This document shows positions 1 to 64,000 of a stretch of DNA of 64,000 nt, piece by piece. This DNA is from Euhalothece natronophila Z-M001. GTDB taxonomy: Bacteria > Cyanobacteriota > Cyanobacteriia > Cyanobacteriales > Rubidibacteraceae. Position numbers and translations under genes: made by a program. How positions within the stretch are numbered: the stretch's first letter is position 1; the number at the start of each line of letters is the position of its first letter. Location: NCBI RefSeq assembly GCF_007904085.1, contig NZ_CP042326.1:2232001-2296000 (forward strand), read 5' to 3'. The notes below the pieces were generated by a model that searched no databases, was not told where the DNA came from, and saw only the letters and a program-made list of their open reading frames with translations.

Positions 1-201
1 TGCCCGTTCTGCGGGTGCGGCTTTCTCGGTTCCGCGGCTACGTCCAGACCAGACCAAGCCAACAGAAGCGCCAAGCATGAAAATGCCGAGTCCAACACCA
101 GTGGGCGAAATCCACGCTGGCAACGACACTTCAAAATATTGGGTGGCACCGAATATCAGCGCCAACCCAATGCCGGCAACCCCAATTCCTCGATCAATCA
201 C
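1..201 (-). CDS. partial small membrane protein, runs off the left edge
   Basis: An open minus-strand frame enters from the left edge. It encodes two hydrophobic stretches (around GIGVAGIGLALIFGA and GVGLGIFMLGASVGLVW) followed by a charged tail. The frame is closed upstream by TGA at about 231-233 and contains no ATG there, so a GTG at 199-201 is the only reasonable start. Otherwise the gene has lost its true 5' end. Base composition is visibly more GC-rich than the neighbouring DNA. I do not recognise the family. Confidence is low because only 67 codons are visible. Confidence 0.4.
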   Translation of the reverse strand, partial: MIDRGIGVAGIGLALIFGATQYFEVSLPAWISPTGVGLGIFMLGASVGLVWSGRSRGTEKAAPAERA

Positions 202-390
202 GTATAAGATCCATTCGTTGTCCCATCACAACGACTGCGCAGCTATTTATTGTACCAACATTTTCTGGATAGTCAATTCCTGTAGGGCAAAAAACAGAAA
301 TTTTCCGTATATTTTTGGGTGACAGTTATAATTTCTCGTGATGCTATGCTCTATTCTCATATTATCCAGAAAGATTCTGAATATCGCCCG

Positions 391-459
391 ATGGACAAAC
401 CCCCTAAAAAACTCCTTGAACAAGTCCGTGATGTCATTCGTTTGAAGCATTACTCTTAA
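391..459 (+). pseudogene. N-terminal remnant of an integron/phage-type tyrosine integrase
   Basis: The 22 codons from ATG 391 read PPKKLLEQVRDVIRLKHYS, the characteristic N-terminal SAM-like segment of IntI/Xer-type integrases. The frame then hits TAA. Beyond it a degraded, frameshifted continuation (NKTEN in the +1 frame) can still be matched for a few codons. No catalytic Arg/His/Tyr region is present, so this is a dead stub. It sits at the boundary between the GC-rich left edge and the rest of the window, consistent with an old integration event. Confidence 0.6.
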
Positions 460-578
460 TAAAACAGAAAACTAGCTATTATCAATCATTTATCCGGGAT
501 TCATCAATTAATCGTTTTCATCGTTGTCATCGGTTGGTTTTTGTTGAGTCGTTTTTTAAAGTTTCAAGTTTCATCAGT

Positions 579-744
579 TCAACATTTGGTTAGACTATCC
601 TTTGAAGATAAATTGACAACTTCTCTCTTACTCTGTTGCTTTTGCAAGTCAGCAACGATGGCTTTTAACTCATGATTGATTGAATGACCGAGAGTATTCT
701 TCACGAATTTTATGAATTTCTTCTACAATTTCATCATGTAACAT
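579..744 (-). pseudogene. small conserved cyanobacterial protein, frameshifted by a 4-base duplication
   Basis: From ATG 744 the frame reads MLHDEIVEEIHKIREEYSRSFN and then stops. The matching continuation (NHELKAIVADLQKQQ, then a tail ending at TGA 579) is in another frame. At the break the DNA contains AATC twice in tandem (TTCAATCAATCATGAG). Removing one copy restores a continuous reading of 53 codons. The family is a short charged protein that I recall beside PIN/RelE-type toxin loci in cyanobacteria; its function is unknown to me. It follows the DUF433/DUF5615 pair on the same strand. Confidence 0.6.
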
Positions 745-803
745 AATTAGCCTCCAAGCAGTTCATTAGGTGTACTGTCTAATCCTTGGGCAAGCACTTA
801 ATC

Positions 804-1157
804 CTATCTTAGGGGGAGAAACCTGACTTGTCCTTCCCACTCTCCCTCAAAACTACACTCAGCAAGGAGGATAATTTCTTCAATGGCTAACCTGATCGGT
901 ACACGACGACTCACCTCAAATAATCCTGGCATTAATAATCCAGCTTCAACGCGATTATAAGCAAAAGTAATCATTGTCGCAACATCATTGGTGAGAACAA
1001 CTCGCCCTTATTCAGCAGCCCATGCCAATACTGTTGGATCATCTACTCCCGATAATCCCACATCTTGAACCCGTACCAAATCAATTTCTGGGTTTTGACG
1101 CAGAATTCCCCGCACGATCTGGTTATTTAAATTCTCATCTGCCAAGAAGCGAATCAT
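804..1157 (-). pseudogene. DUF5615 PIN-like toxin with in-frame stop
   Basis: Starts ATG 1157 with MIRFLADENLNNQIVRGIL, the DUF5615 (PIN-like, VapC-related) N-terminus with the acidic LADEN motif. The frame stays open to TAG 804-806 (118 codons) except for a TAA at 1008-1010. There the family has a Gln before GRVVLTNDV, so one C-to-T change explains the stop. The downstream half retains the second acidic motif TNDV. It lies 6 bases after the DUF433 gene, the usual antitoxin-toxin order. Without readthrough the product would be a 49-residue fragment lacking the second catalytic Asp. Confidence 0.75.
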
Positions 1158-1163
1158 CTAAAA

Positions 1164-1502
1164 CTACTGAGATTGATTACGCCTTGCCAGTAAGCGATCG
1201 CGCACTCCAATGGGATTAAACCGTTTTTCCGCTTCCTGCTGACTCTGAGTCGCCTCACGTTGACGTTGGGCAAGATAGGTATTGACTTCTTCCGTATGTC
1301 TCAGATAGTAGCCGATGACCAAGTAGATGTCTGAGAGTTGTAGAGAGGGATATTGTTGTGCTATTTCTTCTGCGGTGCATCCTTCTAGAAAAGCCGTGAT
1401 AACCGTATCTAAAGTGATACGAGTTTTAGCAACCCGCACGACTCCATGACTATCTTGCTCGATCGGTGTCAGTTCTGCTGTAATCGTCAGAGTCATCTGC
1501 AA
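1164..1502 (-). CDS. DUF433 domain antitoxin-like protein
   Basis: A 112-residue protein with the DUF433 signature: an N-terminal beta segment ending VRVAKTRITLDTVITAFLEG, then the helix-turn-helix stretch TAEEIAQQYPSLQLSDIYLVIGYYLRH. DUF433 proteins are small winged-helix antitoxins that pair with DUF5615 PIN-like toxins, exactly the partner found 6 bases downstream. The C-terminal third is charged and Gln-rich (EATQSQQEAEKRF) and longer than in most family members. An alternative start is the Met at codon 3 (1496). If the toxin is really dead, this gene is an orphan antitoxin. Confidence 0.8.
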   Translation of the reverse strand: MQMTLTITAELTPIEQDSHGVVRVAKTRITLDTVITAFLEGCTAEEIAQQYPSLQLSDIYLVIGYYLRHTEEVNTYLAQRQREATQSQQEAEKRFNPIGVRDRLLARRNQSQ

Positions 1503-1598
1503 TTAATTCCCAAAGTTTTTTTTCATATCTTAGCAAAGAACTTTCCAGATCGCGGTTCTCGCTAAAATACCAAAAAGGACGAATGTAGAGGAAAAGCA

Positions 1599-4500
1599 AT
1601 GGCGCAACAGTGGCAATTTTGGATCGATCGCGGCGGCACATTTACTGATATCGTCGCCAAACGGGATGACAGTCAAATTTTTACCCATAAACTCCTCTCC
1701 GAAAACCCTGATCATTACCAAGATGCAGCCATTCAAGGCATCCGAGACATCCTTAACTTAAACCCTGATCAACCCATTCCCACTCATCAGATTCAAGCCA
1801 TTAAAATGGGAACCACCGTCGCTACAAATGCCCTTTTAGAACACAAAGGAGAACGAGTTGTCCTTCTCATTACCAAAGGCTTTCGCGACGCACTCCGCAT
1901 TGGCTACCAAAATCGTCCTGACATCTTTGCCCGTGAAATAATCCTCCCAGAAATGATCTATGAACAGGTCATTGAAGTTGAAGAAAGAATTAATGCGAAT
2001 GGCGAAATTGTCACCCCTCTTAATGTTGAACAAATCAAACAAGACCTAAAAACTGCTTATGATCAAGGAATTAGAAGTTGTGCCATTGTATTAATGCACG
2101 GCTATCGTTATTCATGCCACGAAAAGCAAATTGCCGACATAGCAAGACAGCTTCACTTCAGTCAAATCTCCGTTTCCCATGAAGTTGCCCCCCTAATGAA
2201 ACTGGTTAGCCGTGGAGATACCACCGTCGTTGATGCTTATCTCTCCCCTATTTTGCATCGTTATGTCGAACAAGTTGCCCAACAATTAAACCTAACAGAA
2301 AATAGTCCTACCCAACTCCTGTTTATGCAGTCTAACGGGGGATTAGTCGATGCTAACCACTTTCAAGGCAAAGATAGTATTTTATCAGGGCCAGCAGGAG
2401 GCATTGTTGGTGCAGTCAAAACCAGTCAAATTGCAGGATATGACAAAATTATCAGCTTTGACATGGGAGGAACTTCCACCGATGTCGCCCATTATGCGGG
2501 AGAATATGAACGCAACCTGGAAACAGAAATTGCAGGAGTACGCCTGAAAACGCCCATGATGGCAATTCATACTGTTGCGGCTGGAGGCGGATCAATTGTT
2601 GAATTTGATGGGGAACGATACCGCGTGGGACCCGACTCAGCAGGTGCGTATCCCGGACCCACTGCTTATGGTAATGGAGGGCCTCTAACGGTTACTGATT
2701 GTAATGTCAAAGTGGGGAAACTACAACCGCAATTCTTCCCCCATGTCTTCGGGAAAAATCAGGATGAACCCCTGAATGTGGAAGCAGTAGAAACTAAATT
2801 TCAGGAATTAACTGCAAAAATTGGAGATAATCGTCCTCCAGAAGCGGTTGCCTCGGGTTTCCTAGCCATTGCAGTGGAAAAGATGGCAAATGCCATTAAA
2901 AAAATCTCCCTAGAAAAAGGCTATGATGTTTCCCAATACACCCTTTGCTGTTTTGGCGGTGCAGGAGGACAACACGCTTGTTTACTAGCAGATGCCTTGG
3001 GGATGAAACGAGTCTTAATTCATCCTTATGCAGGAGTTCTATCAGCTTATGGCATTGGGTTAGCAGATATTCGCATCTTACGAGAACAAACTGTCGAAGC
3101 CAGACTCAATTCTAATCTTGATTTAGAGTCTATTTTCTTTCCTTTAATTGCAGAAGCGCAAAAAGAGTTATCCCAACAAGCCAATTCTTCTTCACCAGAA
3201 AGAACAACCATACAGCAAAAAGTTCATCTCAAATATGAAGGGACAGACTCACCTTTGCTAGTTAATTATGGCAGTAACGAAGCAATGGAACAAGAATTTC
3301 AAACCCTTCATCAACAGCGTTACGGGTTTGTGATGGAAGGGAAACCCTTAGTAGTAGATGCCATTTCTGTAGAATTGATTTATCAAACAGAAACTCTCGC
3401 TGAAAAAACCATTTCCCGTCAACAAGAAACTCCACCACAACCAATCACGACTGTGTCCGTTTATCTTGGTAATCAATGGCGTGATACTCCTGTCTATCAA
3501 AGAGAAGACTTACAACCACAAGATATTATTTCTAGTCCTGCAATTATCATTGAATCTACAGGAACCAATATTATTGAACTAGGTTGGGAAGCAACCATCA
3601 ATGATGAGGGTCATCTAATATTATCTAAACAAGTGGAAGCTGATGGTGTTCAGTTACAACCCACTACGACAGAAAAACCAGACCCTGTTTTACTCGAAAT
3701 TTTTAATAACTTGTTCCGTTCCATTGCTGAACAGATGGGAACAACCTTGCAGAATACTAGCTATTCCGTGAATATCAAAGAACGTTTAGACTTCTCTTGT
3801 GCTATTTTCGACCAAAATGGGGATTTAGTGGCAAATGCACCTCATATTCCTGTTCATTTAGGATCCATGAGTGCTAGTGTAGAGAGTTTAATAACAGCAC
3901 AACAGGGAAATTTAAAGCCTGGAGATGTGTATGTGTTGAATAACCCCTATAACGGCGGAACTCATCTTCCCGATGTTACGGTTATTACGCCTGTTTTCCT
4001 CAATGATGAAATGTCTCCGCAGTTTTATGTGGCATCGAGAGGACATCATGCTGATATCGGTGGTATTACTCCTGGTTCGATGCCGCCTCATAGTACCCAC
4101 ATTGAAGAGGAAGGCGTGTTACTGGATAACTTTTTATTAGTGGAAAATGGACAATTTCGAGAGAAAGCATTATTAGACCAATTAACCAGCACTCATTATC
4201 CTGTACGCAACCCGAAACAGAATATAGCTGACTTACAAGCCCAAATTGCCGCGAATGAGAAAGGAGTTCAAGAGTTACTGAAGATGGTGGAACAGTTTGA
4301 CTTAAAAACTGTACAAGCCTATATGCAGTATATTCAAAATAATGCAGAAACGGCAGTCAAACAAGTGATTGCAAGTTTACAGGAGGGGAGTTATCGCACG
4401 CCTTTAGATACAGGAGGAGACATTCAAGTACAGATTAGTATTAATCAAACTCTGAACCGCGCTACAGTTGATTTTACAGGAACCTCTCCTCAACAAGAAA

Positions 4501-5204
4501 GTAATTTCAATGCCCCATCTGCGATTTGTAAAGCTGCAGTTCTCTATGTGTTTCGGACGCTAGTAGATGACAATATCCCTCTTAATGCTGGCTGTTTGAA
4601 GCCCTTAGATATTATTATTCCGCAAGGTTGTTTATTGAACCCCACTCCTCCTGCTGCGGTGGTTGCTGGTAATGTGGAAACATCACAGTTAATTGTGGAT
4701 ACCCTTTACGGGGCATTAGAAGTAATGGCAGCCTCACAAGGAACCATGAATAACTTTACTTTTGGGAATGATCGCTATCAGTATTATGAAACAATTTGCG
4801 GTGGTGTTGGGGCTGGTAATGGATTTAAGGGCGCTGATGCGGTGCATACTCACATGACGAACTCCCGTTTAACTGACCCAGAAGTGTTAGAATGGCGATT
4901 TCCCGTATTAGTTGAAGAGTTTAGCATTCGCGAGAATAGTGGCGGAAAGGGTCGTTATTCTGGGGGAAATGGGGTGATTCGTCGCATTAAATTCCTAGAA
5001 GCAATGACAGCAGGAATTTTATCTAGTCGTCGTAAGTTTGCGCCGTTTGCGTTAGCAGGTGGTGAGTCAGGGAAAATGGGACGGAATGCAGTAGAAAGAA
5101 ATGATGGAACGGTTGAGGAGTTAGATAGTACCGCGACGGTGGAAATGGATACAGGAGATGTGTTTATTATTGAAACTCCTGGCGGTGGGGGTTATAGCAT
5201 ATAG
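1599..5204 (+). CDS. 5-oxoprolinase / hydantoinase (HyuA-HyuB fusion)
   Basis: This 1201-residue protein joins the two hydantoinase subunits in one chain, as in eukaryotic OPLAH. Residues about 1-680 are the HyuA half with the ASKHA-type nucleotide motifs DRGGTFTDIV near the N-terminus and SFDMGGTSTDVAH near residue 290. Residues about 690-1195 are the HyuB half (NSVNIKERLDFSCAIFD, GSMPPHSTHIEEEG). The family hydrolyses 5-oxoproline to glutamate using ATP in the gamma-glutamyl cycle. A GAGG ribosome-binding site precedes ATG 1599. The C-terminal glycine stretch is the normal family end. Substrate is assigned by family only; a hydantoin substrate is possible. Confidence 0.9.
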   Translation: MAQQWQFWIDRGGTFTDIVAKRDDSQIFTHKLLSENPDHYQDAAIQGIRDILNLNPDQPIPTHQIQAIKMGTTVATNALLEHKGERVVLLITKGFRDALRIGYQNRPDIFAREIILPEMIYEQVIEVEERINANGEIVTPLNVEQIKQDLKTAYDQGIRSCAIVLMHGYRYSCHEKQIADIARQLHFSQISVSHEVAPLMKLVSRGDTTVVDAYLSPILHRYVEQVAQQLNLTENSPTQLLFMQSNGGLVDANHFQGKDSILSGPAGGIVGAVKTSQIAGYDKIISFDMGGTSTDVAHYAGEYERNLETEIAGVRLKTPMMAIHTVAAGGGSIVEFDGERYRVGPDSAGAYPGPTAYGNGGPLTVTDCNVKVGKLQPQFFPHVFGKNQDEPLNVEAVETKFQELTAKIGDNRPPEAVASGFLAIAVEKMANAIKKISLEKGYDVSQYTLCCFGGAGGQHACLLADALGMKRVLIHPYAGVLSAYGIGLADIRILREQTVEARLNSNLDLESIFFPLIAEAQKELSQQANSSSPERTTIQQKVHLKYEGTDSPLLVNYGSNEAMEQEFQTLHQQRYGFVMEGKPLVVDAISVELIYQTETLAEKTISRQQETPPQPITTVSVYLGNQWRDTPVYQREDLQPQDIISSPAIIIESTGTNIIELGWEATINDEGHLILSKQVEADGVQLQPTTTEKPDPVLLEIFNNLFRSIAEQMGTTLQNTSYSVNIKERLDFSCAIFDQNGDLVANAPHIPVHLGSMSASVESLITAQQGNLKPGDVYVLNNPYNGGTHLPDVTVITPVFLNDEMSPQFYVASRGHHADIGGITPGSMPPHSTHIEEEGVLLDNFLLVENGQFREKALLDQLTSTHYPVRNPKQNIADLQAQIAANEKGVQELLKMVEQFDLKTVQAYMQYIQNNAETAVKQVIASLQEGSYRTPLDTGGDIQVQISINQTLNRATVDFTGTSPQQESNFNAPSAICKAAVLYVFRTLVDDNIPLNAGCLKPLDIIIPQGCLLNPTPPAAVVAGNVETSQLIVDTLYGALEVMAASQGTMNNFTFGNDRYQYYETICGGVGAGNGFKGADAVHTHMTNSRLTDPEVLEWRFPVLVEEFSIRENSGGKGRYSGGNGVIRRIKFLEAMTAGILSSRRKFAPFALAGGESGKMGRNAVERNDGTVEELDSTATVEMDTGDVFIIETPGGGGYSI

Positions 5205-5396
5205 GTTTTTATTATGCTGAGTATGCAAAGATTATCATTTGCACTTACTTAGTCTCGGCTAGCGAGAGTTTAGGAGTTACTTTTCTAAAATCGCTAAGTC
5301 GTTTCCAATCCTCTCAAGTTAGGGAATTAAGGTCGAAAGTGGAAAAAGTGCTGAAACCCCCGTTTTCATGAGGTTAAAGGTTAGATCCCACATTCC
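5205..5396. other. intergenic, nothing recognised
   Basis: AT-rich spacer between the oxoprolinase stop and the truncated IS1634-type element. I see no open frame, tRNA or convincing terminator. A short GAAACCCCCGTTTTCATGAGG stretch might belong to an older insertion but has no second copy in this window. Confidence 0.3.
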
Positions 5397-5957
5397 GCAC
5401 CCTCAACTGTCACCTTGTCCGTTTGGCGACCGTATCAAGGGGAATTGATTGATTTTAGCATCAAACTTAGGGGGAGAATCAGGCTGAATTTTTCTTGTTC
5501 TCATTAACCAAGAATAATTGAGAACTCCTAAGCCTGAAATTACAGTAGCTCTTAACTGACTTAAGCTTTGATTTTCACTCCTTCGGGGAAACTTCCCTTA
5601 CACTAATCAATAATATTGTTGGCAAGGTTTGGGAAACAATTGTCGTAAATTGAATCTCTCTTCGGTGAGATTAGAAACTTCGTTTTCTCCTCTAAATTTC
5701 AACAAGTGAACCGCTTGAAATTGTTGAAAAATCCAACGTAAAGTAGGAGAATTGGTTTCTTTCCCTAATTGATTTTTAACCATTTCCCCTCGTCTAACTA
5801 AAGCCGAGCGCAGTTCTCTTTGTCCCAAATTATAAATGAGCAGACACAAGCCCAGAATTAAGACCATCGCCTGAATTCATTCAGGAGATTTAATGAAAAT
5901 GCTGTCTGCTAAAAACATGGGGTCTTTTAAGAACCTAAATCCCCTTTCCGTTGACTG
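5397..5957 (-). mobile_element. truncated IS1634-type element (3' end of transposase)
   Basis: Begins with the terminal repeat CCCACATTCCGCACC and runs nearly identically to the intact copy at 31236-33294, including the 3' end of the transposase (stop near 5607, residues matching the last ~110 of the 544-residue enzyme). The identity ends abruptly at about 5957, where an IS4-type element begins. An in-frame TGA near 5877 also breaks the remaining transposase frame. The element is a dead remnant whose 5' three-quarters have been lost. Confidence 0.85.
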
Positions 5958-7125
5958 CTAAGTACAGGACAAAAATTGTAAACACTCAAGAAACTGACGA
6001 TGTTTGATATCTAAATCATTAACAACCGAACGGAGATAATCAAGACCATAGCGAAAAAGACTTTTTTCTCTTCGTCCATGTTTTTTAACTTTAAGAGGAG
6101 TATGAGAATGTAACCACTCTCCCACTTTAATTGCCCAGCACATAGCCAAAGCCATGAGAGCTAACAGCTTACTTAATCGCTCTGAGTCAGTAAAATGAGT
6201 AGATTCGAGGCAAAACCCTCGGGTCTTAAACATGCCAAAGAGAGTTTCGATTCCCCAACGGTTAGCATAATCGGAAATAGCAGCCTCAGCAGAATCAGGG
6301 GAAATCAGAATCAATAGTTCTCCATCTTCAAGCCTTAACGCCGACACATAAACCAATCTTCCCCACACCCAACGCCGAGAGTTCAGGATTTCCTTTTGGC
6401 CAGGTCGAAGATGAGCGAAAACCGTCTTAGCCGAGAGTTGTTTTCCACCATCCCCAATTAAATCGGTTTCCCTGATGCGAAGACGAAAAGGAATCATCGG
6501 AGTGAGGAGAAGGTAAGTCAGCCACGGTTTCCCAATAAACTCTCTGTCTCCACAAAGATAAGCTATTTCCACCTCTGGAAATTCTCTCTCAAAGCGATTG
6601 AGTAAATTCATCCGTTCATCGGTCTTGGAGTTTCCTTTTTTGTCGAGAAAGGTCCACATCAGAGGATAACCCACTCCTTGATGAACCACTGTTAACATCA
6701 AGATATTAAAGTGAACTTGCCCAAATGACCAGTTAGTACGGTCTAGACTTAGAACCTACGGTTGCGGGAATTCCATTAAGGTGACGATGGCTTTAGCAAG
6801 CAGACAATAGTCTAATTTATAGTTTTTGAAAAATCTCTGCAGGCGTTTGTAGTTGGAACTGGGCTGGGCGGTATGACGAAATCCAGTTGCTAGTTCGGCT
6901 AAGTTATAGTGATTCCAAATAAAAAACAGCAACCTAAAAGTAGTGGGAGCATCTTGCTCCCTAGTAGCAGCCAAGATGGCTGCACTACGGAACTGAATTG
7001 GAACGACTATAATCGTTTTCACTCTTAACAAGGAAATCAGGAATAAAGCTAAGAAGTTAAGTCTGGCTCGGCGCGCAGCCTAATAAGGGTTTTAATGTCT
7101 GACGAAGTAAGTTAACCTGTTTCAT
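5958..7125 (-). pseudogene. IS4-family transposase, three lesions
   Basis: The gene starts at ATG 7125 (MKQVNLLRQTLKPLLG). It then suffers a frameshift after GC-rich sequence near 7075, an insertion of the MITE at 6905-7011 inside codons following LLRVKT, and an in-frame TAG at 6753-6755. At the TAG the flanking frame reads EFPQP-stop-VLSLDRTNWSFG, so a Trp codon became amber. The rest is a normal DDE transposase (LDRTNW, CGDREF, RWGIETLFGMFK) ending in SCT at the terminal repeat. The longest open piece is 247 residues (5958-6701). Confidence 0.85.
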
Positions 7126-7214
7126 AGGGGTTCTTGGTTAAGTGCTTTAATTTTCCATGAAACCCCTTTTCTGTCTCAGTTGACAACCCCTATTCTCATT
7201 TTTTGTCCTGTACT
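5961..7214 (-). mobile_element. IS4-family element, inactivated, carrying a MITE
   Basis: Bounded by inverted repeats AGTACAGGACAAAAA (left, from 5961) and its complement ending at 7214. Without the 107-bp MITE inserted at 6905-7011 the element would be about 1.15 kb. No direct repeat is visible outside the ends: the left flank is IS1634-type sequence and the right flank is tnpB. The present junctions therefore probably reflect a deletion or recombination after insertion rather than simple transposition. Confidence 0.75.
6905..7011. repeat. MITE, copy A (107 bp)
   Basis: One of three near-identical copies in the window (others at 55563 and 58836). The ends are TATAGTGATTCCAAAT and the inverse of TATAGTCGTTCCAATTC, giving imperfect terminal inverted repeats that start with TATA, as expected for a TA-targeting IS630/Tc1-type MITE. 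Two internal hairpins are visible: GGGAGCA/TGCTCCC and CAGCCA/TGGCTG. It lies inside the IS4-type transposase gene. Apparent peptides such as AAILAATREQDAPTT are products of the repeat, not a gene. Confidence 0.9.
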
Positions 7215-7524
7215 GAGCTTGAAAGCTACCTCTAATCTTTTCAAGTTTTGTTGTAAAACTGTAGAATGGATTTCACGATACCAAGGACGAGCTTTCTTAA
7301 GGGGACTTAACTCAGAGGATTGTTGTTCGTAAGCGTTTCGTTTCTTTCCGTTAGCTTTGTAGGGAGATCCTAAGTGGGAATTTTTAGAAACAGAACAAGT
7401 TAAAGGACAGCACTCACCTTGAGTCGTTGAATCACAATAGTTGCCTAGTTTAGGTGATCTAACTTGTTCGTAACTTTCAATTCTGTCTCTCAAACAAAAA
7501 TTGTAATGAGCGCGAAGCAGATTC
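7215..7524 (-). pseudogene. tnpB fragment, 3' exon (truncated)
   Basis: Joined to 9882-9949 across the intron, this reads NLLRAHYNFCLRDRIESYEQ, GNYCDSTTQGECCPLTCSVSK, ARPWYREIHSTVLQQNLKRL: the N-terminal third of an IS200/IS605-type TnpB (RNA-guided nuclease family). It ends at the IS4-type element, so the RuvC catalytic residues and zinc finger are missing. The gene is dead twice over, by intron insertion and by truncation. Confidence 0.8.
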
Positions 7525-7565
7525 AGCGGGTAAGGTTCGAGAGTCGCCTCTCTCCCCTCCCCTAA

Positions 7566-7599
7566 GAACCGCACGTGACAGTTTCCCATCATACGGCTC
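7566..7599 (-). ncRNA. group II intron domain V
   Basis: A 34-nt hairpin, GAGCCGTATGATGG then GAAA loop-side bases then CACGTGCGGTTC, with the catalytic-triad-type helix expected of domain V. It is identical to the domain V at 34137-34170 and closely related to the older remnant at 15558-15591. Confidence 0.9.
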
Positions 7600-9265
7600 A
7601 AGCCTTACTTCCAGCCTTCGTCTTGGATTTTGTGTTGTGTACCTGCTTATGGCACGCTTTGTGCAAGTGGACTAAATTCTCAGGGTCGTCTGAGCCACCT
7701 TCTTTCACAGATACTATGTGGTGGGTTTCGATTTCTTCTCCGTTATAGAGGCTATCACCACAGACAGGACACTTATGCTCTTGCATCCTGGCTACTTGCT
7801 CATACTTAGAGCCTTTCGCCCATTTTGTTTTTCCTATCTTGAGGCTTCGTTTGTGCCAATAGTCTCGAAGTGAAGGGTCATCAGGGCTTGCTGTCCCTTT
7901 GACTTTTACGTGCCTTACTATGGGTGTACTACTGATGTCATAGAGAATAGAGAGTTTTTCCTTACCTCCACGACCAGTCCCTTTACACATGAAAGTCCAA
8001 TGATTCCTTTTGTATGACCCGAAATATTTATCTTTTACCCACTTTTTAGATTTACTTGGGTGTCGCCGACAACACCATTTCCAGAGGTACTGCCATACTC
8101 GATGTGAGATATAGCTAAAGGTTCCTTTGCTCACTACTCCTCTGTAGTAATTAGCAAAACCTCGAAGAAGTGGATTTAGGACTTTAATGACTTCTTCCTG
8201 AGTACAGGCTTTCATCTTGTTTAAGGTTTCCCCAATCTTTCTACAGAAGGCAAGAACCTTCTTTTTCTGGGGCTTAATCAGTAATTTGCCACCGTAGTGA
8301 CGTAAGTTGAACCCAAGAAAGTCAAAACCTTCTTCCATTGAGACGATTCTCGTCTTCTCCGCACTGATTTCCAGACCTCGTTCTAACATCCATTGCTTTA
8401 TCTGGTCTAATATATGTTCTAGGCTTTCCTTATCCTTAGAGGTGACCACGAAATCATCCGCATAACGAATAACTCCGAGCTTAGGATTGATTGACTTGAT
8501 GAAGTCCTCAAGCCCGTGTAACCCAATGTTAGCTAACAGAGGGCTAATTACCCCACCTTGTGGAGTACCCGTCTCGGTAGGATTTAGTATACCCTTATCG
8601 AGATAACCAGCTTTTAACCATCCTTCAATTAAATCTCCACGTGGTACAGACTCAATTGCTGTCAGGATGGATTCATGGGCAATGTTGTCGAAAAAGCCCT
8701 TAATATCAGCGTCTAGAACCCAGAGGTGTCCACCTGCTCTTGATGTTCCTAATGTTTTGAAACACATATCAATCGCATCGTGACAACTACGACCGCATCT
8801 GAACCCGTAAGAATTAGCCTCAAACACGGCTTCCCATTCGGGTTCTAGTATATTCTTAACCATTGCTTGTGCGACTCTATCCCGCACGGTAGGGATTCCG
8901 AGGGGACGTTTCTTCCCGTTTGATTTGGGTATGTAAACTCGCCGTGTTGGGTCAGCTTTGGGCATCTCCCAACTGTTCACAAGTTTCACTCGCTCGTCTG
9001 GGGTGTTTAGTACCTCTTTATCTACTCCTGCGGTTCGCTTTCCTTGATTCACTTGAGTGATTTGTCGCACTGATAAAAGCAGATTGGCTCGGCTTCGTAA
9101 CAACAGCTTCTGAAGTCGGCGTAACTTCTTCCACTGACCAAGGCTTCTAGCACGAAAGATTCGCATACGTAAGTTTCTGACAGACTTCTTGACCTTAAGC
9201 CAGTTAATTTGACCCCAGTCTGAAATCTCTCCCCTTAGTCCATTTGTCAACGTTATAGATGACAT
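7598..9265 (-). CDS. ltrA: group II intron reverse transcriptase/maturase with HNH endonuclease
   Basis: A 555-residue multifunctional intron protein. An N-terminal RT0-type region (about 1-90) precedes the reverse transcriptase motifs PKSNGKKRPLGIPTVRDR, DADIKGFFD, TPQGGVISPLLANI and the catalytic VIRYADDFVV. A maturase/thumb region follows (LRGFANYYRGVVSKGTFSYI). The C-terminal HNH endonuclease has CPVCGDSLYNGEEIETHHIV and HLHKACHKQVH. A strong AAGGAG ribosome-binding site sits 6-7 bases before ATG 9265. The stop codon overlaps the first two bases of domain V. No lesion is visible, so the intron may be mobile and may help splice the broken copy at 30.7-34.2 kb. Confidence 0.95.
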   Translation of the reverse strand: MSSITLTNGLRGEISDWGQINWLKVKKSVRNLRMRIFRARSLGQWKKLRRLQKLLLRSRANLLLSVRQITQVNQGKRTAGVDKEVLNTPDERVKLVNSWEMPKADPTRRVYIPKSNGKKRPLGIPTVRDRVAQAMVKNILEPEWEAVFEANSYGFRCGRSCHDAIDMCFKTLGTSRAGGHLWVLDADIKGFFDNIAHESILTAIESVPRGDLIEGWLKAGYLDKGILNPTETGTPQGGVISPLLANIGLHGLEDFIKSINPKLGVIRYADDFVVTSKDKESLEHILDQIKQWMLERGLEISAEKTRIVSMEEGFDFLGFNLRHYGGKLLIKPQKKKVLAFCRKIGETLNKMKACTQEEVIKVLNPLLRGFANYYRGVVSKGTFSYISHRVWQYLWKWCCRRHPSKSKKWVKDKYFGSYKRNHWTFMCKGTGRGGKEKLSILYDISSTPIVRHVKVKGTASPDDPSLRDYWHKRSLKIGKTKWAKGSKYEQVARMQEHKCPVCGDSLYNGEEIETHHIVSVKEGGSDDPENLVHLHKACHKQVHNTKSKTKAGSKA

Positions 9266-9881
9266 CTAACTTCTCCTTGGGTTACGTCACCCTTGTAAAC
9301 TTTACTTTCGTATAAGACCCAAGGCAAGTCTGCTGTTCCTTTCGGTCAGCGGTAATGTTTCAACCCCTATCCAACTCATTACAATCTGGCATTCGCTTTT
9401 TGCCTCATCTTTTACCCTCCTAGGAGTTGTAGGTTCGTTACCTCCCCTCTACTTCAAGAATCGACCTTCTTAAAGACCCAGTAGGGCTTACCCTGTTGCG
9501 TCGATTGAACATACGAACTGGTTGGGATGGTTGACTGTTCTGCGGAAAGATTATGTTTCCCCGTTTATATAAATGGCTACTGTATAAACCACTTTCTTAC
9601 CTTTTGGTGACAGCCTGTCAGGGATAATTTGGCTGTTTTGGAGATAACGCAGTTTAGTCGCCAACTTAGACCATGTTCATCGTTCCAATTCTCCTTCTAG
9701 CACGGAAACCAGTCAATCTCTACCAGCAACCGTTACGTTTGGGGCGTGCATTCCACTCCGTTCATTATTTACTGGGAGCGTCGCCATTCTCCAGATGAGG
9801 AGAGCTTTCCACGAAGGACAGGGGCGGAAATCCCTGTAGTGTAAGGGTTACACCGATTCAACCGACCAGTTCAGGTCGCGC

Positions 9882-9949
9882 AGCCACTGCTCCATTACAG
9901 CTACTTGAGAGAGTTTTGGTTTCAATTTGAACTGATATGAGACAAGCAT
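9882..9949 (-). pseudogene. tnpB fragment, 5' exon
   Basis: From ATG 9949 the frame reads MLVSYQFKLKPKLSQVAVME then QW, the first 22 codons of an IS200/IS605-type TnpB, up to the group II intron. Its start codon lies 47 bases from the divergent start of a small ribbon-helix-helix-like gene, an arrangement that recurs next to tnpB genes of this type. Confidence 0.8.
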
Positions 9950-9996
9950 AGTTAACTAGGTTATACTGATGTAAGTATAGCATATTTATTTACAAC

Positions 9997-10131
9997 ATGG
10001 CTAAGACTCAACTCAATCTTAGAATCGAAGAATCGGAAATGAGAATTTTACAAAAGTATGCTCAAAAGACAGGTAGAACCAAGACGGACATTCTTAGAGA
10101 GTTTATCCGTTCTTTGAAGTTTTCTGTCTAA
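9997..10131 (+). CDS. small CopG/ribbon-helix-helix-like protein (44 aa)
   Basis: Encodes 44 residues beginning MAKTQLNLRIEESEMRILQK and ending in LREFIRSLKFSV. The pattern is a short beta strand (TQLNLRI) followed by two helices with the G-R-T-K-T-D turn, typical of CopG/Arc-type DNA-binding proteins. It is divergent from the disrupted tnpB, and such mini-genes commonly accompany tnpB in cyanobacterial IS elements, presumably as a regulator. Intact but probably a left-over of that element. Confidence 0.7.
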   Translation: MAKTQLNLRIEESEMRILQKYAQKTGRTKTDILREFIRSLKFSV

Positions 10132-10160
10132 GGATGTCCGATCGGAGTTCTATTTGTTTG

Positions 10161-10213
10161 GTGACGATTCATCCCCCATTATACCGTTAGGTTAATGGGG
10201 GATGAATCGTCAC
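10161..10213. repeat. perfect 21-bp-arm palindrome with conserved loop (hairpin type T, copy 1)
   Basis: Arms GTGACGATTCATCCCCCATTA and its complement enclose TACCGTTAGGT. The core TATACCGTTAGGTTAA is shared, in one orientation or the other, with hairpins at 15662-15687 and 34378-34406, whose arms are different but also self-complementary. Here it lies just beyond the small CopG-like gene and tnpB, so it is probably the terminal hairpin of an IS200/IS605-type element. It could also terminate transcription. Confidence 0.65.
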
Positions 10214-10290
10214 ATCCAGATAACGAATAACGAATAACCAATCAAACTTTCCATTTTGAACTTAATATGTTACGATAAGTAATTGCTAAA

Positions 10291-10364
10291 CGGGATGTAG
10301 CGCAGCTTGGTAGCGCGCCTGCTTTGGGAGCAGGATGTCGTAGGTTCAAATCCTGCCATCCCGA
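10291..10364 (+). tRNA. tRNA-Pro (UGG)
   Basis: A complete cloverleaf: acceptor CGGGATG pairing with CATCCCG, D-arm GCGCAGCTTGGTAGCGC, anticodon arm CCTGC-TTTGGGA-GCAGG with anticodon TGG, and T-arm with GGTTCAAATCC. CCA is not encoded. The A at 10364 is the discriminator base. The converging CCA-adding enzyme gene ends at the very next base. Confidence 0.95.
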
Positions 10365-11600
10365 TTATGTTAAAAATTCCCTACCTAGTTCAATAGCTTC
10401 TGCTTTGGAATGAATTTTCCCTTCAATATAGGCAATTTGGAGTTCTGTTAGCAGTTCTCCCACTTTGGGAGAGGGAGAAAGAGACAGCGATCGCAGCAGG
10501 TCTTTTCCCGTTACAATTGGCTCAGGATAGGCAACAGGGTCATTAGGATTTAAATATCGTTCAATTAAGAATTCTGCTGACTCTAGTTTTAAGCCTTTCG
10601 CAACAGCCGCTAAAATAACACAGGGAAACACAGTAACCGCTTTTTGAAAGAAGAAATATTGATCGCGCAGACTCATTGTCTCTACTTGCTGATCTAACAA
10701 ACTAGGTAAAACACTTAATGTCGCAGTCACTGTCCGAATTTCAGCGCGAGAATACTTCAGTGTTGTCAGTTCTTCCTCTGCGGCTTCAGGAGAAGTGGAA
10801 ACAAGACAGGTTAACTTGGCTAGAGATAAAAAGGGATCGGATTCACCGCCAACATTTTTCTGCCATTCTACGGCAAGTTGTGACCAGTGTTGAGCTAAGG
10901 TTTTAGCAATGGTATCAACGGATTGGGCTTGCTGGACTTTTTCTTGGTTGAGAGAGGGAAACCACAGAGAAAGAATCCCATCTTCCCAGGCTTGTTGTAA
11001 ATAGATTCCTCCTGATACTGTGACAAATAGATAAGAAAGTTCCGTTTGCACTCTCTCCGCCGCCACTTCCACTATAAAAGGGGCAAGATGACGAATCGTC
11101 TCCCGAGTGGTATCATCAATCGTAAAGTTAAGTTGCGCCCCTTGTCGGTAGGCTCGGAGTAAGCGCAGGGGATCAGCTTTCAGGTTATGGGGAGACACCA
11201 TTTTAATGAGTTTAGCTTCTAAATCCTGTTTTCCTTTCAAGGGATCAATGAGCGTCTGATCATGAAGGGATTGCGCGATCGCGTTAATGGTGAAATCTCG
11301 CCGTTTTAAATCTTCTTCTAAAGTTTCTCCTTCAATTTTGGCAATATCAACTGTCCCTTCCTTAAAAACAATTCGCGCGATATCCCGTTGAGTGTCTAAA
11401 GCAACAAATCCAGCCTTACAGTGATTAGCAATGTTTCTGGCTAGCGCGATCGCGTGATCACCCACCACTAAATCTAAGTCAAACGGGTAACGTTGTCGTT
11501 GTAAGAGGATATCTCGAACAGTTCCTCCCACTAAATAAGCCTCTTGCGGTAGCCACGCTTTGGGAAAAGGTAATTCAGGAATAGATAATTGATTCGTCAT
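10365..11600 (-). CDS. cca: CCA tRNA nucleotidyltransferase (class II)
   Basis: 411 residues. The head contains the nucleotidyltransferase signature GGTVRD (25-30) with catalytic DLDLV (41-45), followed by RRDFTINA (100-107) and the neck motif DPLRLLRAYR used for nucleotide recognition. It adds or repairs the 3' CCA of tRNAs in the cytoplasm. Some cyanobacteria split this job between A-adding and C-adding enzymes; the sequence alone does not tell which activity this one has. The stop codon abuts tRNA-Pro on the other strand. Confidence 0.9.
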   Translation of the reverse strand: MTNQLSIPELPFPKAWLPQEAYLVGGTVRDILLQRQRYPFDLDLVVGDHAIALARNIANHCKAGFVALDTQRDIARIVFKEGTVDIAKIEGETLEEDLKRRDFTINAIAQSLHDQTLIDPLKGKQDLEAKLIKMVSPHNLKADPLRLLRAYRQGAQLNFTIDDTTRETIRHLAPFIVEVAAERVQTELSYLFVTVSGGIYLQQAWEDGILSLWFPSLNQEKVQQAQSVDTIAKTLAQHWSQLAVEWQKNVGGESDPFLSLAKLTCLVSTSPEAAEEELTTLKYSRAEIRTVTATLSVLPSLLDQQVETMSLRDQYFFFQKAVTVFPCVILAAVAKGLKLESAEFLIERYLNPNDPVAYPEPIVTGKDLLRSLSLSPSPKVGELLTELQIAYIEGKIHSKAEAIELGREFLT

Positions 11601-11653
11601 TATTTTTTGCTAGAATCTGTGCCAGTAAGCCTTGAGCAAATTCACTGCGAAAA

Positions 11654-13624
11654 TTGAAACCTCAAATTCCCTCCCAGCGTTGGCAAATTCAAGCATTTAA
11701 CTCGGAACAAATTGACTCTGTTGTTGAAGCAACAGGGCTATCTCCTCTTTTAGCACAAGTCTTAATTAATCGGGGGTTTATTGCCACAGAAGAAACACAA
11801 GTTTATATTAATCCTGAAAGTGAAACATTACCTGATCCCCAAACTGAATTTTCTGATTTAGAAACCAGTATTGATTTAATCCTGGAAGCCATTAATGAGG
11901 AAGAAACAATCATTATTTGTGGGGATTATGATGCTGATGGCATGACTAGCACAGCCCTTTTATTAAGAACTTTACGCTATTTGGGAGCTAGGGTTGATTA
12001 TATCATTCCTAGTCGGATGAAAGAGGGATATGGTATTAATACTCGCATTGTGGAAGAATGTGCTGCTAATGGCGTGGGATTAATTTTAACCGTTGATAAT
12101 GGGATTGCGGCTTATGATCCCATTTATCGGGCTGTTGAGTTGGGCTTACAAGTCATTATTACAGATCACCATGATTTACCTGAAACATTACCTCCTGCTG
12201 ATGCAATTTTAAATCCCAAGTTGTTATTAGAAACTTCACCGTATCAAGGATTAGCTGGTGTGGGAGTTGCCTATGTGTTAGCAGTAACAACCGCGCAAAA
12301 AATGGGAAAACTAAAAGGCTTAACCTCCCAGCTTTTAGAGTTATTTACATTAGGAACGATCGCGGATTTAGCGCCGTTAGTGGGCGTGAATCGTCGCTGG
12401 TTAAAACGGGGGTTACGTCAGTTACCGAAATCTAATTTAGCAGGGGTACAAGCCTTAATGCAGGTAAGTGGCGTTAATGATCAACAAAAAGCGGTTAAAC
12501 CTGATGATATTGGCTTTCGCTTGGGACCTAGAATTAATGCTATTGGACGCATTAGTGATCCGCAAACTGTAATTGAATTACTCACTACCGATGATGAGGG
12601 AGTAGCGTTAGAACGGGCGATGCAGTGTGAACAAATTAACAGCAAACGCCAAGAAATGTGTGCAGAAATTGAACAGGAGGCGATTAATTATTTAGAATCG
12701 GGGGAAATTGATTGGTTGCGCGATCGCGCTATGGTGATTGTCCAAGAAAATTGGCATCATGGGGTTATTGGCATTGTTGCTTCTAGATTAGTAGATCGCT
12801 TTGGTGTTCCCGTTTTTATTGGCACGTATGAAGGAGAAAATCAGGAAAAAATTCGAGGATCTGCGAGAGGGATTCCTGAATTTAATGTGTTTGAAGCTCT
12901 AGTTTATTGTGATGATTTATTAGGAAAATATGGTGGACATAAAGCTGCCGGAGGATTTGGGTTAGAAACTAAAAATTTAGATGCGTTTCGAGAACGATTA
13001 AGTGAGTTTGCCCATCAATGCTTAGAACCTGAACATTTAAAGCCCTTAGTAAAAATTGATGGAAAAGCAAGTTTTGAGGATTTAACCGCTAATTTATATG
13101 AACAAATTGATAGTCTGCAACCATGGGGAATTGGCAATGAAGAGCCGAGATTTTTAAGCGAAAATGTCACTGTTGTTGACCAACGAATTGTAGGAAAAGA
13201 TCATGTTAAATTAAAATTAGGTCAGGACATTAATGGAAAATTAGTGACAAAAAGCGCGATCGCGTGGCGATGGCAAAGTTATTTTCCTCTTCCTAAGACA
13301 ATCGATATTGCCTATAAACTTCGTGAGAATCAATGGAATGGTCAAGTTAATTTAGAACTAGAATTAGTCGGCTTCCGTTTACCCCAAGAGACAACCTATC
13401 AAGAAGCAACTTATGAATATGAAGGACGCACTTATTCTTGTTGTTTATGGGACAATATTAATGAGCTACGTATTGAAAATGATCAAGGAAATGTTCTCAT
13501 TGTCAATAGAGGAAGCCGAGAAGGACAACTAAAAACTAGTTCACAGGAGCTAAAAACTATTAATATTACTCAAAATCCTTATTATCAAATTATTAAAGGT
13601 GCTATTGAAGCTCTATCCGCTTAA
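11654..13624 (+). CDS. recJ: single-strand-specific exonuclease RecJ
   Basis: 656 residues, a full-length RecJ. The DHH domain shows DYDADG (91-96), a DNGIA motif near 151 and DHHD (171-174). The DHHA1 domain carries GGHKAAGGFGLE at about 427-438, and an OB-fold follows, then a cyanobacterial C-terminal extension. It degrades 5' single-stranded ends in recombination and mismatch repair. The start is TTG at 11654; no in-frame ATG lies between it and the divergent cca start, so an unusual start codon is likely. The gene is divergently transcribed from cca with a 53-base gap. Confidence 0.92.
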   Translation: MKPQIPSQRWQIQAFNSEQIDSVVEATGLSPLLAQVLINRGFIATEETQVYINPESETLPDPQTEFSDLETSIDLILEAINEEETIIICGDYDADGMTSTALLLRTLRYLGARVDYIIPSRMKEGYGINTRIVEECAANGVGLILTVDNGIAAYDPIYRAVELGLQVIITDHHDLPETLPPADAILNPKLLLETSPYQGLAGVGVAYVLAVTTAQKMGKLKGLTSQLLELFTLGTIADLAPLVGVNRRWLKRGLRQLPKSNLAGVQALMQVSGVNDQQKAVKPDDIGFRLGPRINAIGRISDPQTVIELLTTDDEGVALERAMQCEQINSKRQEMCAEIEQEAINYLESGEIDWLRDRAMVIVQENWHHGVIGIVASRLVDRFGVPVFIGTYEGENQEKIRGSARGIPEFNVFEALVYCDDLLGKYGGHKAAGGFGLETKNLDAFRERLSEFAHQCLEPEHLKPLVKIDGKASFEDLTANLYEQIDSLQPWGIGNEEPRFLSENVTVVDQRIVGKDHVKLKLGQDINGKLVTKSAIAWRWQSYFPLPKTIDIAYKLRENQWNGQVNLELELVGFRLPQETTYQEATYEYEGRTYSCCLWDNINELRIENDQGNVLIVNRGSREGQLKTSSQELKTINITQNPYYQIIKGAIEALSA

Positions 13625-13639
13625 AAAAAGCATTATTGA

Positions 13640-15469
13640 TCATGCTTGTCCAAGAGCTTGTAGTTGATACAAACTGGAATATAACCCACTTTGTTCTAAT
13701 AATTCTTCGTGACTTCCAGACTCAACCAATTCCCCTTGTTTCAAGACTAAAATTCGATCAACATCTCGAATAGTAGAAAGACGATGAGCAATAATAATTG
13801 CAGTACGTTCTTCTAATAAATAATTTAATGCGTCCTGAATTAAAGCCTCTGTTCCTACATCTAAACTAGCGGTGGCTTCATCTAATACTAAAACTCTTGG
13901 ATCACGAATGGCAACTCTTGCAAAGGCTAAAAGCTGCTTTTGTCCTCCTGATAAATTATTTCCCCGTTCCCTTAAAGTCGTATCATAACCTTGCGGTAAT
14001 TTCTCAATAAACTCATTAACATTAGTCACTTCTGCGGCTTTTTTAATGTCTTCAAACGAATATTTTTCACCAAGGGTAATATTATCTTTTACATCTCCAG
14101 CAAACAGAAAATTCTCTTGTAGAATGACCCCAATATGACGACGTAATTCGATTTGCGGTAAATCTCGAATATCCACCCCATCTACTAAAATACGGCCAGA
14201 AGTAGGCTCATATAACCGACATAATAAGCGAATAATTGAGCTTTTTCCAGCACCAGTGGGGCCAACTAAAGCAACTTTTTCTTGGGGTTTAATGACAAAA
14301 TTTAAATTTTTAAGAACTAGCTCATCTTCTTTATAACCAAAGGAAACATCTTCAAAACGAATTTCCCCAAGATTACTTTTATCATCTTTAATTAACGCTA
14401 AACTCTTTTGTTGCTCTGGATTAGGATCTTGAATTTCAATGGGTTCACTCATTAATTGAGTAATCCGTTCCACCCCTGTTAATCCTGTTTGTAATAGAGT
14501 GAATTTTTCAGCAAATTGTCTTAAGGGTTCAAATAAACGTTGAGCATATAAAATAAATGCAGATAGTGTACCAAAGTTTAGTTGATCTCCTAAAACTAGC
14601 ATTCCGCCTAATCCCAAAATTCCAGCAATAGCAACTAACGCAATCCATTCTAAAGTTGCTGAAACCGCCGCATCATAAAAAATAGTTTGGTCAACTTCTT
14701 TCAAATAGCGATGGTTTGTTTTACGAAACATATCACTATTGAAATTTTCGCGACGGAATAGTTGCACAATGTTAATTCCCATAACATTTTCCTGCAACAT
14801 AGAATTCAGTTTGGAGAGTTCCTCACGAGAGCGATAGTTAGCTTGTCGATATCGTTGTTGGAAATAAATAATTAACCCAGTTACGGGCAAAAACATTAAC
14901 ACTAATAAGGTTGCCAGTTGCCATTGAATTGTAAAAATTGTGACTAAAATAACAATTATATACACAGTATCACTCACAATTCCTACCGCCCCAGTGGAAA
15001 AAACATCCCCCAAGGCTTCCACATCACTGGTTAAACGAGTTACTAAGCGTCCCACAGGAGTGCGATCAAAAAATTTAGTCGCTAAAGAGGTAACATGATG
15101 AAACAGATCATCCCGAATGTTAGCCGTAATTTCCTGTCCAACTCGTTGTACTAAATACCCCTGTAGAGAGTTAAAAACTAACCGAATGATAATTGTTAAC
15201 AACAATAATCCTGTGAGGATATTTAATCCTTGATTAATTGACAAACCCTCTAGGAACTCCCAAGTCTGTTCATTTCGTAAAAAAGAAACGGCTTGTCCAA
15301 TAATTAACGGTTGTACTGCACCAGCGATGGAAAGGGGAATGAGTAGGCTAAGAGAGGTAAAGAGGAGCTTTTTATTACGGCTAGCATAAGGAACCAGGCG
15401 CAATAACAGCCGCCAGTCATTTTCTTGTGGACGGGTTTCTTCAACAACAGAAGGAGGAGATACTGTCAT
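13640..15469 (-). CDS. ABC exporter, fused permease and ATPase (MsbA/MdlB type)
   Basis: 609 residues with six predicted membrane segments in the first ~320 residues and a C-terminal ATPase domain: Walker A GPTGAGKSS, signature LSGGQKQ, Walker B VLVLDEATASLD and switch His in AIIIAHRLSTI. This is a half-size type I exporter that works as a homo- or heterodimer in the inner membrane. The substrate is unknown; lipids, peptides and drugs are all handled by such proteins. It converges with recJ (15-base gap) and has no partner half-transporter nearby. Confidence 0.9.
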   Translation of the reverse strand: MTVSPPSVVEETRPQENDWRLLLRLVPYASRNKKLLFTSLSLLIPLSIAGAVQPLIIGQAVSFLRNEQTWEFLEGLSINQGLNILTGLLLLTIIIRLVFNSLQGYLVQRVGQEITANIRDDLFHHVTSLATKFFDRTPVGRLVTRLTSDVEALGDVFSTGAVGIVSDTVYIIVILVTIFTIQWQLATLLVLMFLPVTGLIIYFQQRYRQANYRSREELSKLNSMLQENVMGINIVQLFRRENFNSDMFRKTNHRYLKEVDQTIFYDAAVSATLEWIALVAIAGILGLGGMLVLGDQLNFGTLSAFILYAQRLFEPLRQFAEKFTLLQTGLTGVERITQLMSEPIEIQDPNPEQQKSLALIKDDKSNLGEIRFEDVSFGYKEDELVLKNLNFVIKPQEKVALVGPTGAGKSSIIRLLCRLYEPTSGRILVDGVDIRDLPQIELRRHIGVILQENFLFAGDVKDNITLGEKYSFEDIKKAAEVTNVNEFIEKLPQGYDTTLRERGNNLSGGQKQLLAFARVAIRDPRVLVLDEATASLDVGTEALIQDALNYLLEERTAIIIAHRLSTIRDVDRILVLKQGELVESGSHEELLEQSGLYSSLYQLQALGQA

Positions 15470-15491
15470 ACTGGATTGAAATTGCTATGTT

Positions 15492-15597
15492 GTCGGGTAG
15501 GTCAGAGACCTTGATATTACACTTTTAAGAATAACATCTTGGTCTCTTTCCCCTTAAGAACCGTACGTGCGATTTTCACCGCATACGGCTCAAGCAA
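15492..15597 (-). ncRNA. remnant of a third group II intron (domains V and VI)
   Basis: On the minus strand 15591-15558 reads GAGCCGTATGCGGTGAAA then ATCGCACGTACGGTTC, a textbook domain V. It is followed by a domain VI-like stem (AGAGACC pairing with GGTCTCT) and the intron-type end GACCTACCCGAC at 15492. No maturase or domains I-IV precede it; only about 150 bases separate it from the kinase gene. The sequence differs from the other two introns, so it is a separate, older lineage. Confidence 0.75.
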
Positions 15598-15661
15598 ACA
15601 CAAGCTACCCGTGGTGAGTTACTTGATCTAATACGTGACATCCTCTCTCGACAAATCTCCA

Positions 15662-15687
15662 CCCGTTAACCTGACAGTATAACGGGG
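15662..15687. repeat. hairpin type T, copy 2
   Basis: CCCGTTA and TAACGGG arms enclose ACCTGACAGTA, the complement of the conserved core seen at 10161 and 34378. It lies between the intron remnant and the kinase gene. Probably the terminal hairpin of a lost IS200/IS605-type element; no protein gene of that element remains here. Confidence 0.6.
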
Positions 15688-15756
15688 CGGAGCAAAGCGT
15701 GAGCATCCTCTTGCGTCATTAAGATAGAGGTATGATCAAGTTAAATCTTTGTGCCC

Positions 15757-17679
15757 ATGAAAGATGTTGCGTACTGCTTTAATCCTTACTGCCTTTATCC
15801 TGACAACTCTAAACAACAGACAAAATGTCAGAATTGTGGTTTCCCTCTAATCATTGCTCAACAATACCGTGCCTGTAAACTCCTTGCCAGTGGACGGTTT
15901 GGGCGGACTTTTTTAGGAAGAGATATTAGCCAATCTCGTTTCTGTATTATTAAGCAATTTTTTCCAAAAACTGAGGAGGGGATTCTTCTTAACTCTCGTA
16001 AAGCCAAACAATTATTTCATTCTGAAGCTAAACGGTTACAACAATTAGGTCATCATGCCCAAATCCCCCAATTGTATGACCATCTAGAACAAGATAGCTA
16101 TCATTACATTGTCCAAGAATGGATTAATGGGGAAAACTTAGCCACGGAGCTATACTCTAAAGGGACTTTCTCCGAACGAGAAATCCGAAAACTTCTGAAA
16201 AGTTTATTACCCGTTTTACACTATCTCCAAGAAGCTTCAGTTATTCATCGTGATATCAAACCTGAAAATATCATTCGTCGTCGCCCAAATGCTACCAATC
16301 AAGAATCGCCAGAACTCGTTTTAGTAGATTTTGGAGCGGCGAAATTAGCCTCTCTCAGCGAAATTGAGCAAACTGGAACCATTATTGGTTCTCCAGGATA
16401 TGCTGCTCCAGAACAAGTTTATGGCAAACCCACTTTTGCTAGTGATATTTATAGCTTAGGGGTGACTTGTTTACACTTGCTTACTGGGGTTTCGCCATTT
16501 GATCTCTACACCCCTCTAGAAAATAAATTACTCTGGCGAGATTATTTAAAAAATGCTCCCATTAGTGATTCCCTAGCTGCCATCTTAGACGGTATGACCG
16601 CTTTTGATCTCAGACAACGTTACTCATCTCCCCAACAAGTATTATCTGCTTTAGGGGTACTATCGCCACTCCCCTCAACGCTAACTTTAAAGAAAGACTT
16701 TACTCCTGAAAATAAGTCTGTGATTAAACTTTCTAGCGGAAAAGGAGCAATTTATAGTCTTGATTTTAGTGGAGATGGTAATTTTCTCGCCAGTGGGGGG
16801 GGTGGAGAATGGGGAAGGCTGATTGGGAAAGATAATTGTGTGCGCTTGTGGCGGGTAGGAAACTGGCAAACTCATAGCAAGTTAACTCAACACGCAGCCC
16901 CTATTACAGCAGTTCAATTTACTCCTGATAGCAGGTTTTTAATTAGTGGGAGTCGTGATAAGACCATTAAGGTGTGGAACTTGCAAACTCAGCAGTTGGA
17001 TAAAACCTTAAAAGGGCATCGCTCTGAAATTACTAGCTTACAAGTTTCTTCTCATGGAGATGTGATTCTCACTGGGAGTACTGGGGGAGAGATTATTTTG
17101 TGGAGTTTGCAAACTGGGCAGCTACTTGATCGCTTAACTTTAGAACAAGGGGCGATTTATGCCCTTAGCCTTAGCCCTGATGGAGAATACTTTGCACTGG
17201 GAGGTAGTGATTTAAAAGTTCAAGTGTGGGAACTTCAAACCTTTAAGCCCTTATTTTCTCTCACAGGACATACAGATATTGTTTCTAGCCTCAATTTTAG
17301 TCCTAATGGCAAATATTTGGCTAGTGGCAGTGGTGATTGGGATTGTAGTATTAAGTTGTGGGATTTAGCCACTCAAAAACGTTTACAAACCATACGGGGA
17401 CATAAATGGGCTGTCAATTCTCTTCAATTTAGCCCTGATGGACAATATTTAGCCAGTGGCAGTAGTGATAAGACTGTGCAAGTGGTAAGTTTATTTCGGG
17501 AGAAACGTTTACGACGATGCTGGAGTCGTCATCAAGCCCCTGTGAATACTGTAGTTTTTAGTCCGAATGGTAGTTGCTTAGCCAGTGGTAGTGAAGATGA
17601 AACGATTAGACTCTGGATGTTAAACTCATCTCAAGAGTTAAGTTACCAAGGGGAAGCAAGTATTAATTTGGCACTTTAG
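15757..17679 (+). CDS. Ser/Thr protein kinase with WD40 propeller
   Basis: About 640 residues. A short cysteine module (CFNPYC ... CQNCG) precedes a eukaryotic-type kinase domain (about 35-300) with HRDIKPENII, DFGAAKLA and the APEQ activation-segment motif. Seven WD40 repeats follow (about 325-635), each with the FSPDG and ASGS-D-K-W pattern. This architecture is characteristic of cyanobacterial Spk-type kinases. The propeller presumably binds the target or a scaffold. ATG 15757 is preferred; a GTG two codons upstream (15751) is the alternative. comF follows 6 bases downstream, so the two are probably cotranscribed. Confidence 0.92.
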   Translation: MKDVAYCFNPYCLYPDNSKQQTKCQNCGFPLIIAQQYRACKLLASGRFGRTFLGRDISQSRFCIIKQFFPKTEEGILLNSRKAKQLFHSEAKRLQQLGHHAQIPQLYDHLEQDSYHYIVQEWINGENLATELYSKGTFSEREIRKLLKSLLPVLHYLQEASVIHRDIKPENIIRRRPNATNQESPELVLVDFGAAKLASLSEIEQTGTIIGSPGYAAPEQVYGKPTFASDIYSLGVTCLHLLTGVSPFDLYTPLENKLLWRDYLKNAPISDSLAAILDGMTAFDLRQRYSSPQQVLSALGVLSPLPSTLTLKKDFTPENKSVIKLSSGKGAIYSLDFSGDGNFLASGGGGEWGRLIGKDNCVRLWRVGNWQTHSKLTQHAAPITAVQFTPDSRFLISGSRDKTIKVWNLQTQQLDKTLKGHRSEITSLQVSSHGDVILTGSTGGEIILWSLQTGQLLDRLTLEQGAIYALSLSPDGEYFALGGSDLKVQVWELQTFKPLFSLTGHTDIVSSLNFSPNGKYLASGSGDWDCSIKLWDLATQKRLQTIRGHKWAVNSLQFSPDGQYLASGSSDKTVQVVSLFREKRLRRCWSRHQAPVNTVVFSPNGSCLASGSEDETIRLWMLNSSQELSYQGEASINLAL

Positions 17680-17685
17680 AAGAAA

Positions 17686-18357
17686 ATGTACAACTGGAAA
17701 CAATTAGGAGAGCATCTTCTGTCTATCTTCCTCCAGCCTAATTGTCCGCTTTGTGGGAGAAGTGCTGAAGCTGTGGTGTGTGGTAATTGTAATCGTCAGT
17801 TAGAACAATGTCGCTTTTCCGAGGGAAAATTTCAGGGGAAAAGAAAAATTCCGTTACTGGTTTGGGGAAAATACGAAGGATCACTCAAACGCGCGATCGC
17901 TGTTCTAAAGTATGAACAAAAGCCCGAAATGGCTCGTCCTCTCGGGGAAAAATTAGGAGAAACTTGGCTACAAAGGGCGACTTTTCCTGTTTCCCTAAAA
18001 CCCGTTGTCATTCCCATCCCCCTGCATCCTGAAAAAGAAAAGCAACGGGGTTATAATCAAGCCCAACTGATCGCCCGTTCCTTTTGTCAAGTGACGGGAT
18101 TTCCCTTACACACACAAGGCTTAAAGCGGATTAAAAATACAGAAGCTCTTTTTGGATTAACCCCTCAACAACGACAAAAACAACTGGATCGCGCCTTCGC
18201 TGTGGGTGAATCTCTTAATCTGCAACAGCCGATCCTTCTCTTGGATGACATTTACACTACCGGAACAACAATTCAAGCTGCCCAAATGACTCTTCACCAG
18301 GCTGGGGGAAAAGTATTAGCTGTTACAGCAGTTGCAAAACCAGAAAAAACAAGATAG
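17686..18357 (+). CDS. comF: ComF family phosphoribosyltransferase-like protein
   Basis: 223 residues. An N-terminal zinc-binding pair (CPLCGRSAEAVVCGNC) precedes a PRTase-type fold with the PRPP loop ILLLDDIYTTGTT. ComF proteins are needed for natural DNA uptake in competent bacteria, and the family is widespread in cyanobacteria. The exact biochemical role is not settled. Six bases separate it from the kinase gene, and rpsP starts 57 bases later on the same strand. Confidence 0.85.
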   Translation: MYNWKQLGEHLLSIFLQPNCPLCGRSAEAVVCGNCNRQLEQCRFSEGKFQGKRKIPLLVWGKYEGSLKRAIAVLKYEQKPEMARPLGEKLGETWLQRATFPVSLKPVVIPIPLHPEKEKQRGYNQAQLIARSFCQVTGFPLHTQGLKRIKNTEALFGLTPQQRQKQLDRAFAVGESLNLQQPILLLDDIYTTGTTIQAAQMTLHQAGGKVLAVTAVAKPEKTR

Positions 18358-18414
18358 CTTAATGAGCGCAAAATTTTGTACAATTGAGTAGAGTTATGAT
18401 TAAGTTGAGAGATA

Positions 18415-18663
18415 ATGGTTAAACTGCGCTTAAAACGATTAGGAAAGAAACGAGAAGCAAGTTATCGTATTGTTGCGATGAATGACAGTAGTCGCCGTGA
18501 TGGTCGTCCCTTAGAAGAATTGGGATATTATAATCCTCGAACCAATGAAACCCGTTTAGATGTCCCTGCAATCGTAAAGCGATTACAGCAAGGGGCAAAA
18601 CCTACAGAAACCGTCGATCATATTTTGAAAAGAGCTCAGGTGTATCAACAATTGAATGCCTAA
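18415..18663 (+). CDS. rpsP: 30S ribosomal protein S16
   Basis: 82 residues with the S16 signature [20 protein letters not shown] and [17 protein letters not shown]. Full length for the family. It is the first gene of a tightly overlapped set rpsP-khpA-phoH. Confidence 0.97.
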
Positions 18664-19111
18664 TTACGTTAATGATTCCTTGATTGATTCTAATCAACCT
18701 CAATACCAAGAATTGGTTAAATTCTTACTCACGCCTTTATTGGACTCCCCAGACAACCTGCGAGTTGACTGTGAATCCACAAACCAAAATCAACGGGTTT
18801 GGATTCGTCTTGCTCTTGAAAAAGAAGAACAAGGCAAGGTGTTTGGGCGCGGTGGTCGCAATTTAAGAGCGGTTCGTACAATTCTCAAAACTGCCGCTGA
18901 AGCTGCCCAACAGTCAGTATATTTGGATGTATATGGGGAACAAAAAAGTCGCAGTGATGAGAGCCAAAATGGAAGAAACACTGAACGCTCTGAATTTTCC
19001 CCGAAAGGAAAAAAAGAGGACAATCAAGGAAGTAAAAAAAGGAAACCGCAAAAACGCTCAAAACCTAATTTGAAGCGTTCATCGGATCGAGTGAGTCCAA
19101 AAAATTCATGA
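18656..19111 (+). CDS. khpA: KH-domain RNA-binding protein KhpA
   Basis: 151 residues. The KH domain is at about 10-100 with the GxxG-type loop [19 protein letters not shown]. The remainder is a low-complexity basic tail ([20 protein letters not shown]) longer than in most KhpA proteins. KhpA is a small RNA-binding protein regularly encoded after rpsP. The start overlaps the end of rpsP by 8 bases and its stop overlaps the phoH start (ATGA), implying translational coupling. Confidence 0.85.
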
Positions 19112-20064
19112 CAGAGGCGGTCAAAACCATTGAATTACCTAGTAGTGAAAGCGCGATCGCGCTAGCTGGCTCCCAAGAAGCTAACTTAAAAACCCTTTCT
19201 CGACAGACGGGGGCGAAGTTAGTCATGCGGGGTCAACAACTACTGATTACTGGTCCTAAAAAGCCTGTAGAACGGTGTTTAGCGGTAGTGCGAGCGCTTA
19301 AACCTTACTGGGAACAAGGGAAGACGATCTCCAAAGCGGAGATCATGACCGCCTTCCAAGCCCAAGATACAGGGCGCTTAGAGGATTACCAAGATTTACA
19401 AAAAAATGTTCTTGCCACCACCCGCAGGGGAGAACAAGTTCGAGCGAAAACCTTTCGCCAACAACAATATATTAAAGCAATTCAATCCCATGACATTACC
19501 TTCTGCACGGGACCAGCAGGAACAGGAAAAACCTTTCTTGCTGCGATTTTAGCGGTTCAAGCACTCTTAAAAGATCAGTATGAACGATTAATCCTCACCC
19601 GCCCTGCGGTTGAAGCTGGGGAAAAATTGGGCTTTCTCCCTGGGGATTTACAAGAAAAAGTGAATCCCTTTTTACGTCCTCTTTATGATGCGTTATACGA
19701 ACTCATTGATCCTGAAAAAATCCCTGATTTAATGGCGAAAGGAGTCATTGAAATTGCTCCCTTAGCCTATATGCGAGGACGAACCTTAAATAATGCCTTT
19801 GTGATTGTGGATGAGGCTCAAAATACGACTCCTGCTCAAATGAAAATGGTTTTAACCCGCTTAGGTTTTTCCTCTCGAATGGTGGTAACAGGAGACGTAA
19901 CGCAAACTGACTTACCACCTAATCAGCAATCAGGGCTAATTACCGCTTTAAAAATTCTGCGATCTGTAGAAGGAATTGGTGTTTGTGAATTTTCTCAAGG
20001 AGATGTGGTGCGTCATCCGCTAGTGCAGCGCATTGTGGCGGCTTATGAGCAACATGATATTTAA
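19108..20064 (+). CDS. phoH: PhoH-like ATPase
   Basis: 318 residues. An N-terminal KH-like/R3H-like region (about 1-100) precedes a PhoH P-loop ATPase domain with Walker A GPAGTGKTF, Walker B VIVDEAQNTTP and the GDVTQTDLP motif. PhoH proteins are predicted RNA helicase/nucleases linked to ribosome and RNA quality control, which fits the rpsP-khpA neighbours. Start codon overlaps the khpA stop by 4 bases. Confidence 0.9.
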   Translation: MTEAVKTIELPSSESAIALAGSQEANLKTLSRQTGAKLVMRGQQLLITGPKKPVERCLAVVRALKPYWEQGKTISKAEIMTAFQAQDTGRLEDYQDLQKNVLATTRRGEQVRAKTFRQQQYIKAIQSHDITFCTGPAGTGKTFLAAILAVQALLKDQYERLILTRPAVEAGEKLGFLPGDLQEKVNPFLRPLYDALYELIDPEKIPDLMAKGVIEIAPLAYMRGRTLNNAFVIVDEAQNTTPAQMKMVLTRLGFSSRMVVTGDVTQTDLPPNQQSGLITALKILRSVEGIGVCEFSQGDVVRHPLVQRIVAAYEQHDI

Positions 20065-20099
20065 CAGAGTGTGAGCGAGAAGTCCCCAATTTCAGTACC

Positions 20100-20210
20100 T
20101 CTGGAACGGGGGAGATCGCCTGTCGCCCAGATGTAAGTCGAGATAATAGAGGTCGTAAGACTTCTACTGTGTCGCAGTCTGTTGGGCAGGAAGCGCAAAG
20201 CTCAGTCTAA
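20100..20210 (+). pseudogene. 3' tail of a tnpB gene
   Basis: The open frame ends GRKTSTVSQSVGQEAQSSV then TAA at 20208-20210, resembling the variable C-terminal tail of IS200/IS605-type TnpB. No nuclease domain remains. Just upstream, the complement of GGGGACTTCTCG (20072-20083) matches motifs at about 22705 and 23086, another sign of IS200/IS605-type debris. Confidence 0.5.
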
Positions 20211-20226
20211 GACGGCTTTGCGTAGT

Positions 20227-20712
20227 TCACTTGCATCGCGGACAATCAACCCAATTTGCCTCAATGCTACCATTGGGAGTGAAACTAGCTTCTTTTTTCC
20301 AAATCGGGGCGTTATGTTTGAGGGTATCAATGGCATATTGGCAAGCAGCAAAGGCTTCACTGCGATGAGGACAGCCTACTGCTACTAAAACACTAATTTC
20401 ACCAATTTGTAAGCGTCCAATGCGATGATGAATCACCACTCGATTTACAGGTGACCATTGTTCTCTAATTTGTTGGGCAATTTGCTGGAAAAGGGCGATA
20501 GCCATTGGTTCATAAGCCTGATAGTCTAGATAAGCCACGGGTTTTCCTGCTGTTTGTTCGCGCACCGTACCACTCATAAGCGCGATCGCGCCATTAGCTG
20601 AATCATCCGCTAGTGCATACACTTCTTCTAGAGAAAGGGGCGCAAAAGAAATCCGAAAACTATCTTCGTCTGATAAGTGATTCACCTTGGATGGCTTGTG
20701 GTTCTTTAGCAT
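20227..20712 (-). CDS. moaE: molybdopterin synthase catalytic subunit MoaE
   Basis: About 160 residues from ATG 20712 (MLKNHKPSK...). Family motifs are clear: NGAIALMSGTVREQTAG, YLDYQAYEPMA, VNRVVIHHRIGRLQIGE and the C-terminal PIWKKE with the catalytic Lys. MoaE with MoaD converts precursor Z to molybdopterin. The gene overlaps the 3' end of the upstream ABC ATPase gene by 53 bases (or 26 if a GTG at 20685 is used), so translation is probably coupled. moaD is not in this window. Confidence 0.9.
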   Translation of the reverse strand: MLKNHKPSKVNHLSDEDSFRISFAPLSLEEVYALADDSANGAIALMSGTVREQTAGKPVAYLDYQAYEPMAIALFQQIAQQIREQWSPVNRVVIHHRIGRLQIGEISVLVAVGCPHRSEAFAACQYAIDTLKHNAPIWKKEASFTPNGSIEANWVDCPRCK

Positions 20713-21805
20713 TGACTTGTTTCTCATTCCCCTGACATGGAAATAAATGTAACATAGCCTCATTAAAACTGACTCTAACTGGTGTATTAGGAGCTAATAA
20801 AGTTCTCTGAGAACTATGAACCTTTAACTCTCTTCCTGAGGGGAGTTGCAACCGATAGCGATTTTCTCGCCCTAAAAATTCCCGATCATAAATAACAATT
20901 TCGGAATTATCATCAGGAATTAAAGTCACATCTTCTTGACGAATCATTAAGTCACCACAATTCCCAGTTACCTCATTAGACACCTGTACTTTTTCTAAGC
21001 CAAAAGTTCCCATTTCCGTTTCCCATCCTGTATTTTTGCGACTAGCATGGAGAAAATTTCCTTGGGTTACAAACTCAGCCACAAAGCGTGAGGCAGGATG
21101 ATTATAAACTTGTTCTGGGGTATCTTGTTGTTCTAAGTGACCATTCTGCATGACCGCCACAGAATCAGAAATCGAGAGAGCTTCCTCTTGGTCATGAGTG
21201 ACAAAAACGGCGGCAATTCCTGCTGCTTTTAAGATATCTCGTAACTCGGTGCGTAAACGTAACCGCACTTGCACATCCAAATTACTCAGAGGCTCATCTA
21301 ATAATACTAAATTAGGGCGAGGAGCTAAGGCTCGCGCTAAAGCCACCCGTTGTTGCTGCCCTCCCGATAACTGGTGAGGATAACGATTTTCCAATCCTTC
21401 TAATCCCACTAAATGAATCGCCGCTTGAATTTGACTTTTAATTTCTGCAGCGGTTTTGCCTCGGGTTGGCTTCAAGCCAAAACCAATGTTTTTCGCAACT
21501 GTTAAATGAGGAAAGAGGGCATAATCTTGAAACACCATCCCAACATCTCGTTTCTCTGGGGGGAGAAAATAATTAGCATCTGCTACTGTCTGATTAGCAA
21601 TTGTAATTGTTCCACCATCTGGCTGTTCAAAACCAGCAATTAATCGCAATAAGGTTGTTTTCCCACACCCAGACGGCCCCAATAAACTTAATAATTCTCC
21701 TGGGGCCAAACTCAGGCTAATCTCCTCCACCGCAGGATTATCTTCTCGATGATATTGTTTCGTAATCTGATCTAATTGGAGAATGGGAGGTGGTGTCATA
21801 ATCAA
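20660..21805 (-). CDS. futC: ABC transporter ATPase, iron(III)/anion type (FutC/FbpC-like)
   Basis: 381 residues. ATPase domain about 1-240 with GPSGCGKTT, signature LSGGQQQR, Walker B LVLLDEPLSNLD and the switch HDQEEAL. A C-terminal TOBE-like region (about 270-350) follows. Overall it most resembles the CUT2/FbpC-type ATPases for ferric iron; sulfate, molybdate and polyamine ATPases share the same core. The permease and binding protein are not adjacent. Its overlap with moaE raises the possibility of an oxyanion role, so the substrate is unproven. Confidence 0.75.
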   Translation of the reverse strand: MIMTPPPILQLDQITKQYHREDNPAVEEISLSLAPGELLSLLGPSGCGKTTLLRLIAGFEQPDGGTITIANQTVADANYFLPPEKRDVGMVFQDYALFPHLTVAKNIGFGLKPTRGKTAAEIKSQIQAAIHLVGLEGLENRYPHQLSGGQQQRVALARALAPRPNLVLLDEPLSNLDVQVRLRLRTELRDILKAAGIAAVFVTHDQEEALSISDSVAVMQNGHLEQQDTPEQVYNHPASRFVAEFVTQGNFLHASRKNTGWETEMGTFGLEKVQVSNEVTGNCGDLMIRQEDVTLIPDDNSEIVIYDREFLGRENRYRLQLPSGRELKVHSSQRTLLAPNTPVRVSFNEAMLHLFPCQGNEKQVNAKEPQAIQGESLIRRR

Positions 21806-21981
21806 TTACATTAACTTATATGGATAGTTGTTTGAAGAAGCACGTAGCAAATGCCAGTTAGATATTCCTCATGCATTATAAACATTTTTGCATATCTTTC
21901 TCAATAATTCACAATTAAAATAGTAAATCTAGGAGTAAAAACGATAACTTAAATTAAGAGACAAGCAAGGATTATAAAATC

Positions 21982-22680
21982 ATGGAAGGTAAACAAGTTC
22001 TTCTTACTGGCGGAACAGGGGGCTTAGGATTAGGTGTCACTCCAGCAGTAATTAAACGCGGTGCAAAAGTCACCATTCCCTATCGTAGTGAAAATGCTGT
22101 GGAGCGTCTCAAACAAAAATTATCCTCAAGTGAATTTGAGAATATCCGCTTTGTTAATGTTGATTTAACCAACGAGAATGCAATTTCTCAACTAATTGAA
22201 GACATGGGGCGTGTGGATGTCTTAATTCATCTTGTGGGTGGTTTTTCTATGGGACAACTCATAGATTACAACTATGAAGACTGGAAAAAAGATTTTCAAC
22301 TGAACCTCGATACCACTTTTCTAGTTTGTAAGCATAGCCTGCGCTCAATGATCAACCATGGTTATGGGCGCATTGTTACTGTTGGTTCTAAAGGGGCAGT
22401 GCAACCGATGGGGGGACTTGCTTCTTATTGTGCATCTAAAGCAGGTGTTGTGGCTCTAACCCACGCGATCGCGGAAGAGGTTAAGGACTATGATAATATT
22501 ACTGCCAACTGTGTCCTTCCCAGCATTATTGATACCCCCACTAATCGGGAAGCGATGGGAAGTGATCAAGCAGACCAATGGGTTAAACCCGAATCTTTAG
22601 GGGAAGCCATTTGTTATCTTGCTTCGGAAGCCGCTAGAGAAGTGCGAGGAGCGACACTGCCAGTTTACGGAAAACTGTGA
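21982..22680 (+). CDS. short-chain dehydrogenase/reductase
   Basis: 232 residues with the Rossmann cofactor motif TGGTGGLGLG (9-18), the acidic DLTNENA that follows strand 3, and the catalytic YxxxK as SYCASKAG with an upstream Ser (TVGSKG). A full-length classical SDR using NAD(P)H; substrate not predictable. The context (transposon debris downstream, iron-type ATPase upstream on the other strand) does not help. Confidence 0.85.
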   Translation: MEGKQVLLTGGTGGLGLGVTPAVIKRGAKVTIPYRSENAVERLKQKLSSSEFENIRFVNVDLTNENAISQLIEDMGRVDVLIHLVGGFSMGQLIDYNYEDWKKDFQLNLDTTFLVCKHSLRSMINHGYGRIVTVGSKGAVQPMGGLASYCASKAGVVALTHAIAEEVKDYDNITANCVLPSIIDTPTNREAMGSDQADQWVKPESLGEAICYLASEAAREVRGATLPVYGKL

Positions 22681-23157
22681 CATACTCCCCAACCAATCTT
22701 TCGATGTGGTTGGGGCTTCTCACCAACTCCACCTATCGGTTCGGATACGAGTCGGAGCTTTATTTTACTTCTCCCGGATGCCCCTCGGTTGAAGGTTTCT
22801 CAGAAATTAATTCTGTATCAATTAGTAGGTGGCGATTAGCTCTTGAATATAAGGCCTACTTTATTTATCTTACCACAACTGGGCTGATTCATGAGGGGCT
22901 GTCATCTGGGGTCTCCCCAGATGTTTATACGCCCCGTCTACCGACTAAATTAAAATTGTAGTCGTAGGATTCTCAGCCCTTCTGCTAAAATTTTGTCAAT
23001 CTCAATGTATCGTAGGCGCGAAGGAACTTCTCGGAGAGTAGTTTTCCATTAATCCGCTTTTCATCCCCACCCAACTCTATCCAGTGTGGATGGGGACTTC
23101 TCGTCAGTCAGGTTAAATTAATACCTTTTTTAGACACTCTGAAAGTTTTAACGATGA
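22681..23157. other. IS200/IS605-type end debris, no gene
   Basis: About 480 bases without a believable gene. They contain two similar hairpins followed by GGGGNCTTCTC: CCCCAACC...GGTTGGGGCTTCTC at about 22685-22718 and CATCCCCAC...GTGGATGGGGACTTCTC at about 23063-23101. Between them is the structured module at 22893-22973. These look like terminal hairpins of one or two decayed IS200/IS605-type insertions that lost their tnpB. Confidence 0.55.
22893..22973 (+). repeat. structured module S, copy 1
   Basis: Outer stem GGGGC...GCCCC encloses TGT, then the perfect hairpin CATCTGGGG-TCT-CCCCAGATG, then TTTATAC. After GTCT comes a second hairpin CGACTA...TAGTCG. The same order with different arm sequences occurs at 34296-34406. 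Conserved single-stranded parts with changed but still paired arms point to a functional fold, possibly a TnpB guide-RNA scaffold or transposon right end. Confidence 0.6.
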
Positions 23158-23328
23158 TTAATTACTGATTTGCTCAAGAGCAATTAAAGAATTACGACGA
23201 TTGGGCGTTCTCTCAAGAGCCGCCTCAAATGCTGCCGTTGCTTCGTCTTGACGATTTTCCCGAAGGAGTAACGCTCCATATAAAAACTTTTTGTATTCAG
23301 GATTAGCTTTATATTTAATTCCAATTAA
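23158..23328 (-). pseudogene. C-terminal TPR fragment, in frame after DUF2182 stop
   Basis: The minus-strand frame reads YKANPEYKKFLYGALLLREN, DEATAAFEAALERTPNRR and ends EQISN-TAA (23158-23160): one tetratricopeptide repeat with the A-F-E-A-A-L pattern. It has no start codon of its own. It is in the same frame as, and directly follows, the stop codon of the DUF2182 gene. It is therefore the tail of a lost TPR gene or of a former fusion. Confidence 0.6.
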
Positions 23329-24180
23329 TTAAAATAATGCTTTTGTTACAGGAATATTAACAACTAAAACGATTAAGGTTCCAATCAAAAACGTTACTCC
23401 CAGTGGTGCTCTCAGCCTTTGCCCCCAAGAAAAATTTTTCTCGATTACCATGGCACCTGTCAGGAGTAACATCCAGCCGAAGTTTCCCATACCCATAACA
23501 AACATCAGCAACATTAAAGCCCAACAACAGCCAACACAAAATATACCGTGACTTACCCCTAACCACCAAGCCTGATATAGAAGATTACCTTGCTGCCAGG
23601 CTTTTAAAACTAAGTTGAGGGGAGAGCGACACTTTTGTAAACAATAATCCTTGATTGGCGTGAACTGAAAAACACCTACTAAGCCGAGAGTGAATGCGCC
23701 TAAAACCCAATAGTTTTGATTCAACCAAGGAGTTGCTAAAACCACGCCATGCAACATTTTATCCGCAATATAAAGTAAAAAACCAAAAACAGTCCATACG
23801 CTAAGATAGCCAGCTACAACCAACCCTTGTAATAACCAGCGACTAGAGTGATTGGAGATAAGTCGTTGCCAAGCAATTAATAGTGGTAAAGTAGTTGGTA
23901 ACATCATCGCAAGGCACATTAATAGCCAGACAGTGGTGTAAAAAGTTGCTGATAAGGTGATATCTAAAATGACAGAGTGAGTTATTAACCCAAGCCCACT
24001 TGCATCATGAAGATAACGACTATAAGGTGAAATAGAAGAGAACCAGAGTAAGCCCCAAGCTAAAATAGTGATGATGCTAATTAGACTGATTAATATTGTT
24101 TCAGTAGAATTAGTTTTGAAGCCTAGTAAAGCGCGATCGCGCAACTTCCAAATTGTAACAAGAGAGACCTTAGAAAGCAT
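23329..24180 (-). CDS. DUF2182 predicted metal-binding integral membrane protein
   Basis: 283 residues with about seven hydrophobic segments. The DUF2182 hallmark Met-rich segment MCLAMMLPTTLPLL and the cysteine motif SHGIFCVGCCWALMLLMFVMG are present, followed by the conserved MVIEKNFSWG. The Met/Cys/His content suggests metal binding, as the family name states, but no substrate has been proven to my knowledge. It is the last gene of a same-strand set AraC-DUF1326-DUF2182; the DUF1326/DUF2182 pairing is known from other bacteria. Confidence 0.85.
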   Translation of the reverse strand: MLSKVSLVTIWKLRDRALLGFKTNSTETILISLISIITILAWGLLWFSSISPYSRYLHDASGLGLITHSVILDITLSATFYTTVWLLMCLAMMLPTTLPLLIAWQRLISNHSSRWLLQGLVVAGYLSVWTVFGFLLYIADKMLHGVVLATPWLNQNYWVLGAFTLGLVGVFQFTPIKDYCLQKCRSPLNLVLKAWQQGNLLYQAWWLGVSHGIFCVGCCWALMLLMFVMGMGNFGWMLLLTGAMVIEKNFSWGQRLRAPLGVTFLIGTLIVLVVNIPVTKALF

Positions 24181-24262
24181 AAATACCTATTCTAGTATTA
24201 GTCGTTAATCTGAAAACTTTCCCACAAAATAGGAGTTTGGGTAATGGTTAATTCCTTTGCTT

Positions 24263-24865
24263 CTAGGTCTGAAAATTAAAGTATGCCTGCATCGAATTAT
24301 GTGCTTGGAGATCGATTTCCATGTTTAAACTAGGACAAGAAACATGGTAAGTTTTTGCTTTACCCGGGAAACTCGGCGCTCCGGGGGAAAAATCAATGGC
24401 AGCATCATAAAGTTTAACTGGCTTTTCACTAGCTCCCTTCAAAGATTCCATTTCAGCACGCATCACATTACCAACTTTGAATAAACCTGTGCCTTCCTGA
24501 ATATCTGACTCGATGGTTGCTCGTTCAACAGAAACAACTTCCCCAACTAACTCAGCAACATCAGCCAAAGGTCCACCTTCTTTGCCAGTAAAAGCAGACA
24601 ACAGAGCTTCTTCCTGTTGTTCTGTGGCTTGATCATCGATAAAAAGGACAGCTCTCCAGTTACCATTAAATACATTTCCGGGGATATGGGCAACCATAGC
24701 TAAGGTCAATCCAGAGACATTAATCTCGTTAATAGTTCCCTTATCTACGCGATAAGCAATAGTTCCTCCGCACTCTCCACCATCAGGATCTTCCCCAACA
24801 AAGCAAGGACAAATTGAGTTGCAGGTACAAACTTCGAGTAATCTCCCTTCAAGTTGATAAGACAT
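24263..24865 (-). CDS. DUF1326 domain protein
   Basis: 200 residues, no membrane segment or signal peptide. The N-terminus has the family's cysteine cluster EVCTCNSICPCFVG and then GGECGGTIAYRVDKG; another Cys lies near the end (HVSCPSLNMEIDL). The arrangement looks like a thiol or soft-metal site. It lies 82 bases upstream of the DUF2182 gene on the same strand and 93 bases downstream of an AraC regulator. Function unknown. Confidence 0.85.
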   Translation of the reverse strand: MSYQLEGRLLEVCTCNSICPCFVGEDPDGGECGGTIAYRVDKGTINEINVSGLTLAMVAHIPGNVFNGNWRAVLFIDDQATEQQEEALLSAFTGKEGGPLADVAELVGEVVSVERATIESDIQEGTGLFKVGNVMRAEMESLKGASEKPVKLYDAAIDFSPGAPSFPGKAKTYHVSCPSLNMEIDLQAHNSMQAYFNFQT

Positions 24866-24958
24866 GGTCTTTACTCCTTAACAATCGTGATACTACCGAT
24901 ATAAAAAAAATTATAGAACTGCTGGATTAACTAAGTCTTGAAAAAAATTGACCAACGG

Positions 24959-25891
24959 TCAGTTGTTGACTATAGGATTGATCAAAATTGAATTAGTTTT
25001 CTGATTAAAGAGAGAAGCTGGAACGGAGAAAGGGTGAGTTAAACACAAATTTTGGTAGGTAGCGGGAGAAAAGCCTGAAAATTGATGAAACTCTCGGGTT
25101 AAATGACTTTGATCACTATAGTTACAAGTGGTGGCAACAGTAACCAAGTCACAATAATTTTCTGTTAATAATTGGTGGGCGTGAACAAAACGGATCCGAC
25201 GAGCAGCCAATTTTGGTGTAATGCCAATATATTTCCGAAAGCACTGATTAAAATAACGATGACTCCACCCCACCTGTTCCACTAATTTCTGAATTGAAAT
25301 ATTGCCATGTTGAGCTTCAAGTTGATTCCATGCCCACTCAATTTCTGGGCGCATTTTCCGTTGGGAAGTTTGCAACTTTTTCAGTAAATACTCATCAATA
25401 TAATCAAATCGCTCTTGCCAAGAAGCAGATTTTTCAAGGCGTTGGGTAAGATAACAAAGATCAGTGTGCCAAATCTCTTCTAAATTAATGGGACCTACTG
25501 CTAAGTCAATGGGGTTTTTCTCTAGCACTCGAAAAGCTATACTAGGATGCATCCGAACTTCAATACAACATCGAGTTCCCGTAAGTGTAGCAATTAATGG
25601 GTTGGTATTGAGTCCAACTAATACAGATTGATATTTTCTAGATTTAAATTTCGTTTGTAAGTGATTAAATTCAATAGTATTTCCAAAACTTAAAACAATA
25701 ATGATATGATCTCTAGGGAGTCCTAAGTAGTATAACGGTTGATCTGTATTAGTTATATAACCTTCGTAGCGATAAACTTGTCCTTCTAATAGGGGAGATG
25801 GCAAGCCAGTTTGATGCTCCCAGATCATTTGATTGGATAGGAAACATTGAGACTCAGAATTTTTAACAATTTCGGTAGGAGGCTGTGCCAT
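24959..25891 (-). CDS. AraC-family transcriptional regulator
   Basis: 310 residues. The N-terminal ~170 residues are a DUF6597-like sensor region containing Cys-Cys (TGTRCCIEVRMHP). The C-terminal ~105 residues hold the two AraC helix-turn-helices: ISIQKLVEQVGWSHRYFNQCF and VTVATTCNYSDQSHLTREFHQFSGFSPATY. It is the first gene of the same-strand set with DUF1326 and DUF2182, so it is the obvious candidate for their regulator. The inducer is unknown. Confidence 0.88.
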   Translation of the reverse strand: MAQPPTEIVKNSESQCFLSNQMIWEHQTGLPSPLLEGQVYRYEGYITNTDQPLYYLGLPRDHIIIVLSFGNTIEFNHLQTKFKSRKYQSVLVGLNTNPLIATLTGTRCCIEVRMHPSIAFRVLEKNPIDLAVGPINLEEIWHTDLCYLTQRLEKSASWQERFDYIDEYLLKKLQTSQRKMRPEIEWAWNQLEAQHGNISIQKLVEQVGWSHRYFNQCFRKYIGITPKLAARRIRFVHAHQLLTENYCDLVTVATTCNYSDQSHLTREFHQFSGFSPATYQNLCLTHPFSVPASLFNQKTNSILINPIVNN

Positions 25892-26012
25892 GTCAGTTTC
25901 CCCCTAAACATTAATGAAAATACTATGCCAAAATCTCTTAGGGGCCTGGTAAATCAAATCGGAAATTGTATTGATACTTAAGTAAAGTATATAGAACTTA
26001 AATAAGAAATAA

Positions 26013-26030
26013 CCCGCGATTTTTCGCGGG
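26013..26030 (-). terminator. intrinsic terminator of apcF
   Basis: Perfect stem CCCGCGA/TCGCGGG with an ATTTT-type loop, followed on the minus strand by a T-rich stretch (TTATTTCTTATTT). Located 55 bases after the apcF stop. Confidence 0.75.
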
Positions 26031-26084
26031 CTTTTAATATTTAGAATTGTCTAACGAGAACCATCAACCTAGAAATTTGTTCAA

Positions 26085-26594
26085 CTAAATATCCTGTTCA
26101 CTTAATTCACGGTTCATGTGATCAAAGGGTTGATCAATAAAACTGGTATCAGTAATCCCAGCTTCTTCTACCATTTGCTTAATCATGCCTTTCATAATCT
26201 CGATACCTCGAACCGTGGGAGCAATGGGCACTCCTAAAGAGTTATAAGTTTCTCGTAAGCCTTGTAAGACTCGTTCATCTAAAACATAGGTATCCCCAGC
26301 AACTAAAGCATAAGTGGCGTAACGGAGATAGTAGTCCATATCCCGCAAACAAGCAGAATAACGCCGTGTTGTGTAAGCATTTCCTCCAGGGCGAATTAAC
26401 TCGGGTAACTCATCAAATAACTGTCTTCCTGACTCTTTGACAATTGTTGCTGCATTGGCATTAATAATTCCTGCAGCGGCAACTCGGGCAGTTCCTGATG
26501 CAAAATAGGATTGAAGTTGATCCATGGCATCGCGATCTAAATAGCGACCGCTAACATCGTAATTTTTAATTAAGGTAGTTACAGCATCTTGCAT
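26085..26594 (-). CDS. apcF: allophycocyanin beta-18 subunit
   Basis: 169 residues from ATG 26594, chosen because GGAGG lies 8-9 bases upstream; an upstream Met at 26612 lacks this. The sequence MQDAVTTLIKNYDVSGRYLD, ELIRPGGNAYTTRRYSAC (bilin-binding Cys82) and ETYNSLGVPIAPTVRGIEIM is that of ApcF, the minor beta subunit of the phycobilisome core that sits next to the terminal emitter ApcE. It differs from ApcB by the C-terminal DHMNRELSEQDI. Encoded alone, as is usual for apcF. Confidence 0.95.
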   Translation of the reverse strand: MQDAVTTLIKNYDVSGRYLDRDAMDQLQSYFASGTARVAAAGIINANAATIVKESGRQLFDELPELIRPGGNAYTTRRYSACLRDMDYYLRYATYALVAGDTYVLDERVLQGLRETYNSLGVPIAPTVRGIEIMKGMIKQMVEEAGITDTSFIDQPFDHMNRELSEQDI

Positions 26595-26770
26595 GTTAAA
26601 TAATCCTCCCAAAGGACTTGATTTTATGAGGGTCTAAAAGTAAATTAATGCTCTAATCTTAGTTATTGTATCGTTTCCCTGTCCTGATTTTCCCCTCTAT
26701 TGCTTAAATTACACTCTTAGCAAGTTACAAAACTTAATTAATCTCCTCTTTGGGATATAACGTTTCTTAG

Positions 26771-28222
26771 CCCTCTTTTGTCATTTTCCGAGATAAAATG
26801 ATAAGAAAGGAAAAGTAAGAATAAAGAGGGAAGCGACTGCTCATGATGGATGTAGCTTTACAGATTCGTCAACACCTACCGCGAGACCCAGAACCTACTA
26901 GCGCGATCGTAGACAACTATTGTGGTTACTATCAAGACCTGTTTCAAGATGTGAGAAATTATGAATGCTTTAAATTTTTACATTTAGGACTCATCGCACC
27001 GATTAAACGAAAATCTCTACCAGAAATTGCCAAAGTCGTCGGGATTACTTCTGCACAATCTCTACATCACTTCCTTGCTAACTCACCTTGGTCAGTAGAA
27101 CAATTAAGAGAAAGAAGATTACAAAAAACTAAAGAAGCCTTAAAGGGAAAAGCAATCACCGTCATTATTGATGAAACTGGAGATAGAAAGAAGGGAAATC
27201 GTACCGATTATGTCGCTAGACAATACTTAGGAAGTTTGGGCAAAATTGACCAAGGAATCGTCTCGGTCAATGCTTATGGAGTGTATCAAGATATCACTTT
27301 CCCCTTAAAGTTTAAGGTATTTAAGCCCAAAGGAACTCTCAAACCAGGGGATAAATACCAAACCAAGATTGAATTAGCCATAGAACTGATTCAAGAGTTA
27401 ATTGATTTTGGCTTTAACATTGACCTAGTTTTAGCAGATAGCTTGTATGGAGAAAGTAGCAATTTCATCAATACTTTAACTCACTATCAGCTCTCCTATG
27501 TAGTAGCAATTAGAAGTAATCATAGTGTCCTACTGCCCCCAGGACAAAGGGTAAGAGCCAATAAATGGTGTCAATTTACTCGCACCTTTAGTGATAACAG
27601 TTCCGAAACCAGATACATTCGAGAAATTGTTTATGGCAAGAGACGAAAAATCACTTATTGGGATCTCACCACTGACCCAGAAACTTTGCCCAGTAATGGG
27701 ACCTCTTTTGTTATGACCAATCTTCAAGGGAAGGTCAAGAAAAAACTAGGAGACCTTTACGGTTTAAGAACTTGGGTGGAATATGGATTTCGCCAATGTA
27801 AGCAAGAATTGGGTTGGAAAGATTATCGTTTCACCAAGTTTTCTGAGATCGAGAAGTGGTGGGAAATCATTTACTGTGTTTATTTAATGGTGAGCTTACA
27901 AACGCCAGGTTTTAGCTCTTTTGAGCAAGATGAAGACAGTGATGATAAGACACAACCATCAACAAGTAATAATTCTCCTCAACATCCCAATTGGAGGAAG
28001 GGAAATAGCTGGAAAGATGCCTTACATAACCTACGTTTAGTTATGGAACCATGGTTCTTATTTTGGTTAGTTGTCCCTTGGCTAGAGATGTTTAATAATG
28101 ACCACTTATTATTGGGGTTTCAGCATTTATTTTCTTCTGTTCATCAAGTTAAAATAGGTTTTTAAGAGTTGATTAGAACTCATTATTTTTTACTTCTTGC
28201 TTCGGAAAGTGACAAAAGAGGG
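26771..28222 (+). mobile_element. intact IS701-family insertion sequence
   Basis: Terminal inverted repeats begin CCCTCTTTTGTCATTTTCCG on the left; the right end is the complement of CCCTCTTTTGTCACTTTCCG. Both ends are flanked by TTAG (26767-26770 and 28223-28226), a 4-base target duplication of the YTAR type expected for IS701. The whole 1452-bp element with its transposase looks intact and recent. Confidence 0.9.
26843..28165 (+). CDS. IS701-family transposase
   Basis: About 440 residues. DDE-type catalytic residues are visible in context: VIIDETGDRKKG (first Asp), DLVLADSLYGES (second Asp) and LRTWVEYGFRQCKQELGW (Glu). It fills almost the whole element between the terminal repeats and shows no frameshift or internal stop, so it is probably active. 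Confidence 0.92.
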   Translation: MMDVALQIRQHLPRDPEPTSAIVDNYCGYYQDLFQDVRNYECFKFLHLGLIAPIKRKSLPEIAKVVGITSAQSLHHFLANSPWSVEQLRERRLQKTKEALKGKAITVIIDETGDRKKGNRTDYVARQYLGSLGKIDQGIVSVNAYGVYQDITFPLKFKVFKPKGTLKPGDKYQTKIELAIELIQELIDFGFNIDLVLADSLYGESSNFINTLTHYQLSYVVAIRSNHSVLLPPGQRVRANKWCQFTRTFSDNSSETRYIREIVYGKRRKITYWDLTTDPETLPSNGTSFVMTNLQGKVKKKLGDLYGLRTWVEYGFRQCKQELGWKDYRFTKFSEIEKWWEIIYCVYLMVSLQTPGFSSFEQDEDSDDKTQPSTSNNSPQHPNWRKGNSWKDALHNLRLVMEPWFLFWLVVPWLEMFNNDHLLLGFQHLFSSVHQVKIGF

Positions 28223-28244
28223 TTAGTCTGTTGAGGGACAAACT

Positions 28245-28312
28245 TAGTCATTAGTCATTAGTCATTGGTTTACAAATAACAAAGGACGAAGGACAAGGGA
28301 CGAAGGACAAAA
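28245..28312. repeat. short tandemly repeated repetitive sequences
   Basis: Three copies of AGTCATT in tandem (28245-28266) and then alternating GGACGAA/GGACAAG units (28284-28308). These heptanucleotide STRR-type repeats are common in cyanobacterial intergenic DNA. A similar ATGACTA array lies at about 55710-55729. Confidence 0.8.
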
Positions 28313-28358
28313 GCATTAAGAGTGTCCCTTAAAAAGCATGAACAGAGAGATCCCCTCT

Positions 28359-28397
28359 AAAAAAAATGAATCTAAAGCCTAAAAAAAGACTTTAGAT
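28359..28397 (-). terminator. intrinsic terminator of the rbp operon
   Basis: On the minus strand the stem ATCTAAAG/CTTTAGAT is followed by TCATTTTTTTT. It lies about 50 bases after the stop of the small basic protein gene. Confidence 0.6.
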
Positions 28398-28445
28398 CAA
28401 GGTTACAAACCAATCTAAGAATTGACAATTTCTCGGTGAGAAAAA

Positions 28446-28619
28446 TTAATCGTTGTTTCCATTACTAGAGTTTGTGTTATTGTCGCTGTTGTTATAATTA
28501 TTGTTGTTAGAAAAACGGCGACCCTTTGAGAAAGAATTTGCAGGCTTTTTACGGAATTGCCGCGCATAAGCTAGGTTACGAGCTGCTTTTTCTTTTTTTT
28601 GATTGCGACGCTTTGCCAT
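28446..28619 (-). CDS. small basic, Asn-rich protein
   Basis: 57 residues from ATG 28619, preferred over an upstream Met at 28670 because AGGAG lies 8 bases before it. The first half is strongly basic (MAKRRNQKKEKAARNLAYAR), the second is Asn/Ser-rich low complexity. The family, which I know only as hypothetical in cyanobacteria, resembles small ribosome- or RNA-associated proteins. It follows the RRM gene by about 100 bases on the same strand, so a role with RNA is plausible but unproven. Confidence 0.7.
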   Translation of the reverse strand: MAKRRNQKKEKAARNLAYARQFRKKPANSFSKGRRFSNNNNYNNSDNNTNSSNGNND

Positions 28620-28720
28620 GATTGTTGCTCCTGACTTAATAACTTTTAAAAAAACGCTTTCAGGAAGCATATTCTACTAATGAGTAGCTCCCCAAAAGCG
28701 TTATCTTCTTAACTTAATTT

Positions 28721-29008
28721 TTAGAAACGTCTGTTTCTGCGGCCGCCACCAAATGATCCTTTGTTTTCACGAGGACGTGCAGGGTTAACCTTTAATTCGC
28801 GCCCCATCCACTCTGCTCCATCAAGTTCAGAAATCGCATTTGATTCTTCACTTTCCGATGACATTTCAACGAAACCAAATCCTCTCATGCGACCGGTTTC
28901 ACGGTCAGTAGGAAGGTGGACACGCTTAACTGTGCCGTACTCTGCAAAAACCTCGTTTAAGTCATCTTGGGTTACAGAATAATCGAGGTTACCGACATAA
29001 ATTGACAT
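28721..29008 (-). CDS. RRM-type RNA-binding protein (Rbp)
   Basis: 95 residues with one RNA recognition motif: RNP2 IYVGNL near the N-terminus and RNP1 RGFGFVEM near residue 45. A short Gly/Arg tail (SFGGGRRNRRF) follows. Cyanobacterial Rbp proteins are cold-induced and bind mRNA, including photosystem mRNAs. The AGGAG-type site lies about 8 bases upstream of the start. The long leader (next entry) fits the cold-regulated pattern seen in this family. Confidence 0.92.
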   Translation of the reverse strand: MSIYVGNLDYSVTQDDLNEVFAEYGTVKRVHLPTDRETGRMRGFGFVEMSSESEESNAISELDGAEWMGRELKVNPARPRENKGSFGGGRRNRRF

Positions 29009-29359
29009 TGATGAATATTCTCCTCAGTCAGGAAATTGTGTAGTGAGTCAAGATCTCGGAGAAAGTCCGCCAATACGAAGCTGAAAATAAAACTATCAAT
29101 ACTGAAACTAACGTTGTCACCGATCTTTGCTCTCATTCATAATACTAGCAAGAACTTTTGAGGGTAGCAAGTGATTAGTTTTAGTTTTCTTTTTTAAAAA
29201 AGAGGACGAGTGTTTTTTTAGTTAAAAAATCTAGGATTAGAGGGAGTTTCAGCTAATCTAAAGAAAATGTTAATTTTAAAGTAGAAACCAAACCTTTTTT
29301 TCTTCATAATATTTAATGTTTTGCTAGCCTAGAACCGTAACCTTTATTGTTTTGGCTTT
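29009..29359. other. divergent intergenic region upstream of rbp
   Basis: About 350 bases between rbp (minus) and a membrane protein gene (plus), AT-rich with no gene. It must hold both promoters. I see no riboswitch-like structure. Confidence 0.4.
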
Positions 29360-29920
29360 ATGACGGCTGTTGCATCTTCTTTAAGTTTTCGCATTTCCCC
29401 GATTATTCGGCTTACCTTAACGCTACTTTATTTCGCTCTAACTGTTCCTCTGCCTTTTTTAGCTGTGGCAAGTCCTGTAGAATTTCCTGTCAGTTTATTA
29501 ATCGTAGGGTTAATCATCGGTTTGATTCTCTTACAGGGGGGATTAAGCCAGAAAGTGCTGGTAGATGAGGAGCAAATTGCTGTTACCTATCCGTGGTGGT
29601 TTCCTGATTTTTTGCAAAAGGGATGGTCGCTGTCTTGGTCGGAAGTTGAGCAATTGAAACTACGAACAACAGGGCAAGGAGGATTGGTGTATTATTTTGT
29701 TACCCCTGAGCGCGATCGCGCTTACCTGTTACCGATGCGAGTTGCAGGTTTTGCCAAGTTAATCCAAGTCGTAGAAGACAAAACTGGCATTGATACCCAA
29801 GATGTTCGCCCTTTAGCACAGCCCTGGATGTATTTGATTCTACTAGGGTTTACCTTAATTTTGCTCTTAGTTGATACTTGGACAATTTGGACAGCACTCA
29901 CTCAGGGTTTTCTCGCTTAA
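29360..29920 (+). CDS. conserved cyanobacterial membrane protein
   Basis: 186 residues. Two hydrophobic segments near the N-terminus (about 15-35 and 40-60) and one at the C-terminus (about 155-180) bracket a soluble middle domain ([36 protein letters not shown]) that resembles the PH-like fold of small membrane proteins. No motif identifies a function. Its stop overlaps the stop of convergent ribH by 4 bases. Confidence 0.7.
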
Positions 29921-30486
29921 GAATGTTTTTCCTGTTGGGCTTGCGACTGCGTGAACTGATTTTCTTGAGAATGAGGTAACGCCTGAGTCTGTTGATAAGA
30001 AGCGTGTGAACCTTGTACCTGTTGCATTAAACTTGCCATTTCCAAAGCATTGAGAGCATAATTCCAGCCCAAATTACTTTTAATACCAGCCCGTTCTAAC
30101 GCCTGTTGCATATTTTCAGCAGTAATGACTCCAAATACCACAGGAACGCCAGTTTGGAAACTTGTGGCAGCAATTCCTTTCGCCGCCTCACCTGCTACAT
30201 AGTCAAAATGAGCAGTTTGCCCTCGAATCACTGCCCCTAAGCAAATAATGGCATCATATCGTCCTGTAAGTGCCATTTGTCTTGCCATCATGGGTAATTC
30301 AAAACTGCCAGGAACCCAAATATAATCAACCTGTGTTCCGTTCGGATCAGGATTAACCCCATGGCGTTTTAGACAATCTTGACAGCCTCCTAAGAGCTTT
30401 TCGGTGACTAAGTCATTAAACCGCCCAATGACAATAGCAAATCGGGCTGATCCTATATTGGTAAATGTACCTTCAAATACGGTCAT
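29917..30486 (-). CDS. ribH: 6,7-dimethyl-8-ribityllumazine synthase
   Basis: 189 residues. Typical RibH motifs: [17 protein letters not shown], the substrate-binding [22 protein letters not shown] with the catalytic His, and [16 protein letters not shown]. It makes the lumazine precursor of riboflavin. The last ~30 residues form a Gln/Ser-rich tail absent from most RibH proteins (usual length about 155-160). Confidence 0.93.
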
Positions 30487-31235
30487 AATTAATTACTGGT
30501 TATCGTTTATTTGTAAACCAATGGCTAAGGAGTATCAGTTGAGCTCTTATACCAATTTTGATAAGGTTGGTTACAGTAGTTTATCGAAATGGTATGAAGA
30601 CTCATTTCCCTCTATTTTGCATGAAAAAGCTCCCCACTCACAATGATTCAACGACTCCCGTTAAGCGCGACCTGAACTGGTCAGTTGAATCGGTGTAACC
30701 CTTACACCACAGGGATTTCCACCCCTGTCCTTCGTGGAAAGCTCTCCTCATTTGGAGAGTGGCGACTCTTGTAGTAAGTAATGAGGCAAGAGGAATGCAC
30801 GCCCCAGACGTATCCATAACTGCTAGGGGTTAAGCGGTGAGGAGCTAGGAGGAGAATTGGAAGGATGAACATAGTCTAAGCTGATGATTAAACTGCGTTA
30901 CAGTCGAAACAGCCAAATTATCCCTGACAGGCTGTCACCAAAAAGGTAAGAAGGTGGTCTATATGTTTTAACGTCATATAAACGTGGAAACACACTCCTT
31001 CCGCAGAATAGTCAGCCATCCTAACCAATTCGTATGTTCAACCGATACAACAGGGTAAGCCCTACAAAGTCTCCTTGACTGGTCGAGTCAGGAGTAGGGG
31101 GGAGGCAACAAACCCACAACTCTCTGGAGGGTAAAAGATGAGGCAAGAAGCGAACGCCAACCTGTAATGGGATGGATAGGGGTTGAAACATTATCCCTGA
31201 GCGAAAGCAAAGCAGACTTGCCTTGGGTCTTATAC

Positions 31236-33294
31236 CCCACATTCCGCACCCTCAACTGTCACATTGTCCGTTTGGCGACCGTATCAAGGGGAATTGATTG
31301 ATTCTAGCATCAAACTTAGGGGGAGAATCAGGGTGAATTCTTCTTATTCTCATTAACCAAGAGTAATTGAGAATTTATAAGCCTGAAATTACAGCAGCTC
31401 TTAACTGACTTCAGCTTTGATTTTCACTCCTTCGGGGAAACTTCCCTTACACTAATCAATAATATTGTTGGCAAGGTTTGGGAAACAATTCTAGTAAATT
31501 TAATCTCTCTTCGGTGAGATTAGAAACTTCGTTTTCTCCTCTAACTTTTAACAAGTGAACCGCTTGAAATTGTTGAAAAATCCAACGTAAAGTAGGAGAA
31601 TTCGTTTCTTTCCCTAATTGATTTTTAACCATTTCTCCTCGTCTCACTAAAGCCGAACGCAGTTCTCTTTGCCCCAAATTATAAATGAGCAGACACAAGC
31701 CCAGAATTAAGACCATCGCCTGAATTCGTTCCGGAGATTTAATGAAAATGCTGTCTGCTAAAAACATGGGGTCTTTTAAGAACCTAAATCCCCTTTCCGT
31801 TGACTGTTGCTCTTTATATTCAATGAGCATTTGATTAGGAGAGAGTTCCCCTTCATCTACAATATTAGTGGCGAGAAGAAACCGTCCAGCTAGTTGTTTT
31901 TCTTCCTGAATCAGGGCTAAATTTTCTTCTAAACCGGCTCGAACTCTAACCTTAGCTTGGTCAGGATTTTTGTCTTTTTCTTCACGAGTTTCAATCTGGC
32001 TGATTTGATGGTACTTAAATTTCTTTTCTAGTTTTTTGGCAGCTTTGATGGCATCAGGAACACAAGCATAAGTTTGTCGAGATAACTCTCGTAATTCTTT
32101 TTCGGCTTCGAGTCTATCTTTCTTTATTTTTTTCTCAAGACGTTTTTGGTCGGATTCTTTTCTTTCTTCACTTTCTACCACTAACCATCGTTGTTCAATT
32201 CCCCCATAAGTTGTCTGGTGAATCGAGTAACTGTATCCATCAAGAGAACTGGAACTCATTTGAGAGGATTTAATTTGTCTAGCAAGAGCTTGAGCCGGTT
32301 TAAGACGGAAGGGAACTCGGGTCAGCCATTTCAACTCTTCCATTTGTTTCAAATTTTCTGCGGTGTATAGTGCCCTATCTGCTACCATCAATGAATCGAA
32401 ATCTACTTGAGAACGAAATTGCTTAAAAAGTTCAGGAAATACTTTTTGGTCAGATTCATTGCCACTTCCGGCTCTTAAGAAAACGGGAATATCTCCATCG
32501 CTACTACTAATTAAATCGACCATGAATTGCTTTAAGTCGGGACGTTTATCCCGAGAATAACCATAGGTAATTTCAATTCGTTGAGGTGGATTTCGTTTTT
32601 CTCCTGGTTCTGAATCCACTTCCAAATTGACTTCTTCGATTAAAGGATTTTCGTATTCTCCTTCCACACTGAAAGAGCTGGAATCGAGATGAACACTCTC
32701 GACATCAATTGAGAATTGTTTGATGGCTTTTAAGGCGATGCTAAGAAATATGTCTTCTAATCCGGTTAAATATAATTTGTCTAAGACTCGTCCTAACCGG
32801 TCATCATTTAAGTGTTTGGCTTCAATCCCTTCTCCAATTAAATGTGAGGTGGGTTTTCCTTCAAAGAACTTGGGAAATAGGTATAACGGAGATGAAAACA
32901 GTCCTAATCCATTGAGAATCATTGCTTTCACTGCATGACCAGGACTGACTTTTTCCCGGGGTTGTTCCACTACTAATTCATTAATTTGTTCTACCAGCCC
33001 GATTTCATCAATTAATCCAGCTACTATTCCTAAATGGTCTAAATTGGTGACTTCAATTGATGAGAAGTTGTTGGAGATAGTCGCCATCACTCATTTTAAT
33101 TAAGAAAGGATTGATTCCTCAGTTTACCTTTCTTTTTTCCTTAAATCGACCCCTCAAGCTGATTCCTTACTCTTTCTTCAGAGTTTTCGGAATTAGTCAC
33201 TTTGTAGCTGTGACAATTCTCGGCAAAAAGTCCCACTTTTCTCATTTCAGTTGATCTGAAGGGACAATGTGACAGTTGGGGTGCGGAATGTGGG
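31236..33294 (-). mobile_element. intact IS1634-type insertion sequence
   Basis: Inverted repeats CCCACATTCCGCACC...CAACTGTCACATTGTCC at both ends, about 2.06 kb, with one long transposase gene on the minus strand. No flanking direct repeat is visible (TTATAC on the left, TTCCAAGG on the right), consistent with a deletion of intron sequence at one side. It is the parent-type copy of the truncated element at 5397. Confidence 0.88.
31456..33090 (-). CDS. IS1634-family transposase
   Basis: 544 residues, open throughout. DDE-like context residues: SVHLDSSSFSVEG, SLMVADRALYTAENL and STERGFRFLKDPMFLADS, the usual IS1634/IS4-superfamily layout with a long charged insertion between the second Asp and the Glu (about 310-400). 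The N-terminus (ATISNNFSSIEVTNLDHLGI) is that of the family. Likely functional. Confidence 0.9.
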   Translation of the reverse strand: MMATISNNFSSIEVTNLDHLGIVAGLIDEIGLVEQINELVVEQPREKVSPGHAVKAMILNGLGLFSSPLYLFPKFFEGKPTSHLIGEGIEAKHLNDDRLGRVLDKLYLTGLEDIFLSIALKAIKQFSIDVESVHLDSSSFSVEGEYENPLIEEVNLEVDSEPGEKRNPPQRIEITYGYSRDKRPDLKQFMVDLISSSDGDIPVFLRAGSGNESDQKVFPELFKQFRSQVDFDSLMVADRALYTAENLKQMEELKWLTRVPFRLKPAQALARQIKSSQMSSSSLDGYSYSIHQTTYGGIEQRWLVVESEERKESDQKRLEKKIKKDRLEAEKELRELSRQTYACVPDAIKAAKKLEKKFKYHQISQIETREEKDKNPDQAKVRVRAGLEENLALIQEEKQLAGRFLLATNIVDEGELSPNQMLIEYKEQQSTERGFRFLKDPMFLADSIFIKSPERIQAMVLILGLCLLIYNLGQRELRSALVRRGEMVKNQLGKETNSPTLRWIFQQFQAVHLLKVRGENEVSNLTEERLNLLELFPKPCQQYY

Positions 33295-34138
33295 TTCCAA
33301 GGACAAGGAAAGCCTAGAACATACACTAGACCAGATAAAGCAATGGATGTCAGAACGAGGTCTAGAAATCAGCACGGAGAAGACAACAATCGTCTCAATG
33401 GAAGAAGGTTTTGATTTTCTTGGATTTAACTTACGCCATTATGATGGTAAATTGTTAATTAAGCCTCAAAAGGAGAAAGTTCTTGCCTTCTGCAAGAAGG
33501 TTGGAAACACTCTTAATAAGATGAAGGCTTCTACCCAACAGGAAGTCATTAAAGTCCTAAATCCGCTTCTCCGAGGTTTTGCAAATTACTACAGAGGAGT
33601 AGTGAGCAAAGAAACCTTTAGCTATATCTCACATCGAGTATGGCAGTACCTCTGGAAATGGTGTTGTCGGCGACACCCAAGTAAATCAAAAAAGTGGGTA
33701 AAAGATAAATACTTCGGTTCATACAAAGGGAATCATTGGACTTTCATGTGTAAAGGGACTGGTCGTGGAGGTAAGGAAAAACTCTCTATTCTCTATGACA
33801 TCAGTAGTACACCCATAGTAAGGCACGTCAAAGTCAAAGGGACAGCAAGCCCTGATGACCCCTCACTTCAGGACTATTGGTATAAAAGAAGCCTCAAGAT
33901 AGGAAAACAAAAATGGGCAAAAGGTTCAAAATACGAACAAGTAGCCAAAATGCAAGAGCATAAGTGTCCTGTCTGTGGGGAGAGCCTCTATAACGAAGAA
34001 GAAATCGAGACCCACCACATAGTACCTGTGAAAGATGGTGGCTCAGATGACCCTGAGAATTTAGTCCACTTACACAAAGCGTGTCATAAACAGGTACACA
34101 GTTCAAAATCCAAGACAAAGGCTGGAAGTAAGGCTTGA
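33295..34138 (+). pseudogene. truncated intron maturase
   Basis: Corresponds to about residue 275 onward of the intact maturase: KDKESLEHTLDQIKQWMSER through the HNH domain CPVCGESLYNEEEIETHHIV and the C-terminus. Everything before, including the YADD catalytic centre, was lost at the IS junction. The thumb and HNH parts remain open, but any protein would need a start inside the IS end and could not reverse transcribe. Confidence 0.88.
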
Positions 34139-34170
34139 GCCGTATGATGGGAAACTGTCACGTGCGGTTC
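34137..34170 (+). ncRNA. group II intron domain V (copy 2)
   Basis: Identical in sequence to the domain V at 7566-7599. The ribozyme 3' end is therefore conserved although the maturase is destroyed. Confidence 0.88.
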
Positions 34171-34295
34171 TTAGGGGAGGGGAGAGAGGCAACTCTCGAA
34201 CCTTACCCGCTAATCTTTGATTTAACGGGAGATTGAGGAGACTAAGGTTCAACAAATTTAATCGTACAAACGCAAACAGGAAGACGTGCTTTCCT

Positions 34296-34406
34296 AAGGG
34301 GCTGTCGTCTGGACGCAGCGACGCAGGAGCGAAGCGACGAGGAAGTGAGGATTTCCCCAGACGTTTATACGCCCCGTCTCCCGTTAACCTGACGGTATAA
34401 CGGGAG
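34296..34406 (+). repeat. structured module S copy 2, ending in hairpin type T copy 3
   Basis: Starts AGGGGCTGTCGTCTGG and continues, after a 45-base loop, CCAGACGTTTATACGCCCC then GTCT, matching the order at 22893-22973 with changed arms (CGTCTGG/CCAGACG instead of CATCTGGGG/CCCCAGATG). It then runs into CTCCCGTTA-ACCTGACGGTA-TAACGGGAG (34378-34406), the third copy of the T hairpin. It lies between the split intron and psbZ. Probably the structured end of an IS200/IS605-type element. Confidence 0.6.
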
Positions 34407-34458
34407 TTTCCAGCGCGAAAATTAGATGAGGAGTTAAACTGAATTAATCAATATTTTT

Positions 34459-34647
34459 TTAAACCACAAAAAAGTTTAAGACGCCCACTGCAACCACAAG
34501 CAAAGCCCAAATTCCTGAACCGACAAAAATCAGGCGTTTAGATTGTTCCCAGTTTTGTGGAGAGGCATAGGCAACAGGAACCCCGATGACCATAATAAAG
34601 GACAGAAACACAAGAGCAGCTAGTGAAATTTGAAACAAAATAGACAT
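34459..34647 (-). CDS. psbZ: photosystem II protein PsbZ (Ycf9)
   Basis: 62 residues with two membrane helices (about 5-28 and 40-60) and the characteristic sequence [20 protein letters not shown] at the turn. PsbZ sits at the edge of PSII and affects antenna coupling and dimer stability. Monocistronic here. Confidence 0.95.
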
Positions 34648-34808
34648 TTTCTTAATACTCCCAAGACAACAAACAGTTTTTTAAAGGCTTTCTATGTGAT
34701 TATTTTCTTCTAGTTAAGGAGAAGAGTTGTTTTATATTTTATCAGCCTTGGCACCTGATGGGGAGGAACTTAAGCACAATTACTTATGGTTGCCTCCCTA
34801 GAGCCTGA

Positions 34809-35849
34809 TTAGTGTAATTGAATATATTTGGGCTGTTCAAACATATGAACGGTATCTACAAACCGTGCTGTCATCGACTGACTGGAAATAACCAAGGATT
34901 CAGTTCTTGCACCACCATGGAAGAAACGCACTCCTTGCATTAAGGTGCCAGGGGTAATCCCAGAAGCGGCAAATAAAACGGTTTCTCCTCGTGCTAAGTC
35001 TTCAGCGTTATAAACTGCATCAGGGTCTTTGATTCCCATTTCTTGAAGACGCTCAAGGTTGCTTTCGCGGCTTTCCCCAATTAAGCCTGTTTTCACCTGT
35101 TCAGGATCATAGATTAATTGCCCTTGGAAGTGACCGCCTAAACAACGCATGGCAGCGGCAGAAATAACGCCTTCTGGAGCAGCTCCTACGCCCATCAGCG
35201 CATGAACATTGGTTCCCGTAAAGGCACAGGAAAGGGCAGCGGAAACATCACCATCTCCAATGAGACGAACTCTTGCCCCAGCTTCACGAATTTCTTTAAT
35301 TAAACCTTCGTGGCGTGAGCGATCCATTACGACTACCACTAATTCATCCACAGAGCGATTTAAGCACTCAGCAATAATTTTTAGGTTTTCGGTAGGAGAT
35401 TTGCGAATATCCACATGACCTCGGGCAACGGGTGGGGCAGCCAGTTTTTTCATATAAAAGTCTGGCGCTGCAAAAAGTCCACCTTTTTCCGAAATCGCTA
35501 ATACTGCCATTGAGCCTTCTTGACCTTTTGCGACTAAGTTAGTGCCTTCGCAAGGGTCAACGGCAATGTCAATTTCAATCAGTTCATCAGGGTTACAAAA
35601 GTTTTTCGCATCAGGGCGAGTACAAATTCCCACTTCTTCGCCAATATAGAGCATGGGAGCGTCGTCACGTTCCCCTTCCCCAATGACAATGCGACCGCGC
35701 ATATTAATGTCATTCATACGCTTCCGCATGGCTTCAACAGCGAGTTGATCGGCCTCGTCTTTAAGTCCTTTTCCCATTAAACGGGATGAGGCGATCGCGG
35801 CTTGTTCTACAACTTCAATAATTTCTAAACCAAGTGTTTTTTCTAACAA
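34809..35849 (-). CDS. glpX: fructose-1,6-/sedoheptulose-1,7-bisphosphatase, class II
   Basis: 346 residues. Shows the class II FBPase metal and substrate motifs: [54 protein letters not shown] and [20 protein letters not shown]. In cyanobacteria this enzyme (F/SBPase) carries out both bisphosphatase steps of the Calvin cycle. Length and motifs are complete. It is followed on the same strand by psbZ, with about 160 bases between. Confidence 0.95.
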
Positions 35850-35919
35850 TTTTTTTATCTCCCGTCTGCGATCTTGCTTAATTCGTTTCTGAGTTTATCA
35901 GAAAACCATGGCTTATTTG

Positions 35920-37182
35920 TTACTGACCTTGTACGACTTGCTTGAAGGTGGTAAGGCTTTCTAATCCAATTAATCCTCGTCGATATCCTTTCTGATTAGA
36001 CATTCCTAGGAAAATACTGTCACCGTTAGCCGCATAGCGAAAGAAGCGCGGGGAAGCATTGACATAAACTAAGGCACTATCTACGGCTTGGGCAAATTGA
36101 CGAGTTTCACGATAAGACTGGCTGATAATGCAGTCAGCATGACCGCTACTGTGACGATTAATCCACGCGATCGCGCTCCCGATATCATCTACAAACCGAA
36201 AGGCAACTACTTTCTTTATATAACTTTGTGACCATTCTTTTTCTTGAATGGGATGCAAATACTGAGGATAGGCAGTTACTAATTCTTCCTCCCCTTTTAA
36301 GATAAATCCCTTATCTTTCAGGATCTGAAATACATTAGTTAACAGCGAGGCTTTAATATTACGGTTAATTAGAACCTTCTCAATGGCATTGACAGGATCA
36401 GGTTCGCTAACATGACTATCAACAATTACGGAACGGACTTTTTCTGCACTGCCTGTGGTTGACCAATATAAATAACAATTACCGATCGCGGTTCGCAATA
36501 TTGGAACATTAACCAACTTTGCCGTTTCCTCTACTAAACTAGGGCGACCATAGGGAATCACTAATTGAGTATAAGGTTCTTGTCGTACCAAATCACGTAC
36601 TGAACACCCTTGATCACCACACAGCAGTTGTAAAGTATGCTGAGGTAAGTCGGCTTCCTCTAGGGCAGTATTGAGAGCTTTAAGGATGGCTTCATTAGAA
36701 TGACTAGCTTCACTTCCCCCTCGTAACAGTAAACTATTTCCCGTTTTGACACATAACCCAGCCGCGATCGCGCTTAACTCAGGTAAGGCTTCATAAATAA
36801 ACGTAATTACTCCTAGAGGCATCCGCTGGCAATAGGTTTGAGCAGGATCTAGAGGATAGGGAGCATGGCTAACTCTTTGAATGGGATCAGCAATGCTTGC
36901 CAATCGTTCTAAAATTTTAATGGCGGTTTCTAGGCGTTGGGGGGTTAATTTCAGCCATTCTAGGATTAATTCAGGAAGAGCCATTTCCCGCCCAGTTTCA
37001 AGATCGAGAGTATTTGCTTCTAAAATGTCATCATAAGAGCGTCGCAAGGATTGACCCATTAAAGCCACCGCCCGTGAGCGTTGACTTCCCGTGGTCATTG
37101 CTAGTCGCTCACTCGCTTGATGAGACTGTTTTACAATTGTCTCGATCAGCTTTGATTTTTGATCATCATCGCCCTGTTTCAT
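35920..37182 (-). CDS. proA: ProA-like gamma-glutamyl phosphate reductase paralogue lacking the catalytic Cys
   Basis: 420 residues, clearly the ProA fold (PLGVITFIYEALPELSAIAA, CVKTGNSLLLRGGSEASHSN, VDSALVYVNASPRFF). At the catalytic position, however, where E. coli ProA reads RPSTCNTVETLLVN, this protein reads EPDPVNAIEKVLIN. The nucleophilic Cys is Val264. The canonical [20 protein letters not shown] is also altered to FLGMSNQKGYRRGLIG. Cyanobacteria often have two ProA-like proteins, and this is the divergent type. Proline synthesis by this protein is therefore doubtful; a regulatory or scaffolding role is possible. Confidence 0.8.
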   Translation of the reverse strand: MKQGDDDQKSKLIETIVKQSHQASERLAMTTGSQRSRAVALMGQSLRRSYDDILEANTLDLETGREMALPELILEWLKLTPQRLETAIKILERLASIADPIQRVSHAPYPLDPAQTYCQRMPLGVITFIYEALPELSAIAAGLCVKTGNSLLLRGGSEASHSNEAILKALNTALEEADLPQHTLQLLCGDQGCSVRDLVRQEPYTQLVIPYGRPSLVEETAKLVNVPILRTAIGNCYLYWSTTGSAEKVRSVIVDSHVSEPDPVNAIEKVLINRNIKASLLTNVFQILKDKGFILKGEEELVTAYPQYLHPIQEKEWSQSYIKKVVAFRFVDDIGSAIAWINRHSSGHADCIISQSYRETRQFAQAVDSALVYVNASPRFFRYAANGDSIFLGMSNQKGYRRGLIGLESLTTFKQVVQGQ

Positions 37183-37191
37183 TCTTAAATA

Positions 37192-37602
37192 TTAACTGCG
37201 CCAATACGCTAACCACACTATTAAAGCAGGTAATAAAGCTAATAATACAGCCACTAATACCCAAAACAAAACCGTTCCTTCAACAGAGGCTTGTAGGATT
37301 AGAGGTAGCCAAACTGCTATAAGGACAATGGTAATTCCTAGCATCATTGGGAGAAAAAGCTCTCCCCAACGGGAGTGAAGGGGTAACCACCGCCGACCAT
37401 TCCAACGCCAACCCCGTTTATAAGGGGAAGCCCCAGAAATTTGTTGCAGTTGTTGATAATTATCTTGGACAATAAAAATATGCTGACAGCGATCGCAACC
37501 GAAAGCCTCAGTAAGAGCAATGGGATTTAAGCGTCCTGCACGCCGACAAGGACAAGGATACTCTGACGATAAATCAATTTTGACACCTTTCTCTGCTGGC
37601 AC
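37192..37602 (-). CDS. conserved protein with zinc ribbon and two membrane helices
   Basis: 136 residues. The N-terminal half has CPCRRAGRLNPIALTEAFGC then DRCQHIF, four Cys in a CxC...CxxC arrangement typical of a small zinc ribbon. The C-terminal half has two hydrophobic helices (about 72-95 and 105-130). Nine bases separate it from the downstream ProA-like gene on the same strand, so they may be cotranscribed. Family known only as cyanobacterial hypothetical. Confidence 0.7.
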   Translation of the reverse strand: MPAEKGVKIDLSSEYPCPCRRAGRLNPIALTEAFGCDRCQHIFIVQDNYQQLQQISGASPYKRGWRWNGRRWLPLHSRWGELFLPMMLGITIVLIAVWLPLILQASVEGTVLFWVLVAVLLALLPALIVWLAYWRS

Positions 37603-37707
37603 GATCCCTTAAGCGTAGAAAACTAGTCAGATAGTTGTTTTATTTCTTTTCATCATAGTGGTTACAGCTATCTGATTGCCAACCTTTTCTGGGTTAACAT
37701 GTAAAGT

Positions 37708-40700
37708 ATGTTCATTTATCGAACCGAGTCTTTTCAGAAAAAACTGCAACTCCATAATCTGGAGCAAGAAGTAGATCGTCTCTGTGAAGAATTAGCACAG
37801 ATGTCAGTTAGTCAAGCGCAGTCTCGGTTTGAGCGCATTTATCCTTTTCTCAAACGCAAAGAAAGAAATTTACGCCTTATTGCTCGCATTTATCGTGTTG
37901 ACAATACTCCCATTTTATGCTGGCTAACTTTATTTCACCGGGGGGCAAGTGAATATAAAGATTTTTTGCGCGATCGCGAAAACTATGCTCATCAGTCTTG
38001 GGCAAAAGAAGTAGAAGAAAGTCGTCTTCGAGAATGGCTAAAACAACAGCAAATAGCTACCTCAAATAATACCACTACGTCCCCACGGTTTCCCAGTCAT
38101 CTTTACCCTTGGTTACAGCCTCCCACTTGGGAAATTGACACCAATACTCTTTTAATTTACGAAAGCCAAAGTTGGGTACAACAATTTCAAAACCTAACCA
38201 TTCGCCAAAATTGGCAAAATTATTATCAGTTAATTGTTGATTTAATTGATATGACAACACTTCCGGGGCTATTTTATCCTGACTGGGAAGTGCGACTCCA
38301 TGGAAATCAACAATGTCACCTTCTCTATACTTACTTAATCACCCAAGATGAGTCTCCTAGAGAAATTTTATTTCTACTTTATCCATTTCTGAACCGCCCA
38401 ACCGATGAAGAAATTGCTCAAATTATTCAAAAAGAACAATTTAACTTTACTCAAGAAATCTATTTAGATGATCTCACTAATTGGGCGCAACGATCTTATA
38501 CCCATGAAATTATTTATTCCGAAGAATCATGGCTTGCCATTGAAGACGAAACAACCACTAACTTAGCCTTATCTGCCGAAGAGGAAGCAATATTACATTC
38601 TGTCTCTACCTCTTACCCTTCTCTTCCTTTATTCTTAAATGGACAGGCAGGCAGTGGCAAATCAACCATGCTTTTCCACCTCTTCGCAGACTATTGTCAT
38701 CGTCATTTTTTAATTTGCCAAGAAGACGAAAAAGCAGTATTTAAGAAACCACATCCTCTATTTCTTGCCTATAATGACCGACTTTTAAAAGTTGCCAAAG
38801 AGCAAGTTGCTACCCTATTACAAAACCATCACCGTTTTACAGAAAAAGAGCCATTTAGTAACCCTTTACCACAAATTTCTCCTTTTTTTAAAAGTTTCCG
38901 CCAATTCCTCCGTAATTTATTACCCCCTGAAGAAAAGCAACTTTTCTCCACTGATAAATATATTTCATTCCATTATTTTCGGCAATTATGTAAGCGACAT
39001 TTACCGCGATATTCTCCTGAACAATGTTGGTTAGTTATTCGGACATTTATCAAAGGATATCATTTAGATGAGCGAAATAACTATTTAAGTATTGAAGATT
39101 ATCAAGAAATTCCTAATCGAGAAAAAATTGTTAGTGAAGATGACTTTAAAAACATTTATAATCAAGTTTGGCACTGGTATTATAGATATACTAAAGAAAA
39201 TCAAGCGTGGGATGATCAGGACTTAATTCGCTGGGTATTATTCCATCAATATTATTCCCCAGATTATACGGCTATTTTTTGTGATGAATCTCAAGATTTT
39301 ACTCGCTTAGAATTGCAATTAATCATGCGTCTTTCTGTGTTTTCAAAATATGATCTAGAGCATGAATTTGTTCCCAGTCTTCCCTTTGCTTTTGCAGGTG
39401 ATCCACTACAAACACTTAATCCCACAGGCTTTCGTTGGGCAAGCTTAAAAGCTACATTTTATAACGAAGTCTTGACAGCTTTATCGCCAACAGGAAACCT
39501 TAACTTAGAAATGAATTTCCAAGAACTAGTTTGCAATTATCGCTCATTTCCTGCAATTGTTGGTGTAAGTAATTTAATTCAGTTATGGCGCACTCATTTA
39601 TTTGAATTAGCTGAACTTGAACCCCAAACTGCTCGTAGAATTGGGGAAAGTAGTCCTGAGAAGTATATCTTAGGGGAAAACTTATCTCCTGAGGAAGCTA
39701 AACTTTATATGCAAGACTCCTTAATTATTTTACCCTGTGATGAAACAGGAGAAACTGATTATATTCGTAATGATCAATTATTAAAGGATTTATTCCCAGA
39801 AATTAATAATGGTAGTAAACCATGGAATATGCTGAGTGCAATTACAGCAAAAGGTTTAGAATTTAAGCAAGTCATACTCTATAAATTTGGAGATAATTGT
39901 CCTCAAGATATTTTTGCTACTTCTTCGCAAAACTTAGAAAAGATCAAGTATTTTTTGAATAAACTTTATGTCGCTACTAGTCGTGCTACAGAACAGCTTT
40001 TTATCGTTGACACCCAAAAAGGTGAGCAACATCTATGGCAATATGCTAGTGATAGTAACCAACTACAAAATTTAATTCGTAATCATCTCTCTCATTTGCA
40101 AAAATGGGAAAATAAAATTCATTTACTGAATTGGGGATATACGCCAGAAAGTTTAGGAAAAGATGATCCTTATACCATAGCAGAAACTTTAATGACAGAA
40201 GGATTAAATAATAAAAATTCTGATCTTCTATGGCGAGCCCATCAAGCCTATAAGCGTCTGCAACAAGAAGAACAAGCAGCAGTTTGTGAAGCAGAAGCGT
40301 TAAAACTAGATGGAGAATTTATTAAAGCAGGTCACTCTTTCTTAAAACAGCAAAAATTAGAAAGTGCCTGGCATTGTTTTTGGCAAGGAATGGCGTGGCA
40401 AGAGCTACTAAAACTTTATCATCATTTTAAGGAAACAGAAGCAGACATTGATGAAAATTCTTGGTTCAGAATTGAAAATGACTATCCACTCATTGAATAC
40501 ATGGCAACGTTATCAAGTAATCCGCAAGTATCACAACTTGATAACTTTACTCAAATTCTAAAGTCTCAGCTTAATAAAGAGCAATTCAAGCAAGAAATTC
40601 TTAGTCCTCAATGGCAAAATGCTCTAGAAAGTTACTACCAACAAATTAATTTATTTATTAAGAATAAAAGTCAAGAATTTTACTCTAATTGTGAAAATCA

Positions 40701-41985
40701 TGCTCAAATTCTAGAGAAAGTTAGCTCTATTATTACTCAAGATCGTAAAAACAAATACTTAAAATTAGCAGGCTATTGTTACTTCTACAGCAAAAATTAT
40801 CAACAAGCTATTAATTGTTGGGAGCTTAGTAAAACTACCAATATTCCCGAATATTATCGAGCCAAAGCTTATATTTTAGGAATGCCGAAAGGGTTAGAAT
40901 ACTTAGTAAGATTGGGAGCTAATCAAGAAATTTTACAAGCGTGGGAGAAAGCCAACAAGCCGATGCAACCCCAATGGTTAAGCTATGTTGCTCCTGTTTT
41001 AGAAGCCAACTCTCATTATGAGACAGCGCTACAAGCCTATTGTCATCTTAACAAAAAAGATAAAGTACACGCCTGTTGGAAAAAAATCTCTTCTCCCAGT
41101 TTAAAACTTATTAGCGGATTAATAAGTTACTATATCCACTTCCAGCATTGGGAAGAAATGATTACTACTCTTGAAAGCTATATTTCCCAAATTATTCAAA
41201 ATACAAATACTCTTTTCCTTCCTTTCCTAACTCGCCTTGCTGCGTCTAAGTTAACCCCAGAAAGTCTCAATAAACAGCAACGTCAACGCCTAGAAACTTT
41301 ATTTCAGGATAGCATTATCCCTCTCTCCAAACCTCAAAATTACTCAACCTATTACGTAGGGGTAATTTTAGAAAAGATGGGGGCTTTAGTTCTCTCTCTA
41401 CAATTTTATGAGAATTATACAGGAAACCAAACTTCTTCAAAATTGCGTAAATTTGCTCGTCAACGTTGGTTAGCAGTGAAGAAAAAACAAGCTCTTTATT
41501 TCCAAAATCAAGGAAAAAATGAAAGAGCCAATAATTTAGAAAAAGAAGTCAAACGGCGAGCAATTCACTGGAGTATTCCGCCACAAGAAATTAAATTAAC
41601 GCCACCTCAAATTCGCATTCAACAAAAGTCATCTTCACCCATTCCCACTGAAAAATCATTCTTAAAGTATCCTCAGGAAGCCCAAGTTGAATCTTTCCCG
41701 CAGGGAATTATGCAGTTAAAAGTGCGCCATCTTGATATTAAAGTAATGAAAAAGGCGCAACAAATACTAATTTTGGATCAGTTAAGTCAACAAACTATTC
41801 GTATTGATGGTTTAACGAGTCAAGTTAAAGTTGGGGAAATGATCTTAAAGCCTCAAGGGAAGCAAGGATTATCCTTTGTCTCCCCTTCAGGAAGTTTTGG
41901 GGGGAATGTCTTATATAGCAAGGAAGGGTTTAAGGTGGAATTAAAAATACAAGGTCTTAGTGAAAAAATTGAAATTACCTTCTAG
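37708..41985 (+). CDS. large SF1 (UvrD/Rep-like) helicase-like protein with RelE-like N-terminus and helical-repeat C-terminus
   Basis: 1425 residues. Residues about 1-110 (FIYRTESFQKKL, NLRLIARIYRVDNTPILCWL, FHRGASEYKDFL) have the strand-helix pattern of RelE/ParE-type folds. The ATPase core is at about 290-790: Walker A GQAGSGKST (~312), Walker B FCDESQDF (~525), FAFAGDPLQTLNPTGF (~562), NYRSFP (~610), TAKGLEF (~709) and LYVATSRAT (~753). Residues about 800-1290 are alpha-helical, TPR-like; the last ~120 form a beta-rich domain. It resembles TPR-fused SF1 NTPases of unknown role. The start and whole frame are intact. Neighbours are housekeeping genes. Confidence 0.75.
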   Translation: MFIYRTESFQKKLQLHNLEQEVDRLCEELAQMSVSQAQSRFERIYPFLKRKERNLRLIARIYRVDNTPILCWLTLFHRGASEYKDFLRDRENYAHQSWAKEVEESRLREWLKQQQIATSNNTTTSPRFPSHLYPWLQPPTWEIDTNTLLIYESQSWVQQFQNLTIRQNWQNYYQLIVDLIDMTTLPGLFYPDWEVRLHGNQQCHLLYTYLITQDESPREILFLLYPFLNRPTDEEIAQIIQKEQFNFTQEIYLDDLTNWAQRSYTHEIIYSEESWLAIEDETTTNLALSAEEEAILHSVSTSYPSLPLFLNGQAGSGKSTMLFHLFADYCHRHFLICQEDEKAVFKKPHPLFLAYNDRLLKVAKEQVATLLQNHHRFTEKEPFSNPLPQISPFFKSFRQFLRNLLPPEEKQLFSTDKYISFHYFRQLCKRHLPRYSPEQCWLVIRTFIKGYHLDERNNYLSIEDYQEIPNREKIVSEDDFKNIYNQVWHWYYRYTKENQAWDDQDLIRWVLFHQYYSPDYTAIFCDESQDFTRLELQLIMRLSVFSKYDLEHEFVPSLPFAFAGDPLQTLNPTGFRWASLKATFYNEVLTALSPTGNLNLEMNFQELVCNYRSFPAIVGVSNLIQLWRTHLFELAELEPQTARRIGESSPEKYILGENLSPEEAKLYMQDSLIILPCDETGETDYIRNDQLLKDLFPEINNGSKPWNMLSAITAKGLEFKQVILYKFGDNCPQDIFATSSQNLEKIKYFLNKLYVATSRATEQLFIVDTQKGEQHLWQYASDSNQLQNLIRNHLSHLQKWENKIHLLNWGYTPESLGKDDPYTIAETLMTEGLNNKNSDLLWRAHQAYKRLQQEEQAAVCEAEALKLDGEFIKAGHSFLKQQKLESAWHCFWQGMAWQELLKLYHHFKETEADIDENSWFRIENDYPLIEYMATLSSNPQVSQLDNFTQILKSQLNKEQFKQEILSPQWQNALESYYQQINLFIKNKSQEFYSNCENHAQILEKVSSIITQDRKNKYLKLAGYCYFYSKNYQQAINCWELSKTTNIPEYYRAKAYILGMPKGLEYLVRLGANQEILQAWEKANKPMQPQWLSYVAPVLEANSHYETALQAYCHLNKKDKVHACWKKISSPSLKLISGLISYYIHFQHWEEMITTLESYISQIIQNTNTLFLPFLTRLAASKLTPESLNKQQRQRLETLFQDSIIPLSKPQNYSTYYVGVILEKMGALVLSLQFYENYTGNQTSSKLRKFARQRWLAVKKKQALYFQNQGKNERANNLEKEVKRRAIHWSIPPQEIKLTPPQIRIQQKSSSPIPTEKSFLKYPQEAQVESFPQGIMQLKVRHLDIKVMKKAQQILILDQLSQQTIRIDGLTSQVKVGEMILKPQGKQGLSFVSPSGSFGGNVLYSKEGFKVELKIQGLSEKIEITF

Positions 41986-43918
41986 AGAGGTTGCAAATTT
42001 CTACAGGTTCAATATTATCAGCAGGCGTAAACCCAAATATTTGAGAATAGAAATAAAATTCTCCATCTAAGGCTCGTTTGATATTTTCAGCACGGCGAAA
42101 ACCATGTTGTTCCCCTTCAAACGGAACATAAGCTACGGGTAATCCTTTCTCTTTAATGGCTTCTACCATTTTCTGGGCTTGATTGGGTGGAACCACTTGA
42201 TCTTCTAACCCTTGGAAAAAGATTACGGGACAAGATAATTGCTCAGTATGATAAATCGGCGATCGCGCTTTGTAAAGTTCCTTCTCTTGAGGATATTCTC
42301 CCACCAGCGTATCTAAATATCGCGACTCAAACTTATGGGTTTCCTTTGCCAACGCCTCTAAATCACTCACTCCATAATGACTTGCCCCAGCGTGAAACAC
42401 ATCCCGAAAGGTTAAAGCAGCCAAAGTGGTATAACCTCCTGCACTTCCTCCTGTAATCGCCAAACGATTGCCATCAACTTTCCCCACCTTCGCCAAATAC
42501 TGCGCTACATTGGCACAATCATCGACATCGACAATGCCCCAATTTTTATATAACCGTTGCCGATATTCACGCCCATAGCCTGTGCTACCGCCATAATTAA
42601 CATCAACATAACCAAAACCGCGACTTGTCCAGTATTGAATTTTCAAGTTAAAGCGAGGACTTGTGGCTGCTGTGGGGCCACCATGACTTTTTACAACTAA
42701 GGGGGGTAAGGTATTTTCTGGGGCAGAATAGTCTTTATTTTGCGGGGGATAGAACCAAGCATAAGCCGTTTTATTTCCAGTGGTAGGAAAGGCAATGGGT
42801 TCAGGAACAGAGAAATAGCCTGTATCAATTTCTAAGTTCGTGGCTTGCTTGAGAACTTCCTGTTCTCCTGTTTTTAGGTTCATCTGCACAGCAGAAGTAG
42901 GAGTAGTGGGGGAACCGCCCAGAAAAACAATATTCTCGCCCTGGGCATGAATTGATCCAATATCGGTGTAACCGACATCTAAAGTATTGAGGGTTTTTGT
43001 ATTTAGGTCTAAGGTGGCAAGATACCACTGTCCATTTTGGGTATAGGTACAAACAATTTTTTCTGAAGAAATAAAATCATATAAAGATAATCCAAACACC
43101 CAATGAGGAGACCCAAATTCCGCTTCCATCTCATATAACGCTTCTACTTCCCCTTCAGCAGTTAAGCGATACAAATTCCACCAATTATTGCGGTCAGAGA
43201 CAAAATATAATTGCCCATCTGGCGACCATAGCGGATGACAAACGGCTTCCCCTTCTCCTCCGGCGACTGTTTCAATATCACCAATGGTGCCATCTTCCTT
43301 AACTTTGCCAGTACACAACCGAGTATTATCCCAGGGCATATTGGGATGATTCCACTGTACCCAAGCTAGGGTTTCACCATCAGGGCTAAGTCTTGGCGAC
43401 ACATAAAAGTCACAGCCAGAAACGAGGGGGGTAACTTCTCCCGTATTGAGATCAATGGCAGCAATATAATTTTGGGGTTCTGCATCAACAAGATTTGTAC
43501 TATCTTCACAAATCCCGATCGCGCGATCGCGCCCTTGATCTAAAAGTAATTCAGCATAAGAACGTTTTGCCTCTTGAGTTAATGGAATGGGATCCCCCTC
43601 AGGAGATTGTTTATAAATCCGTTGATCCTTAAAATTAGAAAAATAAACTGTGCCCTTAGTAACCAAGAACGCACCACCGCCATATTCATGAACCCGAGTC
43701 CGAACATTATAAGGGTGTGGGGTAACATCCTTAACGGTTCCTTCTTGAGTACGTCGCACTAAAACTGAACGTCCTCCTTCTGATGGTCGTCCTTCTAACC
43801 AATAAATATCTTGATCATCATAGACTACTCCCCCCAAGCCAATACTTTCAGCAACAATTAAATCGGAGGTAATGGGAGACTTCCAACTGCCAAACGGAGC
43901 AATATTTTGATTGGACAT
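41975..43918 (-). CDS. S9 family peptidase (acylaminoacyl/dipeptidyl peptidase type)
   Basis: 647 residues. The N-terminal ~370 residues form a beta-propeller (repeated DG-hydrophobic and SPDGE/SPDGQ blades). The C-terminal alpha/beta hydrolase has the nucleophile in GGSAGGY (Ser492), the Asp in LEDQVVPP and the His in GEQHGFR. No signal peptide, so a cytoplasmic oligopeptidase. Its 3' end overlaps the convergent helicase gene by 11 bases. Confidence 0.9.
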   Translation of the reverse strand: MSNQNIAPFGSWKSPITSDLIVAESIGLGGVVYDDQDIYWLEGRPSEGGRSVLVRRTQEGTVKDVTPHPYNVRTRVHEYGGGAFLVTKGTVYFSNFKDQRIYKQSPEGDPIPLTQEAKRSYAELLLDQGRDRAIGICEDSTNLVDAEPQNYIAAIDLNTGEVTPLVSGCDFYVSPRLSPDGETLAWVQWNHPNMPWDNTRLCTGKVKEDGTIGDIETVAGGEGEAVCHPLWSPDGQLYFVSDRNNWWNLYRLTAEGEVEALYEMEAEFGSPHWVFGLSLYDFISSEKIVCTYTQNGQWYLATLDLNTKTLNTLDVGYTDIGSIHAQGENIVFLGGSPTTPTSAVQMNLKTGEQEVLKQATNLEIDTGYFSVPEPIAFPTTGNKTAYAWFYPPQNKDYSAPENTLPPLVVKSHGGPTAATSPRFNLKIQYWTSRGFGYVDVNYGGSTGYGREYRQRLYKNWGIVDVDDCANVAQYLAKVGKVDGNRLAITGGSAGGYTTLAALTFRDVFHAGASHYGVSDLEALAKETHKFESRYLDTLVGEYPQEKELYKARSPIYHTEQLSCPVIFFQGLEDQVVPPNQAQKMVEAIKEKGLPVAYVPFEGEQHGFRRAENIKRALDGEFYFYSQIFGFTPADNIEPVEICNLSRR

Positions 43919-43984
43919 GGTTATTAACTGTACTCTCTCACCGTTTCTTATTAATTATCTGACATCTTCTCCTTTGACACTCCG

Positions 43985-44130
43985 CCCTCCTATAAGGAGG
44001 GGGATTCTTGGTTCACCGAACTAGGTTCGACAGACGACTCCCCTTGCTTTGACAAATAGCGATTGCTATCAGCCAAAGTAGAGGGGGAATCTCCCCAAGC
44101 GTCTATGGAGTCGGACTCCAAACTTCCCGT
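43985..44130 (-). ncRNA. candidate omega RNA (TnpB guide RNA scaffold)
   Basis: In characterised IS200/IS605 elements the guide RNA is transcribed through the 3' end of tnpB into the right end. Here the corresponding minus-strand DNA covers the last ~45 codons of tnpB and ends in the hairpin CCCTCC/GGAGGG. The guide segment would be the flanking DNA beyond about 43985. Boundaries are inferred, not seen. Confidence 0.4.
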
Positions 44131-45252
44131 ATGCCCTACGGTAGTTAATCCTCTTCTTAAGATCACTTTAGCTGCGTTGTGGTCTCGGCAGATAACGATC
44201 CCACACTTACATTCATGGGTTCTTTGAGAAAGAGTCTTTTTGACCACCCTTCCACATTTGGAACATGTTTGCGATGTATAGTGGGGAGGGATAGCGACTG
44301 TTATCTTTCCGTACTTTTTGCCAAAGTACTCTAACCACTGGCGGAACGTTGACCAAGCAGCATCATTAATACTCTTAGCAAGTTTCCCGTTTCGCACCAA
44401 TCCTGCAACATTTAAGTCTTCATAGGCTACCACATCTGTCGATTGGATAACACGGAGTGCTGTCTCTTTACAGAACTCTTTTCGCTGCCTACTTACTCTC
44501 AAATGTTTCCGTGCGTAACGATTCCTCGCCTTGAGGTAGTTATTAGATTGAGATTGACCTTTACGGAACTTTCGAGACTTACGACGGTTGAGACGGTTCA
44601 GTTGTTTTTCCGCCTTACGGTAGTATTGTGGAATCTGAACCTGATTACCATCGGAATCAACATAGAAGTATTTAAGTCCAACATCTAAACCCACACTATG
44701 TTTGGCTGGCTCTAGTTGAGTTGGTACAAGATTGCTCAAGTCTTCTTTGACAACAAACTGAACGTAATAACCGTCTGCTCTACGAACCAAGTGGACCCTT
44801 TTAACTTGCTCTAGTTGGATTCGATGCAAGTCCCAACCCCCTTTCATCTTCAGACAACCAATTCCCTTTTTGTCGGTAAACTTAATGCGTTTACGGTCTT
44901 CGGATAATTTCCAACCGCTAGTTTTATAAGTTACCGAACGGACATTTTTCTTAAATTTTGGGAATCCTTTTTTGCCTGATTTTTGGTTTTGGCAGTTTTC
45001 ATAGAAACGGACAATGGCTGACCAAGCCCGTTCTACGGATGTTTGACAGGCATGAGAGTTAAGAGCTTTGACAAAGGGGTATTCGGTTCGAAGTTGGGTG
45101 TTATAGTGATAAAGGTCTTTTTGTCCAACGCCATAGTTGTCCATCCAATAGCGAAGACATTTATTCCGCACAAATTGAGCAGTACGAATCGCTTCATTGA
45201 TGGCTTGGTATTGAGTTTGATTGCCTTTTAACTTGAACTCTAGAACAAACAT
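43990..45252 (-). CDS. tnpB: TnpB RNA-guided nuclease, full length
   Basis: 420 residues, apparently intact. The wedge/REC region covers the first ~185 residues. RuvC residues are Asp190 (VGLDVGLKYF), Glu278 (VAYEDLNV) and Asp357 (ICRDHNAA). The zinc finger is Cys330, Cys333, Cys348, Cys350. TnpB proteins are guided by an RNA from the element's right end and cut DNA to preserve the transposon; they are ancestors of Cas12. A C-terminal extension of about 50 residues (SLESDSIDAWGDSPSTLADS) is within the range of the family and overlaps the expected guide-RNA gene. Confidence 0.93.
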   Translation of the reverse strand: MFVLEFKLKGNQTQYQAINEAIRTAQFVRNKCLRYWMDNYGVGQKDLYHYNTQLRTEYPFVKALNSHACQTSVERAWSAIVRFYENCQNQKSGKKGFPKFKKNVRSVTYKTSGWKLSEDRKRIKFTDKKGIGCLKMKGGWDLHRIQLEQVKRVHLVRRADGYYVQFVVKEDLSNLVPTQLEPAKHSVGLDVGLKYFYVDSDGNQVQIPQYYRKAEKQLNRLNRRKSRKFRKGQSQSNNYLKARNRYARKHLRVSRQRKEFCKETALRVIQSTDVVAYEDLNVAGLVRNGKLAKSINDAAWSTFRQWLEYFGKKYGKITVAIPPHYTSQTCSKCGRVVKKTLSQRTHECKCGIVICRDHNAAKVILRRGLTTVGHTGSLESDSIDAWGDSPSTLADSNRYLSKQGESSVEPSSVNQESPSL

Positions 45253-45458
45253 TTTGACGTTAGACTTATCTACGTAAAATTATAACAAAATAACTAATGA
45301 AATCGCCCTAGAAGGGCGAGGCTTGAATCCTGCTATTTATGGTCAAACGCGACACATTATGACGGAAAAATCAAGCGCGTCGCCATGCTTGTTTCCTGCT
45401 TCAGGCTGTTTGCTACACGAAGTTTCCTCTGTCAGCTTGTGCCATTGAAGATAGTTCA

Positions 45459-46433
45459 TTACTTCGGTAACAGTCCTTTCTCTTCTAACCACTGATTATT
45501 ATAGAGACGGGATTGATATCGAGTGCCACTATCACAAAGCACAGTGGCTATTGTATGACCTGGCCCCATTTGTTTTGCTAAAGCATAGGCGGCTCCCACA
45601 TTAATCCCCACAGAACCGCCCATAAATAAGCCTTCTTCATATAAGAGGCGATACAGCATTTTCACACAGGTGGGATCATCAATTTGGATAGCATCATCAG
45701 CAGGCGCACCTTGCATATTAGCAGTAATGCGACTATTACCAATGCCTTCCGTGATTGATCCTCCTTCGGTGTGAATTTCTCCAGTTTTGACGTAACTATA
45801 TAAGCCACTGCCCATGGGATCAGCGACAATACATTTAATGTTAGGGCTTACTTCCTTAAAATACATAGAAGCCCCGGCATAAGTGCCGCCTGTTCCTGTG
45901 GCTGCTACCCAAACATCAAGGTTGCCATCGGTTTGATGCCAAATTTCGGGGCCAGTGGTTTCATAATGGGCGGTTCGGTTGGCAATGTTATCAAATTGGT
46001 TTGCCCAAATGGCGTTTTCGGTTTCTTCTGCAATGCGTCCTGAGACTTTAATATAATTATTGGGGTCGCGATAAGGAACGGCGGGAACGGTTTTGACTTC
46101 TGCGCCTAAAGTGCGTAGAGCATCAATTTTCTCTTGAGATTGGGTTTCAGGAATAATAATTAAACATTTATAACCTTTGGCGTTACAAATATGGGCTAAG
46201 CCAATGCCAGTATTCCCTGCTGTTCCTTCTACAACTGTGCCACCGGGTTTGAGGAGTCCCTTTTCTTCGGCATCTTTAATAATGTAAAGGGCGGCGCGAT
46301 CTTTCACCGAACCCCCTGGATTTAGAAATTCAGCTTTTCCTAAAATCTCGCAACCGGTTTCGTCACTTAAACGATTGAGACGAATAAGGGGAGTATTGCC
46401 CACGGTGCCAACAAAGCCTTGTTTAACGTCCAT
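45459..46433 (-). CDS. cysK: cysteine synthase (O-acetylserine sulfhydrylase)
   Basis: 324 residues. PLP-binding Lys44 in NPGGSVKDRAALY, the substrate loop GTAGNTGIGLAH, and the phosphate-binding GTGGTYAG. It makes cysteine from O-acetylserine and sulfide in the cytoplasm. The motif details (GTAGNTG, SVKDR) are those of the fold-type II beta-family enzymes; a cystathionine beta-synthase-like activity cannot be excluded from sequence. Confidence 0.88.
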   Translation of the reverse strand: MDVKQGFVGTVGNTPLIRLNRLSDETGCEILGKAEFLNPGGSVKDRAALYIIKDAEEKGLLKPGGTVVEGTAGNTGIGLAHICNAKGYKCLIIIPETQSQEKIDALRTLGAEVKTVPAVPYRDPNNYIKVSGRIAEETENAIWANQFDNIANRTAHYETTGPEIWHQTDGNLDVWVAATGTGGTYAGASMYFKEVSPNIKCIVADPMGSGLYSYVKTGEIHTEGGSITEGIGNSRITANMQGAPADDAIQIDDPTCVKMLYRLLYEEGLFMGGSVGINVGAAYALAKQMGPGHTIATVLCDSGTRYQSRLYNNQWLEEKGLLPK

Positions 46434-46501
46434 TCTCTTTTTAATACTTATTATTTCACGGTTTTTATCGCTACCCGAATTTTATCGTAATTGCTAAGGA
46501 A

Positions 46502-47356
46502 TCAGTTACGCCAAATAGCATCGGCAACTGTTGCCACTTCCCACATTTCAGGCAAATCATGGACTCTGAGAATATCCGCTCCCTGCGCGATCGCGCTACA
46601 GCAGGTACTCGCGGTTCCCCAGACGCGCTTTTTCGGATCACTTTGATTGAGAAGTTTACCGATGAAACTTTTACGAGAGGTGCCCACTAATATTGGTACG
46701 CCTAAGGTTTTAAACTGATGTAATTGCCGTAATAATTCCAGATTCTGTTCGGCGGTTTTGCCAAAGCCAATGCCGGGATCAATAATAAGCCGCGATCCTG
46801 CAATTCCTGCTTTTTGCGCAGCATTAATTCGCTCTTGCAATACAGCTAGAATCTCTCCCACTAAATTTTCATAATCGGTCAACTGTTGCATGGTTTCTGG
46901 GGTTCCCCGAATGTGCATTAAAATAATGGGCACCTCTAATTCAGCAACTATGGCTAACATTTCTGGGTCAAACCTGCCCCCAGAGATATCATTCACTAAA
47001 TCTGCCCCAGCGTCGATGGCTTGTTGCGCAATCGCGGCGCGAGTGGTATCCACAGAAATCGGAATATTTAGATGCTTCCGAATGGCTTGAACTACAGGAA
47101 TCACCCGTTCTAATTCTGCTTCTAGGGAAATGGTTTTTGCCCCAGGGCGAGTAGATTGCCCCCCAATATCTAAAATATCTGCCCCAGCTTCTACTAACCT
47201 TTGAGCGCGATCTAACGCTGCCTCTAAGTGATTATAATCACCACCATCACTAAAGCTATCAGGGGTAATATTTAACACCCCCATTAAATAAGTTTTTTCT
47301 CCCCAAACAAAGGTTTGATCCCGAATTGTCAAAGGAGACGAATTTTCCCCAACCAC
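46502..47356 (-). CDS. folP: dihydropteroate synthase
   Basis: 284 residues. Pterin-binding motifs MGVLNITPDSFSDGG, DIGGQSTRPGA, SVDTTRAAIAQQAIDAGADLVNDISGG, and GFGKTAEQNLELL are all present. It condenses p-aminobenzoate with the pterin in folate synthesis. It follows rps1 on the same strand, separated by a terminator, so probably has its own promoter. Confidence 0.95.
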   Translation of the reverse strand: MVGENSSPLTIRDQTFVWGEKTYLMGVLNITPDSFSDGGDYNHLEAALDRAQRLVEAGADILDIGGQSTRPGAKTISLEAELERVIPVVQAIRKHLNIPISVDTTRAAIAQQAIDAGADLVNDISGGRFDPEMLAIVAELEVPIILMHIRGTPETMQQLTDYENLVGEILAVLQERINAAQKAGIAGSRLIIDPGIGFGKTAEQNLELLRQLHQFKTLGVPILVGTSRKSFIGKLLNQSDPKKRVWGTASTCCSAIAQGADILRVHDLPEMWEVATVADAIWRN

Positions 47357-47372
47357 TATGATTTCCTCCTAC

Positions 47373-47395
47373 AAAAAAAAGAGGGGCAGCCCCTC
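47373..47395 (-). terminator. intrinsic terminator of rps1
   Basis: On the minus strand GAGGGGC-T-GCCCCTC is followed directly by eight T residues. Lies 28 bases after the rps1 stop and before folP. Confidence 0.85.
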
Positions 47396-47422
47396 CTTTT
47401 CTATCTTAATCATCTTTAATCT

Positions 47423-48595
47423 TTACTCATTAGTTGCCGAAACAACTTCTTCATCACCCGTTTCTACCTCTGAAGATGCTTCTGGGGTTTCCCCGCTTTC
47501 TTCTTCTTCAGTGGTGGTTTCCTCAGAAACTGGAGCTTCTTCTGTGGCAACTTCCGTAGTCGCTACCTCTTCAGTTGTTGTTGCTTCTGTGCTTTCTGTT
47601 GCTTCCTCTGCTTCCTCTTGTCCGGGACGTTTGCCAATGGGGCCAAACTCTTCATTGAGTTGAGCTTCAATTTCTTCACTAGCGAGTCCTTGAGTTTGCA
47701 GCTGTAACTTGCGACGGAAGCGTTGCGCCATTCTGTCTGCCTGATCAAACACAGACTGACGATCACTCAGCATTGCACCAGCTACCGGTTCTAACTGCTT
47801 CGTTGAGAGAGAAATCCGTCCCCGTTCCGCATCTAAATCAATGATCATCACTTTTAATTCATCATTGATATCAAAGACGCTACCGGGAGTATCAATATGG
47901 TCGTGAGAAATTTCTGAAATGTGGAGTAAGCCACTTACGCCGCCAATATCAATAAATGCGCCATAAGGTTTGATACCACGAACTGAGCCAATCACCACTT
48001 CGCCCACTTTCAAGCCACTCATCTTCCGCTCGACTAAGGCGCGACGGTGACTGAGAACCAAGCGATTCCGTTCTTCATCCACTTCTAAGAATTTTAGCGG
48101 TAAGTCTTGCGCCACTAGGTCTTCTTTCGGTTGACGGGTGCTAATGTGAGAACCAGGAATGAAACCGCGCAAGCCCTCAATGCGAACTAAAGCACCGCCA
48201 CGGTTGGTAGCAAATACCCCCGAACGGACAGTGGCATCTTCTGCTTGCAATTGACGAACCCGCTCCCATGCTCGCATATATTCAATGCGTCTAATGGAAA
48301 GGGTTAATTGACCGTCTTCATTCTCGTCAGTCAGAATGAAAAATTCTCGGGTTTCTTCGGGTTGGAGAACCTCGTTTGGCTCTTCGACACGGTTAATTGA
48401 CATTTCCTGAATGGGAATGTACGCGGCAGTCTTCGCGCCAATATCAATTAAAGCCCCTCTCGGTTCGACGCTAAAAACAACCCCCGGCACAATGTCTCCT
48501 GGGTTAAAGTGATAATCGTATTCGTCTAAGAGGGCAGCAAAGTCCTCATGGGTAAAACCAATGTCTCGATTCGATGTTGCGTTCTGACTGACCAT
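47423..48595 (-). CDS. rps1: 30S ribosomal protein S1 with long acidic tail
   Basis: 390 residues. Three S1 RNA-binding domains span about 30-285 (GDIVPGVVFSVEPRGALIDIG; ATVRSGVFATNRGGALVRIEG; GEVVIGSVRGIKPYGAFIDIG). They are followed by a ~60-residue tail made almost entirely of Glu, Thr, Ser, Ala and Val. Cyanobacterial S1 proteins typically have three domains and are shorter. S1 helps mRNA binding on the 30S subunit. The tail is unusual in length and acidity. Confidence 0.92.
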   Translation of the reverse strand: MVSQNATSNRDIGFTHEDFAALLDEYDYHFNPGDIVPGVVFSVEPRGALIDIGAKTAAYIPIQEMSINRVEEPNEVLQPEETREFFILTDENEDGQLTLSIRRIEYMRAWERVRQLQAEDATVRSGVFATNRGGALVRIEGLRGFIPGSHISTRQPKEDLVAQDLPLKFLEVDEERNRLVLSHRRALVERKMSGLKVGEVVIGSVRGIKPYGAFIDIGGVSGLLHISEISHDHIDTPGSVFDINDELKVMIIDLDAERGRISLSTKQLEPVAGAMLSDRQSVFDQADRMAQRFRRKLQLQTQGLASEEIEAQLNEEFGPIGKRPGQEEAEEATESTEATTTEEVATTEVATEEAPVSEETTTEEEESGETPEASSEVETGDEEVVSATNE

Positions 48596-48762
48596 GTGTG
48601 TTTCGATTCCTATGTTTTGATCTCCGTTATGTTGATAGTTCTCAAATCTTATTTTTACTGACGTTTATAGAGTAAAAATATTGCACAGACATTTTATTAT
48701 AATTGATTTTTGTTATGATTTTCTAGGTTAAGAGCTAAATTTTTTCTAATTGTAATACACCA

Positions 48763-48812
48763 AGCCGTTCCGCCACTTCTTTTAGAAGTTGGAAAGTAGC
48801 AGACAAACGGCT
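48763..48812 (-). terminator. long stem-loop after psbT
   Basis: AGCCGTT at 48763 pairs with AACGGCT at 48806-48812, enclosing a second stem CCACTTC/GAAGTTGG. It lies 28 bases after the psbT stop on the minus strand. There is no clear T-run, so it may act as an mRNA 3' stabiliser rather than a terminator. Confidence 0.45.
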
Positions 48813-48839
48813 CGGTATCAGGTTTAACAATCTTGATGA

Positions 48840-48935
48840 CTATTTGTTAATACGTGGTGGCTCACGGAACGCGATCGCGAAAAACAAGACTCCGATCGCG
48901 CAGGCGAGAATTAAAATGTATGCTACAGCTTCCAT
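48840..48935 (-). CDS. psbT: photosystem II protein PsbT
   Basis: 31 residues: [20 protein letters not shown] followed by [12 protein letters not shown] single membrane helix, full length. PsbT sits at the PSII dimer interface. It follows psbB by about 110 bases, the conserved psbB-psbT order. Too short for most gene finders. A HIP1 site lies inside the gene. Confidence 0.95.
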
Positions 48936-48983
48936 ATTTTTAGTTTTTTATTATCCCTTCACTACAACAGTTTAACAGGAAAG

Positions 48984-49024
48984 GCAAAAAAAGCGAGAGG
49001 GAGCAAAAATACCGATCCTCTCGC
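48984..49024 (-). terminator. intercistronic terminator/attenuator between psbB and psbT
   Basis: On the minus strand GCGAGAGG (49024-49017) pairs with CCTCTCGC (49000-48993) and is followed by TTTTTTTGCC. It lies 20 bases after the psbB stop, ahead of psbT. The sequence looks like an intrinsic terminator that would leave only part of the transcripts carrying psbT. Confidence 0.7.
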
Positions 49025-49043
49025 GATCTGACACTAGATGAAA

Positions 49044-50573
49044 CTAGGCATTATTGGGATTACGAGTGGTTTTGTCACCCACTTTTTGGAATGCACCCCA
49101 TTCTACTTGTTCTTCTAAGTCAGCTTCCACACCAGCGAAGACATCGCGGTAGAGGGTACGAGAGCCATGCCAAATATGACCAAAGAAGAACAGGAGAGCA
49201 AAGACCGCATGACCAAAGGTAAACCAACCACGAGGACTGGTGCGGAATACCCCGTCTGAGTCAAGGGTTTCTTTGTCAAAGGAGAATACTTCTCCTAATT
49301 GTGCTTTCCGAGCGTATTTTTTCACCTGTAAGGGATCTTCAAAGGTTTGACCATCTAACGCTCCACCAAAGAAGCTCACAGTTACGCCCATTTGCTCAAT
49401 ACTATATTTTGATTCAGCACGACGGAACGGAATATCCGCACGCACCACGCCATTTTCATCTTCTAAAACCACAGGGAAGGTTTCAAAGAAGTTGGGAAGA
49501 CGACGCACACTTAATTCACGTCCTTCAGCATCCTTAAATACAGGGTGTCCCAGCCATGCTTGGGCTAAACCATCCCCTTGGTTCATGGGGCCAACACGGA
49601 ATAAACCACCTTTGGAGGGGTTATTGCCCACATAGTCATAGAAGGCAAGTTTTTCAGGAATTTGTGACCAAGCCTCAGATCGGCTATAGCCATCTGCCAT
49701 GTAACTATCCACACGGCGTTCAATTTCTTCTTGGAAATAACCCTGATCCCATTGATAACGGGTGGGACCAAATAACTCGATGGGGGTGGTGGCGCTACCG
49801 TACCACATGGTTCCAGCAACCACAAAGGCAGCAAAGAATACCGCAGCAATACTGCTAGAGAGGACGGTTTCAATGTTCCCCATCCGTAATGCGCGATAGA
49901 GTCGTTGCGGTGGACGAACCGCTAAGTGGAAAATACCGGCAATAATTCCCACAATTCCGGCAGCAATATGGTGGGCAACAACACCGCCTGCATTAAAGGG
50001 ATTAAAGCCTTCTGGACCCCATTCTGGGGCAACGGGTTCCACATGACCCGTCAAGCCGTAGGGGTCTGATACCCACATCCCTGGCCCAAATAAGCCCGTG
50101 AGGTGGAATGCTCCAAAGCCGAAGCAAAGTAAGCCCGCTAAGAATAAGTGAATCCCAAACATTTTGGGAAGGTCAAGAGCCGCTTCACCAGTACGGGGAT
50201 CATAGAAGAGGTCTAAATCCCAGTAAACCCAGTGCCAGCAGGCAGCTAAAAAGAGTAATCCTGAGAGGATAATGTGCGCGATCGCGACACCTTCAAAAGA
50301 CCAAATACCAGGGTCAACGGCGGTTTCTCCCGTAACACTCCAGCCACCCCAAGATTCAGTTACGCCCAAACGGGTCATAAAGGGCAACACAAACATTCCT
50401 TGTCGCCACATGGGGTTTAAAACTGGGTCACTAGGATCAAACGTGGCTAATTCAAATAACGCCATTGATCCGGCCCAACCTGCCACTAAAGCGGTATGCA
50501 TTAAATGGACGGAAATTAATCGTCCTGGATCATTTAAGACAACTGTGTGAACTCGATACCAGGGTAGTCCCAT
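49044..50573 (-). CDS. psbB: photosystem II CP47 chlorophyll protein
   Basis: 509 residues, full length. [20 protein letters not shown] at the N-terminus, six membrane helices, His residues for chlorophyll in each helix, the large lumenal loop between helices 5 and 6, and the conserved end of helix 6 ([20 protein letters not shown]). CP47 is the inner antenna bound to D2. A GGAG site precedes the start. Confidence 0.98.
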
Positions 50574-50776
50574 AGACTACGCTCCTCCTTTTTTTAATAA
50601 ATGAGAGCCAAGGTTTACAAAAATTTTACATCTTTATCTCTTAGTCTGGAACTTGAGTTAGGAAAAGCACTCAGGTCTTCTCCTGTTTTAGCAGCAAGCT
50701 CCTTAAAAAACTGAAGATTATTTAACAAAGTGTAACTTTTGTTAGAGGCAGATGGCAATTCCCATTGTTACCCGTT

Positions 50777-53392
50777 TTAAACAATTAGTTGCCAAAAACC
50801 CACCGTTAGTCCTAATATGGCTAGATGTTGCGGCAATAATGACCAAAAAGAACGATTGAGAATTTTTTGGGTTAAAAGCACTGACAACACACTGACTAGG
50901 AATAAAATCCCTCCTTGAAGAAAATTAATCACCGCAGGATGGGTAACCATAATTGGTAAACTTTCCCCACTCCCACCAAAGGTTGCAAACATTACGGGAA
51001 ATAAACGTCCTGCTTCTCCTAAGCCTAAATCTAGATAATGGGCAATATTTGCTCCTAACACCAAAGGTAAGTAGCCATAAGCAGCTTCTAAAAATGGAGC
51101 AGGTTGAGGAAAACTGGTTTCGGGATTGAGCTTAGTTTTTAGGTAATAAACCAGTCTCATTGTTCCTTGCGCTAACAGTGGGATGAGGGCAGGTAAACTT
51201 AAGACAGTTACAGCGATCGCGCTATGAGTCCAAAATTGCTCTAAATGCCAGTTCACTCCCAACAGACTTTCTAATTCTGGAAGGCGATGGAGAAACACCA
51301 AATCTAACAACAGTAGCAACAGGGCCACTTCATAAAATTTTGGCTTGTGAGTTGTCCATAAATCAATGCCAGGGAGTCGCAAATTGACCTCTCCCGAACT
51401 GTTAGGACAGACTTTGATACAATTCATGCACATAACACAATCGCGGTTATCTTGAAGCTGCGCGGGATGAGAACATAAGCTACAACCGTTTGTTGCTTGA
51501 GTGTCTCCTTCTCCTGAGCTTCCTTTCACGCATTGACCCGTGGTACATTCGGCAGAACAAGTTCCCTGTTGCGCTCGTACTTCTATCATCGAGAGTTTGC
51601 CAAACATTCCCGTCATACCGCCAATGGGACACAAATAGCGACACCAAAAACGTCGTTCAAAAATGACAGAAAAGATGACTGCACCAGCAGTAATCACAAG
51701 CAATAAATAACCTGATAAATAGGCGGTGTCTTGTAAATTCCACACTTCTTCCCAAAGTAAAATCAGGGCAAATAAACCGAATAAAAACCATCCTCCCCAA
51801 CGTTCGGCAGATTTACGGGGCCAACGTTTGAGTTTTCGAGGGAATAGCCACAGCGAGACTTTCTGGGCAATTTCTCCATAAACCATAAAGGGGCAAGCGG
51901 CACACCATAAACGTCCAATGAGGGGAAAAGAAATGAGAACCCCTGGCCACCACCAAGCCCAAAATAGATTCAAACCAAAGTTTTCTGCACGATTTTGGGG
52001 GCCGACAAATAAAACTGCCACAATAATGGCAAAAGTGGGTAAAACCAGCCAGTATTTTAAGCGATCTGGCCACCAGGCACTGCGTACAAACTGACGTAGG
52101 CGAGGAAACTTATTGAGTAAATTTAAGCGCAGTCGTTTTTTCTCGTTATTAGAGGGCCAAATATTTTCTTCTGTCAGGGGTTGCCCTTCTGGTAATTCAA
52201 CGATCGCGCGACGAATACAATTTTCTAATTCTGTTAAATTATTGGGAAAGTCATACCCTTGTAGCTCTCGAATCGCTTCTTGGGTCACTTGAGGTTGGGG
52301 CAAGCCTTTACTGCGACAAATGACACTCACATAATATTTCAGATGGTCTTCTAGATCCGCTTTTCGGGTTCGTAATGGGGGAATTTTGATGGTTCGTGGC
52401 ACTAAAGAATTTAGCTCAGGAACGGCTTTTTCGGAAATCAGGATAATCCGAGCTTGACAGGTTTTTGTCGGTGGTGGTGATTCTCCCGAAGAGGTGACAG
52501 GGGTAAAGGTTCCATCTTTTAGGAGTTGCCCGATCGCGCCCCGTAAGTTTTCATCTAATTTTTGGACATTATTTAAAACGAATGTTCCTTTTCCTAGTGC
52601 TTCGAGTAAACCAATTTTGCCGTTAGCTTCTCCAAATAATTCTTCGCCACTGCCTTGTAATCTACTACAATCAACCTTAATCATCGGCTCTCGTCGTTGA
52701 GAAGAGCCAAAATGAATCAGGGCAGCCGCATTATCTTTTCCTGAACTTGGTTCACCAGAAATTAAAACTGATTCCTGAGTTTCTGATGCTTCTTGAATCT
52801 GTTTTCGCAGGCGCACAGCATAACGACTCCTACCAATAATGCCACACTTTGCTTTCGTAACTAAATAGGGGCGTAAAACATTTGTCCGTTCTTGTTCAAA
52901 GTTGAGTCGTGATGATAGGATTGCTAGCTCTTCTGTCAAATCTGGATACTTATATAACTGCTGTGACAAAGTTTCAGTAATTTCAGGATATTTAGTGATT
53001 AAGGCTCGCATTCGTTGATGGTCAATAAACCAAATTTGACAGTTACTTTTGGTAATGACTGTTTCCCGAGTCGGTTGCTTCAGAATTAATGACTCTAGAT
53101 TAATTAAACTTCCTGGCAATAAACTTAAATTTTGTGATAGTTTTGGAGGTCTTTTGTGAGCAAGGTTTGGAGAAATTTGGCTTTCTAATTTTCCCTCTTT
53201 TAGAATGTAGAGTCCGAGGGGTTGGGTTTCGGCTTTAATGAGGGTTTCATTCGCCTCAACAGTACGTTCTTCTAATAAGGGCGCGATCGCGCTTAACACC
53301 TCTGCTGATAAAGTTTTGAAAGCGGTTTTTTCCTGCAACCAAGTAACTATTTGGGTAACATTTACTTTTCCTTCTGCCACTGTAATACTCAT
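50777..53392 (-). CDS. cyclic-nucleotide domain / degenerate sigma-54-type AAA+ / NapH-like Fe-S membrane fusion
   Basis: 871 residues from ATG 53392, chosen for its AAGGA site six bases upstream (53476 is an alternative). Order: cyclic nucleotide-binding domain (about 15-140); AAA+ domain of the sigma-54 activator type (about 180-410); then at least eight membrane helices with two CxxxCP-type motifs (CAACPFMVYGE ~497; RRFWCRYLCPIGG ~590), a cysteine-rich stretch and a ferredoxin motif CVMCMNCIKVCP (~650). The AAA+ part is degenerate: Walker A reads GEPSSGKDN, Walker B reads FVLNNVQKL instead of FLDEIGEL, and the GAFTGA loop is missing. The end is a membrane region. Likely a membrane redox sensor or electron-transfer protein. 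Confidence 0.85.
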   Translation of the reverse strand: MSITVAEGKVNVTQIVTWLQEKTAFKTLSAEVLSAIAPLLEERTVEANETLIKAETQPLGLYILKEGKLESQISPNLAHKRPPKLSQNLSLLPGSLINLESLILKQPTRETVITKSNCQIWFIDHQRMRALITKYPEITETLSQQLYKYPDLTEELAILSSRLNFEQERTNVLRPYLVTKAKCGIIGRSRYAVRLRKQIQEASETQESVLISGEPSSGKDNAAALIHFGSSQRREPMIKVDCSRLQGSGEELFGEANGKIGLLEALGKGTFVLNNVQKLDENLRGAIGQLLKDGTFTPVTSSGESPPPTKTCQARIILISEKAVPELNSLVPRTIKIPPLRTRKADLEDHLKYYVSVICRSKGLPQPQVTQEAIRELQGYDFPNNLTELENCIRRAIVELPEGQPLTEENIWPSNNEKKRLRLNLLNKFPRLRQFVRSAWWPDRLKYWLVLPTFAIIVAVLFVGPQNRAENFGLNLFWAWWWPGVLISFPLIGRLWCAACPFMVYGEIAQKVSLWLFPRKLKRWPRKSAERWGGWFLFGLFALILLWEEVWNLQDTAYLSGYLLLVITAGAVIFSVIFERRFWCRYLCPIGGMTGMFGKLSMIEVRAQQGTCSAECTTGQCVKGSSGEGDTQATNGCSLCSHPAQLQDNRDCVMCMNCIKVCPNSSGEVNLRLPGIDLWTTHKPKFYEVALLLLLLDLVFLHRLPELESLLGVNWHLEQFWTHSAIAVTVLSLPALIPLLAQGTMRLVYYLKTKLNPETSFPQPAPFLEAAYGYLPLVLGANIAHYLDLGLGEAGRLFPVMFATFGGSGESLPIMVTHPAVINFLQGGILFLVSVLSVLLTQKILNRSFWSLLPQHLAILGLTVGFWQLIV

Positions 53393-53476
53393 ATTTTTTC
53401 CTTGCTTAATAACAACTCCTCGATAGGATATTTCACAACCCCAAAAAGCACTATGACTGAGGTTTATGTCGATCAA

Positions 53477-53894
53477 GGAATATTATTCACGATCTTTATT
53501 AGCACCTCAGGAGTAATTCTTAGATTTGAGTTGCACTCGATATTTTTCAAATATTTTCCTGATTTTAGGTTAACAATTAAATTTGATATAAGTAGTTAAA
53601 TGTGATACTTATTATGTCGTAAATCTTTTATGTTATCTAAATTACTTAGATACAATTCCTTAATAAAATATTAATAGCTATGCAAAATTTATAAACTTTC
53701 TATGTTTGAAGTTATAGCGCTTTAAGACAATTGGTATGTTGAGTAGATTTAATATTTTTCTCTTGCTAAAATAAAAAATAATGGTGCTCTCTTAATTTTC
53801 TGGAAGTTTTTTTATCTTTTTTAAATTAATAAATCAGAGTTCTTACCAAAATAAATTTAACTTGAACTCTAACGTTGGTTAGAAAGAAAACAGA
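53477..53894. other. AT-rich intergenic region, nothing recognised
   Basis: About 420 bases upstream of the fusion gene with no believable frame. It has repeated ATTTTTCAAATATTTTC-like AT tracts and must contain the fusion gene's promoter. No RNA gene seen. Confidence 0.4.
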
Positions 53895-54060
53895 TTAAAC
53901 AATTAGCTGGCAAAAACCTACCGTTAGTCCCAATATGGCTAAATGTTGCGGTAATAATGACCAAAAAGAACGACGCAGAATTTTTTGAGTTAAAACTACT
54001 GCTAGCAGGCTACCAACAAATAAACTTGCCCCTTGTAAGAAATCAATCACTGCTGGATGC
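53895..54060 (-). pseudogene. C-terminal fragment of a second copy of the Fe-S fusion gene
   Basis: The minus-strand frame HPAVIDFLQGASLFVGSLLA then VVLTQKILRRSFWSLLPQHL, ending GFCQLIV-TAA, aligns residue by residue with the last ~55 residues of the gene ending at 50777 (HPAVINFLQGGILFLVSVLS). No other part of a second copy exists in the window. It is a diverged duplicate remnant. Confidence 0.85.
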
Positions 54061-54170
54061 GCGATCGCCGATGTTGCTTAAAGGCTTCATTACCTGATGA
54101 CAGCTAATTTGTTAAGACGACACTAATCTGTCACCGATGACAAATAATTAGTGAATTTAAAATAGAATAA

Positions 54171-54242
<72 letters not shown>

Positions 54243-54371
54243 AAACCTTTAATAATCTAACACAAGGCTTACAAAAATGCAAATAAAATTTTTCAACTGA
54301 GCATACTGCGGTAGCAAAATCGATTAAGGAAGGATAGCATGAATCCTGGTTAGATCAAAAAGGAACATAAC

Positions 54372-55237
54372 ATGATGTGGAACGAAATTGCACAAAAAAT
54401 CTCTCAAGCTACTGGTAAATCCTTTTATATTCAGGATCAGCGCTCTGTTGGTGGCGGTTGTATTAGCCAGGCTTATACCGTTACTGATGGCAAAGATACC
54501 TATTTTGTCAAGTTTAATAGTGCCTCGGAATATGAAATGTTTGAAGCAGAAGCCCTAGGCTTAAAAGAAATGTATGAGACAAAAACAATTCGCATTCCAC
54601 AGCCTATCTGTTGGGGAACAACCAATAGTTCTGCTTATCTAGTTATGGAGTGGCTAGAACTAGGGCGCGGTGGCGGTTCTGGGGTTTGGGAAAAAATGGG
54701 AGAACAATTAGCCCAGATGCACCGTAAAGGAGTTGCCAATAAGTTTGGTTGGCATCGTAATAATACCATTGGTTCTACGCCACAAATTAATACTTGGACA
54801 GATAACTGGGCTGATTTTTTGCAGAACACCGTATTGGCTATCAAGTGCGTTTAGCCAAACGACGGGGAGGAAATTATCCTGACACCAATAAAGTGGTAGA
54901 AAGAGTGAGAGAGTTATTACGCGATCATCATCCACAACCGTCTTTAGTTCATGGTGACTTATGGGGAGGAAATGCAGAAGTGACTAAAGATGGAGAACCG
55001 GTTATCCTTGATCCAGCCACTTATTACGGCGATCGCGAAGTGGATATTGCTATGAGTGAACTGTTTGGAGGGTTCCCTGCTGGATTTTATCAGGGGTACA
55101 ATGCCGCTTGGGAACTAGATTCTGGCTATCAACAACGGAAAGACTTATATAATCTTTATCACATCCTCAACCACTTTAATCTCTTTGGTGGGGGATATGG
55201 TTCCCAAGCCCGTCGCATCATTGATCGATTGCTGTAA
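54372..55237 (+). pseudogene. fructosamine/ketosamine-3-kinase family gene, single-base frameshift
   Basis: Two overlapping frames make one gene. Frame 1 (54372-54854) gives the N-lobe: QRSVGGGCISQAYTV, YFVKFNSASEYEMFEAEALG, NTWTDNWADF. Frame 2 (to 55237) gives the C-lobe: LVHGDLWGGNAEVTKDGEPV with the catalytic HGD and the DPATYYGDREVD metal motif. The switch is at a run of six T (54815-54820); a seventh T would give DFFAEHRIGYQVRLAKRRGG without interruption. The family phosphorylates sugar-amine adducts to repair glycated proteins. Real mutation and sequencing error are both possible. Confidence 0.85.
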
Positions 55238-55239
55238 GC

Positions 55240-55440
55240 TTAAATATCCTCTGGTATTACCCATTTCGGGGGTTCTTCTCGTTTTTTCTTCACCGCTTCT
55301 TCGGCAATATCTAGCATTTGATCGAGGGATGTATTATTAATAAATTGGGAGGCTTGGCTGGCATATTCCTTGTGAGGGCATTTATCCCCTAAGACACAGC
55401 CATTCACGCAAGCTTCAGCGCAGTTGATTTGAGTTTCCAT
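55240..55440 (-). CDS. small Cys-rich conserved cyanobacterial protein
   Basis: 66 residues with METQINCAEACVNGCVLGDK then CPHKEYASQASQF: four Cys in the first 22 residues, suitable for a metal or Fe-S site. The rest is helical and charged. I know the family only as hypothetical. It converges with the fructosamine kinase gene with a 2-base gap. Confidence 0.7.
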   Translation of the reverse strand: METQINCAEACVNGCVLGDKCPHKEYASQASQFINNTSLDQMLDIAEEAVKKKREEPPKWVIPEDI

Positions 55441-55562
55441 AGAACTCCTCTCTTCTATCTCAGTGTTCTAGTCATAGCTTAACTTACATCGCGCTGGGAA
55501 CGGGAACACGAGAAACGGACTATAGCAGTTTCACACTTCATAAGATATTTGTCCTTTTTTGT

Positions 55563-55672
55563 TATAGTCATTCCAAATAAAAAACAGCAACTTAAAAGTA
55601 GTGGGAGCATCTTGCTCCCTAGTAGCAGCCAAGATGGCGGCTGCACTACGGAACTGAATTGGAACGACTATA
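55563..55672. repeat. MITE, copy B (110 bp)
   Basis: Same element as at 6905 and 58836, with the ends TATAGTCATTCCAAAT and ...TTGGAACGACTATA. It has three extra bases in the second internal hairpin (AAGATGGCGGCTGC). It lies in the intergenic space between two small genes. Confidence 0.9.
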
Positions 55673-55715
55673 GTCGTTCTTCCTTTGTAAACTAATGACC
55701 AGTAACCAATGACTA

Positions 55716-55916
55716 ATGACTAATAATTCTAGTACTCCTTACGCTAACTTATTTTCTGGTTTAACCGTTGGTTTCACTATTTTAACGATCGCGCTTTATC
55801 TTCTCCGAGGCTTTGGCATTTTAACCTTTGTTCCGGGGGGAATTATTTATCTGTCTTTTTTGAGCGCGATCGTGCTAGGGTTGATTTCTAAACTAGCCCA
55901 CCGTCTAAGATGGTAA
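55716..55916 (+). CDS. small membrane protein (66 aa)
   Basis: Two hydrophobic helices (about 14-30 and 38-57) with a short basic C-terminus (KLAHRLRW). Two HIP1-like sites lie within it. The start lies in an STRR-type repeat (ATGACTA), so the true start could differ. Resembles small hypothetical proteins of cyanobacteria; no function known. Confidence 0.6.
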   Translation: MTNNSSTPYANLFSGLTVGFTILTIALYLLRGFGILTFVPGGIIYLSFLSAIVLGLISKLAHRLRW

Positions 55917-56140
55917 GTTCCATTTAAGGTTAAGCTGTCTTTGTAACAGCATTAGAGTAGCCCGATTTAAAAATTTAATGAACTTCACTGAGTTGGCGCA
56001 GGATTAAATATTGCTTTACAACAGTCCTTAATTTTATTAGTTGCTTAAGCTACGTATTAACACTAAAATTATTGCGTACATTAATACATCACTAATCAAA
56101 ACAAACTGGCTTATTTTTAAACTGGTCACACAGCGAAACC

Positions 56141-56168
56141 TTGACAAAGATTAAGATTCCATTATCCT
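56141..56168 (+). promoter_or_regulatory. candidate sigma-70 promoter of the CRP-family gene
   Basis: TTGACA (56141-56146), 16-base spacer, TATCCT (56163-56168), 59 bases before the ATG. TCACA half-sites at 56126-56130 and 56171-56175 (the latter within TCACAAAGTGA) would allow autoregulation by a CRP-type protein. Inferred only from matches. Confidence 0.4.
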
Positions 56169-56226
56169 GATCACAAAGTGAAGCTATACTATATGTAAAC
56201 GATTCATTCTCTAATCATTGGAACCT

Positions 56227-56961
56227 ATGGACGACAAAACAGCCACCCGCAACGTTAAAGCCGAACTCGATCAACTCATGGCCCCCGGAATGTTCTTCGA
56301 GGGATTACCAGAAGACACTTTACGGGAAATGGTTTGCCATATCGTTTCTCGTAATCATCCCGCTAACCAAGTGATTCTTCTTGAAAATGACTGGGGAGGT
56401 TCAGTATATTTTATTATTGAAGGTTGGGTAAAAATTCGTACTTATAATAAGGATGGAAAAGAAGTTACCCTGAATATTCTCGGTACAGGGGAAGTTTTTG
56501 GCGAAATGTCGGCAATGGAGGAAGTGCCCCGTTCCACCGATGTTTTAACTTTAACGCCAACTCGCATTTGCAGTATTCCCTCAGGAGACTTTCTCAAAAT
56601 TTTGCAAGTGGAACCCTTAGCCGGGATACGTTTATCACAGTTGATGGCGAAACGGTTACGCCAGGTGAATCGTCGCCTCAGATTGCGAGAATCCGATAGC
56701 ATTTCTCGGGTTGCCGATGTGCTTTTATTCTTAGCAGAAGGACAAGGACAACCAGTTAAAGAAGGAGTTGATATCCCGAATCTTCCTCACCGCGAGTTAA
56801 GTAGTCTTAGTGGACTAGCCCGAGAAACGGTCACGCGGGTTTTAGCAAGACTAGAAAAAGCAGAGTTGATTCAACGACGCTACCATACTTTACGCATTCC
56901 CGATACTCTCGCTCTAGAAGAAGTGTTATCTTCTAGTTCGACGATCTCTCTAAACGATTAA
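56227..56961 (+). CDS. CRP/FNR-family transcriptional regulator
   Basis: About 244 residues from ATG 56227 (a TTG at 56218 is an alternative). The cyclic nucleotide-binding beta-roll covers about 25-145 (GEVFGEMSAMEEVPRSTDVL), followed by the dimer helix and a winged helix with LSSLSGLARETVTRVLARLEK as recognition helix. The phosphate-binding cassette GEMSAMEEVPRSTD retains the Arg-Ser pair, so cAMP binding is possible. Two membrane protein genes follow on the same strand. Confidence 0.88.
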   Translation: MDDKTATRNVKAELDQLMAPGMFFEGLPEDTLREMVCHIVSRNHPANQVILLENDWGGSVYFIIEGWVKIRTYNKDGKEVTLNILGTGEVFGEMSAMEEVPRSTDVLTLTPTRICSIPSGDFLKILQVEPLAGIRLSQLMAKRLRQVNRRLRLRESDSISRVADVLLFLAEGQGQPVKEGVDIPNLPHRELSSLSGLARETVTRVLARLEKAELIQRRYHTLRIPDTLALEEVLSSSSTISLND

Positions 56962-56967
56962 GGCATT

Positions 56968-57714
56968 ATGAGTAACTTCTCTGATGAGCTCAATTCTACC
57001 CAAGATTCCTCTGATTTCAATTCAGAAGTCAATTGGGTAGATGCCGGTGAGGAAGAAGACTCAGTTCCTTCTACAGAAGCAATCCCGCTAGAAGTAGGAG
57101 GATCTGCCATAGTCATGGTAGAAACTGCCTTTTTAGCCAGTGCAGCAAGTATCATTTGGCTAATTAATTTCTATTTTCCTCCCGGCCCTCTCTTGCGCTT
57201 ACTATTTCCTCTCCCTATCGCCCTGATTTATCTCCGCCGTGGGCTACGTGCCTCGCTAATGGGAACCTTAATTGTGGGGCTATTATTATCTATCTTAATG
57301 GGGCCAACCCGCAGTATCTTATATGTGATGCCCTATGGCGTTATGGGAGTGCAATTAGGAGCGTTTTGGAAACGAGGGGTAGGATGGGGATTATCTATTC
57401 TTGTAGGCGGAATTATTGGGACATTTGGCTTTTTCTTCCGCTTTTGGATTCTTTCCATTTTCTTGGGAGAAGATTTATGGATTTACCTTACCTCGCAAAT
57501 TGCACAAATTTTACAGTTGGCATTTGTGCAGTTAGGATTTCTCGCACAACCGAGTTTATGGCTGATACAGTTGATTGCGCTGATAGGCATTATTTTCAAT
57601 AGTTTAGTGTATGTTTTTGTGGTTCATTTAGTTTCTATGCTAATCTTGAATCGCTTAGGTAATCCCATTCCCTCTCCTCCTCGCTGGATACAAGCGATTT
57701 TCAGTACCGATTAA
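56968..57714 (+). CDS. DUF2232 membrane protein
   Basis: 248 residues: an acidic, disordered N-terminus (about 1-45) and then about six hydrophobic helices. The family (YybS-like, DUF2232) is a predicted membrane protein of unknown function. It starts 6 bases after the CRP-type gene and is followed by an AI-2E-type gene at 10 bases, so the three probably form an operon. Confidence 0.8.
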   Translation: MSNFSDELNSTQDSSDFNSEVNWVDAGEEEDSVPSTEAIPLEVGGSAIVMVETAFLASAASIIWLINFYFPPGPLLRLLFPLPIALIYLRRGLRASLMGTLIVGLLLSILMGPTRSILYVMPYGVMGVQLGAFWKRGVGWGLSILVGGIIGTFGFFFRFWILSIFLGEDLWIYLTSQIAQILQLAFVQLGFLAQPSLWLIQLIALIGIIFNSLVYVFVVHLVSMLILNRLGNPIPSPPRWIQAIFSTD

Positions 57715-57724
57715 TTTTTACAGC

Positions 57725-58822
57725 ATGAATCGTTTTTTTTCTCCTTTACAAAACTTTTTAATTACTTGGATATTAATTTTAGTAACAGGATGGTTGACAA
57801 TCCAGTTAATTGGGTTTGCTGGGGGATTAATTACGATTTTTCTCAGTGCTGCCCTGATTGCTTTTTTGCTAAACTATCCAGTACGAATATTAAAAACATT
57901 TATCCCTCGTCCTTTAGCGGCTACATTAGTCTATTTAACGGCAATTATAGCTCTAGCAGTTTTGATTGTGACTGTTTTCCCTCTTGTCTTTAATCAAGGG
58001 CGACAATTAGTAACAAAATCCCCCGAAATTATTGCTGCAGTACAGGAAGAGTTAAAGACATTTCAGCTATGGAGTGTTGAGCATAATTTACCCTTTGATG
58101 TTAATTTCTTGGCTTCTCAATTATTAGCAAAGCTACAAGCTAGAGCCCAAGCTATTGCTTCTACGAGTTTTGGTTTAGTCTTAGGAACATTTAGTTCAGT
58201 GCTAGAATTTATTTTAATTTTAGTAATTTCCTTTTATATGCTTTTAGATGGGGAACGAGTTTGGCGGACTGTAACTTCTATTTTTACTCCCAAGATGCAA
58301 AGCGAATTAACTCGCTCAATTTCCCGTAATTTACAAAAATTTTTTACGGGTCAATTATTGCTAGGATTATTTATGGCAATTACTTTAACTTTTGGATTTC
58401 GCCTCCTCAATGTTCCCTATTTTCTCTTGTTTGCATTTTTTATCGGAACGATGGAAGTTATTCCTTTTATTGGGGCAACTTTAGGCATTTCCACTGTCAT
58501 TTTAGTAGTCGCTTTTATTGACGGATTTTTAGCTTTACAAGTTCTGGGAATTACTATTACTATTCAGCAATTTAAAGATAACTTAATTGCACCTCGCATT
58601 ATGGGATCATTAACAGGATTATCCCCAGTTCTTATTTTATCTTCTCTCCTCTTAGGGGCAAAAATTGGAGGTTTCTTGGGAATTATTTTGGCAATTCCCA
58701 TTACAGGAGTCGCTAAAAGTTTAAGTGAAATTATTTCTGATCCCAACTTACCTCCACAAAGTGGTGCCTTTTTTAATAACCCTTTTCGATCCAAAAAAGA
58801 ATTAGTAGTTAATAAGGAATAG
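57725..58822 (+). CDS. AI-2E family transporter (PerM-like)
   Basis: 365 residues with about eight helices. The family pattern is clear: N-terminal two helices, the soluble region (PEIIAAVQEELKTFQLWSVE), then FYMLLDGERVWRTVTSIF and the conserved NLIAPRIMGSLTGLSPVLIL. Family members export AI-2 or act as ion antiporters; the role here is unknown. The MITE at 58836 lies just past the stop. Confidence 0.85.
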   Translation: MNRFFSPLQNFLITWILILVTGWLTIQLIGFAGGLITIFLSAALIAFLLNYPVRILKTFIPRPLAATLVYLTAIIALAVLIVTVFPLVFNQGRQLVTKSPEIIAAVQEELKTFQLWSVEHNLPFDVNFLASQLLAKLQARAQAIASTSFGLVLGTFSSVLEFILILVISFYMLLDGERVWRTVTSIFTPKMQSELTRSISRNLQKFFTGQLLLGLFMAITLTFGFRLLNVPYFLLFAFFIGTMEVIPFIGATLGISTVILVVAFIDGFLALQVLGITITIQQFKDNLIAPRIMGSLTGLSPVLILSSLLLGAKIGGFLGIILAIPITGVAKSLSEIISDPNLPPQSGAFFNNPFRSKKELVVNKE

Positions 58823-58835
58823 AAGGGACTATTGT

Positions 58836-58942
58836 TATAGTGATTCCAAATAAAAAACAGCAACCTAAAAGTAGTGGGAGCATCTTGCTCCCTAGTAGCA
58901 GCCAAGATGGCTGCACTACGGAACTGAATTGGAACGACTATA
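58836..58942. repeat. MITE, copy C (107 bp)
   Basis: Practically identical to copy A (6905-7011): ends TATAGTGATTCCAAAT and ...TTGGAACGACTATA, same two internal hairpins. It starts 14 bases after the AI-2E-type gene. Confidence 0.9.
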
Positions 58943-58988
58943 TTTGTACTAAACCAATGACCAATAACTCAGTTTGTCCCTCAAGAGA

Positions 58989-59963
58989 CTAAGAAACACT
59001 ATATAATCTTGCTTCTAACCATTGCATTACCTGTTTTCCTAAAGAAACCCCATTAAGACGATCAATTTCGCGCACTCCCGTGGGACTAGTCACATTAATT
59101 TCAGTGAGGTAACCGCCGATAATATCAATTCCCACAAACCATAAACCGTCTCTTATGAGAGTAGGCGCGATCGCGCGACAAATTTCACGATCTCGTGCTG
59201 TTATTTCCGCGGCTGCAATACGACCGCCTACCGCCATATTGCCTCGAAAATCGCCACCTGTCGGAATCCGATTGACTGCCCCAACTGGTTCTCCTGCTAA
59301 TACAATTACCCGTTTATCTCCATCCTTTGCCTCAGGGAGAAATGCCTGCACCATAATCGGTTCTTTTCCTTTCTGGGTACTCATTTCAACCAGAGAATTA
59401 AAGTTTTTATCTTGCGGTTGTAAAAATAAAATGCCTTCTCCCGCTTTCCCCCCTAAGGGTTTTAAAACGGCTCCCCCTTTCGCCTCAACAAACTCTCGAA
59501 TCACTTTCTTATCAAGACTAACAATAGTTTCTGGAATCACTGAGGGAAAGCCCATTGCATATAGCTTTTCATTTGCCGCTTGTAAGCCACGGGGAGAATT
59601 AACCACCAACGTCTGAGTCGGGGTTAATAAATCTAAAATCTGCGTCGCATATAAATAAGGAATTGTCACTGGGGGATCCGTTCGCATAAATACCGCATCC
59701 ATCTTTGATAATGGTTGCAATTCCCATTTGCCCAGTTGATACCATTCCTTCGGCGCAAGCCAATGGTTTTCTTCTAGCTTGACAGGAGTTAGGGTAATTG
59801 GTTGGAGTCTTCCCCAAGCCTGAGACTCAACAATACTCAAATAGGAAGCAGATGTGACCCAAACTTCATGTCCTTGGGCTTGAGCTGCTTCGATCAACGC
59901 CACAGTGGTATCATGAGTGGGATCAAGCTGGGGTAAGGGATCAATAATAAACGCAAGTTTCAT
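58989..59963 (-). CDS. gshB: glutathione synthetase
   Basis: About 324 residues starting MKLAFIIDPLPQLDPTHDTT; an upstream Met at 59981 gives six extra residues that do not match the family. ATP-grasp features: KPLGGKAGEGILF, QAFLPEAKDGDKRVIVL, INVTSPTGVREID. It joins gamma-glutamylcysteine and glycine. It lies directly downstream of glutaredoxin grxC on the same strand. Confidence 0.93.
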   Translation of the reverse strand: MKLAFIIDPLPQLDPTHDTTVALIEAAQAQGHEVWVTSASYLSIVESQAWGRLQPITLTPVKLEENHWLAPKEWYQLGKWELQPLSKMDAVFMRTDPPVTIPYLYATQILDLLTPTQTLVVNSPRGLQAANEKLYAMGFPSVIPETIVSLDKKVIREFVEAKGGAVLKPLGGKAGEGILFLQPQDKNFNSLVEMSTQKGKEPIMVQAFLPEAKDGDKRVIVLAGEPVGAVNRIPTGGDFRGNMAVGGRIAAAEITARDREICRAIAPTLIRDGLWFVGIDIIGGYLTEINVTSPTGVREIDRLNGVSLGKQVMQWLEARLYSVS

Positions 59964-59993
59964 GCCAAAAGTAAACTCCAACCAACAAATGAT

Positions 59994-60251
59994 TTAACTT
60001 AAAATGGGATCTAACTTCCCTTCTTTTTCTAGGGCATATAACTCGTCACAGCCTCCAATAGAGGTATCATTAATAAAAATTTGGGGAAGACTCCGTTTCC
60101 CGTTAGCCCGTTGGGCCATTTGCTCTCGGGCTTCATCGTCCCCATCAATACAGTACTCAGTAAAAGGAATCTCTTTTTGCGTTAAAAGAGCCTTAGCTCG
60201 CAGACAAAAAGGACAGGAACTCCAAGTATAAATTTCAACGTTTGCAGACAT
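59994..60251 (-). CDS. grxC: glutaredoxin 3 (dithiol)
   Basis: 85 residues from ATG 60251; a GTG five codons upstream is the alternative. Active site SSCPFCLRAK, cis-proline motif RSLPQIFIND and the GGCDELYALE glutathione-binding helix. Reduces disulfides with glutathione. The gshB gene follows by 30 bases, so glutathione synthesis and use are encoded together. Confidence 0.93.
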   Translation of the reverse strand: MSANVEIYTWSSCPFCLRAKALLTQKEIPFTEYCIDGDDEAREQMAQRANGKRSLPQIFINDTSIGGCDELYALEKEGKLDPILS

Positions 60252-60366
60252 AAAATAAGTTGCCACTCTAATCAGTTTCCTTGCCTTTTATATTATAGTC
60301 ATTGTTCTTAATGTTTTTTTTCAATATCACTGTTTTACCTGTTTTCAGATTCTGTTTATAATGACT

Positions 60367-62181
60367 CTAATCACGGTTAAAATAAGCCTCCATAACTTGT
60401 CGCGCCATGGGAGCTGCTACTGCACCGCCACCACCACCAGAATGCTCCGCAAAGGCAACCACTACAATCTCTGGATTATCATTAGGGGCATAGCCACCAA
60501 ACCAAGCATGAGAGGCTCTTGGACGAGCTTCTGCGGTTCCTGTTTTTCCAGCAGCTTGCGGAATCGTTGACACATTTACCGCTGAACCGGTGCCATTTGT
60601 TACTACCTCTCGTAGTCCTTCGCGTAAAGTATTAAGGGTGCTGTTTTGCAGATTTAGAGATACTTTCTCTAGGCTTTGATTATCATCAGTTTTTAGAAAA
60701 TGAGGATTAACTCGATAACCACCATTAGCAGGAACAGCAAACATAACTGCTACTTGTAAAGGAGTAGCAAGGGTAAGTCCTTGTCCAAGAGACATATTAA
60801 CCGTATCTCCTTCAGACCAACTGGTATTAAAACGCTGTTGTTTCCACTCTTCATCTGCAATTAAGCCTGATGCCTCCTCAGGAAGTTCAAGAGTTGTTTT
60901 TTGACCAAAGCCATAGCGTTTTGCCCAATCAATTAAGGTTTCCCCTCCCACTCCTCGTCCTACTTGTCCAAAAAACGTATTACTACTCCATGCTAAAGCG
61001 CCTCGATAGCCTATGCGACCAAATCCGGCACGATTCCATTCTCCAACCCGAACTCCAGAAACATTTAAAAAAGCTGAAGTATTAAGCACCGTATTTGGAG
61101 GATATTGTCCTGATTCCATTCCAGCAGTTGCAGGAACAATTTTAAATGTCGAAGCTGGAGGAAAGCCACGTAAAGCACGATTAACAAAGGGATTATCTTT
61201 ACCTTGTAATTCTTGCCAAACTTCAGAAGTAATATTACCTGAGAAAATATTCGGGTCAAAGGTAGGACGACTTGCCATCGCTAAAACTTCCCCATTATTC
61301 GGGTCTAGAGCGACAATTGCTCCAACTCTGTTTCCTAAGGCTTCTTCCGCAGCTTCTTGCAATTCAATGTCTAAGGTTAAAGTGACATTTCTTCCTGCCT
61401 TGGCTTCTTGTTCTCCTAAGATGCGAATAATACGTCCTGCACCATTAACTTCTACTTGTTGACCGCCCCATTCTCCTCTTAGTCGCTGTTCAAAGGCTGC
61501 TTCTGCACCCATACGTCCTATGATATCCCCAAGACGATAATCGCCCCCCCGATTATCTAATTCTTCTTGAGTAATCTCTCCGGTATAACCTAAAAGATGA
61601 GCAGCAGTGGACCCATAAGGATAATCTCGCACAGGTTCAATATCTAGTTCAACACCACTCAGTTCATAATTATATTCCTCAATCGCTGTCACTTGTTCAG
61701 GAGTTAAACCTCTAGCAATGCGGACTAGCTGAGGAGAATCAACAGGAACATCATCGAGACGGCTTGTAATTTCTTCCACAGAAATATTGAGAATTTCCGA
61801 CAAGCGATTAACAGTGGTTTCCCAATTAGGTTCTGCTTTTGCAAGGGGCCAAAGGAATGCTGAGTAAGATAACCGACTGTCAGCGATAATATTGCCATTG
61901 CGATCAAGAATATTACCCCGTACAGGGGGTTTAGGTAAAATCCGAATTCGATTTTCTTCTGCCAGTTGACGGTTACGTTCTCCTTGAACTAATTGCAAAT
62001 GACCTAATCTGGCTCCCATTGCCCCTAATAATAGGGCAGTAACTAATAAAAATAAAACGGCAGGACGAAGCTGTTGCCCGATTGTACGAGATTGTTTTTT
62101 CTTCCCACCACCAACATAAGTGTTTTTTCCCTTTTTCTTTTCTTTGGAGGGAAGGCGTAGAGTAAATTGCGAGTATTCCAA
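60367..62181 (-). CDS. mrdA: penicillin-binding protein 2 (elongasome transpeptidase)
   Basis: 604 residues. A basic N-terminus and one membrane helix (about 38-60) anchor it. The pedestal domain (about 75-250) begins RNILDRNG-like (VRGNILDRNGNIIADSRLSY). The transpeptidase domain has Ser344-x-x-Lys347 in PPASTFKIV, SSN in ALAWSSNTF and KTGT at 546-549. It cross-links peptidoglycan in lateral wall growth with RodA. The stop region and length are normal. Confidence 0.93.
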   Translation of the reverse strand: MEYSQFTLRLPSKEKKKGKNTYVGGGKKKQSRTIGQQLRPAVLFLLVTALLLGAMGARLGHLQLVQGERNRQLAEENRIRILPKPPVRGNILDRNGNIIADSRLSYSAFLWPLAKAEPNWETTVNRLSEILNISVEEITSRLDDVPVDSPQLVRIARGLTPEQVTAIEEYNYELSGVELDIEPVRDYPYGSTAAHLLGYTGEITQEELDNRGGDYRLGDIIGRMGAEAAFEQRLRGEWGGQQVEVNGAGRIIRILGEQEAKAGRNVTLTLDIELQEAAEEALGNRVGAIVALDPNNGEVLAMASRPTFDPNIFSGNITSEVWQELQGKDNPFVNRALRGFPPASTFKIVPATAGMESGQYPPNTVLNTSAFLNVSGVRVGEWNRAGFGRIGYRGALAWSSNTFFGQVGRGVGGETLIDWAKRYGFGQKTTLELPEEASGLIADEEWKQQRFNTSWSEGDTVNMSLGQGLTLATPLQVAVMFAVPANGGYRVNPHFLKTDDNQSLEKVSLNLQNSTLNTLREGLREVVTNGTGSAVNVSTIPQAAGKTGTAEARPRASHAWFGGYAPNDNPEIVVVAFAEHSGGGGGAVAAPMARQVMEAYFNRD

Positions 62182-62379
62182 AAACTTATCACCTCCAATA
62201 CAATAAACCGTCTAAAAATTAGCTCTGCCACAAGCTACCTTCATTGGTAGAAAGTCTTAACTTTTTAAAAACTATACTGAAAAAGAAAAATTTTTAGAGC
62301 TGAGTTTTAACTGACTTTTCCCCTGTACAAGACTTGCTAAATAATAGCACGATTAGAACGATTCCTCGACCCAGTATAA

Positions 62380-63588
62380 CTAAGATTCTGGCTCAATTCT
62401 GTAGAGTCCGCCATCAGACTCATCAGTTAGCACATAAATATAGTCATCGGGACCTTCGCGCACATCTCGGATGCGTCCAAGGGTTTGCAGGAGTAATTCT
62501 TCTTCGTGGAGAACTTCTTGATCATCAAAAACAACTCGGCGAATCCGCTCGCTGCGTAATCCTCCAGCAAGGAGATTGCCTTCCCAAGCTGGAAAACGGT
62601 TTCCTGTTACTAAAGCCAATCCAGAAGGGGCATGAGTGGGGAGAAATTCATAAAAGGGCTCTTCTACTCCCTCAGCACGACGGGCTGTGGCATCAGGGAA
62701 GGTTTCTTCGGTGCGATAATCGAGTCCTCGGGTTACTTCTGGCCAACCGTAGTTTTTTCCGCCTTCAATGCGGTTTAATTCATCTCCTCCTCTTGGCCCA
62801 TGATCCGTCACCCAAATTTCATCGGTTTCAGGGTTAATGACCATGCCTTGGATATTGCGTAATCCATAAGCATAGATTTCGTCCAAAATCTCGTCATCAT
62901 CCACAAAGGGGTTATCTTCTGGGATTGAGCCATCATCATTTAGTCTAATTAAAGTGCCAGCATGATCGTTATTATCTTGGGCGCGGGGGGGATTAGAGCC
63001 GCGATCGCCGATACTCATTAATAATGTCCCATCATTCCTCCAAGCTAACCGCGAGCCATAATGCCGCCCTGGTTGTGAATAACGGTTTTGCACAAATAAT
63101 TCTTCCACATCCACTAAGGTATTGTCTTCGATGCGCCCTCTTGCTAAAGCAGTTGCTGTTTGCCCCTGATTATTGGGCTGGGAGTAAGTCCAATAAATCC
63201 ATCCATTTTCTTCGTAGTCAGGATGAACGGCTAAATCAAGTAATCCTCCTTGCCCTTCACTGGTCATATCAGGCAAGCCAGAAATTTCTGTTAATTCTCC
63301 ATCTGCTAATAAGTTTAAACGCCCTGAACGCTCAGTGATGAGAATGTCCCCTTCTGGTAAAAGGGCCACTGACCAAGGGTTTTCTAAATCTCCTACCACT
63401 TCAATCACACGAATTCTTTCATATTCTGTGCTTTCACTGGCGACTTCTGTCCCATTAACGTCAATTTGATCCGAGTTAGAATTGGCTGGAACGTTAGCTT
63501 GATCCTCCTGATTTTCATCGGGAAGATTGGCACAAGCTGAACTCAACGCAATAATGAGAGGGATAAAAAGAAGCCGTTTCATGGGCAA
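62380..63588 (-). CDS. lipoprotein PQQ-type sugar dehydrogenase (glucose/sorbosone DH family)
   Basis: 402 residues with a lipoprotein signal: KRLLFIPLIIALSSAC with the lipobox LSSA-Cys19. A linker rich in Asn/Asp follows, then a six-bladed propeller (LENPWSVALLPEGDILITER, GLLDLAVHPDYEENGWIYWT, GDRGSNPPRAQDNND, HGPRGGDELNRIEGGKNYGW). The family is Asd/Gdh-B-like soluble aldose sugar dehydrogenase. Whether PQQ is made or taken up cannot be seen here. Start could be the second Met (63582). Confidence 0.85.
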   Translation of the reverse strand: MPMKRLLFIPLIIALSSACANLPDENQEDQANVPANSNSDQIDVNGTEVASESTEYERIRVIEVVGDLENPWSVALLPEGDILITERSGRLNLLADGELTEISGLPDMTSEGQGGLLDLAVHPDYEENGWIYWTYSQPNNQGQTATALARGRIEDNTLVDVEELFVQNRYSQPGRHYGSRLAWRNDGTLLMSIGDRGSNPPRAQDNNDHAGTLIRLNDDGSIPEDNPFVDDDEILDEIYAYGLRNIQGMVINPETDEIWVTDHGPRGGDELNRIEGGKNYGWPEVTRGLDYRTEETFPDATARRAEGVEEPFYEFLPTHAPSGLALVTGNRFPAWEGNLLAGGLRSERIRRVVFDDQEVLHEEELLLQTLGRIRDVREGPDDYIYVLTDESDGGLYRIEPES

Positions 63589-63597
63589 TAGGGTAGT

Positions 63598-63954
63598 TTA
63601 CGAGTTAATGTCTTGACTGTTATCCATTCGCGTTTCTAATTCCATACGTTGTTCCATTTGACGTAAGAAATAGCCTGTCATCATGGCTGAAGCTAGCATA
63701 CTAGAGAGATTATCATGGTCTGTGGTGACTTGTACTTGAAAATGCTCGGAGGGTAACGCCCCTACCAGTCCTTGTACGTTTTGAGAAACAATTTCTCTGG
63801 CATCAGGGCTGATCGATCGCGCAATTTCGGCTAAAACATCAGGATTTTGTTGTTCAAGGTATTGTAGAAGAGAATTTTTGGCTTCCTCATTGGAAGATGA
63901 TCCTGATTGATTGTTACTTGCGTCAGAGTTAAAGAAATTAGGGTCAAATACCAT
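63598..63954 (-). CDS. DUF760 protein
   Basis: 118 residues. The first ~25 residues are Asn/Ser-rich. The DUF760 core follows (LLQYLEQQNPDVLAEIARSI, QNVQGLVGALPSEHFQVQVT) and ends with a predicted helix MMTGYFLRQMEQRMELETRM. DUF760 proteins occur in cyanobacteria and chloroplasts; function uncertain. It lies 9 bases upstream of the lipoprotein gene on the same strand. Confidence 0.85.
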   Translation of the reverse strand: MVFDPNFFNSDASNNQSGSSSNEEAKNSLLQYLEQQNPDVLAEIARSISPDAREIVSQNVQGLVGALPSEHFQVQVTTDHDNLSSMLASAMMTGYFLRQMEQRMELETRMDNSQDINS

Positions 63955-64000
63955 CAGTAAATGTTGTAGAGTTTAAGACCTGCTTCTTAAATAGTTTAAA

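What the first reader, a model, noticed from the sequence alone, without database searches (positions are those of the whole stretch)
50777..53392. Pseudo-AAA+ sigma-54-activator domain fused to a cyclic-nucleotide sensor and a NapH-like Fe-S membrane domain
Seen: one intact gene joins three modules. The AAA+ module keeps its fold-level motifs but lacks the GAFTGA loop, has Walker B FVLNNVQKL in place of FLDEIGEL, and an altered Walker A (GEPSSGKDN). Known: cyanobacteria generally lack sigma-54 (RpoN), so a GAFTGA-less relative cannot be a classical activator. Inference: the AAA+ part may be a non-catalytic relay between cyclic nucleotide binding and redox chemistry at two CxxxCP cores plus a 4Fe-4S cluster.
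Basis: partly seen in the sequence, partly recalled or inferred. Interest (0 to 1): 0.62.

Follow-up and report, generated by a model that had tools for sequence, protein, structure and literature searches.

The report
Dead-ATPase membrane iron-sulfur protein of cyanobacteria
The gene is real: it belongs to a common but uncharacterised cyanobacterial family in which two worn-out sensor/ATPase domains are fused to a well-conserved iron-sulfur membrane protein, and this copy is an unusually fast-changing local duplicate.

Summary
The gene at 50777-53392 (-) is real and intact: a CNB-like domain, a sigma-54-activator-type AAA+ domain and a membrane Fe-S half. It is not a one-off: 275 of 388 cyanobacterial-class genomes have a match (some weak), 0 of 48 genomes elsewhere in the phylum match its Fe-S half.

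In 161 distinct members the Walker-B glutamate and GAFTGA are always absent and the Walker-A lysine always present. No sigma-54 DNA-binding domain was found in this genome. The cyclic-nucleotide pocket lacks its Glu and Arg in 161 of 161, so a cyclic-nucleotide relay is not supported. Twelve cysteines are invariant in the alignments.

This copy is a lineage-specific duplicate beside psbB. It breaks 31 of 256 near-invariant positions (median of 113 members: 1), keeping all twelve cysteines. A 175-bp scrap of its conserved twin lies just upstream.

A sister clade lies directly upstream of a cysteine-synthase gene in 23 of 36 testable loci (main clade: 0 of 72), often among sulfide/low-oxygen genes.

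Best reading: a membrane [4Fe-4S] redox protein with a non-hydrolysing AAA+/CNB scaffold; substrate unknown.

The parts
50777..53392 (-). whole gene, 871 aa (start ATG at 53392)
   Evidence: start matches paralogue L001
52949..53359 (-). CNB-like domain, residues 12-148; pocket reads INLESLILKQPTRE where the window's own CRP-type protein has FGEMSAMEEVPRST
   Evidence: PF00027 38.3 bits; VIA Z 16.8 vs 5v4s; pocket columns
52364..52843 (-). AAA+ large subdomain, residues 184-343
   Evidence: PF00158 49.6 bits; VIA Z 22.1 to FleQ 6jdi, 227 aligned, rmsd 3.0
52730..52756 (-). Walker A, GEPSSGKDN (residues 213-221)
   Evidence: sequence; family counts
52568..52573 (-). Walker B positions N274-N275 (Asp-Glu in active activators)
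52148..52363 (-). AAA+ lid, residues 344-415
   Evidence: PF25601 33.6 bits; lid region within VIA range
50780..52147 (-). Fe-S / transmembrane half, residues 416-871
   Evidence: PF12801; model m300fdb13dcae of residues 412-871, mean pLDDT 83.5; stand-alone homologue in Deinococcus ficus
51890..51904 (-). first membrane core C497-x2-C500-P
   Evidence: invariant in A1 and A2
51626..51643 (-). second membrane core C584-x3-C588-P
   Evidence: invariant in A1 and A2
51353..51577 (-). Cys-rich loop, residues 606-680: C612, C616, C621, C637 and C652-x2-C655-x2-C658-x3-C662-P; carries 16 of this copy's 31 family-breaking positions, among them an extra Cys640
53894..54068 (-). scrap of the conserved paralogue's C-terminal end (94.3% DNA identity over 175 bp), directly upstream of the gene
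49044..50573 (-). psbB (CP47), next gene downstream; order family gene-psbB-rps1 shared by the five Halothece-group genomes looked at

Best explanation
The protein is a thylakoid- or plasma-membrane polyferredoxin: an electron-transfer or redox-sensing membrane protein with up to three [4Fe-4S] clusters on its cytosolic face. Its N-terminal CNB-like and AAA+-like domains most likely no longer sense cyclic nucleotides or hydrolyse ATP; they act as an assembly scaffold (possibly a ring) and a conformational control element for the redox half. The window copy is a duplicate that arose within its own lineage and is being re-tuned, above all in the cluster-bearing loop. Shown by computation: domain order, family-wide loss of catalytic and pocket residues, invariance of 12 Cys, duplication and rate acceleration. 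Inferred: the clusters, the topology, oligomerisation and the redox role. The physiological substrate is unknown; the sister clade's link to cysK and sulfide/low-oxygen islands points to sulfur or low-oxygen redox chemistry.
For: Walker-B Glu 0 of 161, GAFTGA-like motif 0 of 161, Walker-A Lys 161 of 161, second arginine-finger position Arg in 158 of 161: catalysis lost, nucleotide/subunit-contact frame partly kept. The clades lose different parts: the main clade keeps the first arginine-finger position (114 of 114) but the P-loop Gly only in 21 of 114, while clade B keeps the P-loop Gly (38 of 38) but never that Arg (0 of 38); no clade has a full catalytic set. CNB pocket Glu 0 of 161 and Arg 0 of 161 at the aligned columns, 9 gapped, whereas the window's own CRP-type neighbour keeps FGE...PR. 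Conservation rises toward the Fe-S cores: CNB 0.60, AAA+ 0.73-0.74, core helices 0.82-0.92, Cys loop 0.94, but C-terminal helices 0.70. All 12 Cys are invariant in 26 rows and in 42 rows from all three clades. A stand-alone version of the Fe-S half exists. Pfam finds no DNA-binding domain. Duplicate: dS to the paralogue 0.99 versus 1.55-1.73 between the paralogue and two relatives; dN 0.18 versus 0.09-0.10; changes unique to the window copy 113 versus 34, chi2 42.5.
Against: No biochemical data. The Fe-S half has no solved structural relative by Foldseek (0 hits at E<=0.001), so cluster placement is by motif only, and most of the Cys loop is predicted with pLDDT under 50. Clade B keeps a canonical GKT P-loop in 37 of 38 rows and a Walker-B Asp in 18 of 38, so ATP binding there is plausible. 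In this copy an Arg lies one column from the expected CNB pocket position. The main clade shows no widely shared neighbour (the commonest is in 12 of 80 loci), so its pathway is not indicated by context, and the psbB link is not seen in three other loci of the same family.
Confidence: 0.6

Rival explanations
1. It is a membrane-tethered transcription regulator that works with sigma-70-type polymerase, as described for some GAFTGA-deviant activator relatives (TyrR) and suspected for VpsR; the Fe-S half is its redox sensor.
For: AAA+ fold of the activator family. Francke et al. discuss such relatives (PMC3162934, passages). One clade-B relative is named 'nitrogen assimilation regulatory protein'. 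A Synechocystis gene of that name, slr1529, was knocked out as a putative regulator with changed metabolite profiles at 72 h (PMC5318462, passage), but I could not verify that slr1529 belongs to this family.
Against: No HTH or other DNA-binding domain in Pfam. Conservation is highest in the Fe-S cores and loop, not in the regulatory half.
Confidence: 0.15
2. The AAA+ part is still an ATPase that uses unusual residues.
For: Walker-A Lys 161 of 161 and second arginine-finger position 158 of 161; the window copy keeps GxxxxGK; clade B keeps GKT in 37 of 38 and a Walker-B Asp in 18 of 38.
Against: No Glu at the catalytic position in any of 161 members; P-loop Gly replaced in 93 of 114 main-clade members; first arginine-finger Arg lost in 38 of 38 clade-B members.
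Confidence: 0.07
3. The window copy is a decaying redundant duplicate without function.
For: 31 of 256 near-invariant positions changed; about threefold excess of changes over its paralogue; a paralogue with family-typical sequence exists elsewhere in the genome.
Against: Intact 871-codon frame, all 12 Cys kept, pairwise dN/dS about 0.18 at dS about 1; no family-breaking change in the C-terminal helices (0 of 38).
Confidence: 0.15
4. The family reduces or handles a metal or sulfur compound at the membrane (CcoG- or NosR-like reductase), feeding for example cysteine synthesis in the cysK-linked clade. This is a more specific form of the best explanation, not exclusive of it.
For: Clade B directly upstream of cysK in 23 of 36 testable loci, with rhodanese, petC and psbA variants and SQR-like genes nearby in some. 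The Deinococcus relative overlaps a His-rich secreted-protein gene; a heavy-metal ATPase and a DUF305 gene lie several kb away in the same stretch.
Against: Main clade and window copy are not linked to this cysK (0 of 72 adjacent, 2 of 72 anywhere in the stretch). Scores against NapH, NosR and CcoG models are far below their cut-offs.
Confidence: 0.25

Closest known systems
NtrC/NifA-family bacterial enhancer-binding proteins (AAA+ central domain)
   Same: Fold of residues 180-416 (VIA Z about 22 to FleQ, NtrX, NtrC1), lid, Walker-A Lys, arginine-finger region
   Different: No GAFTGA, no Walker-B acid in this copy, no HTH, no sigma-54 DNA-binding domain found in the genome, membrane-anchored
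NapH/MauN, NosR/NirI and CcoG/RdxA/FixG membrane polyferredoxins
   Same: Fer4_5 (PF12801), Cys-Pro cores at helix ends, a following ferredoxin motif; napH_ TIGR02163 at 55.7 bits
   Different: Below every curated cut-off (213.05 for napH_, 1000 for NosR, 316.7 for CcoG); first core CxxCP; extra 8-Cys loop; fused to CNB and AAA+ parts. That those families usually have CxxxCP cores is recalled
CRP/PKA-type cyclic-nucleotide-binding domain
   Same: Fold (VIA Z 16.8 to 5v4s; PF00027 in 26 of 26)
   Different: Pocket Glu and Arg absent at the aligned columns in 161 of 161
Synechocystis slr1529 'nitrogen assimilation regulatory protein'
   Same: Same database name as clade-B member NIES50_69290; membership is a guess from the name, not verified by sequence
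   Different: In the passages I saw it is only a listed gene or putative regulator: ratio 0.29 after 3 uM copper (PMC4182526), table values down to -1.17 under iron deprivation (PMC3516471)

Membership tests
sigma-54 activator (bEBP) | GAFTGA loop | tested here: not met
   0 of 161 distinct members
sigma-54 activator (bEBP) | Walker-B Asp-Glu | tested here: not met
   window N274-N275; Glu absent in 161 of 161, Asp present in 24 of 161
sigma-54 activator (bEBP) | AAA+ fold with lid | tested here: met
sigma-54 activator (bEBP) | sigma-54 in the genome | tested here: not met
   PF04552: none in own genome; 2 of 145 class genomes with 33-38-position fragments, one over the cut-off; other RpoN domains not searched
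sigma-54 activator (bEBP) | C-terminal Fis-type HTH | tested here: not met
   no HTH family in Pfam scans; some true activators lack it (PMC3162934, passages)
cyclic-nucleotide-binding domain | pocket Glu and Arg (FGE...PR) | tested here: not met
   0 of 161 for each at the aligned columns, 9-11 gapped; an Arg one or two columns on in 12 and 35
cyclic-nucleotide-binding domain | ligand binding | not testable with these tools
   needs purified protein
NapH/MauN family (TIGR02163) | score above curated cut-off 213.05 | tested here: not met
   55.7 bits
NosR (NF046105) | score above curated cut-off 1000 | tested here: not met
   18.6 bits
CcoG/RdxA/FixG (TIGR02745) | score above curated cut-off 316.7 | tested here: not met
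   13.1 bits
Fer4_5 membrane ferredoxin superfamily (PF12801) | score above gathering cut-off | tested here: met
   35.6 bits versus 22; found in 26 of 26
Fer4_5 membrane ferredoxin superfamily (PF12801) | solved structural relative | tested here: inconclusive
   Foldseek 0 hits at E<=0.001; VIA best Z 4.9

The most novel reading that the evidence does not exclude
Oxygenic cyanobacteria carry a widespread membrane redox protein in which a retired sigma-54-activator AAA+ module has been re-used as a non-hydrolysing ring or scaffold gating electron flow through a three-cluster Fe-S membrane core. One branch was recruited into sulfide/low-oxygen islands together with cysteine synthase. In the window's lineage a second, psbB-linked copy is being re-tuned at its cluster loop for a distinct redox partner.
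Probability: 0.3. Interest if true: 0.75.

Novelty: new variant of a known kind. Interest (0 to 1): 0.5.

Why it matters
A family matched in about 70% of the cyanobacterial-class genomes sampled, and whose Fe-S half is in none of the 48 genomes sampled elsewhere in the phylum, has no established function in the papers I could search. Where I saw annotated members they are named after a cyclic-nucleotide domain or as a nitrogen regulator, which their own residues do not support. If it is a ferredoxin-side redox or sulfide-response protein, it opens a part of photosynthetic redox control that can be tested by simple gene deletions in laboratory strains. It also offers a natural series in which related clades lost different parts of one AAA+ active site.

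Tried and rejected
Conserved neighbours of the main clade: the commonest neighbour cluster is in 12 of 80 loci, and nothing general in 20 further loci; rejected as a route to function except psbB in the Halothece group (absent from the 12-kb stretches of three other loci of the same family, L249-L251). The 80 loci are the best-scoring relatives, not a random draw. Convergent origin of the deviant loop in L166 (second copy of G178): the tree places L166 outside the five-row Halothece set (support 100), but holding the two together is not rejected (p-AU 0.156), so convergence is left open; that tree warns that long branches meet, and group A has support 66 only. Fold search with the Fe-S half: no relative; VIA is only a second look at Foldseek's hits. 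Promoter/terminator scan around the gene: no more sites than shuffles by a clear margin, so co-transcription with psbB is undecided. Coordinates of the models were not available to me, so I could not measure Cys-Cys distances. Literature: ten searches found no paper describing this fusion family in their listings; the last term, slr1529, gave three papers. Papers PMC3162934, PMC12316311, PMC8002359, PMC4182526, PMC3516471 and PMC5318462 were seen as passages only; others as listings. PMC12316311 states that two cyanobacteria do have rpoN, so the absence is not absolute. Rows dropped: 218 hits over 450 aligned residues were reduced to 160 distinct rows plus the window, after leaving out 14 loci by name; clade A is the 113 of these with at least 49% identity and the 114 with at least 48%; L141 was read in a wrong frame and disregarded. 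Clade-B flanks were fetched for 36 of the 42 genomes plus two plasmid records; L207 (same plasmid as L171) was dropped before the cysK count and one clade-B and eight clade-A loci lacked 1.3 kb downstream.
Full report
OBSERVATION. The ORF at 50777-53476 (-) encodes a protein that starts at 53392 (871 aa) by comparison with the paralogue L001 and the other homologues. Pfam gives cNMP_binding, Sigma54_activat, Sigma54_activ_2, AAA_lid_14 and Fer4_5, all over their cut-offs; the same five are found in all 26 members of A1. Of 35 PDB sequence hits, 33 are activator AAA+ domains (NifA first) and two are protein-kinase-A regulatory subunits. The AlphaFold2 model (mean pLDDT 73.5) aligns at residues 180-416 to FleQ, NtrX and NtrC1 with Z about 22, and at 7-148 to a cyclic-nucleotide-gated channel with Z 16.8.

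FAMILY. A search of 388 genomes of the class found a match in 275 (E<=0.001; a few are weak single-domain hits). The genome collection gave 457 relatives; the best 80, the only ones listed, are all cyanobacterial by title. In a phylum-wide draw the Fe-S half is in 23 of 31 genomes of the class and in 0 of 48 others at E<=1e-15. The tree has three groups: A (main, with the window; support 66), B (about 40% identity to the window) and f16 (one family of mostly small genomes), B and f16 each with support 100. In f16 the match to the window protein starts near residue 170, so no CNB match is seen. Two genomes carry two AAA+ modules in tandem (L126, L127).

THE AAA+ PART IS A PSEUDO-ENZYME FAMILY-WIDE. 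Over 161 distinct proteins the Walker-B Glu position is never Glu (Asn in 146); the Asp is present in 24; a GAFTGA-like motif is present in 0; the Walker-A Lys in 161; the preceding Gly is replaced in 101; the first arginine-finger position is Arg in 123 and the second in 158. By clade: A (114 rows) keeps the P-loop Gly in 21, the Walker-B Asp in 0 and the first arginine finger in 114; B (38 rows) keeps the P-loop Gly in 38, a Thr after the Lys in 37, the Asp in 18 and that arginine in 0; f16 (9 rows) keeps the Gly in 1, the Asp in 6 and the arginine in 9. The clades lost different parts of the same active site. The Sigma54_DBD was not found in the own genome and gave fragments of 33-38 positions in 2 of 145 class genomes, one just over the cut-off. 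Francke et al. report sigma-54 and its activators absent from 29 cyanobacteria (PMC3162934, passages); PMC12316311 names two exceptions (passage).

THE CNB PART IS ALSO DEGENERATE. Aligned to Bcy1 and to the window's own CRP-type protein at 56218-56961, the position of the ribose-contacting Glu holds Leu in 105, Tyr in 36 and other letters or gaps in the rest, Glu in 0 of 161; the position of the phosphate-contacting Arg holds Arg in 0 of 161. Against this: an Arg stands one column on in 12 (this copy included) and two columns on in 35 members. That these two residues are the diagnostic contacts is established knowledge of the fold, not a result here.

THE Fe-S CORES ARE THE CONSERVED PART. 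Twelve Cys are invariant in A1 (26 rows) and in A2 (42 rows from all three groups): C497-x2-C500-P, C584-x3-C588-P, C612/C616/C621/C637 (followed by Pro in most, Ser in this copy) and C652-x2-C655-x2-C658-x3-C662-P. Mean agreement with consensus in clade A is 0.60 (CNB), 0.73-0.74 (AAA+), 0.82-0.92 (core helices), 0.94 (Cys loop) and 0.70 (C-terminal helices). Basic stretches next to both cores suggest that they face the cytosol (inference from sequence). A stand-alone homologue sits on a Deinococcus ficus plasmid, overlapping a His-rich secreted-protein gene; a heavy-metal ATPase and a DUF305 gene lie several kb off. Scores to napH_, NosR and CcoG models are far below cut-off and no solved structural relative was found.

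THE WINDOW COPY IS A FAST DUPLICATE. The paralogue L001/L168 (C1:1537409-1539985) is 73% identical to the window copy but 85-86% identical to the copies of three Halothece-group relatives (L010, L039, L040). In five genomes (window; L167; L247; L039 = L248; L040) the gene lies upstream of psbB and rps1; it does not in the stretches of three more distant loci of the same family (L249-L251). dS between the two copies is 0.99, against 1.55-1.73 between the paralogue and two relatives, so the duplication looks lineage-specific; dN/dS is about 0.18 against 0.05-0.065, and changes unique to the window copy number 113 against 34. It departs from 31 of 256 near-invariant positions; the median of 113 members is 1, next is L166 with 29 of 259, the rest are at most 14. 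By domain, 16 of 54 near-invariant positions of the Cys loop are changed and 0 of 38 in the C-terminal helices. All 12 Cys are kept and Tyr640 has become Cys. By loop similarity only 2 of 120 genomes of the order (G000, G178) show two main-clade copies; 92 of 120 have a match at all. A 175-bp fragment 53894-54068, 94.3% identical in DNA to the paralogue's 3' end but 80.6% to the window gene, lies just upstream: most simply, the conserved copy once stood in tandem here and was moved, leaving a scrap (inference).

CLADE B AND cysK. In clade B (42 of 368 class genomes at E<=1e-200; flanks fetched for 36 of these 42 and for two plasmid records) a cysteine synthase follows on the same strand within 600 bp in 23 of 36 loci with enough downstream sequence, and is somewhere in the stretch in 26; in the main clade the figures are 0 and 2 of 72, in f16 0 and 0 of 9 (Fisher p about 1e-14 for adjacency, B versus A; related genomes are not independent, so the p-value overstates). 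Neighbours include petC, psbA, rhodanese and DUF2892 homologues (9 of 38 loci each, one plasmid counted twice) and other clusters in 4-6 loci that I read by eye as SQR, cydA/B, ArsR, haem oxygenase and HemN. The named examples are plasmids of Pseudanabaena galeata and Aulosira laxa. This ties the architecture to sulfide/low-oxygen adaptation in one clade; it does not show the main clade's role.

MECHANISM. Shown: loss of catalytic and pocket residues, conserved Cys set, duplication, cysK linkage of clade B. Inferred: three clusters, cytosolic orientation, scaffold role, redox or electron-transfer function. I put 0.6 on the membrane redox protein with a non-hydrolysing scaffold and much less on any particular substrate.

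LITERATURE. Ten searches (listed under Tried and rejected) found no description of this fusion family. Synechocystis slr1529 carries the same database name; it is lowered by excess copper (PMC4182526, passage) and in iron deprivation (PMC3516471, passages), and its knock-out was among six regulator mutants with the most significant metabolite changes at 72 h (PMC5318462, passage). I could not check by sequence that it is a member.

Noticed in passing
window 53894-54068 (-): 175-bp remnant of the conserved paralogue's 3' end, 94.3% DNA identity to the copy at C1:1.54 Mb, directly upstream of the window gene.
   Followed up: yes
window 54170-54243 (-): tRNA-Val (TAC) next to the remnant; no tRNA found in the stretches L167, L039, L248, L247, so the upstream side may be rearranged here.
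   Followed up: partly
window 54372-54854 and 54845-55237 (+): Two overlapping ORFs that look like one fructosamine-kinase-like gene split by a frameshift; named by eye.
   Followed up: no
window 56218-56961 (+): CRP-type regulator with an intact FGE...PR cyclic-nucleotide pocket, used here as a control.
   Followed up: partly
L126, L127 (G025, G054): Family members of 1134-1137 aa with two AAA+ modules in tandem; in L126 the first module reads GEAGVGKV and LVLDHLQDL.
   Followed up: partly
L171, L172, L203-L234: Clade-B gene followed by a cysteine synthase in many loci, inside apparent sulfide/low-oxygen islands, also on plasmids.
   Followed up: yes
L170:11012-13293: Deinococcus ficus stand-alone Fe-S half overlapping a His-rich secreted protein gene.
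   Followed up: partly
L166 (G178 second copy): Another duplicate with similar Cys-loop changes (Tyr to Gly, Gly to Ser, His to Asn and an extra Cys nearby).
   Followed up: partly
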